A stretch of DNA of 49,994 bases, from assembly GCA_001513285.1 (NCBI GenBank), contig LFTI01000055.1, positions 1-49,994 of the forward strand. The letters run 5' to 3'. The position numbers were made by a program, and so were the translations under genes. Each line of letters opens with the position of its first letter. The first letter of the stretch is position 1. The notes beneath the pieces are model-generated. The model was not told the DNA's origin and ran no database searches. It saw only the letters and a program-made list of their open reading frames with translations. This stretch comes from Rikenellaceae bacterium DTU049 (GTDB lineage Bacteria; Bacteroidota; Bacteroidia; Bacteroidales; DTU049). Of this stretch, positions 1 through 49,994 are shown one piece after another.

Positions 1-145
<145 letters not shown>

Positions 146-362
146 CTTTTTCTATTGTACTTATTTCTTGATCCTCCTCTTCTCTCGCTTTTGTTAAACT
201 CTTCTTCCCCTTACTCCCCTCATCTCCTCAATTTACTTCCTTAATATTATTTCTTCGTCTTTATTCTCTTTTCTCCTCATCACACTCTTTACATCCCCAT
301 CCATCTTACCTCTCTGCACTTTTATCTCTCATCTCTCTGCCTTTTTCCCCTTTTTGGGAATG
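146..362 (-). other. rRNA leader, purine-rich in the transcript
   Basis: Between the proximal rrn promoter and the 16S gene lie about 215 bases with no gene. The plus strand is almost entirely C/T, with very few G, so the leader RNA made from the minus strand is almost all purine. No convincing long ORF is present. It is probably the pre-16S leader; processing or antitermination boxes were not identified with confidence. Confidence 0.6.
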
Positions 363-402
363 CAAAATTATATACTTTTTTTTATCCTACCAAATTTTTT
401 TC
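340..402 (-). repeat. rrn promoter direct repeat, copy A
   Basis: About 63 bases beginning CCTTTTTCCCC on the plus strand match 531-593 closely, including the shared block TTTATCCTACCAAATTTTTT. Each copy carries one promoter, so the repeat is a promoter duplication. Confidence 0.8.
363..394 (-). promoter_or_regulatory. rrn promoter P1 (16S-proximal)
   Basis: On the minus strand TTTG (complement of 391-394) is followed by exactly 20 bases and then TAATTTTG (complement of 363-370). This matches the Bacteroidota housekeeping promoter consensus, -33 TTTG and -7 TAnnTTTG. Transcription would start near 357 and run into the 16S gene. The surrounding ~63 bases are duplicated at 531-593 with the same element spacing, giving tandem promoters. 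Confidence 0.8.
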
Positions 403-530
403 AATTCTTTTAAAAAATTTTTCCTCAATCCTGTTTTTTTTGCTCTACTTACTCTTTTACCTACCTCTTTTTATTATCCCCCCTCTTTCTTGCACATGGC
501 TGCCATTATAGCCTCCATCATCTCCATCTA

Positions 531-593
531 CCTTTTTCCCTTTTTTGAGAATGCAAAAGTATTAACTTTTTTTTATCCTACCAAATTTTTTTT
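531..593 (-). repeat. rrn promoter direct repeat, copy B
   Basis: Second copy of the promoter-bearing segment at 340-402, about 190 bases away in the same orientation. Differences are concentrated just around the -7 box; the core between the boxes is unchanged. Confidence 0.8.
554..585 (-). promoter_or_regulatory. rrn promoter P2 (16S-distal)
   Basis: On the minus strand TTTG (complement of 582-585), 20 bases, then TACTTTTG (complement of 554-561): a perfect match to TTTG-N20-TAnnTTTG. The context GGTAGGATAAAAAAAAG between the boxes is shared with P1. It lies just downstream of the end of radC, which is also on the minus strand, so it separates rrn transcription from radC. Confidence 0.78.
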
Positions 594-602
594 AATATTT
601 TT

Positions 603-1283
603 TTATAATAATTTATTATCTCTAAAACTAAAAAAGTTATTTTTAGAAACAATAACATGGTCTATAACCTCAATACCAAGAATTTTACCAGATTCAACCA
701 ATTTTTGAGTAATATTTAAGTCTTCTTGCGAAGGAGTATTATCCCCAGATGGATGATTATGAGCTACAATAATCTGAGAAGCAAGATTTCTGACAGCAGG
801 TTCGAAAACTTCTCTTGGATGAACTAAACTAGCATTTAGAGTACCTATAGAAATAATTTCTTGAGTGATTTCTTGATTTTTAGTATCTAAATAAAAAATA
901 ACAAAATGTTCTTTTTTACTTTCTCTAATATCTTTCAAAACTTCCCATACTTGAGAAGGCTTCATATAGAGTCTAGTTTGCTTATCTTTTAAAAATCTTT
1001 TTCCTAATTCGAAACAAGCGATTATTTCGCAAGCTTTAGCTGGTCCTAGTCCAGGATAAACTCTTAAATCATTATAATTTAAATAAGGCAATTTATATTT
1101 AGAAAATTTTTTTAAGATATTGCCTGCTAAATCTAAAACATTTTCGTCTTTAGTACCTGAACGTAAAAGAATAGCTAATAATTCTTGGTCAGATAATTTA
1201 TCTGGACCATATTTAATTAATTTTTCCCTTGGTCTTTCAATATTAGGTAATTCTCTAATAGTTATTTTATTTTTTTTAGACAT
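603..1283 (-). CDS. radC: RadC family protein (JAB/MPN domain)
   Basis: The 226-residue length and layout are typical of RadC (UPF0758). A helix-hairpin-helix-like N-terminal half includes SDQELLAILLRSGT (31-44) and YPGLGPAKA (76-84). The C-terminal JAB/MPN metal-binding domain shows the HxHx7SxxD signature as HNHPSGDNTPSQED (175-188), giving metal ligands H175, H177 and D188, with a candidate acidic partner near E125. RadC was named as a DNA repair protein, but its biochemical role is unsettled. The gene lies on the minus strand between a secreted protein gene and the rrn promoters. Start is an ATG with no competing upstream start. Confidence 0.95.
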   Translation of the reverse strand: MSKKNKITIRELPNIERPREKLIKYGPDKLSDQELLAILLRSGTKDENVLDLAGNILKKFSKYKLPYLNYNDLRVYPGLGPAKACEIIACFELGKRFLKDKQTRLYMKPSQVWEVLKDIRESKKEHFVIFYLDTKNQEITQEIISIGTLNASLVHPREVFEPAVRNLASQIIVAHNHPSGDNTPSQEDLNITQKLVESGKILGIEVIDHVIVSKNNFFSFRDNKLL

Positions 1284-1293
1284 AAAAAAGCAA

Positions 1294-3159
1294 TTAAAAT
1301 ACTACAATTTTATAATTATAAGTTTTATTAATTCTAAGAATGTATATACCTGAAGTTGCAATAGAAAAACGATTAGAATTCCCAGAAGATATTAATTGGC
1401 CACTAATATCAAATAATTGCCATTGTTCTAAATTTGGCGCTAAAATAGTAATATAAGAATTTACAGAAACAGGATTAGGATAAACACTAATCTCAGAGAG
1501 ACTTTCATAATTACACATAGATGAAATATAAGGATATGGACTATCTCCAATAATAGGTCTCATCATCAAAGCACCACTAAATTGAGAATTTCTCCATGTG
1601 CCATCTACATTATAAAAAATAAACTGATGAGCATCATTATTCATATCAAAGCCAATATTGATATTATTATTTTGATATTGTTCAAATCCTATATAAAATA
1701 TTCCTGAAGGTAAGGCTACAGGTTGGTTTAAGATATAATTATAAAATTTCCCAAAATCATCAGTATTTTGAGGTAAAAGTTTATCTTCTTGATAAATGAT
1801 ATTACCTGGTGTCCCATTAAGATCATTCCAAACACACAAGCTAAAATAATCATAATCAACAATTGATGATAAAGGATTAAAAAAAATTTGAATTGTTCTG
1901 AGAGTATCTGGAGAATTTAATTTAAATTTATAAGCCAGTTTAGCATTATAACCAGATAAACCATATCCTGCAGTAGGTATTCCGCAATCATAAGAGAAAT
2001 AATTATAAAAATTTTGATTAAATTTAACAGTATCATTTTGAGTAATAGTATCAGGAATAGTGGCAGTATTAATAGCAAAAGTAACTATAAACTCAGCAGT
2101 ACTATCTGAATCTGTATTAAATATATAAGGTAAAGAATTTCTAGCAAAGATTGTATCAGAAAAAGGTAAAATATTCAGTGCACTCAAAGATGGATTATAA
2201 GGAGTTCCTACGCCAGCTTTATCCACAATATTAATATATTCTGTAACATTACAAGTCTGGTTAGAATAATTAGAATAAGGAATAGAAAAATCAGTAGCCA
2301 TTTCAGCATTAGCATCAGCTAAAAATTGTTTCCAAGGCATAGATACATAATTTTTTAATAAAGAATATTTCTGACCTCTGAAAGCCAAATCTACAGGCAA
2401 TGTGTCGTACCAGTGTCTATTTTTATTAATAACTATATAATCAATATTCCATATATCGCCATTACCATTCCAATTAGGAATTTGATTATCTGCTATGCTA
2501 GCATAATTACGAAATCTAAATCTAAAATGTGAATTTAAAAAATAATCATTTAATATAGGTATCATTACTACCTTCCAGGGTTTACCGAAAGAGTCAATAA
2601 AAGATTGCAAGGACATACCTTCACATGCCCACATTTTATGCCAAATTTGGTTTATGCTATCGTAGAATTCCAAAATTAAAGAATCTTTAGTTTCAGGAGC
2701 ATCACCCAAGCCCTGAGGCTGAAAAGCAAAACTAAAATAAATAGAATCGCTGATATGTAATGGATGTGCAAAGCCAACAAAGAAACTATCTAATCTAATG
2801 TAACATGAAGTAAGAGTGTCAGCCGGAAAAGGAGTAAATTGAGCATGCTCATAGATTTTACCTGATTTGTCTAATGCATCCAATGTGATGATGCCATTAG
2901 TAAATGGATGATATGAATATTCATTATTGCAAAATGCTGTGCTATCTGTAAAAAATCTACTTGGGGGGAAACCATAATGATTAGCTAAATCAATTACAAC
3001 AGGTAATTTTAATTGATTAATAGATTTATTGTCAATTTCGTCTTTAGATATTTTATAATTAATTAGATAAGGATTATAATTAAGTGGAGTTAAGTACTCC
3101 TGAGCAAAAATCATATTAGATAAAACCATCAATAAAATTAGATTTAATATTTTTCTCAT
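1294..3159 (-). CDS. Secreted T9SS cargo protein with C-terminal sorting domain
   Basis: The 621-residue protein has an N-terminal signal peptide (about 1-20, ending MIFAQ) and a C-terminal type A sorting domain from roughly 555, with ISVYPNPV, then LFDISGQLI and a final GIYILRI...YKIVVF. Such domains direct export through the Type 9 secretion system and are normally cleaved at the cell surface. The middle is rich in Asn, Ser and aromatic residues and looks like beta-sandwich modules; no catalytic motif was recognised. The PorT-like gene lies directly upstream on the same strand. A TAATTTTG motif sits about 25 bases before the ATG. Confidence 0.85.
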   Translation of the reverse strand: MRKILNLILLMVLSNMIFAQEYLTPLNYNPYLINYKISKDEIDNKSINQLKLPVVIDLANHYGFPPSRFFTDSTAFCNNEYSYHPFTNGIITLDALDKSGKIYEHAQFTPFPADTLTSCYIRLDSFFVGFAHPLHISDSIYFSFAFQPQGLGDAPETKDSLILEFYDSINQIWHKMWACEGMSLQSFIDSFGKPWKVVMIPILNDYFLNSHFRFRFRNYASIADNQIPNWNGNGDIWNIDYIVINKNRHWYDTLPVDLAFRGQKYSLLKNYVSMPWKQFLADANAEMATDFSIPYSNYSNQTCNVTEYINIVDKAGVGTPYNPSLSALNILPFSDTIFARNSLPYIFNTDSDSTAEFIVTFAINTATIPDTITQNDTVKFNQNFYNYFSYDCGIPTAGYGLSGYNAKLAYKFKLNSPDTLRTIQIFFNPLSSIVDYDYFSLCVWNDLNGTPGNIIYQEDKLLPQNTDDFGKFYNYILNQPVALPSGIFYIGFEQYQNNNINIGFDMNNDAHQFIFYNVDGTWRNSQFSGALMMRPIIGDSPYPYISSMCNYESLSEISVYPNPVSVNSYITILAPNLEQWQLFDISGQLISSGNSNRFSIATSGIYILRINKTYNYKIVVF

Positions 3160-3214
3160 TTAGGATTAATTTTAATTATTTAACAAAATTAGAAAAGAAT
3201 TTTTTAATAAAAAA

Positions 3215-3904
3215 TTATTCAAAAGTAAAAACGATCCAAAAAATTTTTGATTTTATATATTGTAAATTTTTGTCAAAAACAGTCCCTCTACGAGTTGTAA
3301 TGTCATTTAAGCCATAGGCCATTCTAAGCTCTATACCAAATTTAAAATATTTCAAATAAAAATCTGTACCACCACCAATGATAAATTGAAAGTTATGTGG
3401 ATTAATTTTTAAAAGTTCTATATTATCCTCCTTTTTTTTAGATTGAGAAGCTAGATCTATGCTATATTGAGCTCCAGCTAAAGCATATGCTCTAAAATTT
3501 GTCAATCTATCAGTTTTATATTTTAAATATAGAGGAAAATCTAATAAAGTAGATTCAGCAGTTTTAGTAACAGTCTCGATAGAACCATCAGGTTGTCTGA
3601 GGGTGAAATCAATTTTTCTAGTGCCAAAAGAAAGACCAGGAATAAATCTAAGATTAAGATGAGAAGCTAAACGAATATCTGCGGTAATGCCAATTTCAAA
3701 GCCACTTTGTGGCTTAGGAACAGCAGTTAAAAGAGTATCATTGGGTTTCACTTTAGTACTAAAAGACATACTATTGAGTCCTAATATAAAACCAAAATGT
3801 ATAGGTTTCATATCAAAAGTAACAAGATTCATCATACTCTCATTCTGAGCATAACTAGTGATAAGTAAAATAGAAAGTAAAATAGTAATGCTTATTCTTT
3901 TCAT
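3215..3904 (-). CDS. porT: PorT/SprT-like outer membrane beta-barrel protein (T9SS)
   Basis: The 229-residue protein has a signal peptide (about 1-19, ending SYAQ) followed by a small beta-barrel of alternating amphipathic strands ending in an aromatic residue near the C terminus (IVFTFE). The HFGFILGLNSMSF block after the signal peptide and the overall length resemble PorT (SprT in gliding bacteria), a T9SS component. General PorT-family porins share the fold, so the T9SS assignment is inference, strengthened by the adjacent T9SS cargo gene. A TAATTTTG motif lies about 14 bases upstream of the ATG. Confidence 0.7.
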   Translation of the reverse strand: MKRISITILLSILLITSYAQNESMMNLVTFDMKPIHFGFILGLNSMSFSTKVKPNDTLLTAVPKPQSGFEIGITADIRLASHLNLRFIPGLSFGTRKIDFTLRQPDGSIETVTKTAESTLLDFPLYLKYKTDRLTNFRAYALAGAQYSIDLASQSKKKEDNIELLKINPHNFQFIIGGGTDFYLKYFKFGIELRMAYGLNDITTRRGTVFDKNLQYIKSKIFWIVFTFE

Positions 3905-3964
3905 AAATATTTAAACGCAAAATTAAAATTATTATTGTAAATAAATAGACATAGTAATAAAAAG

Positions 3965-5278
3965 CTAATTATTGATTTTCATATTCAACTTGTCAGCTTT
4001 ATAAGCTAGATAAAAATACCATATACCAGTAAAAATGTAAACAACAGATTGTACAATAGTATATGCTATTAATATTTTAGCAAAAGAATAGCCTAACACA
4101 GCCATTATAATAATAGTGCCTAAGCTCAACACATAATTAATAATAGCAAAAACAAAATCTAATTCTTGTTTATCTACTACTAAAGGCAATGAATTAACAG
4201 GTAAAATAAGAAAATAGAAAAACATTGACAAAACATAATATTGAGCATATACACCAGCCTGAGACCATTGATCACCCAAATAAAATGTAAAAAGTACTCT
4301 ACCACCTAAACCAATAATTAAAAGAAATGGTAAAGCAAATAAAAGTGTTGTTTTTAAATTTTTTAAAAACAATTTTTGAAGGCTATTTTTATCATGATAA
4401 GTCTGAGCAGCATCTTTATAAAATACTTGAGATAAAGCATTGCCAATAAGCTGTATAGGTATTCTCAGATATTTAATAACAATAGAAAAAAGACCTAAGG
4501 TTTCTGCACCAAAAAAATAAGTAATAAGCCAAAAGAGAAAAAATTGTTGAGAAAAAGTATCAGCTACTGTGTGCACACTATTCACTAAAGGGAATTTTTT
4601 ATATTCACAAGCTACTTTTCTAATGAGTTTAAAATTCCATAACAGTTTAAAATCAGTCTTTTGCTTAATAATAACATAGAGATAAACCATAGACAGTAAT
4701 TGTCCAAAAAACCAACCATAAATTAGTCCATTCCCGCCCCACTGCCAGTAGCCCCACGCAGCAATTAAAAGCTGACCCAGAGTAGATTGTGCTATTTTAC
4801 TATAAGATAAATTTTTGAATAATCCATAACGTAAACAAATATTATGAAATGTATTATAAGAGGCTACCACAAGGACTGCTAAACTAACTAACCAAATATA
4901 TTGAGGTAATACTTGATCATTGTAAACTCGAGTAATAAAATCTTTTAAGAACAATAAAACATTAGATAATAAAGAAAAAATAATGATTAAAATAAAAGAA
5001 AGTGAAGCTATAGCACGAGCTTTTCTATGATTGCGAGGCAAAACTATTGCTACCTCGTACCTAAGTGCAGCTACAGAACTAATAAGCATAATCAATGCAA
5101 TAAAATTAGCCTGAACAGCGAAATCTATCGGAGTAAAAATTCTAGTAATAATAGGAGCTATGAGAAAAGGTATTATTTGAGATATCACATTACCACTTAA
5201 TAAAGACAAAAAATTTTTTTGACTTTTTGCCCTTTTGATAATGCTATTGTAATAGTCTTTTAAAGATGGAGCTTTCAT
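3965..5278 (-). CDS. Polysaccharide/O-antigen flippase-like membrane protein
   Basis: The 437-residue, strongly hydrophobic protein has about 12 predicted membrane segments. Its N-terminal block LLSGNVISQIIPFLIAPIITR is typical of the MATE-like polysaccharide exporter superfamily (Wzx/RfbX), which flips lipid-linked oligosaccharides across the inner membrane. Length fits the family. No glycosyltransferase genes are adjacent, so its substrate cannot be inferred; a ligase-like protein lies at 23867-25135. Start ATG at 5278 follows a repeat-bearing intergenic region. Confidence 0.85.
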   Translation of the reverse strand: MKAPSLKDYYNSIIKRAKSQKNFLSLLSGNVISQIIPFLIAPIITRIFTPIDFAVQANFIALIMLISSVAALRYEVAIVLPRNHRKARAIASLSFILIIIFSLLSNVLLFLKDFITRVYNDQVLPQYIWLVSLAVLVVASYNTFHNICLRYGLFKNLSYSKIAQSTLGQLLIAAWGYWQWGGNGLIYGWFFGQLLSMVYLYVIIKQKTDFKLLWNFKLIRKVACEYKKFPLVNSVHTVADTFSQQFFLFWLITYFFGAETLGLFSIVIKYLRIPIQLIGNALSQVFYKDAAQTYHDKNSLQKLFLKNLKTTLLFALPFLLIIGLGGRVLFTFYLGDQWSQAGVYAQYYVLSMFFYFLILPVNSLPLVVDKQELDFVFAIINYVLSLGTIIIMAVLGYSFAKILIAYTIVQSVVYIFTGIWYFYLAYKADKLNMKINN

Positions 5279-5625
5279 CTATTTGTTATTAAAAAATAAG
5301 AAACTAACAGTAATTTTTTTACAAAAATAAATAAAGAAAAAATAACAAAAAAGAAAGATTAACTAATAAACATTGATTAAAATCAAATAAAAGGTTCTAT
5401 TACATTTATTGTAGGTTAATTATTTAAGTTAATATTTAATTGTTTAATTGTGGTTATTAATCCACAAATGCACACAAATGAGCACAAATTATAAATTAAT
5501 ATTGAGGAATTTAGAAGTATAGGAATAATGAGTGATGGATTAAAGTTTTTATAAGCTAATTATTGAAAAAACTAATCTTTACCCACTCAAAACGATATAG
5601 AACCAAATAAAAAATATTTTTTGAT
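5279..5625. other. Intergenic region carrying a dispersed repeat
   Basis: The 347-base gap between two minus-strand genes has no convincing gene. It contains one copy of a dispersed repeat (5393-5492) and a second related block (about 5528-5576). Both recur in the opposite orientation near the right end of the window. Confidence 0.7.
5393..5492 (-). repeat. Dispersed 100-bp repeat, copy L
   Basis: The reverse complement aligns without gaps to 49629-49728, with 86 of 100 bases identical by hand count. It includes three tandem 10-mers of the form ATTTGTGNNN. A further similar block lies at about 5528-5576, matching about 49507-49556. No coding potential is evident. Confidence 0.85.
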
Positions 5626-6084
5626 CTATTTTAAATCTTCCCATTTAGGTAATTCATTTTTAATAATAATTTTATTAATCTGATTATCATACTTCATAAA
5701 GTACAAAGCCAAACCATTAGTCAATAGCCAATACTGAGACTTTACTGAATAATTATACTGAGCTAGCTGATAAAGAACATTTTCATTTATTGGTATATTA
5801 GGAGCTTTAACCTCGACTAAGAGCAATGGAGAAATATTACGGCTAAAAATAACAAGATCAAACCTTCTTGATTGTTTATTAATAATTATCTCGTTTTCTA
5901 TTGACATTAATTCCTTAGGATAATGCAAATCATTTACTAAATAATTTATAAGAGCCTGCCTAACGTATTCCTCTGGAGTACACTTTACGAAACGCATTCT
6001 GATAATATCATAGACATAAATGACTCCATTTTTTTCAATAATTTTTAATTTATCAGTCGGAAAAATTAAATTATTAGTCTGCAT
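5626..6084 (-). CDS. HSDR_N-type restriction-like nuclease fold protein, stand-alone
   Basis: Using the ATG at 6084 gives 152 residues. The C-terminal two thirds carry a PD-(D/E)xK nuclease-like core: RRFDLVIF (D76), LLVEVKAP (E91, K93) and YQLAQY (Q107), as in the type I restriction R-subunit N-terminal domain family (HSDR_N). The N-terminal part, with YVYDIIRMRFVKCTPEEYVRQ, is typical of short Bacteroidota members. No hsdM, hsdS or helicase gene is nearby, so a classical restriction role is not supported; the biochemical function is unknown. A longer start at 6111 is possible, but it adds nine unconserved-looking residues and overlaps the TAATTTTG motif at 6109-6116. Confidence 0.75.
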   Translation of the reverse strand: MQTNNLIFPTDKLKIIEKNGVIYVYDIIRMRFVKCTPEEYVRQALINYLVNDLHYPKELMSIENEIIINKQSRRFDLVIFSRNISPLLLVEVKAPNIPINENVLYQLAQYNYSVKSQYWLLTNGLALYFMKYDNQINKIIIKNELPKWEDLK

Positions 6085-6278
6085 TAGTAAAATTTTTATA
6101 AAATTAAGCAAAATTATTAATGAGAATATAAAAATATAGTTGTTTTTTTTTTAATTTATTAACTAAACTCCCATTTCTATTAATTTTAAATAAAGACATA
6201 ATAGATGTTAAAAGCTTTTTAATTTTGATTAGCATAATTATTATTAATTTTGAAATCAGAAAAATTAGAAAAATATCA

Positions 6279-7034
6279 ATGGAATTAAAAGCTGATAATT
6301 TAGTAAAAATATATGGCAAAAGGACAGTAGTAAAAGGAGTATCTTTTAATGTAAATCAAGGTGAAATAGTAGGCTTACTAGGACCCAATGGAGCAGGGAA
6401 AACCACTTCATTTTATATGATAGTAGGTATCATAAAACCAAACGAAGGTAAAGTATATCTGGATGATTTAGATATGACCACATACCCGATGTATCAAAGA
6501 GCAAAACTAGGTCTTGGATATTTAGCACAAGAGCCGAGTATTTTTAGAAATTTATCAGTAGAGAATAACATCCGAGTAGCATTAGAATTCACTAAATTAA
6601 CACAAAAAGAGCAAAATGAAAAACTCGAACAATTATTAGATGAATTCGGGTTACAGCACATTAGAAAAAGTAAGGGAATACAACTCAGTGGTGGAGAAAG
6701 ACGTAGAACAGAGATAGCTCGTTCGCTAGCTATAGATCCTAAATTTATGCTATTAGACGAACCTTTTGCTGGCATCGATCCCATAGCTGTAGAAGATATA
6801 CAATCGATAATTTATAGACTAAAAACCAAAAATATTGGAATATTAATAACAGATCATAATGTTCACGAGACTTTATCAATAACTGATAGAGCATATTTAC
6901 TAATCGATGGTACTATAATGAAAAGTGGTTCTGCTGAGGATTTAGCAAATGATGAAGAAGTGAGAAGGCTCTATCTAGGGACAAATTTCGAATTACGTAA
7001 ATATTTTGTTTACAAAGATGAAAATAATAAGTAA
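6279..7034 (+). CDS. lptB: LPS export ABC transporter ATP-binding protein LptB
   Basis: From the ATG at 6279 the protein is 251 residues, the normal LptB length. It shows Walker [10 protein letters not shown] (35-43), a Q-loop (YLAQEPS, 81-87), ABC signature LSGGE (136-140), Walker B MLLDEPF (157-163) and switch His193 in ITDHNVHE. LptB powers LPS extraction from the inner membrane with LptF/LptG, which are not in this window. An upstream in-frame start at 6225 exists, but two TAATTTTG promoter-like boxes (6220-6227, 6245-6252) lie between, favouring 6279. purD follows after 15 bases, suggesting co-transcription. Confidence 0.93.
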
Positions 7035-7049
7035 AATTTTAATTTTTAT

Positions 7050-8339
7050 ATGAAAGCTTTAATAATAGGCTCAGGAGGTCGTGAACATGCAATTTTTTAT
7101 AAAATTCAACAAGAATTAGGTGAAAATAATGTACTCATAACACCAGGCAACGGAGGTACTGCTAAATATGCCATCAAAAGTGATTTAAATAATTTTGAAC
7201 AAATAAAAAAAATAGTATTAGAGAATAATATAGATTTGATAATTTGTGGTCCCGAACAACCATTAGCTAATGGTATAGCAGATTACTTTAATAATGATAC
7301 TTCACTAAATAAAAAAATATTTATTGGACCAACACAGCAAGCAGCTAAATTAGAATCTAGCAAAACTTTTGCAAAAAAATTTATGCAAAAATATCAAATA
7401 CCTACAGCAAATTTTGCAAATTTTAATCACACACAATTTGAAGAAGCTAATATTTTTCTAAATAGTTTAACCGCACCATATGTAATAAAAGCTTCTGGCC
7501 TCGCTGCTGGCAAAGGTGTAGTAATAACAAATGATATTAATGAAGCTAGAGAAACAATATCACAATTTTTTTATCAGAATGCATTAGGAGAAGCAGGTAA
7601 AGAAATTGTAATAGAAGAATTTATTGATGGTATAGAAATGAGTGCTTTCATAGCTACTAATGGCAAAGACTATGTATTACTACCAGAAGCTAAAGACTAT
7701 AAAAAAATAGGCGAAGGAGATACTGGTCTAAATACAGGTGGTATGGGGTCTGTATCACCTACAAATTTATTAAATGAACCCTTGAAAGATAAAATTATTA
7801 GCAAAATAATACATCCCACATTATTTGGATTGCAAGATATGAAAATATCATTTAATGGATTTATATTCTTTGGCATAATAATAAAAAATAATGAACCATA
7901 TCTGCTAGAATATAATGTGAGATTAGGTGATCCAGAAACTCAAGTTGTAATACCTAGATTTAAAACATCATTCACCGAATTATGCTTATCCATAAAAAAT
8001 GAAAATCTAAATAAATATAAAATAGAAACTAATCAATTATATCATTGCTGCATCACTTTGGCATCTAAAGGATATCCAAATAATTATGAAAAAAATAAAA
8101 TTATTGAAATAAAAAATGAAAAAATAGACTCTTTCATATTTCACGGAGGCACACAACTAGATAGTCACGGCAATATCGTAACATCAGGAGGAAGAGTTCT
8201 ATACATAGTAGGCTATGGAGATTCACTACGAGCAGCACAATTAATGGCCTATAATGACATTAAAAAAATACACTTTGATGGAATATATTATCGAAAAGAT
8301 ATTGGCGATGACTTATTAAATCTTAAAAATAATTTTTAA
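7050..8339 (+). CDS. purD: Phosphoribosylamine-glycine ligase (GARS)
   Basis: The 429-residue ATP-grasp enzyme joins phosphoribosylamine and glycine in purine synthesis. Visible family features are the N-terminal GSGGREHAI, GPEQPLANGIADYF, the ATP-grasp loop ASGLAAGKGVVI, the NTGGMGSVSP segment and the metal-binding LEYNVRLGDPETQ. Length matches full-length PurD. It follows lptB closely; a membrane protein gene follows after 37 bases. Confidence 0.96.
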   Translation: MKALIIGSGGREHAIFYKIQQELGENNVLITPGNGGTAKYAIKSDLNNFEQIKKIVLENNIDLIICGPEQPLANGIADYFNNDTSLNKKIFIGPTQQAAKLESSKTFAKKFMQKYQIPTANFANFNHTQFEEANIFLNSLTAPYVIKASGLAAGKGVVITNDINEARETISQFFYQNALGEAGKEIVIEEFIDGIEMSAFIATNGKDYVLLPEAKDYKKIGEGDTGLNTGGMGSVSPTNLLNEPLKDKIISKIIHPTLFGLQDMKISFNGFIFFGIIIKNNEPYLLEYNVRLGDPETQVVIPRFKTSFTELCLSIKNENLNKYKIETNQLYHCCITLASKGYPNNYEKNKIIEIKNEKIDSFIFHGGTQLDSHGNIVTSGGRVLYIVGYGDSLRAAQLMAYNDIKKIHFDGIYYRKDIGDDLLNLKNNF

Positions 8340-8376
8340 ATTTATTAAAAAATAATATTATTGCTACTTATCAATT

Positions 8377-9309
8377 ATGCGAAATAAATCCAAAAGTATT
8401 AAACTATTTGATAAAATAATTCTAATTCTGAATATTGCTATTTCTATCATAATAATTTATCTAATTATTAACCAACCCAAAATAACATATAATTTCAAAT
8501 ATATATCTCCAATCAATACTTTTCCTATTATTCCTTTCATTATTACAACAATTCTAATCTTCATTATTTCATATAATAAAAAAACAAATTATACTATAAA
8601 ATATATAATATCTATATTACCAACATTCACTTTACTATTAATTTTGATAAAATCAAATAATTACATTGAGCAAAGTCTTATATCATTAATATGGTTTGCA
8701 TTTCAAACATTTTTACTTAAAAAAAATTATTTTAATATATACGAATTATATATTTATGGAATATTAATTTCGATATTTATATTAATAAATCCCATATTTA
8801 TATTGGTACTAGTATCATTATATATAACAATATCATTTAAAGACATAATAAACATAAAAAAAATTATATCGCCCATATTAGGTTTCATAACAATGAGCAT
8901 ATTAATATATACGATAGATTATAACTTTTTAAATCAATACTTTTTTAATAATATAAAATTATCTCTACTAGAATGGCATTTTTCTCAAGTTTCTTACAAA
9001 ATAATAGGAATAATTGTGTTTGCGCTTATCAGTTGCATTACCGTATATCCTTGGATGCAAAAACAATTGGTAAGCATAAGAAGACAAACGTGGATAATAA
9101 TATTAGAAATCATAATAATAATGCTCATGACCACACTTTTACCACTAAAAAATTTTGAAAATGCGATGTTAATATATGTATGGCTTTTGTCAATGAGTTT
9201 ACAAAAAATAATAATAAAAGAGGAATTAACATGGAAGAGGATAATATATCAGATGATGGTAGTAATAATAAGTGGATATTGGGTGGTAATGGATAAGGTG
9301 GTGGTGTGA
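8377..9309 (+). CDS. Multi-pass membrane protein, possibly DUF6427-like
   Basis: The 310-residue protein is extremely rich in Ile, Leu, Asn and Lys, with about nine hydrophobic segments. No motif was recognised. Its size and position next to purD recall DUF6427-type Bacteroidota membrane proteins, but this is only a resemblance. Its last codons (GTG GTG GTG TGA) lie at the putative left edge of the first transposase element, so the native 3' end could have been altered by an insertion. Confidence 0.65.
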   Translation: MRNKSKSIKLFDKIILILNIAISIIIIYLIINQPKITYNFKYISPINTFPIIPFIITTILIFIISYNKKTNYTIKYIISILPTFTLLLILIKSNNYIEQSLISLIWFAFQTFLLKKNYFNIYELYIYGILISIFILINPIFILVLVSLYITISFKDIINIKKIISPILGFITMSILIYTIDYNFLNQYFFNNIKLSLLEWHFSQVSYKIIGIIVFALISCITVYPWMQKQLVSIRRQTWIIILEIIIIMLMTTLLPLKNFENAMLIYVWLLSMSLQKIIIKEELTWKRIIYQMMVVIISGYWVVMDKVVV

Positions 9310-9342
9310 GAGGAGTTAAATAAATTTTTAAATCTATATTGG

Positions 9343-9371
9343 ATAACTTTTTAAAAATTTTTATATATTTG
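9343..9371 (+). promoter_or_regulatory. Promoter-like -7 box upstream of transposase copy 1
   Basis: TATATTTG at 9364-9371 fits TAnnTTTG and lies 18 bases before the ATG at 9390. A TTGG at 9339-9342 gives a -33-like element with slightly long spacing. The gene therefore seems to keep its own promoter. Confidence 0.4.
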
Positions 9372-9389
9372 TAAAAAATTATTAGAATT

Positions 9390-10397
9390 ATGAAACAGAT
9401 AATCGAAGACGTAGAAGAGTATATCTCTATGGGCAAGCAAGAAAATCTCGCATTTTTAGATAATCTCTACAATCTATTATTGGAGAAAGAAGCTGATGCA
9501 GTAGATTATCAAGAGGTAAAAACTCTGAGTGCTGCTCCTCTGTGTCCCAATTGTGAAAGTAGTAATATCATCAAGAACGGCAGACAACAAGGGCAGCAAC
9601 TTTATATTTGTAAAGATTGTGGTAGGAACTTTAGAGTAACTACTGGCACTTTCGTTTATAAAATTCAAAAACGTGAAAAAATGCTTGGTTACATTCGCTG
9701 CATGCTTGAAGATAAAACCTTACAACAATGTGCTGATGAGGTGGGTATAAGCTTACCAACAAGCTTTGCATGGCGACATAGGATACTAGCAGCTCTCAGG
9801 AGCTTTGATAATAATGTAAATTTTTTTGGCATTATCGAGTTGAAACAATTACTCATGGAATACTCTGAAAAAGGCAGAAGAAAGCGTAATGCAATGGACA
9901 AATTAATAGCCAAAATACGAAGACTTCAAAAAGTAGCTGTGCTAGCTACTCAAGATAGAAGTGGTAATATGCTTTTTAATGTTGTAGGCTTCCAAAAGGT
10001 AAGGCAAGCACATATAGAAAAGATATTGACAACAAAAATCTCAAAAAATGGTGTAATATGTAGTGATGACGATGAAGAATTGCGAAATATACAAGCCAAA
10101 GAACTTAGGAGAAAAGAGTTAATAAAAAATAAAAAGAGTAAAAATGATTTGTATGGATTGACAGCTATAGAGAAGCATACAGGCATATTTGTGAATTGGA
10201 TAAATTATAAATTCAAAGGTGTAGCTACCAAATATCTGCAAAGCTACATAATGTGGTATATAATAAAACACAAATATTTGTTAAAGAAATTGATAGAAGA
10301 TGTAGGCAGGATGCTTAATTTAGCTTCATCAGATCGGCAAGCATGGTATGTGTATATGGAGTTGAGATTAAATCCAATATTGATTTTAAAAGATTAA
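9390..10397 (+). CDS. IS1595-family-like transposase, catalytic Asp replaced (copy 1)
   Basis: The 335-residue protein has a zinc ribbon (CPNC at 52-55, CKDC at 74-77), a helical segment with LQQCADEVGISLPTSFAWRH, and a DDE-type core ending in GVATKYLQSY. It is clearly related over its length to the protein at 33079-34071. In the family, as I recall it, the core begins with E-A-D-E; here residues 150-153 are E-L-K-Q, so the first catalytic Asp (column 152) is Lys. The second Asp is kept in ICSD (D226). The reading frame is fully open. It may be an inactive transposase, or a domesticated DNA-binding protein. Confidence 0.82.
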   Translation: MKQIIEDVEEYISMGKQENLAFLDNLYNLLLEKEADAVDYQEVKTLSAAPLCPNCESSNIIKNGRQQGQQLYICKDCGRNFRVTTGTFVYKIQKREKMLGYIRCMLEDKTLQQCADEVGISLPTSFAWRHRILAALRSFDNNVNFFGIIELKQLLMEYSEKGRRKRNAMDKLIAKIRRLQKVAVLATQDRSGNMLFNVVGFQKVRQAHIEKILTTKISKNGVICSDDDEELRNIQAKELRRKELIKNKKSKNDLYGLTAIEKHTGIFVNWINYKFKGVATKYLQSYIMWYIIKHKYLLKKLIEDVGRMLNLASSDRQAWYVYMELRLNPILILKD

Positions 10398-10511
10398 TCT
10401 TTTACTTGCCTTTTCCACACTTTTTATAAATCCGTTTAATTAATATTCTAAAAAATCCTTTAATTTGCAAAAATTTTCATTTAAAATTATGCAACTTCTC
10501 ATTTTATTACT

Positions 10512-11060
10512 ATGAAAAGATTTAATGATAGTAATATAAAAATATTTGATGAATTAGTAGAAAAAACTCAAAAACCACTATTTCGTTTGGCTCTTAATAT
10601 ATTAAAAGATGAGGAGGTAGCTATGGATATAGTTCAAGATACGTATGTAAAAGCATGGGAAAATTGGTATGGGTTCAGAGCTCAGTCAGATCCTAAAACC
10701 TGGCTTTATAGAATTGCTATTAATTTATCTCTTAATCAATTAAAAAAAAATCAAAGAATTGTAAATTTTAATAAATTTACAAATGAGAATTTAGATGATG
10801 ATAATGAAAAATATACCTACGAACCAGCTGATCCAATTTCAATAGAACAATTATTAGATAGCAAAGAAAGAAATATTTTAATTAAAAAAGCTATTGATAA
10901 ACTGCCTTTAAATCAAAAATTAGTTCTACAATTATTTTACTATGAAGGATTTCATTATAAAGAAGTTTCAGAAATACTAAACATAAGTGTATCTTCTGTA
11001 GAATCTTTGCTTTTCAGAGCTAGAAAAAATTTAAAAAAATATTTAGCAAATTATAGATAA
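10512..11060 (+). CDS. ECF-type RNA polymerase sigma factor
   Basis: The 182-residue protein has sigma region 2 (LFRLALNILKDEEVAMDIVQ onward, with KAWENW) and region 4 (LPLNQKLVLQLFYYEGF through VSSVESLLFRARKNLKKYL), as in ECF sigma-70 factors. Region 3 is absent, as expected. The next genes on the same strand encode a zinc-finger anti-sigma factor and two CpxP/ZraP-like proteins. It probably controls its own cluster in response to an envelope or metal signal; that role is inference from context. Confidence 0.95.
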   Translation: MKRFNDSNIKIFDELVEKTQKPLFRLALNILKDEEVAMDIVQDTYVKAWENWYGFRAQSDPKTWLYRIAINLSLNQLKKNQRIVNFNKFTNENLDDDNEKYTYEPADPISIEQLLDSKERNILIKKAIDKLPLNQKLVLQLFYYEGFHYKEVSEILNISVSSVESLLFRARKNLKKYLANYR

Positions 11061-11197
11061 TATTTTATAATTTGCTAAAAAAAATAATTATTGCTTTTTA
11101 TTAGTGATTTTTTATAGTATAAAAAATGGTGTTTAAATAATAAAATAATATTTCAAAATAAAACGCAAGTTTTTTTTAATTTAAATGTCTAATAAAT

Positions 11198-11602
11198 ATG
11201 AATTGCGATGAAATACAAAAATTTTTAATTGAAAAATCAGTTGAAGAGCTTTCAAATGCTGATTTATCTCATATTAATAATTGTGAGAAATGTAAACAAT
11301 TGGCTATATTATTGGATATTGATTTACATTTAACACTAGATGAATGTTGGGACCAACCTACTGATTACAATTTAAAAATATTGAATCAAAGGTTACAAGC
11401 ACATCCATGGCAAAAAGTTATTCCAAAAAGAACTTTAGTAAATACTATCCCTTGGGTTGCTGCAATAGTTACTATAATTATAGCTTTATATATATTCCTC
11501 TTTTCGGAATCACATAGTATAAATATTAATTATAATGATGAAACTCATTATTATTATACTGACGTTATGTTTACTAATTTTTTAAATAATAATGAACAAT
11601 GA
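11198..11602 (+). CDS. Membrane-anchored zinc-finger anti-sigma factor
   Basis: The 134-residue protein starts MNCDEIQKFL and has the HxxxCxxC element of zf-HC2 anti-sigma domains (H25, C29, C32, with C3 nearby). A single membrane segment (about 84-103) is followed by a short 30-residue exterior tail. The N-terminal cytoplasmic part would bind the ECF sigma factor encoded upstream. Its stop overlaps the start of the next gene by 4 bases, so the two are probably translationally coupled. Confidence 0.85.
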   Translation: MNCDEIQKFLIEKSVEELSNADLSHINNCEKCKQLAILLDIDLHLTLDECWDQPTDYNLKILNQRLQAHPWQKVIPKRTLVNTIPWVAAIVTIIIALYIFLFSESHSININYNDETHYYYTDVMFTNFLNNNEQ

Positions 11603-12270
11603 AAACGAAAACATTAATTATTTTATTTGGCATTTCTATTGGAGTAAATATTGCTTTATTAATAATTATAATTTATGATCATAGTAAAATAAATAAATTA
11701 GAAAAACAAAGTCAAACAATAGAGTGGAAATTTCCTAAACATGAAAAACATAGACCTCTCTTGGATGATTTACAATTATCTCCTAAACAAGAGCTTGATA
11801 TGAAAAACGAGATGCATTTATATAGATCACATATTAAAATTTTTGCCGATTCGATGAACATTATTAGAGATTCTTTATTTAGACAATTAAATAAAGATAA
11901 TACTGATACAATTATAATAAATAAATATATAGATAGCCTTGTTCATTTTGATAGAAAAATGCATCAAGAACTCGTTAAACACTTGACAGTTGTAAAATCA
12001 ATTCTTGATAAAGAACAATATAATATCTTTTTTGAAAATATGAAAGATAAATTTAAACCACGTTGTAAACCAAACAATAAAAAATATAAAAGCTATGAAA
12101 AAATTAATGAGTATTTTAATGATGTCCATCATTGTTGTGGGAAGTTATCCTTTGATGGCACAGAAAAAAGTTCAGAAAAAAGTTCAACCATCTTCTCCAC
12201 CCCAAGCTCCTCCTACTTCACAGGTAGTAGAGCAACCACAAAAAGCACGTGGATGGCAAAAAATTCCTAA
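11599..12270 (+). CDS. Membrane-anchored CpxP/ZraP-like periplasmic sensor, with out-of-frame C-terminal extension
   Basis: The 223-residue protein has an N-terminal membrane anchor (about 5-26) and a helical periplasmic domain with two LTxxQ-like motifs (LQLSPKQ near 58-64 and LDKEQY near 136-141), as in the CpxP/Spy/ZraP/CnrX group. Several His and Met residues could bind metal. From about residue 166 the frame runs through the start of the next gene, producing a Ser/Thr-rich tail unlike the family. The native stop was probably lost by a small frameshift or mutation near 12090. The domain is likely the sensor paired with the upstream anti-sigma factor. Confidence 0.75.
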   Translation: MKTKTLIILFGISIGVNIALLIIIIYDHSKINKLEKQSQTIEWKFPKHEKHRPLLDDLQLSPKQELDMKNEMHLYRSHIKIFADSMNIIRDSLFRQLNKDNTDTIIINKYIDSLVHFDRKMHQELVKHLTVVKSILDKEQYNIFFENMKDKFKPRCKPNNKKYKSYEKINEYFNDVHHCCGKLSFDGTEKSSEKSSTIFSTPSSSYFTGSRATTKSTWMAKNS

Positions 12271-12700
12271 TCTTACAGATCAACAAAAAGAGCAAATAAC
12301 AACTTTGCATACTGCACATATTAAGCAGATGACTATACTAAAAAATCAATTAGAAGAGAAAAAAGCACAAATGAATACAGCTACTTCGTGGGCTTCATAT
12401 AATGCAGCTGACGCAGAGAAACTACTTGATGAAATCTATAATATAAAATTGCAGTTAGCAAAAGAAAAATTATCTTTCCATGATGCTGTTAGAAACTTGT
12501 TGAATGAAGATCAAAAAAATTTCTGGGATAAAAAATTTAACATGAATCAAAGAAAAAACAAGATGGGACAGTGTTGTAATAATATGCAACATTGCAATCA
12601 GTCATGTTCACAACATAATATGATGCAGGGGTGTATGCACCAACAAGGTAATATACAAAATCATGGTGAACAATGTTATCACGGGCGAATGAAAAAATAA
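12095..12700 (+). CDS. Secreted CpxP/Spy-like protein with Cys/His/Met-rich tail
   Basis: The 201-residue protein has a signal peptide (about 1-23, ending PLMAQ), a Pro/Gln-rich linker, and a helical domain with LTDQQKEQI (60-68) and LNEDQKNFW (136-144), matching the two LTxxQ motifs of Spy/CpxP chaperones. The last ~45 residues hold six Cys (160, 161, 167, 171, 180, 194), five His and many Met, suggesting thiophilic metal binding such as Cu, Zn or Ni; the metal is unknown. It is the last gene of the sigma/anti-sigma/sensor cluster and overlaps the preceding frame by 176 bases. Confidence 0.85.
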   Translation: MKKLMSILMMSIIVVGSYPLMAQKKVQKKVQPSSPPQAPPTSQVVEQPQKARGWQKIPNLTDQQKEQITTLHTAHIKQMTILKNQLEEKKAQMNTATSWASYNAADAEKLLDEIYNIKLQLAKEKLSFHDAVRNLLNEDQKNFWDKKFNMNQRKNKMGQCCNNMQHCNQSCSQHNMMQGCMHQQGNIQNHGEQCYHGRMKK

Positions 12701-12716
12701 TCTATTAGAAATTAAT

Positions 12717-12753
12717 AAAAAAATAGCGATGATAATTCATCGCTAATTTTTTA
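12717..12753. terminator. Bidirectional rho-independent terminator
   Basis: A perfect 9-bp stem TAGCGATGA (12724-12732) and TCATCGCTA (12737-12745) with a 4-base loop is followed by a T-rich run and preceded by an A-run. It lies between the convergent genes ending at 12700 and 12765 and can serve both. Confidence 0.85.
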
Positions 12754-12764
12754 TTAATTTTTAA

Positions 12765-13247
12765 CTATTCATTTGCCTCTGAATATCTCTCTATCCATAT
12801 TTGCTTTGCTAGTTCATATAGCTGCGTTGATAATTCATTTTTAGGCCCTAACTGTATATATTTCGGCATTTGGTTCTCTATATCTTTTGATTTAATATTA
12901 TTCCTCATAGAATAAATTTCTAAATACAAATCTTTTATTAATTGCATAGTCTCATTTTTAATTACTTCATAGTCTGTCAATGCTTGATTAATGTAATCAA
13001 TGATGTTTTCAATGTTCTGTGAATTTGGGTATATCACATATCCATAACCATCTACTGAAGAAAATGCAGCAAAAATGGCTAAATCAATTTTTTCTAATGC
13101 CCTTGCTAGATAATCTGCTCTATTATTATCTGTGATTCCGTTAATATATAATTTACTTACATTCCAAGCAGGCAGATTAATGTTTGATTGACTATATAGA
13201 AAATTAATAGACATTGAAACCATAATAATTGCAATATACTTTTTCAT
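12765..13247 (-). CDS. Secreted protein of unknown function
   Basis: The 160-residue protein has a signal peptide (about 1-20, ending FLYSQ). The mature part is mostly helical and contains no Cys. No family was recognised. It faces the sigma-factor cluster across a shared terminator and is the last gene before the deacetylase/trehalose cluster, about 200 bases away. Confidence 0.65.
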   Translation of the reverse strand: MKKYIAIIMVSMSINFLYSQSNINLPAWNVSKLYINGITDNNRADYLARALEKIDLAIFAAFSSVDGYGYVIYPNSQNIENIIDYINQALTDYEVIKNETMQLIKDLYLEIYSMRNNIKSKDIENQMPKYIQLGPKNELSTQLYELAKQIWIERYSEANE

Positions 13248-13446
13248 ATAAATTATTTTTTACAAATTTAAATAATTTTTTTAATATTTCATATTTTTTG
13301 TAATTGAAATAGCAGTTTAGATAATATATCTTCAAAATATTTTTATATTAAGAGAATAATTTCAAAATTAATTGTCTGCTCGTATTTAAATATTCTTTTA
13401 GAAATAATTTGTCATTTTTATGATATTGTAATGGCAATTCATGTAA

Positions 13447-14022
13447 TTATAATACATATTTATCTAAAGGTTCGAAACGAAAATTCCGTTTAAGAGCTAA
13501 TTCTATAAAATATGGAAGCAATATATTTTTTTTATCAATAGCTTTTTGATTATCATGAAATGTAAATATAGAGCCAGGTTGTAAATATTTTTCTAATAAT
13601 TTTTTATCTTTTTCTAAACTTCTTTTTTTATCAAAATCATATACCATCATGGTCCACAGAATTATTCTATAATTTTTATACAAATATAAGTATTGTAACG
13701 GAGAAATCTTACCATATGGAGGGCGAAAAAAATTACTATTTGTCAATGATTTACCTTTATTAACATCTGAAATATATTTATTTTTGCTAGTTTTCCATCC
13801 ATTTAAATGAGAAAAGGAATGATTTGCTATTTGATGTCCATCTGTAATAATTCTTTGAGTTAATTCTTGATCTTCAATTATGTTTTTCCCAATACAAAAA
13901 AATGTAGCTTTTACATTATAATATTTTAAAAATTCTAAAGTTTGTGGTGTAGATATAGAGGTAGGAGCATCATCTATTGTCAAAAATATTATTTTTTCAT
14001 TTGTTTTAATACGAGTTATCAT
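13447..14022 (-). CDS. Polysaccharide deacetylase (NodB-like, CE4)
   Basis: The 191-residue protein shows the NodB motifs in order: TIDDAP (D17, D18), HQIANHSFSH with metal ligands H68 and H72, and FRPPYG (R100). These define a metal-dependent deacetylase for N-acetylated glycans or peptidoglycan. There is no clear signal peptide, which is unusual if the target is extracellular. Its start overlaps the stop of the metallophosphoesterase by 4 bases, showing tight coupling. Confidence 0.9.
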   Translation of the reverse strand: MITRIKTNEKIIFLTIDDAPTSISTPQTLEFLKYYNVKATFFCIGKNIIEDQELTQRIITDGHQIANHSFSHLNGWKTSKNKYISDVNKGKSLTNSNFFRPPYGKISPLQYLYLYKNYRIILWTMMVYDFDKKRSLEKDKKLLEKYLQPGSIFTFHDNQKAIDKKNILLPYFIELALKRNFRFEPLDKYVL

Positions 14023-15209
14023 TTTTTAAGTAATTTGATGACAGCTATTTGAGACGAAAAACCAAAATGAAAGTTGGCTATTACATGTCCTAATCCTGTA
14101 TTTATTATCAAATTATTATTATTATTCTCATTAGTATATAAACCGCCAGTTTTACCATTAATACTAGCCGGAGAAAGTCTTAATTTTTTATTAATAAAAA
14201 AACCAAATTGTCCACCATGAGTATGTCCCGATAGTGTAAGGGGGAATTCATCAAATAAGCCTTCAGACCAATAAAATGGGTCATGAACTAAAATAATAGA
14301 AAACAAATTTTTGGGAACTTCATTTAAAACATTATGAATATTTCCAAAAACAGAGAATGGAGGTTTACCATAATTATTGAGACCTACAAAAGCTATAGAG
14401 TCCATATTTTTTTGAACATAATAAATACTGTCTCTCAATACCGTAAAACCACATTGCTCTAATATCATAGTTATAGAATCAGAAAGAGCAATTTTAGGTT
14501 CTAATGGTCTATTTCCCCAATAATGGCTAAATTTATGAAAGTCGTGATAATCGTGATTACCAAGTATTGCTAGCTTAATAGGTGCATTCATATTCTTCAA
14601 TTGCTTTATATATTCTGGTTTTATTTCTCGCATACTCGAGTTTACTATATCTCCTGTGAATATTATTATATCTGGCTGTAATTTATTAATCTTTTCAGTA
14701 GCTCGTTTTAATTTATGGTCATTAATGAAAGAGCCAAGATGTATATCAGAAATTTGTGCAATAGTGTAGCCATTAAAACTCTCTGGTAAATTATCATAGT
14801 ATAGATCATAGTTTTTAAGAACAACTCTATTAGAATAAAACAAATTACCTATTACTATTATTATTAATACTATAGATGCAAAGCTAAAAGCAAATTTCTG
14901 TATTTTTAATCTATTCTCTTTTTTAAAAAACCAACCAACAAGATGAATGATAGCATAAAACAATGAAAATATTATAATATATATAAAAAACGTACCTATT
15001 ATTGTAGAAAATCCAGAATTAACTTTAGTAAATATTAAAATTATAATTGAAATTATAATAATAGATAAAAGTATCAGCCATATATAATACCAATTTTTTT
15101 TCTTGATTTGTGGTGGATGAAAATAAAATGCATAACACATTAATAAAAAAGAAAGTAGTAAAGTAAGTACAATATATATACGCCAATACATAGAACTAAA
15201 TTTTTGCAA
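14019..15209 (-). CDS. Membrane-anchored metallophosphoesterase (calcineurin-like)
   Basis: The 396-residue protein has four N-terminal membrane segments (about residues 11-122), then a calcineurin-like phosphoesterase domain: ISDIHLG (D155, H157), FTGDIVN (D187), LGNHDYHD (N218, H219), a later LVHDP and GHTHGGQ. All metal-ligand motifs are intact. The architecture resembles YkuE/YaeI-type enzymes that act on membrane lipids, but the substrate here is unknown. It is probably co-transcribed with the downstream deacetylase. Confidence 0.9.
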   Translation of the reverse strand: MQKFSSMYWRIYIVLTLLLSFLLMCYAFYFHPPQIKKKNWYYIWLILLSIIIISIIILIFTKVNSGFSTIIGTFFIYIIIFSLFYAIIHLVGWFFKKENRLKIQKFAFSFASIVLIIIVIGNLFYSNRVVLKNYDLYYDNLPESFNGYTIAQISDIHLGSFINDHKLKRATEKINKLQPDIIIFTGDIVNSSMREIKPEYIKQLKNMNAPIKLAILGNHDYHDFHKFSHYWGNRPLEPKIALSDSITMILEQCGFTVLRDSIYYVQKNMDSIAFVGLNNYGKPPFSVFGNIHNVLNEVPKNLFSIILVHDPFYWSEGLFDEFPLTLSGHTHGGQFGFFINKKLRLSPASINGKTGGLYTNENNNNNLIINTGLGHVIANFHFGFSSQIAVIKLLKK

Positions 15210-15285
15210 AAATATTAATTTTTTTTTAAGATATTACATTAAAAAGTACAAAAACAAAATAATAAAATAAAAATTAAAAAAATGG

Positions 15286-18200
15286 TTATTTATGTTTAAT
15301 AAAAACAAACTGATCTTTATATAATTGGTAACGTTTATTTTTATATTCTACTGCTACTCTATCACCATCTTTTAATGTTTTACCTTTTATGAGAATAGTA
15401 TTTTGAGTTATTTCTATGTTAAACCAATTATGTCTATGGCAAAAATTAAAAGATAATTTTTTCCAATGTTTAGGTAAGACAGGGTCAATACGAAAGCGAT
15501 TTTTGAAAAGATTAATACCTGCAAAACTTTTGAATATAATATCTAATGTGCCACCCATCAGTCCAGCATGTATTCCTTCTCTAGTTGTACCACCTTGTAA
15601 ATCATAGATATCACTTTTGAGAGCTGTTAAAAACCAATTCCACATATCATCATAGCTATCTTTCAGATATATAAGTATGGCAGAATGTACTACAAAGCTC
15701 AGAGTAGAACCATGTGAGGTTCTCTGAATATAATAATTATAGTTTTTTCTCATAAACTCAAGCTCATCACCAATATGATAACCCATAAGCTCTAAAATAT
15801 GTTTAAGCTGTCCAGGAGATAAAAAGTAATAAATCATCAACACATCTGCTTGTTTAGAAAGTTTATAGTTGTCTGGGCTATCGCCTTCGGCTTTAAGAAT
15901 ACGATCCATTCTGCCTATATTACCATATTTATCTTTATAATGTTGCCAATTTAGTTCTTTTAGATTCATATAGCCAGCAAATTGAGAAATTATACCTTCA
16001 TCAGTTATCTCAACATATAATTTACTTACTATCTCTTTCCATAGTGCTATTTCTTCTTCTTTGAAACCTATTTTTCTTTTTAATCTGTCTTTTTCTTTTT
16101 TGGGTAAATATTCATAAGTTTCGATAGTTTTGTGCATTATCCATGCTGTCATTATATTAGTATAAGCATTATCATCGATGCCACCCTTTTCGGCATTAGG
16201 ATATTTTTCGTGAAATTCGTCTGGTCCCATTACCCCATATATATGATATCTACCATCAACTTTATTATATTCAATAATACTAGAAAAAAAGCGAGCTATC
16301 TCTAGCATCATTTCTATTCCATAATTATGCAAAAAATCTAAATCTCGAGTTACATAAAAATACACCCAAATATTATAAGATATTGCTAAAGATACATGTC
16401 GTTGCAATCTGCTGAGATCAGGGTCCCATTTACCAGAAATAGGATTATAATGTAGCTCTTGAGTTTCTTCATCACCAGTATCAGCCGATTGCCAAGGATA
16501 CATAGCACCTTCATAACCATTATCTCTAGCATATCGGAGAGCTGCATCTAATCTACGATATCTATACATTAATAAATTTTTAGTAATCTCTGGGTTCCAT
16601 ATATTAAAAAAAGGGAAAATAAAAATTTCATCCCAGAAAATATGACCTCTATATGCTTCACCATGCCATCCTCTGGCTGGTGCTCCTGTATCTATGTATT
16701 TATTAAATATGTTGGCAGTTACTAATAAATGATATGAATATAGCCTAACTGCTAATTGAGAAAATCTATCTCCTTCTATTACATAATCTTTCTCTTCCCA
16801 AAGTTTTTGCCAAGCTTTTATATGTTTATCTAATAATTTTTCATAAGATTTTAGTTTTCTAATAGTTTTAAATGATATTTTAAAAATATCTTCATCTACG
16901 GTATCACGATCCTTATCTTTAGAAGTAAATAATGTAACGTATTTTTCTAATGTATAAGTTACCCCTTGACCGGCTTCTAATTTAAAATATTCAGAAATTA
17001 TCTCATCGTGTATATTTACATCACTTTGCAAATCTAATATTTTATCATTTTCTAACAATTTATGTTTAGCTGCAATTAATATTTTTACAAAAGATCTGTT
17101 AGTTTGTGAATACAAATATATATATCCATTCATCGTAGCTGCATCTATTACTTCTAAATGTTTATTGCTTAGATCTCTATATCTAGCCACACCATAATTA
17201 ATCACACTACCATCTATAGATGAGCGTATTACAATATCAGAAGAATAATTTTGTGGAGTGAATTGATATTTCACAGCACCTACGTGCATATCATCCATGC
17301 TAATGAAATTTTCAGTTTTTAAATTTGTAATTCTATCGTTTTGGTCTTTAAAAGTAATTTCACGAGTTACTATGCCATTGAGCATATTTAAGTCATGTTT
17401 ATATTTTAGAATTTCACAATCTAGAGGATTAAAAAAATCTCCATCTCCTATTTTCAGTTCTACCAATAACCAATTAGGACAGTTTACTAAATCATTATTG
17501 TAAATTGTTCTATCGTGCACTTGTGAAGGTAATCTATTATATAATCCAGCAATATATGTACCTGGATAATGCTCATCTACTTGCATTCTACTGCCAACAA
17601 AAGCTCCCCTAGTAGCAAAATATCCATTACCTGTAGTAGTTAAAGACTCTCTAAGCATTTCTTCATTTTTATCATATTTATAATATATAAGATGCCAAGC
17701 TTTTTCATTTATACCATTAGCAAACCAATCTTCTATTTGTTCCCAAGTAAGTTCACTGAGGTCTTTAACAACTATATCGGCGCCATTTTCTTTTAGCAAT
17801 TCAGGAGCTGTCCTACGAGCTACACCTACTACTAAAGCAAAATTACCATTTTTACCTGCTTCTACACCAGAGATAGCATCTTCGAAAATCATACATTCAG
17901 TAGGATATAATCCCAATTGATGAGCAGCTGTTACGAAAATATCTGGATTTGGTTTACCTTTTAAACCTAATTGCTCTGATACTACACCGTCTACAATAGT
18001 TTCAAATAAGTTTTCTAATCCTGCATTTTCTAAAATCAATGAGCTATTTTTACTAGAAGTTGCCAAACCTACTTTAATGTTTTGTTGTTTTAATATATTA
18101 ATCAATTCTATCGTTGAGCCGAATACTTCCACACCTTTTTCTCTAATAAGTGTATGAAGTAATTCATTTTTTTTATTTCCTATACCACAAATTGTTTCTT

Positions 18201-18468
18201 TATCAGGGCTATCGTCTGGATGTCCGAATGGTATATTTATATTACGAGATTCTAAAAAAGATTTTACACCTTCGTATCTAGGTTTACCATCTACATAGTT
18301 AGGATAATCTAATTCATAAGAAAAAGGTTCTAATATTAAGCCATTTTCTTGTGAAAATTTTTCTAAAAAATCATCAAAAGTTTTTTTCCATGCTTCGCGA
18401 TGTAGCTTTGCACTAGCAGTTACTACACCATCTAGATCAAAAATTGCTCCTTTACATAATTCATTCAT
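15286..18468 (-). CDS. Beta-phosphoglucomutase / GH65 glycoside phosphorylase fusion
   Basis: The 1060-residue protein fuses two enzymes. Residues 1-~230 form a HAD beta-phosphoglucomutase: nucleophile and acid/base D11 and D13 in FDLDG, TSSKNSS (137-143), KPNPDIF (172-178) and EDAISG (196-201). Residues ~255-1060 form a GH65 phosphorylase with FWDE (611-614) and the general acid E751 in GPDEF. GH65 enzymes split trehalose, maltose or kojibiose with phosphate to glucose and beta-glucose-1-P; the mutase converts the latter to glucose-6-P. Adjacent trehalose synthesis genes suggest trehalose as substrate. It starts 6 bases after the preceding gene's stop. Confidence 0.92.
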   Translation of the reverse strand: MNELCKGAIFDLDGVVTASAKLHREAWKKTFDDFLEKFSQENGLILEPFSYELDYPNYVDGKPRYEGVKSFLESRNINIPFGHPDDSPDKETICGIGNKKNELLHTLIREKGVEVFGSTIELINILKQQNIKVGLATSSKNSSLILENAGLENLFETIVDGVVSEQLGLKGKPNPDIFVTAAHQLGLYPTECMIFEDAISGVEAGKNGNFALVVGVARRTAPELLKENGADIVVKDLSELTWEQIEDWFANGINEKAWHLIYYKYDKNEEMLRESLTTTGNGYFATRGAFVGSRMQVDEHYPGTYIAGLYNRLPSQVHDRTIYNNDLVNCPNWLLVELKIGDGDFFNPLDCEILKYKHDLNMLNGIVTREITFKDQNDRITNLKTENFISMDDMHVGAVKYQFTPQNYSSDIVIRSSIDGSVINYGVARYRDLSNKHLEVIDAATMNGYIYLYSQTNRSFVKILIAAKHKLLENDKILDLQSDVNIHDEIISEYFKLEAGQGVTYTLEKYVTLFTSKDKDRDTVDEDIFKISFKTIRKLKSYEKLLDKHIKAWQKLWEEKDYVIEGDRFSQLAVRLYSYHLLVTANIFNKYIDTGAPARGWHGEAYRGHIFWDEIFIFPFFNIWNPEITKNLLMYRYRRLDAALRYARDNGYEGAMYPWQSADTGDEETQELHYNPISGKWDPDLSRLQRHVSLAISYNIWVYFYVTRDLDFLHNYGIEMMLEIARFFSSIIEYNKVDGRYHIYGVMGPDEFHEKYPNAEKGGIDDNAYTNIMTAWIMHKTIETYEYLPKKEKDRLKRKIGFKEEEIALWKEIVSKLYVEITDEGIISQFAGYMNLKELNWQHYKDKYGNIGRMDRILKAEGDSPDNYKLSKQADVLMIYYFLSPGQLKHILELMGYHIGDELEFMRKNYNYYIQRTSHGSTLSFVVHSAILIYLKDSYDDMWNWFLTALKSDIYDLQGGTTREGIHAGLMGGTLDIIFKSFAGINLFKNRFRIDPVLPKHWKKLSFNFCHRHNWFNIEITQNTILIKGKTLKDGDRVAVEYKNKRYQLYKDQFVFIKHK

Positions 18469-18474
18469 AATATA

Positions 18475-19677
18475 TTATTTATTAATTTCATTTAATATCG
18501 TTACTAAAATATCTGGTGAACTAACAAAATATGAATTTGCACATATATTATTTATACTCTCTTTGAGATTATCATCATTAGTTACAAATATAGCAGCTAC
18601 CTTGTTTGTTTTTTTAATTGCAGTAGTTAGCATTGGTATATCTGATTTAGTATCTCCGCATATTATTGCACCTAGTTCATTAATGTTAAGTGGTATATTT
18701 CTATCTAAAAATTCGATTCCATCACCTTTATCGAAATCTTTGAGTTCATTATCTTCATTATTAATATTTAGGATGATTTCAATATCTAATCCCGTATCTT
18801 CTATACTTAAATATTTTTTAGTTGGATCTATATAATTAACTAAATTAATAATTTGATTAAAAAAACTTTCAGAAATATCAGGAGGTATTGAATTATAAAT
18901 ATCTTGACGAGCAATGGTAGTTTGACCAAATTTTTTCTGAAATCCAGAGCCTATAAGTGCAAAAATCTGATACTCTTCATTATTAAGTAAATTATCAATT
19001 TCATTATTTAGTTTGTCCAATATTTTTTGTTTTTCAGAATCGATTGATAAATAATGTTTATTATTATTTTTATCAAGATATTCTCTACCTTTAGAACCAG
19101 CATAAATAAAAAGATTGTCTGGTGATACACTCATATCTAGTAGACCAACATTTTTGAGAGGTGCTGATGTTAAAATTACAGCATTATCAGCAGAGTAGAT
19201 AGCATATCTAGACAAAAATACAGCATTATAAATAGATTGAATAGAAGAATTATATCGACCACAGTAGTTATTTACTGTACCATCTCTATCAGATATTAGA
19301 TTTTTAAATTTATTATTAACTAAAAAATCTTTACCATCAGCCAGTTGCTTAAAAAAATTAGGATTTAAGTTAGATAAATATTCATAAAAATCTTGTTCTT
19401 TATGCAAAAGATAGTAAATATCTTTTTGTAATTCGCTAATCTCATAAAATAAATTAAGTTTCACTTGAGTATTGTGATGATTAATGATTTTTTCATATTG
19501 ATTGCCAGGTAAATTATTTAAGATTTCTAAAGCATCTATCAGTAAATCAATCATTTCTGAATTACAAATCTTGTTATTTAAAATATCATTTACTATTGAT
19601 TTTTTAATATCTCTCGTATAAAACATTAGATTATAAAAATCATTTAAAGAAGTAATATTTAAATATTTTATATCCAT
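18475..19677 (-). CDS. HAD-superfamily phosphatase of unknown substrate, trehalose cluster
   Basis: The 400-residue protein has a ~120-residue helical N-terminal region without recognised motif, then a HAD core: motif I SDRDGT (D130, D132), motif II with ILTSAPL, and motif IV GDTKSD (D342, D346). Catalytic residues are intact. It sits between the trehalose-6-P synthase/phosphatase and the beta-PGM/GH65 fusion, 26 and 6 bases away, so it almost certainly belongs to the same operon. A sugar phosphate is a likely substrate, but the TPP domain of its neighbour is already intact, so its specific job is unclear. Confidence 0.8.
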   Translation of the reverse strand: MDIKYLNITSLNDFYNLMFYTRDIKKSIVNDILNNKICNSEMIDLLIDALEILNNLPGNQYEKIINHHNTQVKLNLFYEISELQKDIYYLLHKEQDFYEYLSNLNPNFFKQLADGKDFLVNNKFKNLISDRDGTVNNYCGRYNSSIQSIYNAVFLSRYAIYSADNAVILTSAPLKNVGLLDMSVSPDNLFIYAGSKGREYLDKNNNKHYLSIDSEKQKILDKLNNEIDNLLNNEEYQIFALIGSGFQKKFGQTTIARQDIYNSIPPDISESFFNQIINLVNYIDPTKKYLSIEDTGLDIEIILNINNEDNELKDFDKGDGIEFLDRNIPLNINELGAIICGDTKSDIPMLTTAIKKTNKVAAIFVTNDDNLKESINNICANSYFVSSPDILVTILNEINK

Positions 19678-19703
19678 AAAAGATAGTTTTTAATAAGGTT
19701 TGA

Positions 19704-21302
19704 TTACTTAAATTTTTTTAATAGACGAATTAATTTTTCAGAACTATCTATGTACCATTTAGCTTCTGTAGGTGTAAGTCCGACCTTGATGCTATATGAA
19801 TAATTTGGCAAAACTTCGAAAAGGCTTTCATCAGTAATATCATCACCAGCAGTTAAAATAAAGTCCCAATTTTTTTCATCAAGCCAAAAAGAAAAAGCTC
19901 TAACTTTATTGATACCCGCTTGCTTTATTTCAATAAATTTAGGCCCTTGTAATATGTTAAGATTCATATTAGTAGCAAGAGCCATATTTTTAAGAGTATT
20001 TTTTAATTCTATAGATCTAATATCAGCTAATTTTTTATTTACTTTTTTATAATTCCATACGATAGAAAATTCTTTTTGTTGAATAAAAGAACGAGGTGTA
20101 CGATCCATGTAGAATTCTATAATAGGTAATATTTTTACCATCCAATCATTATCCAATGGTTCTATATTTTCCCATTCTCCGTTACGTTTTATTAATGCTC
20201 CGTGTTCGGCAATCAATCCGACATTAATATTTGCAAAATTTTGTTCTAAATCATATTTTTGTCTACCACTTAGAATAACAATTTTATTTTTAGAATTATT
20301 TGATAATTTTTTTAATAAATTCAATAATTCTTTATCGGGAGTATATCCCTCTAAATTCGAAGGGATTAGAGTACCATCTAAATCTAAAGCTAGTAGCCTA
20401 TTATGGGCAAGGGAATAATCTTGAACTATTTTATTAATAACCTCAATATTTAAATATTTTGAAGTTAATTGATTTTGATGATTTTTTATATTATCTAAAG
20501 AGTTTATAAAATCTTCAGCCCATCTACGAACATTGTATCGTTTCAGTCTAAACTGCATTTGCTTATTTCTTTTTATTTGTTCATCTTCATTCATTTCTAT
20601 AGCTTGATGGATAGCCTCTATCACTTCATTGGTATTATTAGGATTAACGATGATAGCTTCACTCATTTCTTTAGCAGCTCCAGCCATTTCACTAAGTATT
20701 AGTACGCCTTTATCATTTGATTTAGTAGCGACAAACTCTTTAGCTATCAGATTCATACCATCTTTGATAGGTGTCACCAGAGCAATATCTGCCACATTAT
20801 ATAGAGCTGCCATGTTTTCTATAGGAAAGGAACGATAAAAATACCAGATTGGATTCCAATCAAAAGTTCTATATTTACCATTTATCCTACCTACTAATTC
20901 ATCTACTTCTTTTTTTAGCTGTTGATAATAGTATACCTTTGTTCTCGAAGGAGCAGATACTTGAATTAAAGAAACTTTGCCTTGATATTCTGGATATTTT
21001 TCTAAAAATTGCTCAAAAGCTTCTAATCTTTGTGGAATACCTTTAGTATAATCAAGTCTATCTACTGATAAAATTAATTTATATTTTCCCATACGTCTTC
21101 GTATCTGAGCCATATTTCTACGCACTTCTTTTAATTCTATAGCATTAGCATATCTTTCATAATCAATGCCCATAGGGAAACTATCAACTTTTAAAATTCT
21201 ATCATTATTAATTATTTCACCAAGAGTATGATCGTAGCCTAATATATTATAAACACTATCTAAAAAATTATGAACATAATCATAAATATGAAACCCTATC
21301 AA
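19704..21302 (-). CDS. otsB: C-terminal part of OtsAB: remainder of GT20 plus trehalose phosphatase
   Basis: The frame is open from the shift site onwards; the nominal start at 21302 is a TTG that normally encodes Leu of ADLIGFH, so it is probably not a real start. GT20 motifs follow ([33 protein letters not shown]). The phosphatase domain shows LDLDGTL and GDDITDE with all catalytic Asp residues present. Confidence 0.85.
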
Positions 21303-21346
21303 ATCTGCTCCTAATAAACCTTCTAATATTTCTTTTCTCCACGGGA

Positions 21347-21883
21347 TTAAGTGAAAAATCTCAAATGGTGGAAATGGAATATGTAGAAAAAACTAATCCT
21401 AGCATCAGGTAGCTCTTTTCTAAGCATAGTAGGTAATAGCATCAGATGATAATCATTTATCCATATATTATCACCTGGTTCAGCTATTTTTATAATAGCA
21501 TCGCAAAATTTTTTATTTACTTTTTTATAACATTCCCATTGTTTCTCATCATAAATAACATATTGCGTAAAGCAATGAAATAATGGCCAGATAGTCCTAT
21601 TGCAAAAACCATAATAATATTTATTTACTTCATTTTCAGTTAAAAACAATGGAATATTAGAGTAGTCATTTTTTAATTTAATTTCTATATCATTTATTTT
21701 ATTTTTGCTTAAATTATCTGAAGTGATGCCACACCACCCTAACCAACTACTATCATAACTTTTATAAAATGAACCTAACCCAGTAGCTAATCCACCCACA
21801 CTTGGTTTAATATTAAATGAATTCTTTCTCTGTTCTATAGATACAGGTAATCTATTAGAAACTACTAATAATCTACTCATCAC
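21347..21883 (-). CDS. otsA: N-terminal fragment of trehalose-6-phosphate synthase (GT20)
   Basis: The 178-residue frame carries the GT20 start RLLVVSNRLP, the GGLATGL loop and WINDYHLMLLP. It ends soon after the frameshift at 21387-21392 in residues unrelated to the family (YIFHFHHLRFFT). An alternative ATG one codon later (MSRLL) is equally likely as the start. Confidence 0.85.
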   Translation of the reverse strand: MMSRLLVVSNRLPVSIEQRKNSFNIKPSVGGLATGLGSFYKSYDSSWLGWCGITSDNLSKNKINDIEIKLKNDYSNIPLFLTENEVNKYYYGFCNRTIWPLFHCFTQYVIYDEKQWECYKKVNKKFCDAIIKIAEPGDNIWINDYHLMLLPTMLRKELPDARISFFYIFHFHHLRFFT

Positions 21884-22166
21884 ACATATTTTTATCTATT
21901 TATATAATACAAATTTACAAAATTATTATTAAAAAGACCCAATAAAGGGAAATTTAATAAATAAAGTTTATAAGAGTTTATTAGTGTAAACCTATCCATT
22001 ACACTCTCTAACTACCAATATCACAGTCACCTCGTTATAAAAAAGTGCTTAGAGTTTAGACTTTTAGTTACGCATCAAAGCGGGGTTGATATTCTAGATG
22101 CTTTATTCCATATGTTATTTTTGGTATAATTCCATTTTTAAATTAATTTTGCAAAAAAATAATTTT
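21884..22166. other. Divergent intergenic region between otsAB and tnaA
   Basis: These 283 bases separate divergent genes. They contain a TAATTTTG box on the minus strand (complement of 21918-21925) for the trehalose genes and the tnaA promoter at the right end. The middle contains no gene or recognised riboswitch or hairpin. Confidence 0.5.
22120..22151 (+). promoter_or_regulatory. tnaA promoter
   Basis: TTTG at 22120-22123, exactly 20 bases, then TAATTTTG at 22144-22151: a full match to the Bacteroidota promoter. It lies 15 bases before the tnaA ATG at 22167, implying a very short leader. This also argues against the longer start at 22098. Confidence 0.75.
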
Positions 22167-23546
22167 ATGAAAGATGTATTTTTTGAGCCCTACAAAATCA
22201 AAATGGTAGAGCCTATTAAGATGAGTTCTAGAGATGAACGAGAACAATGGATTAAAGAAGCTCATTATAATTTATTTAGTTTACCAGCAGAGCAAACTAT
22301 AATAGATTTACTAACAGATAGTGGCACTGGAGCTATGAGCGATAGACAGTGGGCAGCATTAATGTTAGGTGATGAGAGTTATGCTGGAGCTTCTTCATAT
22401 TATAATTTAAAAAATGCTATTGAAAAAATTCTTGGATTTCCATATTTCATGCCTACACATCAAGGAAGAGCTGCAGAGAATGTATTGTTTTCTGTACTCA
22501 TAAAAGCTGGTGATGTAATACCTGGTAATAGTCATTTCGATACTACAAAAGGGCATATAGAATATAGACAAGCTACAGCAATAGATTGTACTATAGATGA
22601 AGCTTTTGATACTGACATTATACATCCTTTCAAAGGGAATGTTGATATTAATAAATTGGTAAAAGTATTAGAAACTAATGAAGCATCAAAGATTCCTTTT
22701 ATCATAATTACTATTACTAATAATACTGCGGGCGGACAACCTGTAAGTATGGAAAATCTAAAACAAGTTCGAGAAGTAGCAAATAAATTTAATAAATTAG
22801 TGGTCATAGATGGTGCTAGATTTGCCGAAAATGCATATTTTATTAAAACTAGAGAAAAAGGTTATGAAAATAAAACTATTAAAGAAATTACAAAAGAAAT
22901 GCTATCTTATGCAGATATCATGACTATGAGTGCTAAAAAAGATGGTTTAGTAAATATAGGAGGCTTTATTGCTATGAGAGATAAAAAAATCTGGGAAGCT
23001 ACAAGTGTATTTAACATAATGTATGAAGGTTATGTAACTTATGGTGGAATGGCAGGTAGAGATATGAATGCTCTTGCTATTGGACTGGATGAGTCTACAG
23101 AATTTACATATTTAGATTATCGAATCAAACAAGTAAAAATATTAGGTGATATTTTAGAAGAAGCTGGTATACCTTATCAAAAACCTGCTGGTGGTCATGC
23201 AATTTTTGTAGACGCTAAGAAATTTTTGCCTTATGTACCTAAAGAAGAATATATAGCTCAAACCTTAGCAGTAGAATTTTATCTAGAAGGTGGTGTGCGT
23301 GGCGTAGAAATCGGTACTCTTTTAGCAGATAGAGATCCTATAACTAAAGAAGATCGTTATCCAACACTAGAACTCGTGAGATTGACTATACCGCGAAGAG
23401 TATATTCTAATGATCATATGAGATATGTAGGTGAAGTAGTAAAATCTGTCTTTAATAGACGAGATCAAATAAAGCACGGTTATCGTATTGTAGAAGAAGC
23501 TCCTATTATGAGACATTTTACTGTAAAATTAGAAAAAATTTTATAA
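22167..23546 (+). CDS. tnaA: Tryptophanase (tryptophan indole-lyase)
   Basis: The 459-residue PLP enzyme cleaves L-tryptophan to indole, pyruvate and ammonia. Family landmarks include LLTDSGTGAMSD (48-59), PTHQGRAAEN (96-105) and the PLP-lysine segment MSAKKDG (K257/K258). Two positions separate it from tyrosine phenol-lyase: Asp125 in HFDTTKGH, where TPL has Thr, and Ile382 in VRGVEIG, where TPL has the tyrosine-binding Arg. Both favour tryptophanase. Indole production would be expected. The gene stands alone with its own promoter; no tryptophan permease gene is adjacent. Confidence 0.92.
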   Translation: MKDVFFEPYKIKMVEPIKMSSRDEREQWIKEAHYNLFSLPAEQTIIDLLTDSGTGAMSDRQWAALMLGDESYAGASSYYNLKNAIEKILGFPYFMPTHQGRAAENVLFSVLIKAGDVIPGNSHFDTTKGHIEYRQATAIDCTIDEAFDTDIIHPFKGNVDINKLVKVLETNEASKIPFIIITITNNTAGGQPVSMENLKQVREVANKFNKLVVIDGARFAENAYFIKTREKGYENKTIKEITKEMLSYADIMTMSAKKDGLVNIGGFIAMRDKKIWEATSVFNIMYEGYVTYGGMAGRDMNALAIGLDESTEFTYLDYRIKQVKILGDILEEAGIPYQKPAGGHAIFVDAKKFLPYVPKEEYIAQTLAVEFYLEGGVRGVEIGTLLADRDPITKEDRYPTLELVRLTIPRRVYSNDHMRYVGEVVKSVFNRRDQIKHGYRIVEEAPIMRHFTVKLEKIL

Positions 23547-23563
23547 AAAATTTAATAAAAAAT

Positions 23564-23593
23564 TTTGCAATTAAAAAAAAAGCATTAATTTTG
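23564..23593 (+). promoter_or_regulatory. Promoter of the tRNA-Gly/tRNA-Leu pair
   Basis: TTTG at 23564-23567 and TAATTTTG at 23586-23593, separated by 18 bases, precede tRNA-Gly by about 21 bases. Confidence 0.65.
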
Positions 23594-23614
23594 CAAACAG
23601 AAAAATTAAAAAAA

Positions 23615-23687
23615 GCGGAAATAGCTCAGTTGGTAGAGCACAACCTTGCCAAGGTTGGGGTCGCGGGTTCGAGTCCCGTTTTCCGCT
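23615..23687 (+). tRNA. tRNA-Gly (GCC anticodon)
   Basis: The 73-base cloverleaf has acceptor GCGGAAA paired with TTTCCGC, D-loop AGCTCAGTTGGTAGAGC, anticodon loop CTTGCCAA with GCC, and T-loop GGTTCGAGTCC. The discriminator base is T and the CCA end is not encoded. Confidence 0.95.
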
Positions 23688-23691
23688 CTAG

Positions 23692-23776
23692 GCCTCGGTG
23701 GCGGAATTGGTAGACGCGCCGGACTTAAAATCCTGTGGCCTTTATGGCCGTGCGGGTTCAAGTCCCGCTCGAGGTA
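23692..23776 (+). tRNA. tRNA-Leu (TAA anticodon)
   Basis: The 85-base type II tRNA has acceptor GCCTCGG paired with TCGAGGT (two G-U pairs), anticodon loop CTTAAAA with TAA, a long variable arm (GTGGCCTTTATGGCC) and T-loop GGTTCAAGTCC. It follows tRNA-Gly after four bases and shares its transcript. Confidence 0.95.
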
Positions 23777-23820
23777 TTATTTATAAAAATTTTTTCATAC
23801 TTTGATTAAATTAATTCTAC

Positions 23821-23860
23821 AAAAACCGTGAAAAATTAACAATTTTCGCGGTTTTTTTTA
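23821..23860 (+). terminator. Rho-independent terminator after the tRNAs
   Basis: AAACCGTGAAAAATT and ATTTTCGCGGTTT form a stem of about 12 bp (one G-U pair) around a short loop, followed by a run of eight or so T. It ends the tRNA transcript just before the next gene's ATG. Confidence 0.85.
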
Positions 23861-23866
23861 ATTATT

Positions 23867-25135
23867 ATGAATAAACTGAATAGTAAAATTAATTTTCCAC
23901 TTTTTTATGCTTTCTTATTCTATCTTATTTTTATTACTAATATTTTCTTGCCCCCTATTAATTTAGGTTTTACTTTTTACTTTAGATTTGTAGATTTTAT
24001 CATACCTTTTGCTATTTTATTGATAATTATTGATAAAAATAGAATTATTCCACGATCCTTTGTCTTTTTTATTATTTTATCTGTGTGGATAGCTATTTCT
24101 ATGATAATAAATCATAATAATGTAGCTACTAATGATTTATATGAATTTTATAAAATTTTTAAATTTGCTGTAATTGCAATAGTAGCATTATCATATTTTA
24201 AACATTTTGAAAATCATTTCGACCTTTTTATTAAAATAACTTTTTTAGTATTGCTCGTTTTGAATTTATTTCAATATTATAATATATTTAATTTTCATGA
24301 TGTAGTAGAGCCATTTTATGATCCATCAGGTATTCATTGGGCTAGTTTTGGGAAAAATTCTTTAGGTGGTCCTGGCCCTAAACGTATGTTAGGTACTGGT
24401 GGTAATCCTAATATTAATGCCATCATATTTTTATTTTATTATTGTTGGTTTTTATTTTCTATGTTTCATAAAAATTTAAAAAATCTCAAGTGGCATAATT
24501 GGTTATTTTTATTTTTGTCTATTATAGCTATAATACTTTGCCAATCTCGCACCGCATTGGTTATCATTTTAGTGATAACAATAATATATTTCATATCTTA
24601 TCATAAACCTATTAAATATATGTTTATCATTATTGCATCGACAATATTCATGATGTTATTTTTAGATTTGGTAAGTCAAGAATCTATATCATATTTTTCT
24701 GGTTTTTTTAAAAATGTAACAGTAGATGGCAAAGAATATTTAGCAGAAAATCAATCAGTTAGAGGTAGATTAGATACATGGAAATTTCTATTCAATATGT
24801 GGATCGAAAAGCCAATAGCAGGATATGGACCATATAAAAACTTTTTCTATTCATTAAAGTTATATTCCGAAAACGAATATATTCTTTATCTATGGAGATA
24901 TGGTATAATTGGCTTCTTTTTATATATCTATTGGTATTTATTTCCTGTTGTCAAATTAGAAAATAAAAAGGTTAAATTATCTATTAATCCATTTTATTTA
25001 TTATTTGGTTTATCATTAATGACTGCTGCCCTTACCAATAATCCAATAACTCATCCTATGATTTCGGTTTTATTAGCAATTTCTGTTGGCTATCAGTTAG
25101 CCTTGGGTAAAAATATTTCTACTGCTACAAATTAG
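23867..25135 (+). CDS. O-antigen ligase/polymerase-like membrane protein
   Basis: The 422-residue protein has about 11 membrane segments and a large loop containing SVRGRLDTWKFLFNMWIEKP and AGYGPYKNFF, plus CQSRTALVIIL; this is the usual pattern of the O-antigen ligase (WaaL/Wzy-C) family. Such enzymes join polysaccharide to lipid A core or polymerise repeat units. The start is only about 6 bases past the tRNA terminator. It converges on the radical SAM gene with a 4-base overlap of the stops. Confidence 0.85.
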   Translation: MNKLNSKINFPLFYAFLFYLIFITNIFLPPINLGFTFYFRFVDFIIPFAILLIIIDKNRIIPRSFVFFIILSVWIAISMIINHNNVATNDLYEFYKIFKFAVIAIVALSYFKHFENHFDLFIKITFLVLLVLNLFQYYNIFNFHDVVEPFYDPSGIHWASFGKNSLGGPGPKRMLGTGGNPNINAIIFLFYYCWFLFSMFHKNLKNLKWHNWLFLFLSIIAIILCQSRTALVIILVITIIYFISYHKPIKYMFIIIASTIFMMLFLDLVSQESISYFSGFFKNVTVDGKEYLAENQSVRGRLDTWKFLFNMWIEKPIAGYGPYKNFFYSLKLYSENEYILYLWRYGIIGFFLYIYWYLFPVVKLENKKVKLSINPFYLLFGLSLMTAALTNNPITHPMISVLLAISVGYQLALGKNISTATN

Positions 25136-26523
25136 TTATTTGTCCAACGTTGTTTCCATGTTTTGTATTTGAATTTCAAATCATTTTCCCATATAGGATC
25201 TACAAGTTTTCGATATTCTTTAATATAATTATCCAAAAAAGAAATAATTTCAGGATCAGTGATTACATCCATACTACTATTATAAGATGGTTTAGCATTA
25301 AATTTAGTAACAATATCGCGTAGCACTTGTGGATTATCTATCAGAGCACAAGGAGTGAGTAAATTGTTATTTTCTCTATATGGTTGAGCATCTTGGAAAG
25401 CTTTAAAAAATGGAGATTGAATGACGTCAATTAATTTTTTATCTTTAATATTATCAACTGAGAATTGTAGAAATACACAAGGCTCTACATCGCCATGACA
25501 GTTAATATGAAAGTAGCCTCCTTGTCTAGCACCACAGATGCATCCACCCACATATGGACCATCATTCCAGAAATCACCAATAAAAATTGGTTTAGTATTA
25601 CGTATTTCAATAGATCTGCGTCTAAGTCTAAAACGTTGTTCTGGTGTTGCCATCAAGCTCACATCTGGTTTTCTGCCAATAGGTACATATTGGAAAAACC
25701 AACCGATAGCACAACCTTTCTCTATCATTAAATCTATGAATTCATCAGACATTAAAGTTTCAATGTTAAGTTTAGTGGGAGTAGCCGAAAAGCCGAAAGG
25801 TACGCAAGCATTACTCAGATTGTCCATTGCTTCCATAATACGTTTAAATGTGCCTTCACCTCTACGAGCATCAGTTTCTTTTTCAAATCCTTCAATAGAT
25901 ATGGCAGGAGCAGCATTCCCCAACTTTCCTAATCTATTAGCAACATCTTTAGTTATTAAAGTGCCATTAGTATATATCTGAAAAAACATATCATGATGTT
26001 TCTCCATAATATCTAATAAATGTGGCCACATAAAAGGCTCACCACCAGAAACTGTAACAAAGTAAATACCTAAATCTTTTGCTTCGTTAAAGATACGATC
26101 AGCTAGTTCAAAAGATAAATCCTCTTGTTTAGAATAATTGCCAGCATAGCAACCCACACAAGTCAGATTACATTTAGCAGTAGGACTGATGACAAAAAAC
26201 CATGGCATCCAAATATTTAGTTCTTTTCTAAGTTGTTCTTGACGTTGTCTGCCGATAACTGCTGCATTAATAAAGAAATTTTGAATAACACAGTCTAAAC
26301 TTTGTTTAGAAATTCGACTAAAAGTATTTTTTGCTAATTGAGCACCAGGTTGATGTTCTACAAAGATTCTACGAATTTTCTCAGCTTCCCATCTTACTTT
26401 TTCACTTTTAATGAAATACTTATTAGCAATATCAATCATTTTAATAATATTCTCATCAGATTGATGAGAAGCATACCTAAGCATTCGTGTAATTGCATAC
26501 TTTTTGATAAAATTCATTGTCAT
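25132..26523 (-). CDS. Radical SAM protein with SPASM-like C-terminal cysteines
   Basis: The 463-residue protein has a radical SAM core with the 4Fe-4S motif KCNLTCVGC (C118, C122, C125), the GGEP loop (160-163) and a C-terminal cysteine cluster (C328, C330, C342, C349, C392) suggesting SPASM-type auxiliary clusters. An unusual ~110-residue helical N-terminal region precedes the core. SPASM proteins modify peptides, heme precursors or other substrates; no precursor peptide or partner gene is adjacent, so the reaction is unknown. The start may be the Met at residue 3 (MNFIKKY). Confidence 0.85.
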   Translation of the reverse strand: MTMNFIKKYAITRMLRYASHQSDENIIKMIDIANKYFIKSEKVRWEAEKIRRIFVEHQPGAQLAKNTFSRISKQSLDCVIQNFFINAAVIGRQRQEQLRKELNIWMPWFFVISPTAKCNLTCVGCYAGNYSKQEDLSFELADRIFNEAKDLGIYFVTVSGGEPFMWPHLLDIMEKHHDMFFQIYTNGTLITKDVANRLGKLGNAAPAISIEGFEKETDARRGEGTFKRIMEAMDNLSNACVPFGFSATPTKLNIETLMSDEFIDLMIEKGCAIGWFFQYVPIGRKPDVSLMATPEQRFRLRRRSIEIRNTKPIFIGDFWNDGPYVGGCICGARQGGYFHINCHGDVEPCVFLQFSVDNIKDKKLIDVIQSPFFKAFQDAQPYRENNNLLTPCALIDNPQVLRDIVTKFNAKPSYNSSMDVITDPEIISFLDNYIKEYRKLVDPIWENDLKFKYKTWKQRWTNN

Positions 26524-26605
26524 GATATTATATTTTTTTAATACAAATATAAAGAATTTTTTTAATTAATAAAAAACTAATTAATTTTACAAAAAAAAAT
26601 TGACT

Positions 26606-27310
26606 ATGATATTCTTACAAATAGTGCAAAATGCAGCAGATTCACTGCAACAATTATCACAACAAGTAGCCCCTGTACAAGGTTATGAGAAACTACCATA
26701 TTGGGAATTAGCAAAATCAGGTGGTGTAATAGTGATAATTTTAGCCGTTCTATTACTAATAGCAATATATATATTTTTTGAACGTTATTTAGCTATTAGA
26801 AAAGCAGCTAAGGAGAACCCAACATTCATGAGCAATCTAAAAAATTATATTCTAGAAGGGAAAAAAGATAGTGCTTTAGCATTATGTCAGAGTACTAATA
26901 CTCCTCTATCTCGAATGATAGAAAAAGGACTTAGCCGCCTAGGAAGACCATTAAATGACATTAATGAGTCTATAGAAAATGAAGGTAAATTAGAAATAGC
27001 AAAATTGGAAAAAGGAATTACTTTTTTAGCAACAATTGGTAGCATATCACCTAGCATAGGATTTTTAGGAACAGTATCAGGTATGGTTAGAGCATTTTTT
27101 AATATGGCAAATGCAGGGAATAATATAGATATTTCATTATTAAGTCAAGGGATATATCAAGCACTTATAACGACAGTAGCTGGTTTAATAGTAGGCATAA
27201 TAGTTACTTTTTTATATAATATCATAGTAGATAGAATCGAAAGATTAGTATATATGCTCGAGGCTAGAGCTACAGAATTTATAGATTTTTTACAACAACC
27301 TCCAAAATAA
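26606..27310 (+). CDS. exbB: MotA/TolQ/ExbB proton channel family protein
   Basis: From the ATG at 26606 the protein is 234 residues. It has a periplasmic-facing N-terminal segment, one membrane helix (about residues 35-58), a cytoplasmic domain, and two C-terminal helices with LATIGSISPSIGFLGTVSGM and the later ITTVAGLIVGII, which are the conserved MotA/ExbB channel elements. With ExbD it couples proton flow to TonB. A TTG at 26600 gives a slightly longer variant, but ATG is preferred. exbD starts 6 bases after the stop. Confidence 0.93.
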   Translation: MIFLQIVQNAADSLQQLSQQVAPVQGYEKLPYWELAKSGGVIVIILAVLLLIAIYIFFERYLAIRKAAKENPTFMSNLKNYILEGKKDSALALCQSTNTPLSRMIEKGLSRLGRPLNDINESIENEGKLEIAKLEKGITFLATIGSISPSIGFLGTVSGMVRAFFNMANAGNNIDISLLSQGIYQALITTVAGLIVGIIVTFLYNIIVDRIERLVYMLEARATEFIDFLQQPPK

Positions 27311-27316
27311 AAAATT

Positions 27317-27739
27317 ATGGATTTAAAGCCTAAACATAGAATTGGAGTAGAAATGAATAATACCTCGATGTCTGATTTAGTATTTCTTCTTCTTATATTT
27401 TTTATGTTAACATCTACTCTTATTAGTCCTAATGCGATAAAACTTTTATTGCCATCTAGTACTTCTCCACGTGTGTTAGCTCCTGCTAAACCAGTAAAAA
27501 TTTATATTGATGAGAAATTACAATATTATATTGACGGTATTCCAGTAGATGAGCTGAAATTAGCAGAGCAAATGACTATACGATTAAAAGATAGTCCGCC
27601 AGATGCGTCTGTCGTCATTAATGCAGATGCTACTGTTCCTGTGCAAGCTGTTGTAAATATTATAGACATAGTAAATCAAATAAATGAAAGCTTAAATGCC
27701 TCTCATAAAGCTATTTTAGCTACTCAACCAAAGAAATAA
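27317..27739 (+). CDS. exbD: Biopolymer transport protein ExbD
   Basis: The 140-residue protein has the ExbD/TolR layout: a short N-terminal cytoplasmic part, one membrane helix with the functional Asp in MSDLVFLLLIFFML (D20), and a periplasmic domain ending with VPVQAVVNIIDIVNQ. It is coupled to ExbB and TonB in the same operon; tonB follows after 3 bases. Confidence 0.93.
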   Translation: MDLKPKHRIGVEMNNTSMSDLVFLLLIFFMLTSTLISPNAIKLLLPSSTSPRVLAPAKPVKIYIDEKLQYYIDGIPVDELKLAEQMTIRLKDSPPDASVVINADATVPVQAVVNIIDIVNQINESLNASHKAILATQPKK

Positions 27740-27742
27740 GCT

Positions 27743-28483
27743 ATGGAAGAAAAAAAGAATAAACTTATTTCTTTAACTATAACAATATTAGTAGGTATAT
27801 TGATAGTAACTCTATTGTTGATTTTAGGATTTAGAGTTCCTGTACCACCTCCTCCCGAGCAAGGTATAGAAATAGATTTAGGTGGTGGCGGCGGCGGTGG
27901 AGCTCCAATAGAAATCCAACAAGTCATTAATAAAACCATTCAACAATCTTCTACAGAATATGTAACTATTCCTGATGAAGAAGTAGATTATACTGAAACT
28001 GCAACTAAGGATAAACCCAAAATTGTAGAACCTGAGCAACCTGCTCAACCTACTTTAGATCAACGAATTCAAAAATTTCAATTTGGACAAGGTGGCAGTG
28101 GTGGTGGAACAGGTACTGGATCGGGAACTGGTTCTGGTAGCGGTACTGGAAGTGGCATCGGAAGTGGTACAGGCAGCGGTGTAGGACCTGGCAGTGGCGG
28201 CGGTTCAGGACCTGGTTATTCTCTAGCAGGACGTGGAGCTAAATATATTCCTATACCAGATTATTCAGAAGATGATCAAGGTAAAGTAGTAGTGAAAATA
28301 TGGGTTGATAAAGATGGCAATGTTGTTAAAGCACAAGCTGGTTATTTCGGCACTACTATTAGCAATTCAGCTTTATGGAAAAAATGCGAAGAGACTGCTA
28401 TGAGATCTAAATTTTCAAGTGACCCTAATGCCCCTGAAGAGCAGATAGGTACTATCACTTATGTTTTTATTAAAGTAGAATAA
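27743..28483 (+). CDS. tonB: TonB-like energy transducer with Gly/Ser/Thr-rich linker
   Basis: The 246-residue protein has an N-terminal membrane helix (about 8-30), a short Pro run, and two Gly-rich tracts (about 47-53 and a ~43-residue GTGSG-type repeat at 116-158) in place of the classical Pro-Lys linker. It ends with a TonB-like C-terminal domain (GKVVVKIWVDKDGNVVKAQ... GTITYVFIKVE). It links the ExbB/ExbD motor to TonB-dependent outer membrane receptors. Gly-rich linkers are known in Bacteroidota, so the variation is unusual but not unique. Confidence 0.88.
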   Translation: MEEKKNKLISLTITILVGILIVTLLLILGFRVPVPPPPEQGIEIDLGGGGGGGAPIEIQQVINKTIQQSSTEYVTIPDEEVDYTETATKDKPKIVEPEQPAQPTLDQRIQKFQFGQGGSGGGTGTGSGTGSGSGTGSGIGSGTGSGVGPGSGGGSGPGYSLAGRGAKYIPIPDYSEDDQGKVVVKIWVDKDGNVVKAQAGYFGTTISNSALWKKCEETAMRSKFSSDPNAPEEQIGTITYVFIKVE

Positions 28484-28566
28484 TTCTAATAAAATTTTAC
28501 TTATTTCTATTCATTTTATTTTTAAAATTATATATCTTTGCTAAAATTTTTCAAAAAATTATAATT

Positions 28567-30198
28567 ATGAAATCAAAAATTTTTTTAGTTCTTATGATTG
28601 CAATATTATTATTTAGTAATGCATGCAAAAAGAAAACAGATAGCCAAGAGGCAAAATTATCTTTAGATTCTTTAGCTATATATTCTTCTTATGAATTAAA
28701 AACAGATTTATCAATGCTAAATGATTCAGAAAAGCAAGCTATTAAATTAATGATAGAAGCTGCAAATATAATGGATGAATTATTCTGGCAACAGGCTTTT
28801 GGTGATAAAAAATTGATGGATACAATTTCTAATGAAACTTTGAGGCAATATGCTTATATCAATTATGGTCCATGGGACAGACTAAACGATAACAAGCCAT
28901 TTATAAATGGTTATGGTGCTAAACCTGCTGGAGCTAATTTTTATCCTCATGATATGACAAAAGAAGAATTCGAACAATGGCAAGACACTAATAAAACCTC
29001 TCTATATACTATGATTAGACGTGATGAAAATGGTAACCTAAAAGCAATTTTTTATCATGAATATTTTAAAGAACAATTACAACAAGCTGCTAATTTATTA
29101 AATCAAGCAGCAGCATTAATAAAAGACAAAAATTTCTCTAAATATTTATCTCTCAGAGCTCAAGCATTGATTACATCAGATTATCAACCATCAGATATGG
29201 CTTGGTTAGACAGTAAAACATCAAAAATTGAATTTATCGTAGGCCCTATTGAGAACTATGAAGATGGTCTATATGGCTATAAAACCGCATTCGAATCTTT
29301 TGTGTTGATAAAAGATATAGAATGGAGTAAACAATTAGAAAAATATGGAAAATTATTACCAACATTACAAAAATCATTACCTGTAAAAGAAGAATATAAA
29401 AAAGAAGTGCCAGGCTCTCTAGGAGATATTAATGTATATGATGCTATTTACTATGCTGGCGATTGCAATGCTGGGAGTAAAACTATAGCTATAAATTTAC
29501 CTAATGATGAAGACGTGCAACTAAAAAAAGGTACTCGTAAGCTACAACTTAAAAATGTTATGCAAGCAAAATTTGATTTAATTGTTATTCCTATTTCAGA
29601 ACTATTATTAGATAAAAGCATTGTTTCAAATGTAACTTTTAACACCTTTTTCCAAAACGTGATGTTTCATGAAGTAGCTCACGGATTAGGCATTAAAAAT
29701 ACTATCAATAATAATGGTACTGTGAGAGAAGCTCTAAAAGAGCTATATAGCCCAATAGAAGAAGCTAAAGCAGATATTACTGGTCTATTTCTAGTTCAAA
29801 AGTTAAGAGATATGGGCGAAATAACTGATGGTAAATTAGAAGAAAATTATGCTTCTTTTGTAGCTAGTATCTTTAGATCTATAAGGTTTGGTGCTGCTAG
29901 CGCTCATGGTATAGCTAATATGCTAGAATTTAACTTCCTACTAGATGAAGGCGCAATCACCAAAAATAATGAAGGAAAATATACTATTGATTTTGAAAAA
30001 ATGAAAAATGCAGTTTCTAAAATGACAGAAAAAATCATTACAATTCAAGCTAATGGCGATTATGATGCTGCTAAAAAATGGATTGACGAAAAAGGTAAAA
30101 TAAGTGCTGATTTACAAAAAGATCTAAATAAATTAAATGAATCTAAAATACCTGTAGATATTGTTTTTCAACAAGGTTTAGATGTTTTAGGATTATAA
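28567..30198 (+). CDS. M49-like zinc metallopeptidase, lipoprotein
   Basis: The 543-residue protein starts with a lipoprotein signal peptide: LLFSNAC gives the lipobox Cys at residue 20. It carries a zinc-binding motif HEVAHGLG (H368, E369, H372) and, about 25 residues later, EEAKAD (near E398/E399), resembling the HEXXGH...EEXRAE arrangement of dipeptidyl-peptidase III (M49). Here the first motif reads HEXXH rather than HEXXGH. The M49-like group is a good fold guess; the peptide substrates are unknown. gpsA follows about 90 bases later on the same strand. Confidence 0.8.
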   Translation: MKSKIFLVLMIAILLFSNACKKKTDSQEAKLSLDSLAIYSSYELKTDLSMLNDSEKQAIKLMIEAANIMDELFWQQAFGDKKLMDTISNETLRQYAYINYGPWDRLNDNKPFINGYGAKPAGANFYPHDMTKEEFEQWQDTNKTSLYTMIRRDENGNLKAIFYHEYFKEQLQQAANLLNQAAALIKDKNFSKYLSLRAQALITSDYQPSDMAWLDSKTSKIEFIVGPIENYEDGLYGYKTAFESFVLIKDIEWSKQLEKYGKLLPTLQKSLPVKEEYKKEVPGSLGDINVYDAIYYAGDCNAGSKTIAINLPNDEDVQLKKGTRKLQLKNVMQAKFDLIVIPISELLLDKSIVSNVTFNTFFQNVMFHEVAHGLGIKNTINNNGTVREALKELYSPIEEAKADITGLFLVQKLRDMGEITDGKLEENYASFVASIFRSIRFGAASAHGIANMLEFNFLLDEGAITKNNEGKYTIDFEKMKNAVSKMTEKIITIQANGDYDAAKKWIDEKGKISADLQKDLNKLNESKIPVDIVFQQGLDVLGL

Positions 30199-30287
30199 TT
30201 TACCTTTTTTTACTTTATAAATTTTATATATGAAAATTATCAATCATATTTAATTTTTATAAAAGCAGTAATCATTTAAATTTTATT

Positions 30288-31289
30288 ATGAAAAAACAAG
30301 TAGGATTAATTGGTTATGGGAGCATGGCTACAGCTCTTGCTAAAGTATTAACTGATAATTTAGTTAAAATTAATTGGATAATTACCAATCCAGATGTACT
30401 AGAATCTATGCAAACACACAACCATAATTTTAAATATTTACCATATTTAGATTTTGATTTAAATAAAATAAATTTATACTCCGATTTAGAAAGTGGCATA
30501 GCAGAAAGTGATATTTTATTTATCTCTATTCCTGCTGCCTTCCTAGATAATGTATTATCAAAAATAGATAAAAGTTTATTTAAAAATAAAAAAATTGTAG
30601 TTGCTATTAAAGGTTTAATACCAGAAAAAAATCTACCCTTACATAAATATTTTGAACAAGTCATAGGAATACCATTAACAGACTATTTAGCTATTTTAGG
30701 ACCATCTCATGCTGAGGAAATAGTTATGGAACATTATACTCATCTGAGTCTAGTGTCTAAAAACCCAGAAATGTATGAAACTATTTATCCTTTTCTAGAC
30801 TCCTATTTTTTACATTTAGAATATGATGCAAATCTAGAATTAGCAGAATATGCAGCTGTAGTTAAAAATATATATTCTATCCTCACAGGTATGTGTATAG
30901 GCTATGGATTAGGTGATAATTTTTTAAGCATTTTAGTTACTAATATTAATAAAGAGATGAAAGATTTTCTGAAATATTTAAAAAGTGATGTGGATGTGGA
31001 CCTCTTGCAGCCAATATATTTAGGAGATTTATTAGTAACTGCCTACAGCCAATTTTCGCGTAATAGATCTTTTGGCATTTTGCTAGGTAAAGGATATTCT
31101 TTAGAATATTCAAAAATTGAAATGAAACAAATAGTAGAAGGCTATTATGGCACTTTGACTTTAGCTAATATTTTAGGGAATGATATTAATAAATTCCCCT
31201 TCATATCCATAGTTTATAAAGTAATAAGTGAACAAAGCCAAGCTAGACGAGAAATTAATAATATAGTGAAAATTTTGTGGGAAAAATAA
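30288..31289 (+). CDS. gpsA: Glycerol-3-phosphate dehydrogenase (NAD(P)+)
   Basis: The 333-residue protein begins with a Rossmann loop VGLIGYGSMATALAKVL and has family blocks VVAIKGLIP, LGPSHAEEI and the catalytic-lysine region AEYAAVVKNIYSILTGM. It makes sn-glycerol-3-phosphate for phospholipid synthesis in the cytoplasm. Length is normal. Possibly transcribed with the upstream lipoprotein gene or from its own promoter. Confidence 0.93.
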   Translation: MKKQVGLIGYGSMATALAKVLTDNLVKINWIITNPDVLESMQTHNHNFKYLPYLDFDLNKINLYSDLESGIAESDILFISIPAAFLDNVLSKIDKSLFKNKKIVVAIKGLIPEKNLPLHKYFEQVIGIPLTDYLAILGPSHAEEIVMEHYTHLSLVSKNPEMYETIYPFLDSYFLHLEYDANLELAEYAAVVKNIYSILTGMCIGYGLGDNFLSILVTNINKEMKDFLKYLKSDVDVDLLQPIYLGDLLVTAYSQFSRNRSFGILLGKGYSLEYSKIEMKQIVEGYYGTLTLANILGNDINKFPFISIVYKVISEQSQARREINNIVKILWEK

Positions 31290-31402
31290 TATATCGAAAA
31301 AACCCCACTACGCTTAAATTTTATTTTAGTATTATTAGATAGTTAAAAAAATCAATATAAACTTTTCACAGTCAAATCTTATAATTTATTTTAATTTAAC
31401 AT

Positions 31403-31606
31403 TTATTTCCTGTTTTGATAATAATCGATAAATCTTTCTATTGACCTATCATATGTTTGCTCGATATCATCAGAAAAAAAACAGGCGGGCACTTCATCCA
31501 TATCCAGATGATAACGTAAACAATCACAACAAATACCTTTACGAGGGCAAGGTTCATAAGTACAATTACAATAAGATTTATTCTTATCAATATTACAAGT
31601 TCTCAT
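31403..31606 (-). CDS. Small cysteine-rich protein, DUF6485-like
   Basis: The 67-residue protein contains eight Cys in the pattern TCNIDKNKSYCNCTYEPCPRK, then ICCDC and ACFF, a likely metal- or cluster-binding fold seen in small DUF6485 proteins of anaerobes. No function is known. It follows trmD by 13 bases and is probably the last gene of that operon. Confidence 0.85.
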   Translation of the reverse strand: MRTCNIDKNKSYCNCTYEPCPRKGICCDCLRYHLDMDEVPACFFSDDIEQTYDRSIERFIDYYQNRK

Positions 31607-31619
31607 ATAAATTATTTTT

Positions 31620-32297
31620 TTATTTATTTTTTAAATTATTTTTTCTTTTTTGAGTTTTTTCAATGGCTTTTTCTAAATTCCATTTTTCAATAGCTTGATG
31701 ATTACCAGATTTTAGTATTTCAGGTATTTTATGACCTCTAAAATTTTCTGGACGAGTATATACAGGATGAGATAGTAAGCCATCCTGAAAAGAATCTGTA
31801 AGCGCAGATTGTGCATCTCCTATAGCCCCAGGAATTAGCCTAATAACAGCATCAACTAAAACCATAGCAGGTAATTCACCACCACTTAAAACATATTCAC
31901 CAATAGAAATTTCTTTAGTAACATAAATATCCCTAACTCTCTGGTCTACTCCTTTATAATGACCACAAAGTAAAATAATATTATCTAACAAACTTAGTTT
32001 ATTAGCCATAGATTGAGAAAAAGTTTCTCCATCTGGAGTCAAAAAAATTATTTCATCATAAGATCTTTGAGATCTGAGCCATTCTATGGCATTAGCAATA
32101 GGTTCTATCATCATAACCATTCCTGGTTCGCCACCATAGGGATAGTCATCTACGCGCTTATGTTTATCATTACTAAAATCTCTTATATTATGAATATAAA
32201 TCTCTACCAAGCCCTTATTTTTTGCTCTTTTAATAATAGATTCATTAAAAGGACTTGTAAACATTTCTGGAAATAATGTCAGTATATCAATTCTCAT
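31620..32297 (-). CDS. trmD: tRNA (guanine37-N1)-methyltransferase
   Basis: The 225-residue SPOUT methyltransferase begins MRIDILTLFPEMFTSPF and shows the knotted-fold motifs LLCGHYKGVDQRV, EISIGEYVLSGGE and PVYTRPENFRG. It methylates G37 of several tRNAs, preventing frameshifting. It lies 5 bases downstream of the deoxynucleoside kinase gene and upstream of the Cys-rich small gene. Confidence 0.96.
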   Translation of the reverse strand: MRIDILTLFPEMFTSPFNESIIKRAKNKGLVEIYIHNIRDFSNDKHKRVDDYPYGGEPGMVMMIEPIANAIEWLRSQRSYDEIIFLTPDGETFSQSMANKLSLLDNIILLCGHYKGVDQRVRDIYVTKEISIGEYVLSGGELPAMVLVDAVIRLIPGAIGDAQSALTDSFQDGLLSHPVYTRPENFRGHKIPEILKSGNHQAIEKWNLEKAIEKTQKRKNNLKNK

Positions 32298-32302
32298 AGT
32301 TT

Positions 32303-32920
32303 TTAGAATAACCCAAAAAGTTCAGCATTTATCAAATTAATAACCACACCTAAATCTTCTGGATTGTGCAAAAAATCTTTGTTATCAACATTTATAATTA
32401 GTTTTTTACCAAGATTATAGTTATTAATCCAATTTTCATATTTTTTATTTAAACTTTGTAGATAATCTATACGTATAGAAGTTTCATATTCTCTACCCCT
32501 TATCTGTATTTGCTTTACAAGAGTAGAAACATCAGCTTGCAAATAAATTAATAAATCTGGAGGTCTCAAAAAAGAAGTCATTAAATCGAATAAATCTCTA
32601 TAAGTTTTGAAATCTATCTCATCCATCAAACCCATTTCGTAAAGATTAAGAGCAAAAATATGAGCATCTTCATATATAGTACGATCTTGAATTACATTTA
32701 ATTGTTGCTTTTGAATATTAACAACTTGGCTAAACCTACTATTAAGAAAATATATCTGCAAATTAAAAGACCATCGTTTCATATCATTATAGAAATTTTC
32801 GAGATAAGGATTAGTATCTACATCTTCGTAAAGAGCAACTAACTTAAAATGTTTAGAAAGGAGCTCTGTTAGAGTAGTTTTACCACTTCCGATATTGCCC
32901 GCAATAGCTATATGTAACAT
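32303..32920 (-). CDS. Deoxynucleoside kinase
   Basis: The 205-residue protein starts HIAIAGNIGSGKTTLTELL with a P-loop (8-16), then QDRTIYEDAHIF carrying the DR-type motif, and a lid segment QIRGREYE, as in the deoxyadenosine/deoxyguanosine kinase family. It phosphorylates deoxynucleosides for salvage; purine versus pyrimidine preference cannot be told. First gene of the trmD operon. Confidence 0.92.
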   Translation of the reverse strand: MLHIAIAGNIGSGKTTLTELLSKHFKLVALYEDVDTNPYLENFYNDMKRWSFNLQIYFLNSRFSQVVNIQKQQLNVIQDRTIYEDAHIFALNLYEMGLMDEIDFKTYRDLFDLMTSFLRPPDLLIYLQADVSTLVKQIQIRGREYETSIRIDYLQSLNKKYENWINNYNLGKKLIINVDNKDFLHNPEDLGVVINLINAELFGLF

Positions 32921-32992
32921 AAAAAAATATTTTAAATGTAAAGTTAATATAATTTTTCAAATAAAGGGATAAAATAAACGAAAAATATTTAA

Positions 32993-34112
32993 GTGGAAAG
33001 AAGTAATATTAATATGTTATACTTTAAATATCTTATTATTTCAATTAAATTTATTAATTTTGTTAAAATTTTATAATTATGAAAGAATTATTAGAAAACA
33101 TCGATAAATACTTGGCTCTACCTAAGGATCACAAACGTGATTTTCTGGATGAGCTATATCAATATCTCGTCAATAACAATGCTACAGCAGTAGATTATCA
33201 AAAAGTAAAAATTCAATCTACCGCAGCCATATGTCCAGACTGCAAAAGCGAGAATGTCATAAGAGCGGGAAAAAGAAATGGTAGACAAGTTTATAAATGT
33301 AAAACTTGCGGTTATCAATTCCGAGAAACTGCTCGCACCTTTGTCTATCGCATGAGAAAGTATCCATTAATGCTAGACTACATGAGATGTATGCTCGAGG
33401 GTAAAAGTTTGCGTGCGTGTGCTGATGAGGTTGGCATTTGTCTAAAAACCAGCTTCGAATGGCGACACAAAATATTAGCTGCAATAAGAGCATTAGAAGG
33501 TGGTATAAGCTTCTCTGGTATAGTGGAAGCTGATGAACTGCTAATGAATTATTCAGAAAAAGGTAGAAAATTTAAAAGCAAAGAAGAATATCGACGAGCT
33601 AAAAAGAAAAAACATCCCAAAGTAGCAGTATTAGTAGTTACAGACAGAGAAGGCAATTTACTTTTCAAACAAGTTGGAGAGAAAAAAATAAAAAATGAGC
33701 AATTGAGAGAAGAGCTGAAGAATAGATTGTCTAATAGTAATCTGATATGTGTGAAGCCAAAGAAAGAGTTTAGAAAAGCAGTTAAGAGTTTACAAAGTAA
33801 AAAGGTCATAGTAAACAAAAGACAAATTAAACGAGGGATATATAGTGTAAAGATAGTAGAAAGCAAAATAAGTGATTTTAAAACGTGGTTGAGTAGATTT
33901 CATGGAGTAGCTACGAAGTACTTGCAAAGCTACCTAATGTGGTTTGTGATAATGAATAAGTACTTAAAAGAGTTGATAGAATCTGACATTGGCAGACTGC
34001 TGAACTTGTCATCGCACGATAGATGGGCGTGGGACAAGTATAGAGAGATAATAAATCAAAGATATTATTAACATACTGTAAAGTATAACAAAAATTTGAT
34101 ACTTCTTAACCT
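32993..34112 (+). mobile_element. Putative IS1595-like element, copy 2, with imperfect inverted ends
   Basis: A perfect inverted pair flanks the transposase gene: TGTTATACTTTA at 33015-33026 and its complement at 34079-34090. At the same 11-base distance outward on both sides lies AAGAAGT (32998-33004; complement at 34101-34107). The collinear spacing makes terminal inverted repeats likely. No 8-bp target duplication could be found, so exact ends are uncertain. Confidence 0.5.
33079..34071 (+). CDS. IS1595-family-like transposase, second catalytic Asp replaced (copy 2)
   Basis: The 330-residue protein has a zinc ribbon (CPDC at 52-55, CKTC at 74-77), LRACADEVGICLKTSFEWRH, and a DDE-like core with the canonical EADE (150-153, D152) and GVATKYLQSY. 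In copy 1 position 226 is Asp (ICSD); here it is Lys (ICVK), and the downstream His region is also replaced (VESKISDF). It is collinear with the gene at 9390 but clearly diverged. The frame is open and a TAATTTTG box (33055-33062) lies 16 bases before the ATG. It may be a decaying transposase or a co-opted protein. Confidence 0.82.
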   Translation: MKELLENIDKYLALPKDHKRDFLDELYQYLVNNNATAVDYQKVKIQSTAAICPDCKSENVIRAGKRNGRQVYKCKTCGYQFRETARTFVYRMRKYPLMLDYMRCMLEGKSLRACADEVGICLKTSFEWRHKILAAIRALEGGISFSGIVEADELLMNYSEKGRKFKSKEEYRRAKKKKHPKVAVLVVTDREGNLLFKQVGEKKIKNEQLREELKNRLSNSNLICVKPKKEFRKAVKSLQSKKVIVNKRQIKRGIYSVKIVESKISDFKTWLSRFHGVATKYLQSYLMWFVIMNKYLKELIESDIGRLLNLSSHDRWAWDKYREIINQRYY

Positions 34113-34236
34113 CACCCCTATTCTATTACTTATTAAATTCGAAAAAACATTAATATTTTTTTGTAAAAGTTTTTTATCCCCCTCTATCCTTAATCTCAAC
34201 GTATTTTATATATATTCTAATTGATAATCGTTTTGT

Positions 34237-34262
34237 AAACTAATTTTTTTAATTAGTTTTTT
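34237..34262 (+). terminator. Hairpin terminator between transposase copy 2 and the dehydrogenase fragment
   Basis: AAACTAATT (34237-34245) and AATTAGTTT (34251-34259) form a perfect 9-bp stem with a T loop, followed by T residues. The minus-strand dehydrogenase fragment's stop codon lies inside the stem. It best serves plus-strand transcripts. Confidence 0.5.
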
Positions 34263-34756
34263 ATTAATCCTTTTATTGTTTCATTATTAATATATCGTTT
34301 TACGTTTGTTGCAGCTTGTTTTGCTCCATCTACTAAACTATTCGGTACTACAGATGAATTGTGTGGTGAACCAAGAAAATTGGGTAATTCAAAAAATGGA
34401 TAATGTATCTCAAATTTACCATATTTGAATGGTTCTATCCACCATGCGTCTATGCCTGCACTGAATTCTGGATGGGTACTTAAATGTTCATAAAGATCCT
34501 TTTCGATTATAATATCACCCCTAGCTACATTTATTAATATGGCATCAGATTTCATAAGTTCAAGTTCTCTTTTCCCTATTAGTCCTTGTGTTTCTTTATT
34601 CAATGGTATAGATATAAGTAAAATAACAGAATTTTTTAAAACAAAATCTATATCGTTTAGAATGTTATTAAATACAGATTTTTCTTCATCTGAAGCGTGA
34701 TAAGACATAGCAATATTGTGTGTCATTTTTTTATACAAATATAAAACTTTTATCAA
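34253..34756 (-). pseudogene. 2-hydroxyacid dehydrogenase, N-terminally truncated remnant
   Basis: The 167-residue frame contains only the C-terminal part of a D-isomer-specific 2-hydroxyacid dehydrogenase: LLISIPLNKETQGLIG, INVARGDIIIE (catalytic-region Arg), and FLGSPHNS with the catalytic His. The N-terminal substrate domain and the Rossmann GxGxxG are missing. The true start may be the Met at 34726. It lies between the transposase copy 2 element and mfd, suggesting loss of the 5' half by insertion or deletion. Confidence 0.75.
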
Positions 34757-34837
34757 TAATTATTATTTCTTATTAAAATCATATTTCCATAGGGAATATG
34801 ATTTTATTTTTTCCATAGAATTTACTAATTTTGTAAT

Positions 34838-37800
34838 ATGAATAATAAGATAGAGGATTTTTTTAGTAAAGAGAATAAAAATCCTGCTTTTAATGAATTA
34901 TTTAAATCAATTGCTAAGTTTCAAAATATCCAGTTATCTCAAGTAGCAGGTGCCTTTTCGTCGGTAATAGTTTTAATTTTTTATAAAAAATTATTAAATC
35001 AACAAGGTATTTTTATCGCCAATAATAAAGATGAAGCATTACAGATATATAATAATCTGGATTATTGGATTGAGCAATTGCAGATAACTGATAAATTAAA
35101 ACTTTTTTATCTACCATCAAGTTTTAGAAATTTTGATGCTTTTACAATTGTAACTTCTAATGAGTCAATGAGATTGCGTTGTTCTGAACAATTGAATAAT
35201 GCTAAGTCATCTTCGTTAATTATTTCTTATCCAGAAGCTATTGTCGAAAAAATACCTAAATCTTCCCACATTATAGAACATACTACTAAGATAAAAGTTG
35301 GTGAAAACATTGATCTGGATTTTCTCATCGAGCTATTATTAGATTACGGTTATGTAGAGGTAGACTATGTGTATGAGCCTGGTCAATTTGCTAGACGTGG
35401 AGCTATATGTGATGTATTTTCTTTTGATGCTGATGAGCCTTATCGTTTATTATTTAATGACGAAAAACTATCACATATTAAACTTGTCGATGCTGCCTCG
35501 CAAATGAGCACTAGAGAATTATTCAGTATCAATCTAATGAGTTCATTAGATGATATTAATGATGATAAAGTTTCTATTTTAAGTTTAGTGAAAAATCATA
35601 TAATTTGGACTGATAATCTTGATATAATTCTAAATAATTTAGAAGCTTTTTATTATAGTCTACCTGAAGAGATGGTTGATTATTTTGTTGATTTTGATGA
35701 GTTTACCCAACAATTAAAAACTCTAAAGAAGATTAATTTTTCTAAAGACACATATGCCAATAAAGATATTTTAATATCATTTAACGTAAAAGCATTGCCT
35801 ATTTTCCCTAAAGTTTTAAAAGATTTCTATGATTTTTGTAAAGAAAAAATAGAAAATGGATATACTATTCATTTCACTAGTCCACACTATCCTGCATGGG
35901 AACGCATGCAAACTATATTAGATGATATGGATATAGAGTATAATGCAGAAATATCACCTCTGATTCATTATCTACCTACTGTATTTAATGAAGGTTTTAT
36001 CGATGATGATACGAAACAAATCATTATTCCAGAGCATCAACTTTTTAAAAAATATTTAAAACCTAGATTACTTAATAAAATTGAAAAAAGGAAAGTTGCC
36101 GATTTAGAAGAGATGATGGAATTGCAACCTGGTGATTTCATAGTACATGTGCAGTATGGTATAGGGCGTTTTGCTGGATTAGAACAATTAGAAATTAATG
36201 GTAATAAGCAGGAAGTACTAAAATTGATGTTTAAGGACGATGATGTTTTGTATCTGAGCATACAATCTATGCATAAAATCACTAAATATGTAGGATCTGA
36301 TTCTAATCCACCTACACTTAGCAAACTGGGAAGTGTAATTTGGCAAAATAAAAAAAATAAGCTAAAGAAACATATCAAAGATATTGCTAGAGAGCTAATA
36401 AAATTATATGCTCAAAGAAAAACTATGCAAGGTTTCTCTTTTCAAAAAGATAATTATTTGCAAATAGAACTAGAGTCTAGCTTTGAATATGAAGACACTC
36501 CCGATCAATTAATTGCTACAGAGGAAGTGAAAAAAGACATGGAGAGCAGCTATCCTATGGATAGATTAATATGTGGTGATGTGGGCTTTGGTAAAACAGA
36601 GATTGCTGTTAGAGCAGCATTCAAAGCTGCATTGGATGGTAAACAAACAGCTATTCTAGTGCCTACAACTATTTTAGCTTTTCAGCATTATATGACTTTC
36701 TCAGACAGACTAAAAGATCTACCAGTAACTGTGGATTTTATAAATCGTTTTCGTACAAGCAAAGAACAAAAAGAAATCTTAAAACAATTAGCCGAAGGTA
36801 AAATAGACATTATCATTGGTACTCATAGATTACTAAGCAATGATGTTAAATTTCATGATTTAGGTCTTTTGGTTATCGATGAAGAGCAAAAATTTGGTGT
36901 GGTTGCTAAAGAAAAAATAAGACAATTAAAAGCAAATGTAGATACTCTGTATCTATCTGCTACTCCTATACCTCGTACACTTCAGATGTCTCTGATGGGC
37001 GCTAGAGATATTAGTGTTCTTAGAACTCCACCACCTAATAGACAACCTATTCATACTGAAGTGAGAACTTTCGATGCTAATTTTATTAAAAATGCTATAG
37101 AAAGTGAATTAGAACGTGGCGGACAAGTTTTTTTTGTACATAATAAAATTGGTACTATTGCTGATATTGCAAATTTGATACAAAATATAGTGCCTACTGC
37201 ACGTGTTGGTATAGCTCATGGTCGCATGAAAGCTGAAGAAATAGAAACTGTTATTATGGCTTTTCTAGAAAGAGAAATAGATGTGTTAGTGGCTACTACT
37301 ATCATAGAGTCTGGCATAGATATGCCGCTAGCTAATACAATTTTTATAAATGATGGTCAAAATTTTGGTTTAAGCGATTTACATCAATTGCGTGGTAGAG
37401 TTGGGCGTAGAAATCAAAAAGCTTTTTGCTATATTCTCATTCCACCAGCTACATTTCTATCTACAGTTTCTCAAAAAAGATTAAAAACTATTGAAGAATT
37501 TAGTGATTTAGGAGCTGGCTTTTCAGTAGCTATAAAAGATTTAGAAATCCGTGGTGCGGGCTCTATTTTTGGAGCAGAACAGAGTGGTTTCATAGAGGAT
37601 GTGGGCTATGAAATGTATCAAAAAGTTCTAGATGAAGCTCTAATAGAGCTTCGCCAAGAAATGAATTTACCTATTAATGAAAAAGATTTAAATATCCCAT
37701 CATCTGAGATAACTATTGATACAGATCGCAGTATTTTAATTCCTGAATTTTATGTGCCTACTAGTCTAGAACGTATTAAATTATATAGAGAATTAAATGA

Positions 37801-38191
37801 TTCTAACAGCGAAAAAGATTTATTAGAAATCATAGAAAAAATAAAAGATCGTTTCGGTGCTTTACCACCTGAGACAGTAGAATTAATAGATGCTATTAGA
37901 CTCAAGTGGTTAGCTAATCAATTATATATTGAAAAAATTACTCTGTTCAAAAATACTCTTACCTTATACTTTTCTTCTAAAGATTTTCTCAAAGATAAAA
38001 TTTTACAAAAATTACCAAATATTTTAGATTTCATACAAAATCATCCTAAAAGTACTAATATGAAACAAGACACCCATAGACTAATTCTCAGTATAGAACA
38101 TACACATAATTTTGAAATGGCTAGGAAATATTTAGAAGAAATCTTAGAAAATACTGTTGAAACACTTTCTAAAGTGCCTCAGCTTGATTAA
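34838..38191 (+). CDS. mfd: Transcription-repair coupling factor
   Basis: The 1117-residue protein shows Mfd domains in order: UvrB-like N-terminal module, a CarD-like RNA polymerase interaction domain (PGDFIVHVQYGIGRFAGLE), a superfamily 2 helicase with Walker A DVGFGKTEIAVRAAF, DEEQ box VIDEEQKFGV, SATPIPRTLQMSL and QLRGRVGRRNQKAFCY, and a C-terminal TRCF domain. It removes stalled RNA polymerase and recruits UvrA. TAATTTTG at 34826-34833 nearly touches the ATG, so the leader is very short. The stop overlaps the convergent porin gene by four bases. Confidence 0.97.
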   Translation: MNNKIEDFFSKENKNPAFNELFKSIAKFQNIQLSQVAGAFSSVIVLIFYKKLLNQQGIFIANNKDEALQIYNNLDYWIEQLQITDKLKLFYLPSSFRNFDAFTIVTSNESMRLRCSEQLNNAKSSSLIISYPEAIVEKIPKSSHIIEHTTKIKVGENIDLDFLIELLLDYGYVEVDYVYEPGQFARRGAICDVFSFDADEPYRLLFNDEKLSHIKLVDAASQMSTRELFSINLMSSLDDINDDKVSILSLVKNHIIWTDNLDIILNNLEAFYYSLPEEMVDYFVDFDEFTQQLKTLKKINFSKDTYANKDILISFNVKALPIFPKVLKDFYDFCKEKIENGYTIHFTSPHYPAWERMQTILDDMDIEYNAEISPLIHYLPTVFNEGFIDDDTKQIIIPEHQLFKKYLKPRLLNKIEKRKVADLEEMMELQPGDFIVHVQYGIGRFAGLEQLEINGNKQEVLKLMFKDDDVLYLSIQSMHKITKYVGSDSNPPTLSKLGSVIWQNKKNKLKKHIKDIARELIKLYAQRKTMQGFSFQKDNYLQIELESSFEYEDTPDQLIATEEVKKDMESSYPMDRLICGDVGFGKTEIAVRAAFKAALDGKQTAILVPTTILAFQHYMTFSDRLKDLPVTVDFINRFRTSKEQKEILKQLAEGKIDIIIGTHRLLSNDVKFHDLGLLVIDEEQKFGVVAKEKIRQLKANVDTLYLSATPIPRTLQMSLMGARDISVLRTPPPNRQPIHTEVRTFDANFIKNAIESELERGGQVFFVHNKIGTIADIANLIQNIVPTARVGIAHGRMKAEEIETVIMAFLEREIDVLVATTIIESGIDMPLANTIFINDGQNFGLSDLHQLRGRVGRRNQKAFCYILIPPATFLSTVSQKRLKTIEEFSDLGAGFSVAIKDLEIRGAGSIFGAEQSGFIEDVGYEMYQKVLDEALIELRQEMNLPINEKDLNIPSSEITIDTDRSILIPEFYVPTSLERIKLYRELNDSNSEKDLLEIIEKIKDRFGALPPETVELIDAIRLKWLANQLYIEKITLFKNTLTLYFSSKDFLKDKILQKLPNILDFIQNHPKSTNMKQDTHRLILSIEHTHNFEMARKYLEEILENTVETLSKVPQLD

Positions 38192-39966
38192 TTATAAAAA
38201 TTCCATTGCAGACCCCATCTGAAAGACATATCTCGCATTGGATAACCTACTATCGGCATATATTGTCTGGTTTTAAATAACCCATCAGTGAAATTTTCAA
38301 ATTGAACAAAAATCACGGCTTTTTTTATTTTCACTTGTACATATAACGAAGGATAAATAAAATTACCTAATTTATTTTCGCTTGTTTCAAAATATTGAAT
38401 ATTAGGATTCCATTTAGGAGCATAATATTTCGTGAAATATAAAAATTCAATACCCGTTTTTAAATATGCATTACCTTTGAAAAGTGATGTGTGATAATAA
38501 AATGCATCTCTTGTAAGCCATAATGGTACTGACAAAGTTTTACTATCAAATGGATATTGTAAAAGATTATATGATTGTATTACAAAATGTTTACCTAACT
38601 TAATTTCTAAATCTAGCTCTAATCCTGCAAATATCTTAGATTTTGTAAAATTTGTATTCCCATTTAAATCAAAAAATAATTTATTATCTAAATATCCACC
38701 AAATATAGATATAGAGCCAAATTTATTTTTATTCCCAATTCTCGCCCATAATAGATCTGTGTCTGGTAATTTATTAGTATATTTATAATATTTTCCTAAA
38801 AAATGAGAATAAATATATGGCTGAGAAAATTTTTTATAACCTACTTCATAAGAAATAAAAGGTAAATCACCTGAAAATACAATTTTATTATTTTTATAAT
38901 TACCAAAATAATATTGCAAATCCAATTTGACCAGATTCCTATAGCTAATAATAGCATTTATAGTACTAAAAATTGGTTTTGTTCTAATGCTGTCCATCTT
39001 GTATTTTCCTATAGAATAATTGTAGCTTAGATTTACTTCCCAAATATTATTATTAAAATTTAATCCTAATTTATTATCTAGCTGCCAAACATGTAAAGTG
39101 TCAAATACACTATCATTGAGCATTACAACATTTGGAGAATAAAAATCCAAAGTTGGCGTAGGGTCTTCATATTTAAAACTATATTGTGAATATGAAATAT
39201 GATGAAAAACAGATAATGACTTGCTAACATTATAAGAATGAGAATAAAAATAATCAGAAGTTCTATGAAAAGCACGAGCATTTTTTAGTAATACATCGAG
39301 CAAAATACGATCTGTTTTAGCAGAGTCTGTAAATGAACTCATATCTAGGATACCTCCATTCTCTTTAGTAGTCCTATTTTGTTGCAATATACCTAAATAA
39401 TAATTATATTTTTTATTTTTAGTATTACCAAAAAAAGTAGAATAAAATTGATTTTGTCTAACTGACGAATTAGTATAAGTAGAATTAGCTGCAAAGGTAC
39501 GGTAAAAAAAATTAAAATATGCGATGTCTGATATTGGCATTGTGAAATGTGCCTGGAAATACTCTTCTCTAGAAATACCTTGCATAAATCTAGCTTGCAT
39601 AATAGCTGTATCAGAGACTAGAAGTGGAATATTTTCTATATCAAAAAAACCTACAAATCGTAAATATGGCAATTTTATTTCAGAAATTTCATAAGAGCTA
39701 GTAAGTTCTGGTAAATATGCTGGATAAGAAACACCACCAACAAGGTCATTGGTAAGCATATATTTGTAATCTTTATATGGAGAAAAATAAAAAAAATTTA
39801 CTGTATCGAGATCATAACTATCACTATCTGCTTTCATAAAATTGTTTTCGTAGCTCCATTGATAAGCCTTAGCATGCTTAATAGTAATAGTATCATCTAT
39901 CTGAGAATATATTAATTCAGATGATAGTATAGTGATTAATAAAATTAGTATTAATGATTTCTTCAT
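38188..39966 (-). CDS. Outer membrane beta-barrel, putative porin
   Basis: From the ATG at 39966 the protein is 592 residues, with a signal peptide (about 1-22, ending LIYSQ) and a large beta-barrel ending in RWGLQWNFYN, a typical outer membrane C terminus. It resembles the Bacteroidota putative porin family (Porin_10-like), though the sequence alone does not give a substrate. An earlier TTG frame would start in the TAATTTTG motif and is unlikely. It converges with mfd. Confidence 0.8.
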   Translation of the reverse strand: MKKSLILILLITILSSELIYSQIDDTITIKHAKAYQWSYENNFMKADSDSYDLDTVNFFYFSPYKDYKYMLTNDLVGGVSYPAYLPELTSSYEISEIKLPYLRFVGFFDIENIPLLVSDTAIMQARFMQGISREEYFQAHFTMPISDIAYFNFFYRTFAANSTYTNSSVRQNQFYSTFFGNTKNKKYNYYLGILQQNRTTKENGGILDMSSFTDSAKTDRILLDVLLKNARAFHRTSDYFYSHSYNVSKSLSVFHHISYSQYSFKYEDPTPTLDFYSPNVVMLNDSVFDTLHVWQLDNKLGLNFNNNIWEVNLSYNYSIGKYKMDSIRTKPIFSTINAIISYRNLVKLDLQYYFGNYKNNKIVFSGDLPFISYEVGYKKFSQPYIYSHFLGKYYKYTNKLPDTDLLWARIGNKNKFGSISIFGGYLDNKLFFDLNGNTNFTKSKIFAGLELDLEIKLGKHFVIQSYNLLQYPFDSKTLSVPLWLTRDAFYYHTSLFKGNAYLKTGIEFLYFTKYYAPKWNPNIQYFETSENKLGNFIYPSLYVQVKIKKAVIFVQFENFTDGLFKTRQYMPIVGYPMRDMSFRWGLQWNFYN

Positions 39967-40190
39967 TAAGTGCAAAATTACTAATACAAATTAAAAGCAA
40001 AAAAATAAATTGCTATTATAAAACATCTTTTATTAATCTATTAATTATTAATTTTGTATCAAGATATTAACTTATGAATCGATTTTTTTGATTTTCAGAT
40101 AAATATTATAAAATATTTATACAAAATTGGGATAATTATAATGATTCTGATAAAGCAACAATGATAAAAATTAACATATATAAAAAATAA

Positions 40191-41108
40191 ATGATTAAAA
40201 TTCCATACATTATAGTGATACTCGGTGCTACAGCTACTGGTAAAACTAAATTAGCTGTCAGATTAGCCAAAGATATTGGTGGCGAGATTATCAGTGCAGA
40301 TAGTAGGCAGATATATAAAGGGTTAGATATAGGTACTGGCAAAGATTTGCAAGAGTATAAATTAGATAATTGCGAGATTGCTCATCACCTCATTGATATA
40401 CGAACAATTGATGAACCATATAGTGTGTATGATTTTCAAAGGGATGCCATTCAATCAATTGAGCAAATAACAAATAATAATAAAATACCAATTATTTGTG
40501 GTGGTACTGGATTGTATATTGAAGCTTTGTTGCTTAATTATCGATTTTCTACTTTTTCTCAAAATGAACTTTTGAGAGATAAACTTTCAAACATGAGCAT
40601 AGCAGAGCTTGAGGATTTATCTAAACAGCTAAATATCAACAAAAATATCGAAAAAAATAATAGACATCGATACATTAGAGCTATAGAAATAGCCATGCAG
40701 GAGCAAAATAATATTTTACAACAAAATGATTTAGAATATGAAATAGAAAAAAATATTGTTTTTGGTATTAGATTTCCAAGAGAAATATTGAGAGATAGGA
40801 TATATAATAGATTAATAGCTAGGCTACAAAATGGTATGATAGATGAAGTAAACGATTTACTAGCACAGGGAACTAATCCTGAAAAACTAATATCTTTAGG
40901 ATTAGAATATAAATACATCACTAAATATTTATTAGATGAATTGACTAATGAAGAAATGGTGAATAAACTCTACATTGCCATTTGTCAATTTGCTAAGCGG
41001 CAAGAGACATGGTTTAGACGCATGGAACGCAGAGGTGTGGATATTCATTGGATTAATGGTTTAGATACTGATGATGATAAAATAAATGAAATGCTAGAAT
41101 ATATTTAA
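40191..41108 (+). CDS. miaA: tRNA dimethylallyltransferase
   Basis: The 305-residue protein begins VILGATATGKTKLAVRLA (P-loop), followed by ISADSRQIYKGLDIGTGK, and ends with the RQETWFRR motif. It adds dimethylallyl to A37 of tRNAs reading UNN codons. Length is normal. It appears to be transcribed alone. Confidence 0.96.
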   Translation: MIKIPYIIVILGATATGKTKLAVRLAKDIGGEIISADSRQIYKGLDIGTGKDLQEYKLDNCEIAHHLIDIRTIDEPYSVYDFQRDAIQSIEQITNNNKIPIICGGTGLYIEALLLNYRFSTFSQNELLRDKLSNMSIAELEDLSKQLNINKNIEKNNRHRYIRAIEIAMQEQNNILQQNDLEYEIEKNIVFGIRFPREILRDRIYNRLIARLQNGMIDEVNDLLAQGTNPEKLISLGLEYKYITKYLLDELTNEEMVNKLYIAICQFAKRQETWFRRMERRGVDIHWINGLDTDDDKINEMLEYI

Positions 41109-41142
41109 AATGTGCAAAGATTTAAATTTGAAAATTTGAATT

Positions 41143-41655
41143 ATGACAAAAATTATTTTATACAATAAATTTTTATTAACGATGATTTTTACATTTTTTA
41201 TTATAAATGTATGTAAGAGTCAGATAGAACCTAACAATGATATAATAGAAAATTTTGATCATTATTATCATATAAGAATTGAAGTAAATCAATGTAATCA
41301 TCATATAATAAAATTATTTGAAGAAGGGATGATATGTAATTCTATAGACACAATAGAATTTTTCCCATTTGTAGAATTAAATACAAATAAATATTATGAA
41401 TTAAAAAGTTATATAGCTAAAGATATATTTTTTTCAAAGGATACAATAATAGATGATCCTATTCATAGGATTTTTACAAATCCTTATGGTTTTACTATTG
41501 AAATTACTATTTTAAATAATGATAAACTTATAAAAATTAATTGGATAGATGGCAAATGTAAAGAATTAGAAAAATGTATAGATATGATAAATGATTTAAT
41601 ACCAAAAGAAAAACGCAATAAATTAATGATAGATTATAAACAAATAATTCCATAA
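41143..41655 (+). CDS. Secreted protein of unknown function
   Basis: The 170-residue protein has a long signal peptide (about 1-27, ending VCKSQ). The mature part contains four Cys (including CNHH and KCKELEKC). No family was recognised. It follows miaA after 34 bases. Confidence 0.65.
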   Translation: MTKIILYNKFLLTMIFTFFIINVCKSQIEPNNDIIENFDHYYHIRIEVNQCNHHIIKLFEEGMICNSIDTIEFFPFVELNTNKYYELKSYIAKDIFFSKDTIIDDPIHRIFTNPYGFTIEITILNNDKLIKINWIDGKCKELEKCIDMINDLIPKEKRNKLMIDYKQIIP

Positions 41656-41890
41656 GATTAGCAATTTTTTATTTTTCTTTTCAAATCCGTTGAACTGATT
41701 TAATATATAATATCATTCGTTAAATAGTCTTGTTAAATCAAAACAAATAATTTATTACTGATTTTATTCTGTTTAAGCAAAGTAACATGGTTAAACAAAT
41801 CCATTAACTCTAAATCAGTCCAATTACTTTGAATGTATTTGTCAATATTTATACATAATGTTATCGGCTGCCGCTTTATTCATCTTCCTC
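41656..41890. other. Boundary region of a compositionally distinct patch
   Basis: No gene seen. At 41857-41868 the plus strand has AATGTTATCGGC; its approximate complement ACCGATAACGTT lies at 43436-43447, so the WG-repeat gene is flanked by an inverted pair. Confidence 0.35.
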
Positions 41891-43342
41891 TCAATTTTTA
41901 ATTTTTAATCCTCCTTTTAGTTTCATATCTCTGTATAAATCATAATTTTCGTTTGAGGGTTCAGCCCAATTAAGTATATAATCATACTTTTCTTTTATTT
42001 CTTTTAAAGGCACATTCGATTGTAAAAGGTTGCCTTCAAGGTCGTAATATTTCCAAATATTTTGTTGTGAAACAACTATTTTGGGTGTTTGCTTTTCTTC
42101 ACCAAAATCAAACCAAGGAATGTCCAAAATAAGTTTATCGTAGATACAAGGTAAAATTTCTTTATTTTGCCAAGACACCACGCCATATTTTCCGTCTTTT
42201 CTAACGGCAATAACTCCATTTTGAGGAAGTCCTACATAATCATATTCGATTGGAATGATAATTTCTCCTTTAGGGGATATTATGCCGTATTTGTCATTGT
42301 TTTTTACAAAATGATCTTCGGGTCCATATTCTACCCACCCCGATAAACCATCATAAATAATAGGAATTATCACATTGTTTTTGTCATCAATAGTGCCAAT
42401 TTTTCCGTCTTTTTCAACTATAAATATATTTTTTGTGTTTGGGAATTCTTTTTTGAGGTAATAATAATTATACCAAGTGCTATAAATAGCATCATATTCA
42501 AAAGGTATCATTATTTTGCCGTCTTGGTGAAAAATTCCAACCTTGTTATTTAAGTCGACAAACACAACAATTCCATTTTTTATTGCGTAAATGAATTTGT
42601 ATTTAAATGGCTGAATAATTTCATTTTTGTTAGAAACAAAACCATAAAAACCATCTTTTTTTGCTATAAATCCGGGAATTCTCCCAACAGAAGGTTCCTG
42701 GTATAATGTGTCATAGAGGAAAGGAATTATTTGTTTTCCATCGAAATCAATAAGTCCAACTTTATTTTCTTTGTTGACCACATAAATATTTTCGTCACAC
42801 ACCCAATACGACACAATACCTTTTGTAGGAATTACATTTAAATATTCGTCAAATACTGTAACTTCATTTTGCTTTGTTGCTAAAAAGATATTTGCATAAT
42901 TAGAATAAATAGAAGGTTGTTCAATAAAATCATACTCCAATGGTAAAACTAACTCTCCGTATTCATCAATTATTCCGTATTTTCCTTTGCTTGCAACTAT
43001 CGCTTTTCGCCCTAAGCCGAAAACATCTGCAAAATCATATATTCCAAAAGGAACTACAAAGTTATTATTACTATCTAAATAAGCAAATTTTGCACCGGAT
43101 TGTGCAATCATTAAATTTTTTTGCTTCTTTGTTGCATTCAGATATGCAACTGTATTTTTAAGCGTTGCTAAAACCCTTTTACCTTCTTTGGTTGTTACAA
43201 GAATCGGTAACTTCTTACTATTTGTAGGCAAATAGCCCAACGGTGATTTTTGTACAATTTCATAATTATTTATATTGTTTTTTTGACAAATTACAACAAT
43301 AGGAATAGCAAAAAAGAAAAATGCAAAAAAAACATTTCGCAT
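41891..43342 (-). CDS. Secreted WG-repeat protein
   Basis: From the ATG at 43342 the protein is about 483 residues, with a signal peptide ending VICQ. Roughly nine imperfect repeats of the WG/KWG type follow, each with pattern GKYGIID...G...LPLEYD. Such repeats are common in Bacteroidota and often extracellular, but their function is unknown. Base composition and codon choice look more G/C rich than neighbours, suggesting recent acquisition. A longer frame to 43384 is less likely because it lacks the signal peptide at its start. Confidence 0.8.
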   Translation of the reverse strand: MRNVFFAFFFFAIPIVVICQKNNINNYEIVQKSPLGYLPTNSKKLPILVTTKEGKRVLATLKNTVAYLNATKKQKNLMIAQSGAKFAYLDSNNNFVVPFGIYDFADVFGLGRKAIVASKGKYGIIDEYGELVLPLEYDFIEQPSIYSNYANIFLATKQNEVTVFDEYLNVIPTKGIVSYWVCDENIYVVNKENKVGLIDFDGKQIIPFLYDTLYQEPSVGRIPGFIAKKDGFYGFVSNKNEIIQPFKYKFIYAIKNGIVVFVDLNNKVGIFHQDGKIMIPFEYDAIYSTWYNYYYLKKEFPNTKNIFIVEKDGKIGTIDDKNNVIIPIIYDGLSGWVEYGPEDHFVKNNDKYGIISPKGEIIIPIEYDYVGLPQNGVIAVRKDGKYGVVSWQNKEILPCIYDKLILDIPWFDFGEEKQTPKIVVSQQNIWKYYDLEGNLLQSNVPLKEIKEKYDYILNWAEPSNENYDLYRDMKLKGGLKIKN

Positions 43343-43470
43343 TTTTATTAATTTTAAAAGACTTATATAAATCATAATTATCAATTTCTAATTATTTTCT
43401 TGTCTGCCAATTACGCTAGTCTGTTCTCCCCGGTTACCGATAACGTTTGATAATATGGCAAGTAATTTTT

Positions 43471-44268
43471 TCATCTTATTACAAAACTAATCGGAATCAC
43501 TGTATATGATTTGACAGGTTTTCCACCAATTTCTGCTGGTTTCCAGTTTGGCATTAATCTAACAAGTCTTAATGCTTCTTCATTAAATCCTCTGCAATCA
43601 TCAAGTCCACGCAAAATAACAAAGTCCGATAATTCTCCTTGTTCATTTATTAACACTCTCAGATATACTTTGCCAGTACAATCGTCTTGACTTGGCCAAA
43701 TTCCATTCTCACTAATAAATTTCTCAATACTTTCCTTTGTCTCTTTTTCTCCTTTGTATAGAAATTGTGCGTATTTATCAACTTTCCAATAAGCAGTGGT
43801 CGGATTGTCAATTGTTTTGCATTTAAAATCTGTGTAAGGAATATTAATCGTCAGGATGTATTGTACTCGAATAGGTTTATTTATTTGTAATCCTGGTTTC
43901 CAGTCAGGCAAAAGTTTGATAACTCTTCTAATCTCATTTTCAATCAAGCTGTCATTTACCAACCATTCCAGTCGTTGTGTATAATCAGGATTTGTCTGAA
44001 CATTAATCACTTTTCCAGTTGTATCAATTTCGAAAAAAACTAAAACTTTTCCTTGATGGTTACTGTAATTAAGAATTTTAAAATCAAGATTGTTTTCGAT
44101 GAAACACCATAAAGAATCTTCTCCACCAGGGAATTGTGGAGAAGTCTCAATATAATCAATCAACTCGTAATCAGAACTAACTGAATCTATTTTAGAGTCG
44201 ATTTTTGTTTGAGAAAATCCAGTCAGAGCAAAAGAAGTCAATAGTATTATTATTAAAAATCTCTGCAT
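43471..44268 (-). CDS. Secreted protein with two TonB C-terminal-like domains
   Basis: From the ATG at 44268 the protein is 265 residues, with a signal peptide (MQRFLIIILL to GFSQ). Two TonB_C-like units follow: one with GKVLVFFEIDTTGKVINVQT and LPDWKPG, one with GKVYLRVLINEQGELSDFVI and LMPNWKPAEI. No membrane anchor is present, so it is probably a periplasmic partner or scavenger rather than a normal TonB. Composition resembles the neighbouring WG-repeat gene. Confidence 0.8.
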   Translation of the reverse strand: MQRFLIIILLTSFALTGFSQTKIDSKIDSVSSDYELIDYIETSPQFPGGEDSLWCFIENNLDFKILNYSNHQGKVLVFFEIDTTGKVINVQTNPDYTQRLEWLVNDSLIENEIRRVIKLLPDWKPGLQINKPIRVQYILTINIPYTDFKCKTIDNPTTAYWKVDKYAQFLYKGEKETKESIEKFISENGIWPSQDDCTGKVYLRVLINEQGELSDFVILRGLDDCRGFNEEALRLVRLMPNWKPAEIGGKPVKSYTVIPISFVIR

Positions 44269-44304
44269 ATTTGTCGATTTTATTATTGGCCACAACTCGT
44301 TCAT

Positions 44305-44777
44305 ATATACATCTTTTTCTTATTTTAAGTGTACAAATACATTCTAATTGGGAAATATTATAAATCTTTTTGCATTATAGGGGTGTATAATATTTCTACA
44401 ACAATAAATTTATTTTTACAAATCATCAAATAAACTTTTATGTTATTGCAAATATAAAACTTTATTTTTAAATATGCAAGGATTTTGATAAAAAATTTCA
44501 GGTTTTAGTTCAAAGCATGGTTCGGCTTTGCTCAACACAGATTTTTCAACAGCATCAAAAGGCGTTTTTAACATTAAGTTCTATTCTCAGTTCTCCATGT
44601 CTTTTGTAAAGCATGTAATGCACAAGAAAAGCTATTGAGACATTGTTCATTTCTTTTTTATTTCGATTATGCTTAATATAAATATTAGTATATATTTCTT
44701 TTAAAATAAAATATCTTATCATAAAAAAAGACAGTATTCAAAAATACTTATTAATTTTACCTAGTAAAAATATTTTT
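44305..44777. other. Intergenic region with possible decayed coding fragment
   Basis: The 473-base gap has no intact gene. A minus-strand fragment at 44443-44650 reads coherently with one frameshift and is listed separately. A TAATTTTA box at about 44752-44759 precedes the next gene. Confidence 0.5.
44443..44650 (-). pseudogene. Possible decayed gene fragment or small ORF
   Basis: On the minus strand one frame reads NVSIAFLVHYMLYKRHGEL then IELNVKNAF and a stop; the adjacent frame continues as FDAVEKSVLSKAEPC, LKPEIFYQNP and KNKVLYLQ to a stop at 44443. The second part alone is an ATG-initiated ORF of 43 codons (44574-44443). The protein-like composition suggests a frameshifted remnant, but no family was recognised. 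Confidence 0.3.
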
Positions 44778-45089
44778 ATGAAAAAGGTAATAATATGGAC
44801 TTTAATAGTTCTAATTATCGTTGCAGTAACAATATTTTACATGCGAATCAATGAAACCGCAAAATATAAAAATAAAGGAAATATATTAATAGAAAGAATA
44901 GAGAGTTATAGACAAAGACATGGGGAACTCCCTGATAATGTCAAAGAATTGGGAATAGAAGAAGAAATGGGAGAAGGTCCTTATTATGAGAAAATAGATA
45001 GTGTTAAATATATTGTTTACTTCAATATTGGTTTTGATAATGCATTTATATATTATTCTGATACCCAAAAATGGGAATGGACCCCTTAA
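44778..45089 (+). CDS. Small single-pass membrane protein
   Basis: The 103-residue protein has one N-terminal membrane segment (about 4-22) and an outside domain with IERIESYRQRHGELPDNVKEL and IYYSDTQKWEW. The layout, anchor plus helix with GxLPxxxxxLG, resembles minor pilin-like or competence-like proteins, but the prepilin cleavage site is absent. Function unknown. Confidence 0.7.
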   Translation: MKKVIIWTLIVLIIVAVTIFYMRINETAKYKNKGNILIERIESYRQRHGELPDNVKELGIEEEMGEGPYYEKIDSVKYIVYFNIGFDNAFIYYSDTQKWEWTP

Positions 45090-45335
45090 AAAAAGCCATG
45101 AAATTCGTTTTTTTTTGATTTCATAAAATGAAAAAGCTTAATTACATAAATTTTTTAAAAATGTAATTTATTCAAAATTAATTACACTCTTAATTTACTG
45201 TGAATGGATGAATAATACTTTAGTTATTAATTAAACAATTAATTCGAAAAGCTTATTATATTTCACACCGCCCTTACTAATTATTTCGTCAAATTTCTTT
45301 ATTTATCATTTACCTCTCTCCCACCCTACTACTCA

Positions 45336-46853
45336 CTATATTGCCAAATCAAAGCCTATTATTTCACTATAATTATTATTTTTTATAAAATTTACGCTTT
45401 TGGCGATATAATCATGCATTAATGCATCTTCATTGATGAAAGCTACATTTTCTCTAAAAGCAGAAAATACTTTTTCTAAAATTGGAGAAGTTTTGTGAGG
45501 GCGTCTAAGTTCTAATGCTTGTGCGGCATTCAATAATTCTATAGCTAAGACTTTTTCTACATTATTATAAATTTTCAAAGCTTTAGTAGCTGCATTAGCT
45601 CCCATACTTACGTGGTCTTCTTGTCCTTGAGAAGATTCGATAGAATCCACTGAAGATGGTGTAGCCAGCTGTTTACATTGACTCACAATAGCTGCAGCTG
45701 TATATTGTGGTATCATAAAACCTGAATTGAGACCTGGATTGGCTACTAGAAAAGAAGGTAAATTCCTTTTGCCACTAATTAATTGATATATACGTCTCTC
45801 GGAAATATTAGCTAATTCTGATAATGCAATGCCAATGAAATCTAATACAAGTGCGAGTGGTTCTCCATGAAAATTGCCACCAGACAATATTTTATTTTCA
45901 TCAGGAAATATTGTTGGATTGTCTGTCGCACTTTGTATCTCTGTAGATATCACATCTCTGAAATATCTGTAAGTATCTTTGATAGCACCATGCACCTGAG
46001 GTATACAACGAAATGAGTATGGATCCTGCACTTGCTCTTTGCTAATTTGTTGTATTTCACTGCCTTCTAATAATGTGAGCATGTTTTTAGCAGTATTTTG
46101 TTGTCCAAGATGAGGTCTCACTAAATGTAGTCCTTCATAGAAGGGATCAGATAATCCATAAAAGGCATCTAATGACAATGCTCCGATTATATCTGCCCAT
46201 CCAAGTAAATTTCTCATTTTTATAACTAAATAACTAGCATATGACGACATAAACTGAGTACCATTTAGTAGTGCTAGACCTTCTTTAGAAGCTAATTCTA
46301 TTGGTGACAAATTTAATAATTTATAAAGCTCTTGTGTGCTGATTTTTTTACCTCGATATATAACTTCTCCTTTACCTATCAATGGTAATGATAAATGTGC
46401 TAAAGGAGCTAAATCTCCAGATGCTCCTAGTGAACCTTGTTCATATACTACAGGATGTATTTCATTATTTAAAAAATATATTAATCGCTCTACAGTATCT
46501 AATTTGACGCCACTATTCCCATATGATAAACCTTGTATTTTGAGGGCCAGCATCAGTCTAACTATCTCTTCAGATACCACATCTCCTATACCACAAGCAT
46601 GGGATAAAATTAATTTTTCTTGTAAAACAGATAAGGAATCCTTAGGAATTTTAACAGAATATAATGCACCAAATCCAGTATTAATGCCATAAACAGGTTT
46701 ATCATTTTTTTCTAAATAATTATCTAAAAATTGCCTTGATTTTTGAATATTATTTTTAGCAATATCACTCAACTGTACATCTAATCTATGATACATTATA
46801 GCCTCTAATGTGTCAAAATTTAATTTTCTTTCAATATTATAAGTTTTAGACAT
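45336..46853 (-). CDS. hutH: Histidine ammonia-lyase
   Basis: The 505-residue MIO-type lyase has YGINTGFG (55-62), the SHACGIG segment with the His typical of histidine lyases (H85), and the ASG triad forming MIO (A144-S145-G146) in SLGASGDLAPL. It deaminates histidine to urocanate. The other hut genes are not in this window. Aromatic lyases have the same fold, but the SH motif favours histidine. TAATTTTG lies about 23 bases upstream (complement of 46876-46883). Confidence 0.88.
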   Translation of the reverse strand: MSKTYNIERKLNFDTLEAIMYHRLDVQLSDIAKNNIQKSRQFLDNYLEKNDKPVYGINTGFGALYSVKIPKDSLSVLQEKLILSHACGIGDVVSEEIVRLMLALKIQGLSYGNSGVKLDTVERLIYFLNNEIHPVVYEQGSLGASGDLAPLAHLSLPLIGKGEVIYRGKKISTQELYKLLNLSPIELASKEGLALLNGTQFMSSYASYLVIKMRNLLGWADIIGALSLDAFYGLSDPFYEGLHLVRPHLGQQNTAKNMLTLLEGSEIQQISKEQVQDPYSFRCIPQVHGAIKDTYRYFRDVISTEIQSATDNPTIFPDENKILSGGNFHGEPLALVLDFIGIALSELANISERRIYQLISGKRNLPSFLVANPGLNSGFMIPQYTAAAIVSQCKQLATPSSVDSIESSQGQEDHVSMGANAATKALKIYNNVEKVLAIELLNAAQALELRRPHKTSPILEKVFSAFRENVAFINEDALMHDYIAKSVNFIKNNNYSEIIGFDLAI

Positions 46854-46921
46854 AATTAATTGAATTATTTTTTGACAAAATTAAATTTAATTTTTCTATT
46901 TTTTTCATATTACACTAAGAT

Positions 46922-47578
46922 TTAACTTTCAAAAAATCTAGAATACCAGTTTTCTGGATCTAAATGCCATTGATCTAATATAGGTAAAACATCATCAGAT
47001 ATATACTTGTTTGCAATAGCATTAGGCAACAAATGTGGATAATCTGCTAATGAATAAACTTCTATATTGTTTTGTTTAAATTCATTCTCTACCCATGAGA
47101 AAGCATATGAAAAAATAGATACCAATCCTATAACATTACAATTAGCATCTATAATTGCATTAATAGCATTTCTACTACTTTTACCAGTAGATATTAAATC
47201 CTCTACAACGATGACATTTTGTTTTTCTGGTAGAAATCCTTCAATCTGATTATGTAATCCATGCTCTTTAGCCTGTGAACGAACATAGATAAATGGCTTG
47301 TTTAGCAAATGAGCTAAAAGAGTTCCCATAGGTATACCAGCAGTAGCCACGCCAGCAATATAATCTAAATCATCAAATTTTTCTAATACTAAATCTTTTA
47401 AAAAATTTGCTATTTGAGTACGATACTGGGGATAGCTTAATATTACTCTATTATCGCAGTAAATAGGCGACCTTAATCCTGATGTCCATGTAAAAGGATT
47501 TGCATAATTTAATTTTATTGCGTTAATTTGCAAAAGAATTTTACAGGTTTGCTCACAAATTTGCTTATTAAAAATCAT
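46922..47578 (-). CDS. pyrE: Orotate phosphoribosyltransferase
   Basis: From the ATG at 47578 the protein is 218 residues, with family blocks TSGLRSPIYCDNR, AGVATAGIPMG, and the PRPP-binding VIVVEDLISTGKSS. It makes OMP from orotate in pyrimidine synthesis. The start is 4 bases from the divergent NUDIX start; its likely -7 box (TATTTTTG, complement of 47603-47610) lies inside the NUDIX gene. Confidence 0.95.
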   Translation of the reverse strand: MIFNKQICEQTCKILLQINAIKLNYANPFTWTSGLRSPIYCDNRVILSYPQYRTQIANFLKDLVLEKFDDLDYIAGVATAGIPMGTLLAHLLNKPFIYVRSQAKEHGLHNQIEGFLPEKQNVIVVEDLISTGKSSRNAINAIIDANCNVIGLVSIFSYAFSWVENEFKQNNIEVYSLADYPHLLPNAIANKYISDDVLPILDQWHLDPENWYSRFFES

Positions 47579-47582
47579 AATA

Positions 47583-48212
47583 GTGATATATAAAATTTTC
47601 ATCAAAAATAAAATAATTTTAATTACTGATGATATTCATATTTTGAAGCACATAACAGATAGAGTGCTCATTAAGTATCAGCCTAATATTAATGAAATTA
47701 TAGATATTCTAAAAGATTTCTCTGATAATGATGTTTATCAACAGCTTATTCTTATTAGCTACGAATTAGAAACTTTTTATATAAAATTTTATAATTTATT
47801 CAAAGTCGTTTTAGGTGCAGGAGGTGTAGTCTTTAATGAAACTATGGATAAAATTTTATTTATTTTAAGAAATGGTGTTTGGGATTTGCCTAAAGGGAAA
47901 ATCGACTTTGGAGAAAGTGACGAAAAAGCTGCTATCAGAGAAGTGTGTGAAGAAACTGGCGTTTGCGACCTCACACTTATTAAAAGATTAGATCCTACAC
48001 TTCATATTTATTTCTCTAATAATGAAGCATACTTAAAAGAAACTCATTGGTTCAGTATGAAAGCTAAAGAAAATCAACCACTTATTCCACAAAAAGAAGA
48101 AAAAATCGAAGTAGTTCAATGGTTTACTACAGATGACATCAGAGCTAATTGGGATAATATGTTTCTAAGTATTAAAAGCCTTTTAGTATCAAATAATTTT
48201 TTTAAACTTTAA
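47583..48212 (+). CDS. NUDIX hydrolase
   Basis: The 209-residue protein has a complete NUDIX box, GKIDFGESDEKAAIREVCEETGV, following AGGVVFNE. An N-terminal ~70-residue extension beginning IYKIFIKNKIILITDD is typical of Bacteroidota members. The start is a GTG at 47583. Substrate is a nucleoside diphosphate derivative; which one is unknown. Divergent from pyrE with overlapping 5' regions. Confidence 0.88.
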   Translation: MIYKIFIKNKIILITDDIHILKHITDRVLIKYQPNINEIIDILKDFSDNDVYQQLILISYELETFYIKFYNLFKVVLGAGGVVFNETMDKILFILRNGVWDLPKGKIDFGESDEKAAIREVCEETGVCDLTLIKRLDPTLHIYFSNNEAYLKETHWFSMKAKENQPLIPQKEEKIEVVQWFTTDDIRANWDNMFLSIKSLLVSNNFFKL

Positions 48213-48248
48213 TTTCTTTTTGTTAAGAATTCCATTCTCATTTGCTTA

Positions 48249-48280
48249 TTTGCATATTAAATTATTTAGTTTTAATTTTG
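48249..48280 (+). promoter_or_regulatory. Promoter of the amidase gene
   Basis: TTTG at 48249-48252, exactly 20 bases, then TAATTTTG at 48273-48280; the ATG follows 26 bases later at 48307. Confidence 0.7.
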
Positions 48281-48306
48281 TAATTAAAGAATTTGTAAAA
48301 AATTAA

Positions 48307-49356
48307 ATGAAAAAGATATTAATAATTGTAGTTTTAATAAATTTATTTTTTAATTTATTTTCACAAAATTATATTGTAGTATTAGATGCTGGACATGGTG
48401 GCAAAGACCCTGGTGCGATATATGGAAATGTTAGAGAAAAAGATATCACTCTGTCAATGGCATTAGAAGTTGGGAAAATTTTAACGAATAAATATAATAA
48501 TCTAGAGGTAATATATACTCGCCAATCAGATATTTTCGTACCTTTGATAGAGCGTACTCGTATAGCTAATAAGGAACATGCTAATCTTTTTGTTTCTTTT
48601 CACGTTAATGCTTCTAAATCTCCTGAACCCAGTGGCTATGAAGTTTATGTGATGGGAAATGCTAAAGTAAAAGATTGGTTAGAAACTGCTATTGCTGAAA
48701 ACTCAGTTGCTATCTATGAAGATAATTATTTAGAATCTTATGATGGCATAGATCCTAACTCTACTGAAGGGTATATCGCTTTTTCTCTCTATCAAAATCA
48801 ATTTCTCGATAAGAGTTTAATTTTAGCTGATAAAGTTACTAGCAGCACTTTGCAAGTAGCTCCTTTTATGAATAGAGGAATAAAACAAGCTCCTTTTTTT
48901 GTACTCTACAAAGCTACAATGCCATCTATACTTATAGAAATGGGTTTTATAACCAATCAACAAGATAGGATATGGATAACTAATAAAGATAATCAAAAAA
49001 AAATAGCTAATAATATTGCTAATGCTATTGCAGATTATATAATAAATGTAGATAATTTTCCACTTGTAGAAAAAACAATTGCAGCAGATAAAGATACTAC
49101 TATCGCAGTTAGTAGTGAATTAATTTATTATATTCAATTTCTATCAAGCACAGAAAAACTTACATATAACCATAAAATATATAAAGATTTTCCATCTGAC
49201 TCTATTTCTTATTATTCTTTTAATAATGCATATAGATATATATATGGTCATTTTATTAATTTTAATCAAGCACGGGACAAATTAAATTATGTAAAACAAA
49301 AAGGATATAAAGATGCTTTCATCGTTAAATTTAAAGATGGGCAAAGAGTTTTTTAG
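48307..49356 (+). CDS. N-acetylmuramoyl-L-alanine amidase with C-terminal SPOR-like domain
   Basis: The 349-residue protein has a signal peptide (about 1-19), then an amidase_3 domain with VLDAGHGGKDPGA, SFHVNAS and ILIEMGFITN. It cuts peptidoglycan stem peptides from glycan strands. The C-terminal ~80 residues (YYIQFLSS... YVKQKGYKDAFIVKFKDG) resemble a SPOR domain, which binds denuded septal glycan and would place it at the division site. Confidence 0.9.
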   Translation: MKKILIIVVLINLFFNLFSQNYIVVLDAGHGGKDPGAIYGNVREKDITLSMALEVGKILTNKYNNLEVIYTRQSDIFVPLIERTRIANKEHANLFVSFHVNASKSPEPSGYEVYVMGNAKVKDWLETAIAENSVAIYEDNYLESYDGIDPNSTEGYIAFSLYQNQFLDKSLILADKVTSSTLQVAPFMNRGIKQAPFFVLYKATMPSILIEMGFITNQQDRIWITNKDNQKKIANNIANAIADYIINVDNFPLVEKTIAADKDTTIAVSSELIYYIQFLSSTEKLTYNHKIYKDFPSDSISYYSFNNAYRYIYGHFINFNQARDKLNYVKQKGYKDAFIVKFKDGQRVF

Positions 49357-49454
49357 AAATTTTATATCTTTTTAACATCCTTTTATTTATTACCAATATT
49401 GTCATTTATCAAAATATTATCAGGGCTAAAGCCCACACCTCTTTCTTTATTATT

Positions 49455-49571
49455 GATAAGTGATAAGTGATAAGTGATGGTGAGACTAAATGAAATGGTG
49501 AGAAAAATAATAGTTTTTTGTTAATTAACTTATAAACACTTTTATCTATCACTCATCACTCATCACTTATT
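49455..49571. repeat. Imperfect inverted repeat of 5-7 bp units
   Basis: Left arm 49455-49478, GATAAGTGATAAGTGATAAG then TGAT, pairs with right arm 49548-49571 at 21 of 24 positions, with a spacer of about 69 bases. Each arm is itself a short tandem of AAGTGAT/GAGTGAT units. Confidence 0.75.
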
Positions 49572-49628
49572 ACCTCTTTATTGTCTGAACCTTGATTTTT
49601 GGGATTAAAGGATTTTGGGATTGAATTT

Positions 49629-49728
49629 GTAATTTGTGCTCATTTGTGTATATTTGTGGATTAATAACAACAATTGGACAATTAAATATTAACCTAGATA
49701 ATTTACACACAATAAACATTATAGAACC
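49629..49728 (+). repeat. Dispersed 100-bp repeat, copy R
   Basis: The sequence matches the reverse complement of 5393-5492 at 86 of 100 positions with no gap by hand count. It contains ATTTGTGCTC, ATTTGTGTAT and ATTTGTGGAT in tandem (49632-49661). A related upstream block at about 49507-49556 matches about 5528-5576. Confidence 0.85.
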
Positions 49729-49908
49729 AATTGTTTCTACTTTATTAAAGAATGCTATTTCAATAATTATAATAATCTAAAATATTAAATATTTATCAAA
49801 TTATTTATATGAAATATAAATAATTTAATAGAAAAATATAAAATTTATTTTTAAAATTATATTTATATTAAAAAATATATTAATTTTGTAAAAAATATAA
49901 AAAAAATT

Positions 49909-49994
49909 ATGAAAAAATCAGTAATTATTTTGATCATGTTAATCTCATTATTAATGGGAAATATTTTAAATGCTCAGAACGTAGGCATCAGTGG
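49909..49994 (+). CDS. Secreted protein, N-terminal fragment at window edge
   Basis: Only 28 codons are present. They encode a signal peptide ending NILNAQ followed by NVGIS. TAATTTTG at 49881-49888 lies 20 bases before the ATG. The function cannot be told. Confidence 0.75.
   Translation, partial: MKKSVIILIMLISLLMGNILNAQNVGIS

Follow-up and report, generated by a model that had tools for sequence, protein, structure and literature searches.

The window analysed here, 49,994 nt in length, is contig C5 of a 64% complete, 1.54 Mb MAG of Rikenellaceae bacterium DTU049. Four ORFs lie on its forward strand, at the places and in the order given by the preliminary description: an ECF sigma factor of 182 aa (10512..11060); a ZAS-type (zf-HC2-like) anti-sigma factor of 134 aa, with one membrane span and a short periplasmic C-terminus (11198..11602); ORF3, a membrane-anchored protein of 223 aa with a predicted CpxP/CnrX fold, proposed below as a sensor or co-anti-sigma factor (11599..12270); and ORF4, a predicted secreted Spy/ZraP-like protein of 201 aa (12095..12700). 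The sigma and anti-sigma genes are separated by 137 nt, and this gap holds the promoter motif discussed below (11165..11192, forward strand). The anti-sigma gene and ORF3 overlap by 4 nt. A hairpin followed by a T-run on the same strand (12724..12755), read by eye, is the likely intrinsic terminator of the operon, and similar structures were seen 3' of ORF4 in relatives. Upstream of the sigma gene, the element TAATTTGC (10461..10468, forward strand) is present in all three copies of the module from this genus; it conforms to motif SM5 (TAnnTTGY) of F. psychrophilum (PMC9723704) and is a candidate -7-type promoter element.

ORF3 and ORF4 share 176 nt on the forward strand (12095..12270), where the C-terminal tail of ORF3 is read in another frame across the signal-peptide region of ORF4. 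This overlap was seen only in the three genus copies, in all of which the ORF3 tail frame is open. Selection for the overlap was considered and rejected: the tail is less conserved (50% against 65% identity, window versus G003), and in trials of synonymous recoding its frame stayed open at rates of 24%, 7% and 29%, so no claim of a selected overlap is made.

The sigma factor contains regions 2 and 4 (PF04542, 3.8e-16; PF08281, 4.7e-16), and in a search of three proteins its family profile matched CnrH at 4.8e-21. The anti-sigma factor has a single span at residues 84-102 (hydropathy 2.61) and a zinc motif formed by C3, H25, C29 and C32 (Hx3Cx2C with an upstream Cys), placing the two proteins among ECF sigma/ZAS anti-sigma pairs. 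The four ligands are invariant in 12/12 aligned anti-sigma copies and in 28/28 rows of a larger alignment, the 16 order-level rows of which were picked for having the motif, with L235 and six motif-less order-level loci left out. Pfam zf-HC2 gave the window copy no score, and Pfam and NCBIfam together returned nothing usable for it; PF13490 was above cut-off in the two relatives' proteins tested. The earlier assignment of a zf-HC2 anti-sigma factor with one span therefore holds in its conserved ligands and its span, with the window copy itself falling below zf-HC2 scoring.

ORF3 has an N-terminal membrane anchor (span at residues 7-25, hydropathy 2.93). Taken alone it had no convincing family match in Pfam or NCBIfam, and alignment profiles from relatives were needed to classify it. 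A profile of 35 aligned ORF3 proteins matched Spy (4.8e-9), ZraP (6.3e-7), NccX (1.4e-4) and CnrX (1.1e-3). ORF4 alone matched PF13801 (3.1e-5) and the NCBIfam Spy model (5.1e-7), both under curated cut-offs, and begins with a signal peptide-like sequence; its alignment profile, of 28 rows drawn only from loci with an ORF4 call, matched ZraP (3.4e-10) and Spy (2.2e-9). AlphaFold modelled ORF3 with middling confidence (mean pLDDT 58). The modelled core of each protein is built around two long helices (~30-36 residues), preceded by a short helix and followed by a shorter one, and the Foldseek leaders for both were ZraP, CnrX, CpxP, Spy and a Salmonella VirG-like protein, at weak E-values (best 0.089 for ORF3 and 0.007 for ORF4). 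Gln64 and Gln140 are invariant in the 35 ORF3 and the 28 ORF4 rows. Both proteins are thereby assigned to the LTxxQ four-helix hairpin fold of the CpxP/Spy/ZraP superfamily, and the description of ORF3 as a membrane-anchored CpxP/ZraP-like protein is borne out by span, profile and fold. By the same profile and fold, ORF3 is a distant relative of CnrX and NccX.

The C-terminal tail of ORF4 (12539..12697, forward strand; 53 aa) contains 6 Cys, 5 His and 7 Met. A count over the last 45 residues gave 6 Cys, 5 His and 6 Met, in agreement with the six Cys, five His and many Met reported earlier. At least one Cys occurs in 25/28 aligned ORF4 tails, the most Cys-rich being those of the window, its nearest relative and L035 (6, 7 and 6 Cys, respectively). 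Against the Gly-rich tail of ZraP, the ORF4 tail gave a partial alignment with a weak score. Fold and profile are common to ORF3, ORF4 and the structurally characterised Spy, CpxP and ZraP (PDB 3oeo, 3itf and 3lay). ZraP is partnered by ZraSR, whereas the window genes adjoin an ECF sigma factor. The same difference separates them from Spy and CpxP, the partners of which are CpxAR and BaeSR (PMC13114119).

The module recurs well beyond the window. Three copies are found in the genus, the window included, with identities to the other two of 66% and 94% for ORF4 and 65% and 94% for ORF3. ORF4 matches were present in 18/40 of the nearest genomes, and the full order of sigma, anti-sigma, ORF3 and ORF4 occurs in 11/18 of these near-relative loci, counting the window; among the others, one has its start cut off by a contig end within the module and six are without a same-strand sigma gene close upstream. 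In the taxonomic order, a PF13801 search was positive in 49/79 genomes, and 40 regions were read from 37 of the positive ones. A sigma gene followed by an ORF3-like gene was found in 23 of these regions, accompanied by an ORF4 call in 16 and by a zinc-motif anti-sigma factor in 17; the other seven had no ORF4 call, and in two of these, L224 and L249, ORF3 is followed by a DUF2202 gene. Across the wider phylum, ORF4-like matches occurred in 107/392 genomes, and a related sigma factor lay nearby in 25 of the 40 places read, in several different gene orders. A profile from a 6-row alignment matched five loci in named Bacteroidales or Bacteroidetes MAGs, such as Rikenellaceae bacterium DTU001. The preliminary description had proposed a search for the same gene order elsewhere, and it is indeed conserved; the three genus copies, together with this conservation, make the arrangement more than a matter of chance.

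The motif GCAAGTTTT-N13-GTCWAA lies directly 5' of the anti-sigma gene, where the window copy is exact (GTCTAA) and is the sole site in the window at two or fewer mismatches, 0.52 being expected by chance at that looseness. As GTCTAA ends 5 nt before the anti-sigma ATG, the anti-sigma mRNA may be leaderless. The motif was drawn up from what lies upstream in the twelve closest loci, and the 23 order-level loci played no part in writing it. When these 23 were scored at a spacing of 13, in regions whose bounds were chosen after the locus survey had been seen, scores of at least 13/15 were obtained before the anti-sigma gene in 15 loci and before the sigma gene in 10, leaving 8/23 under the threshold before the anti-sigma gene. 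Other spacings from 8 to 18 gave 0-3 loci each, a sharp optimum at 13; the reverse strand gave none, and mononucleotide shuffles gave means of 0 and 0.025 loci. Among the twelve closest loci, a core pattern stands before the anti-sigma gene in 10/12 and before the sigma gene in 6/11 of those with a sigma gene on the contig, the six being the family members outside the window's genus; these two counts are descriptive, the pattern having been written after the twelve loci were seen. Its background in the order-level loci was 0.004 per 110-bp region. Of the 25 sigma-bearing regions in the wider phylum, only 4 had the motif nearby.

The two boxes resemble those of sigmaE promoters by sequence, RpoE promoters having approximately TCAAA at -10 and GGAACTT at -35 (PMC12153292). 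The available part of a F. psychrophilum transcription start site study describes a different ECF motif, associated with T9SS genes and having CGT as its -10 box (PMC9723704). Before the sigma gene of the window's own genus the motif was not found, the best scores being 10, 9 and 9 of 15, and upstream of the window sigma gene there was no GCAAG-N17-GTC site; the sigma factor is therefore not evidently autoregulated in this genus.

Searches of whole genomes pointed to a further target. In 15 genomes a looser form of the pattern gave 31 sites (3, 19 and 9 at spacings of 12, 13 and 14, respectively), against 26 in the backward control for the three spacings together. Of the 19 at spacing 13, 14 were at an anti-sigma, sigma or OMP gene, one was before a DUF302 gene and four were elsewhere. 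The exact motif occurred 17 times in 13 of the 79 genomes of the order (backward control, 5): nine times at sigma or anti-sigma genes, four times before CarboxypepD_reg/OMP_b-brl_3-type genes in four families, once before a small secreted-looking gene beside a module, and three times without a convincing target, one of these being inside an ORF. The OMP is a TonB-receptor-like outer-membrane barrel (OMP_b-brl_3), and the four genes match that of G003 at 5.5e-63 or better with 31-32% identity, as homologues for which orthology is not implied; Pfam confirmed two of the four.

Within the window's family, the motif at spacing 13 precedes the best OMP homologue in 9/10 genomes having one (G002, G003, G004, G005, G007, G008, G009, G010 and G011; absent in G006). 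The sites score 14/15 in the genus and in G007, and 11 or 12 in G008-G011, those of the family members outside the genus (11-14/15) having been chosen as the best site upstream. No OMP gene was found in G001 or in the 64% complete genome of the window. G002 and G004 have the OMP motif, and searches there gave neither a sigma factor nor ORF3, nor a clear match to ORF4; either these MAGs are incomplete or fragmented, or another sigma factor reads the motif.

The best reading of the locus, which we hold with moderate confidence, is an envelope-stress module of the Bacteroidota, run by an ECF sigma factor and equipped with a tethered CpxP-like sensor. The sequence shows the order of the genes, the folds, the zinc motif, and the promoter motif with its recurrence before the genes named above; that the sigma factor reads the motif, the role of ORF3, the signal and the direction of control we infer. 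The zinc-binding anti-sigma factor would hold the sigma factor at the inner membrane, with ORF3 acting as a periplasmic sensor or co-anti-sigma factor that keeps the anti-sigma factor inhibiting. Loss of either CnrY or CnrX frees CnrH in Cupriavidus (PMC4803752), and a CnrX-like protein can therefore be a brake. Envelope damage, most likely a misfolded outer-membrane protein and possibly metal stress, would occupy ORF3, and the freed sigma factor would read GCAAGTTTT-N13-GTCWAA promoters at the anti-sigma-ORF3-ORF4 operon and the OMP_b-brl_3 barrel gene. Brake, sensor and secreted Spy-like chaperone would then rise together, as negative feedback. In the genus, where the sigma gene is without the motif and has TAATTTGC instead, sigma supply may thus be constitutive, the brake and sensor rising upon activation.

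A more ambitious proposal, which we put forward tentatively, is that the module is a widespread equivalent, in Bacteroidota, of the outer-membrane stress circuit governed by sigmaE in E. coli. ORF3 and ORF4, as paralogous chaperones sharing one fold, would form a titration switch: the tethered ORF3 would hold the brake, the secreted ORF4 would be its competitor for one and the same misfolded outer-membrane client, and both would be raised by the sigma factor along with the OMP_b-brl_3 barrel. To our knowledge, the sensing of outer-membrane damage in Bacteroidota is poorly known. In a 2020 survey, class I anti-sigma domains stood beside only 6% of Bacteroidota ECF genes (PMC7406223). With its recognisable promoter and its predicted target in the outer membrane, such a recurrent module provides a testable list of genes and sites for cultured relatives.

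Metal sensing of the CnrYXH kind, in which ORF3 would bind periplasmic Cu, Zn, Ni or Co to free the sigma factor and the ORF4 tail would buffer metal, is in our judgement unlikely. The name given in the preliminary description, a CnrYXH-like module, is apt in layout and fold: the system of Cupriavidus metallidurans likewise has an ECF sigma factor, a single-span anti-sigma factor and a membrane-anchored four-helix sensor of the CpxP superfamily, to which ORF3 is distantly related. It does not extend to the anti-sigma type, CnrY having no zinc motif, nor to the gene order (anti-sigma, sensor, sigma in CnrYXH; sigma, anti-sigma, sensor in the window), nor to an RND pump, as cnrCBAT has no equivalent adjoining the module in the window. 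Nor are the metal-binding residues of CnrX kept. CnrX from pMOL28 was aligned by the ORF3 profile, gapless over residues 41-130 and with less certainty in the N-terminal part. The ligand residues themselves were confirmed in the CnrX sequence. The position of His119 (window His128) is His in 19/35 ORF3 proteins and that of Met123 (window Val132) is Met in 12/35, with both kept in 4/35; Glu63 is kept in 0/35, His46 in 2/35 and His42 in 4/35, the window among these four. ORF3 proteins as a group therefore do not conserve a metal site of the CnrX type. The His119 position and the Cys-bearing ORF4 tails are consistent with metal binding, as are a CDF transporter directly 3' of ORF4 in G027 and a CusA/CzcA RND pump in the same place in G445. 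These are the only two transporter neighbours confirmed, in one relative each, among chosen loci whose neighbouring genes were identified by family search, and the second target that recurs is an outer-membrane barrel rather than an efflux pump. Metal stress is kept as a possible signal.

We consider it improbable that the anti-sigma factor is itself the sensor, responding to redox or metal at its Cys3-His cluster in the manner of RsrA, with ORF3 and ORF4 both effectors. The invariant zinc ligands would suit such a role, and the RsrA model matches the L221 relative at 1.5e-7, under the curated cut-off; yet 6/23 order-level loci in which a regular expression finds no zinc motif keep the sigma factor and ORF3, and in five of these a small span-bearing ORF lies between the two, the anti-sigma factor of the sixth (L232) being not properly called. 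That the motif serves some other regulator or another ECF sigma factor, the four genes being only loosely co-regulated, seems very improbable indeed. G002 and G004, which keep the OMP site with no sigma factor detected, and the genus sigma gene without a site are the points that speak for it, but a two-box form of fixed spacing with a -10 box like that of RpoE (PMC12153292), located at the sigma and anti-sigma genes themselves, argues against it.

No description of the four-gene module or the motif was found in the literature searched, and the sigmaE-like promoter motif at the anti-sigma and sigma genes and before the OMP_b-brl_3 gene is new in this analysis. SigAb-AabA-AabB of Acinetobacter is likewise an ECF sigma operon, in which two anti-sigma proteins are encoded downstream, and is linked to copper, but its promoter has CGTT (-10) and GTCAAC (-35), and the available part of the report mentions no Spy-like gene (PMC12153292). 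The Dma/Das (ECF21) pairs of Bacteroides are also Bacteroidota sigma/anti-sigma pairs acting on the outer membrane; their anti-sigma factor spans from outer membrane to cytosol (PMC13088901), whereas that of the window is a small one-span zinc-motif protein. Identity with ECF21/Dma was dropped on this difference in anti-sigma type.

The nearest described system is CirY/CirZ-Spy of Phocaeicola vulgatus, reported in 2026, in which an ECF sigma factor, an anti-sigma factor and a co-transcribed Spy-like protein form one operon in a member of the Bacteroidales; it rises >130-fold in colitis, cirZ deletion raises cirY and spy, the sigma factor raises its own operon, and a second pair of this kind is mentioned (PMC13114119). 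A secreted effector in place of a pump, earlier held to be unusual, is thus not unique to the window (PMC13114119), and the present loci extend Spy-type chaperones beside ECF sigma factors to a wider group than this published case. The available part of the report names no ORF3-like protein or metal, the words metal and copper being absent from its main text (PMC13114119). The window too has sigma, anti-sigma and Spy-like genes in one cluster, with ORF3 as an extra gene between anti-sigma and Spy. In the three-gene loci L275 and L288, of the same general kind and from two genomes of the order, the anti-sigma candidates (119-129 aa) are unmatched by the anti-sigma profile and no motif site reaches 12/15; in L277, two small secreted-looking proteins follow an anti-sigma candidate that is likewise unmatched, and there is no motif. 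Loci of these types may be the CirYZ equivalents, a comparison drawn from the loci rather than from the P. vulgatus sequence itself. Since they have neither the motif nor a matching anti-sigma factor, the module of the window is a four-gene variant with its own promoter.

In the genus, only 5 nt separate the -10-like box of the promoter motif (a two-box sigmaE-like element, window copy 11165-11192) from the anti-sigma ATG (11192-11198), a gap short enough that a leaderless anti-sigma message is possible. The same motif, with a spacing of 13, lies upstream of a DUF302 gene in G007, a family member outside the genus (L080:1736-2116), its end 18 nt from a candidate ATG. In another relative, G447, an exact copy stands in front of a gene just upstream of a module (L261:1529-1948); the product of this gene is small and looks secreted, and it contains both repeated DGVCD motifs and a stretch rich in Cys.

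The signal-peptide region of ORF4, the secreted Spy/ZraP-like protein, is overlain out of frame by the last 58 codons (stop included) of ORF3, the membrane-anchored CpxP/CnrX-fold protein (12095-12270). This frame is open in all three genus copies, and no such overrun was seen among the other relatives aligned. In G445, a module of sigma, anti-sigma, ORF3 and ORF4 is followed directly by a heavy-metal RND pump of the CusA/CzcA family (L221:4831-7998). Two further relatives carry a DUF2202 protein gene 3' of ORF3 (L224:4223-5119 and L249:4822-5628), and in these no Spy-like gene was called.

Upstream of the window module lies an IS1595-family transposase gene (9390-10397), with 114 nt between its end and the sigma gene. 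The end of a matching gene lies upstream of the module in the near relative G005 (L029), and a different gene precedes sigma in G003 (L030). By eye, a start that looks related also occurs 3' of ORF4 in G005. Downstream in the window lies a convergent, minus-strand ORF for a secreted-looking protein of 160 aa (12765-13247), for which the family search returned no convincing match. Also on the minus strand, a 1060-aa ORF (15286-18468) resembles, on visual inspection, a fusion of a phosphoglucomutase-type HAD domain with a glycoside phosphorylase.
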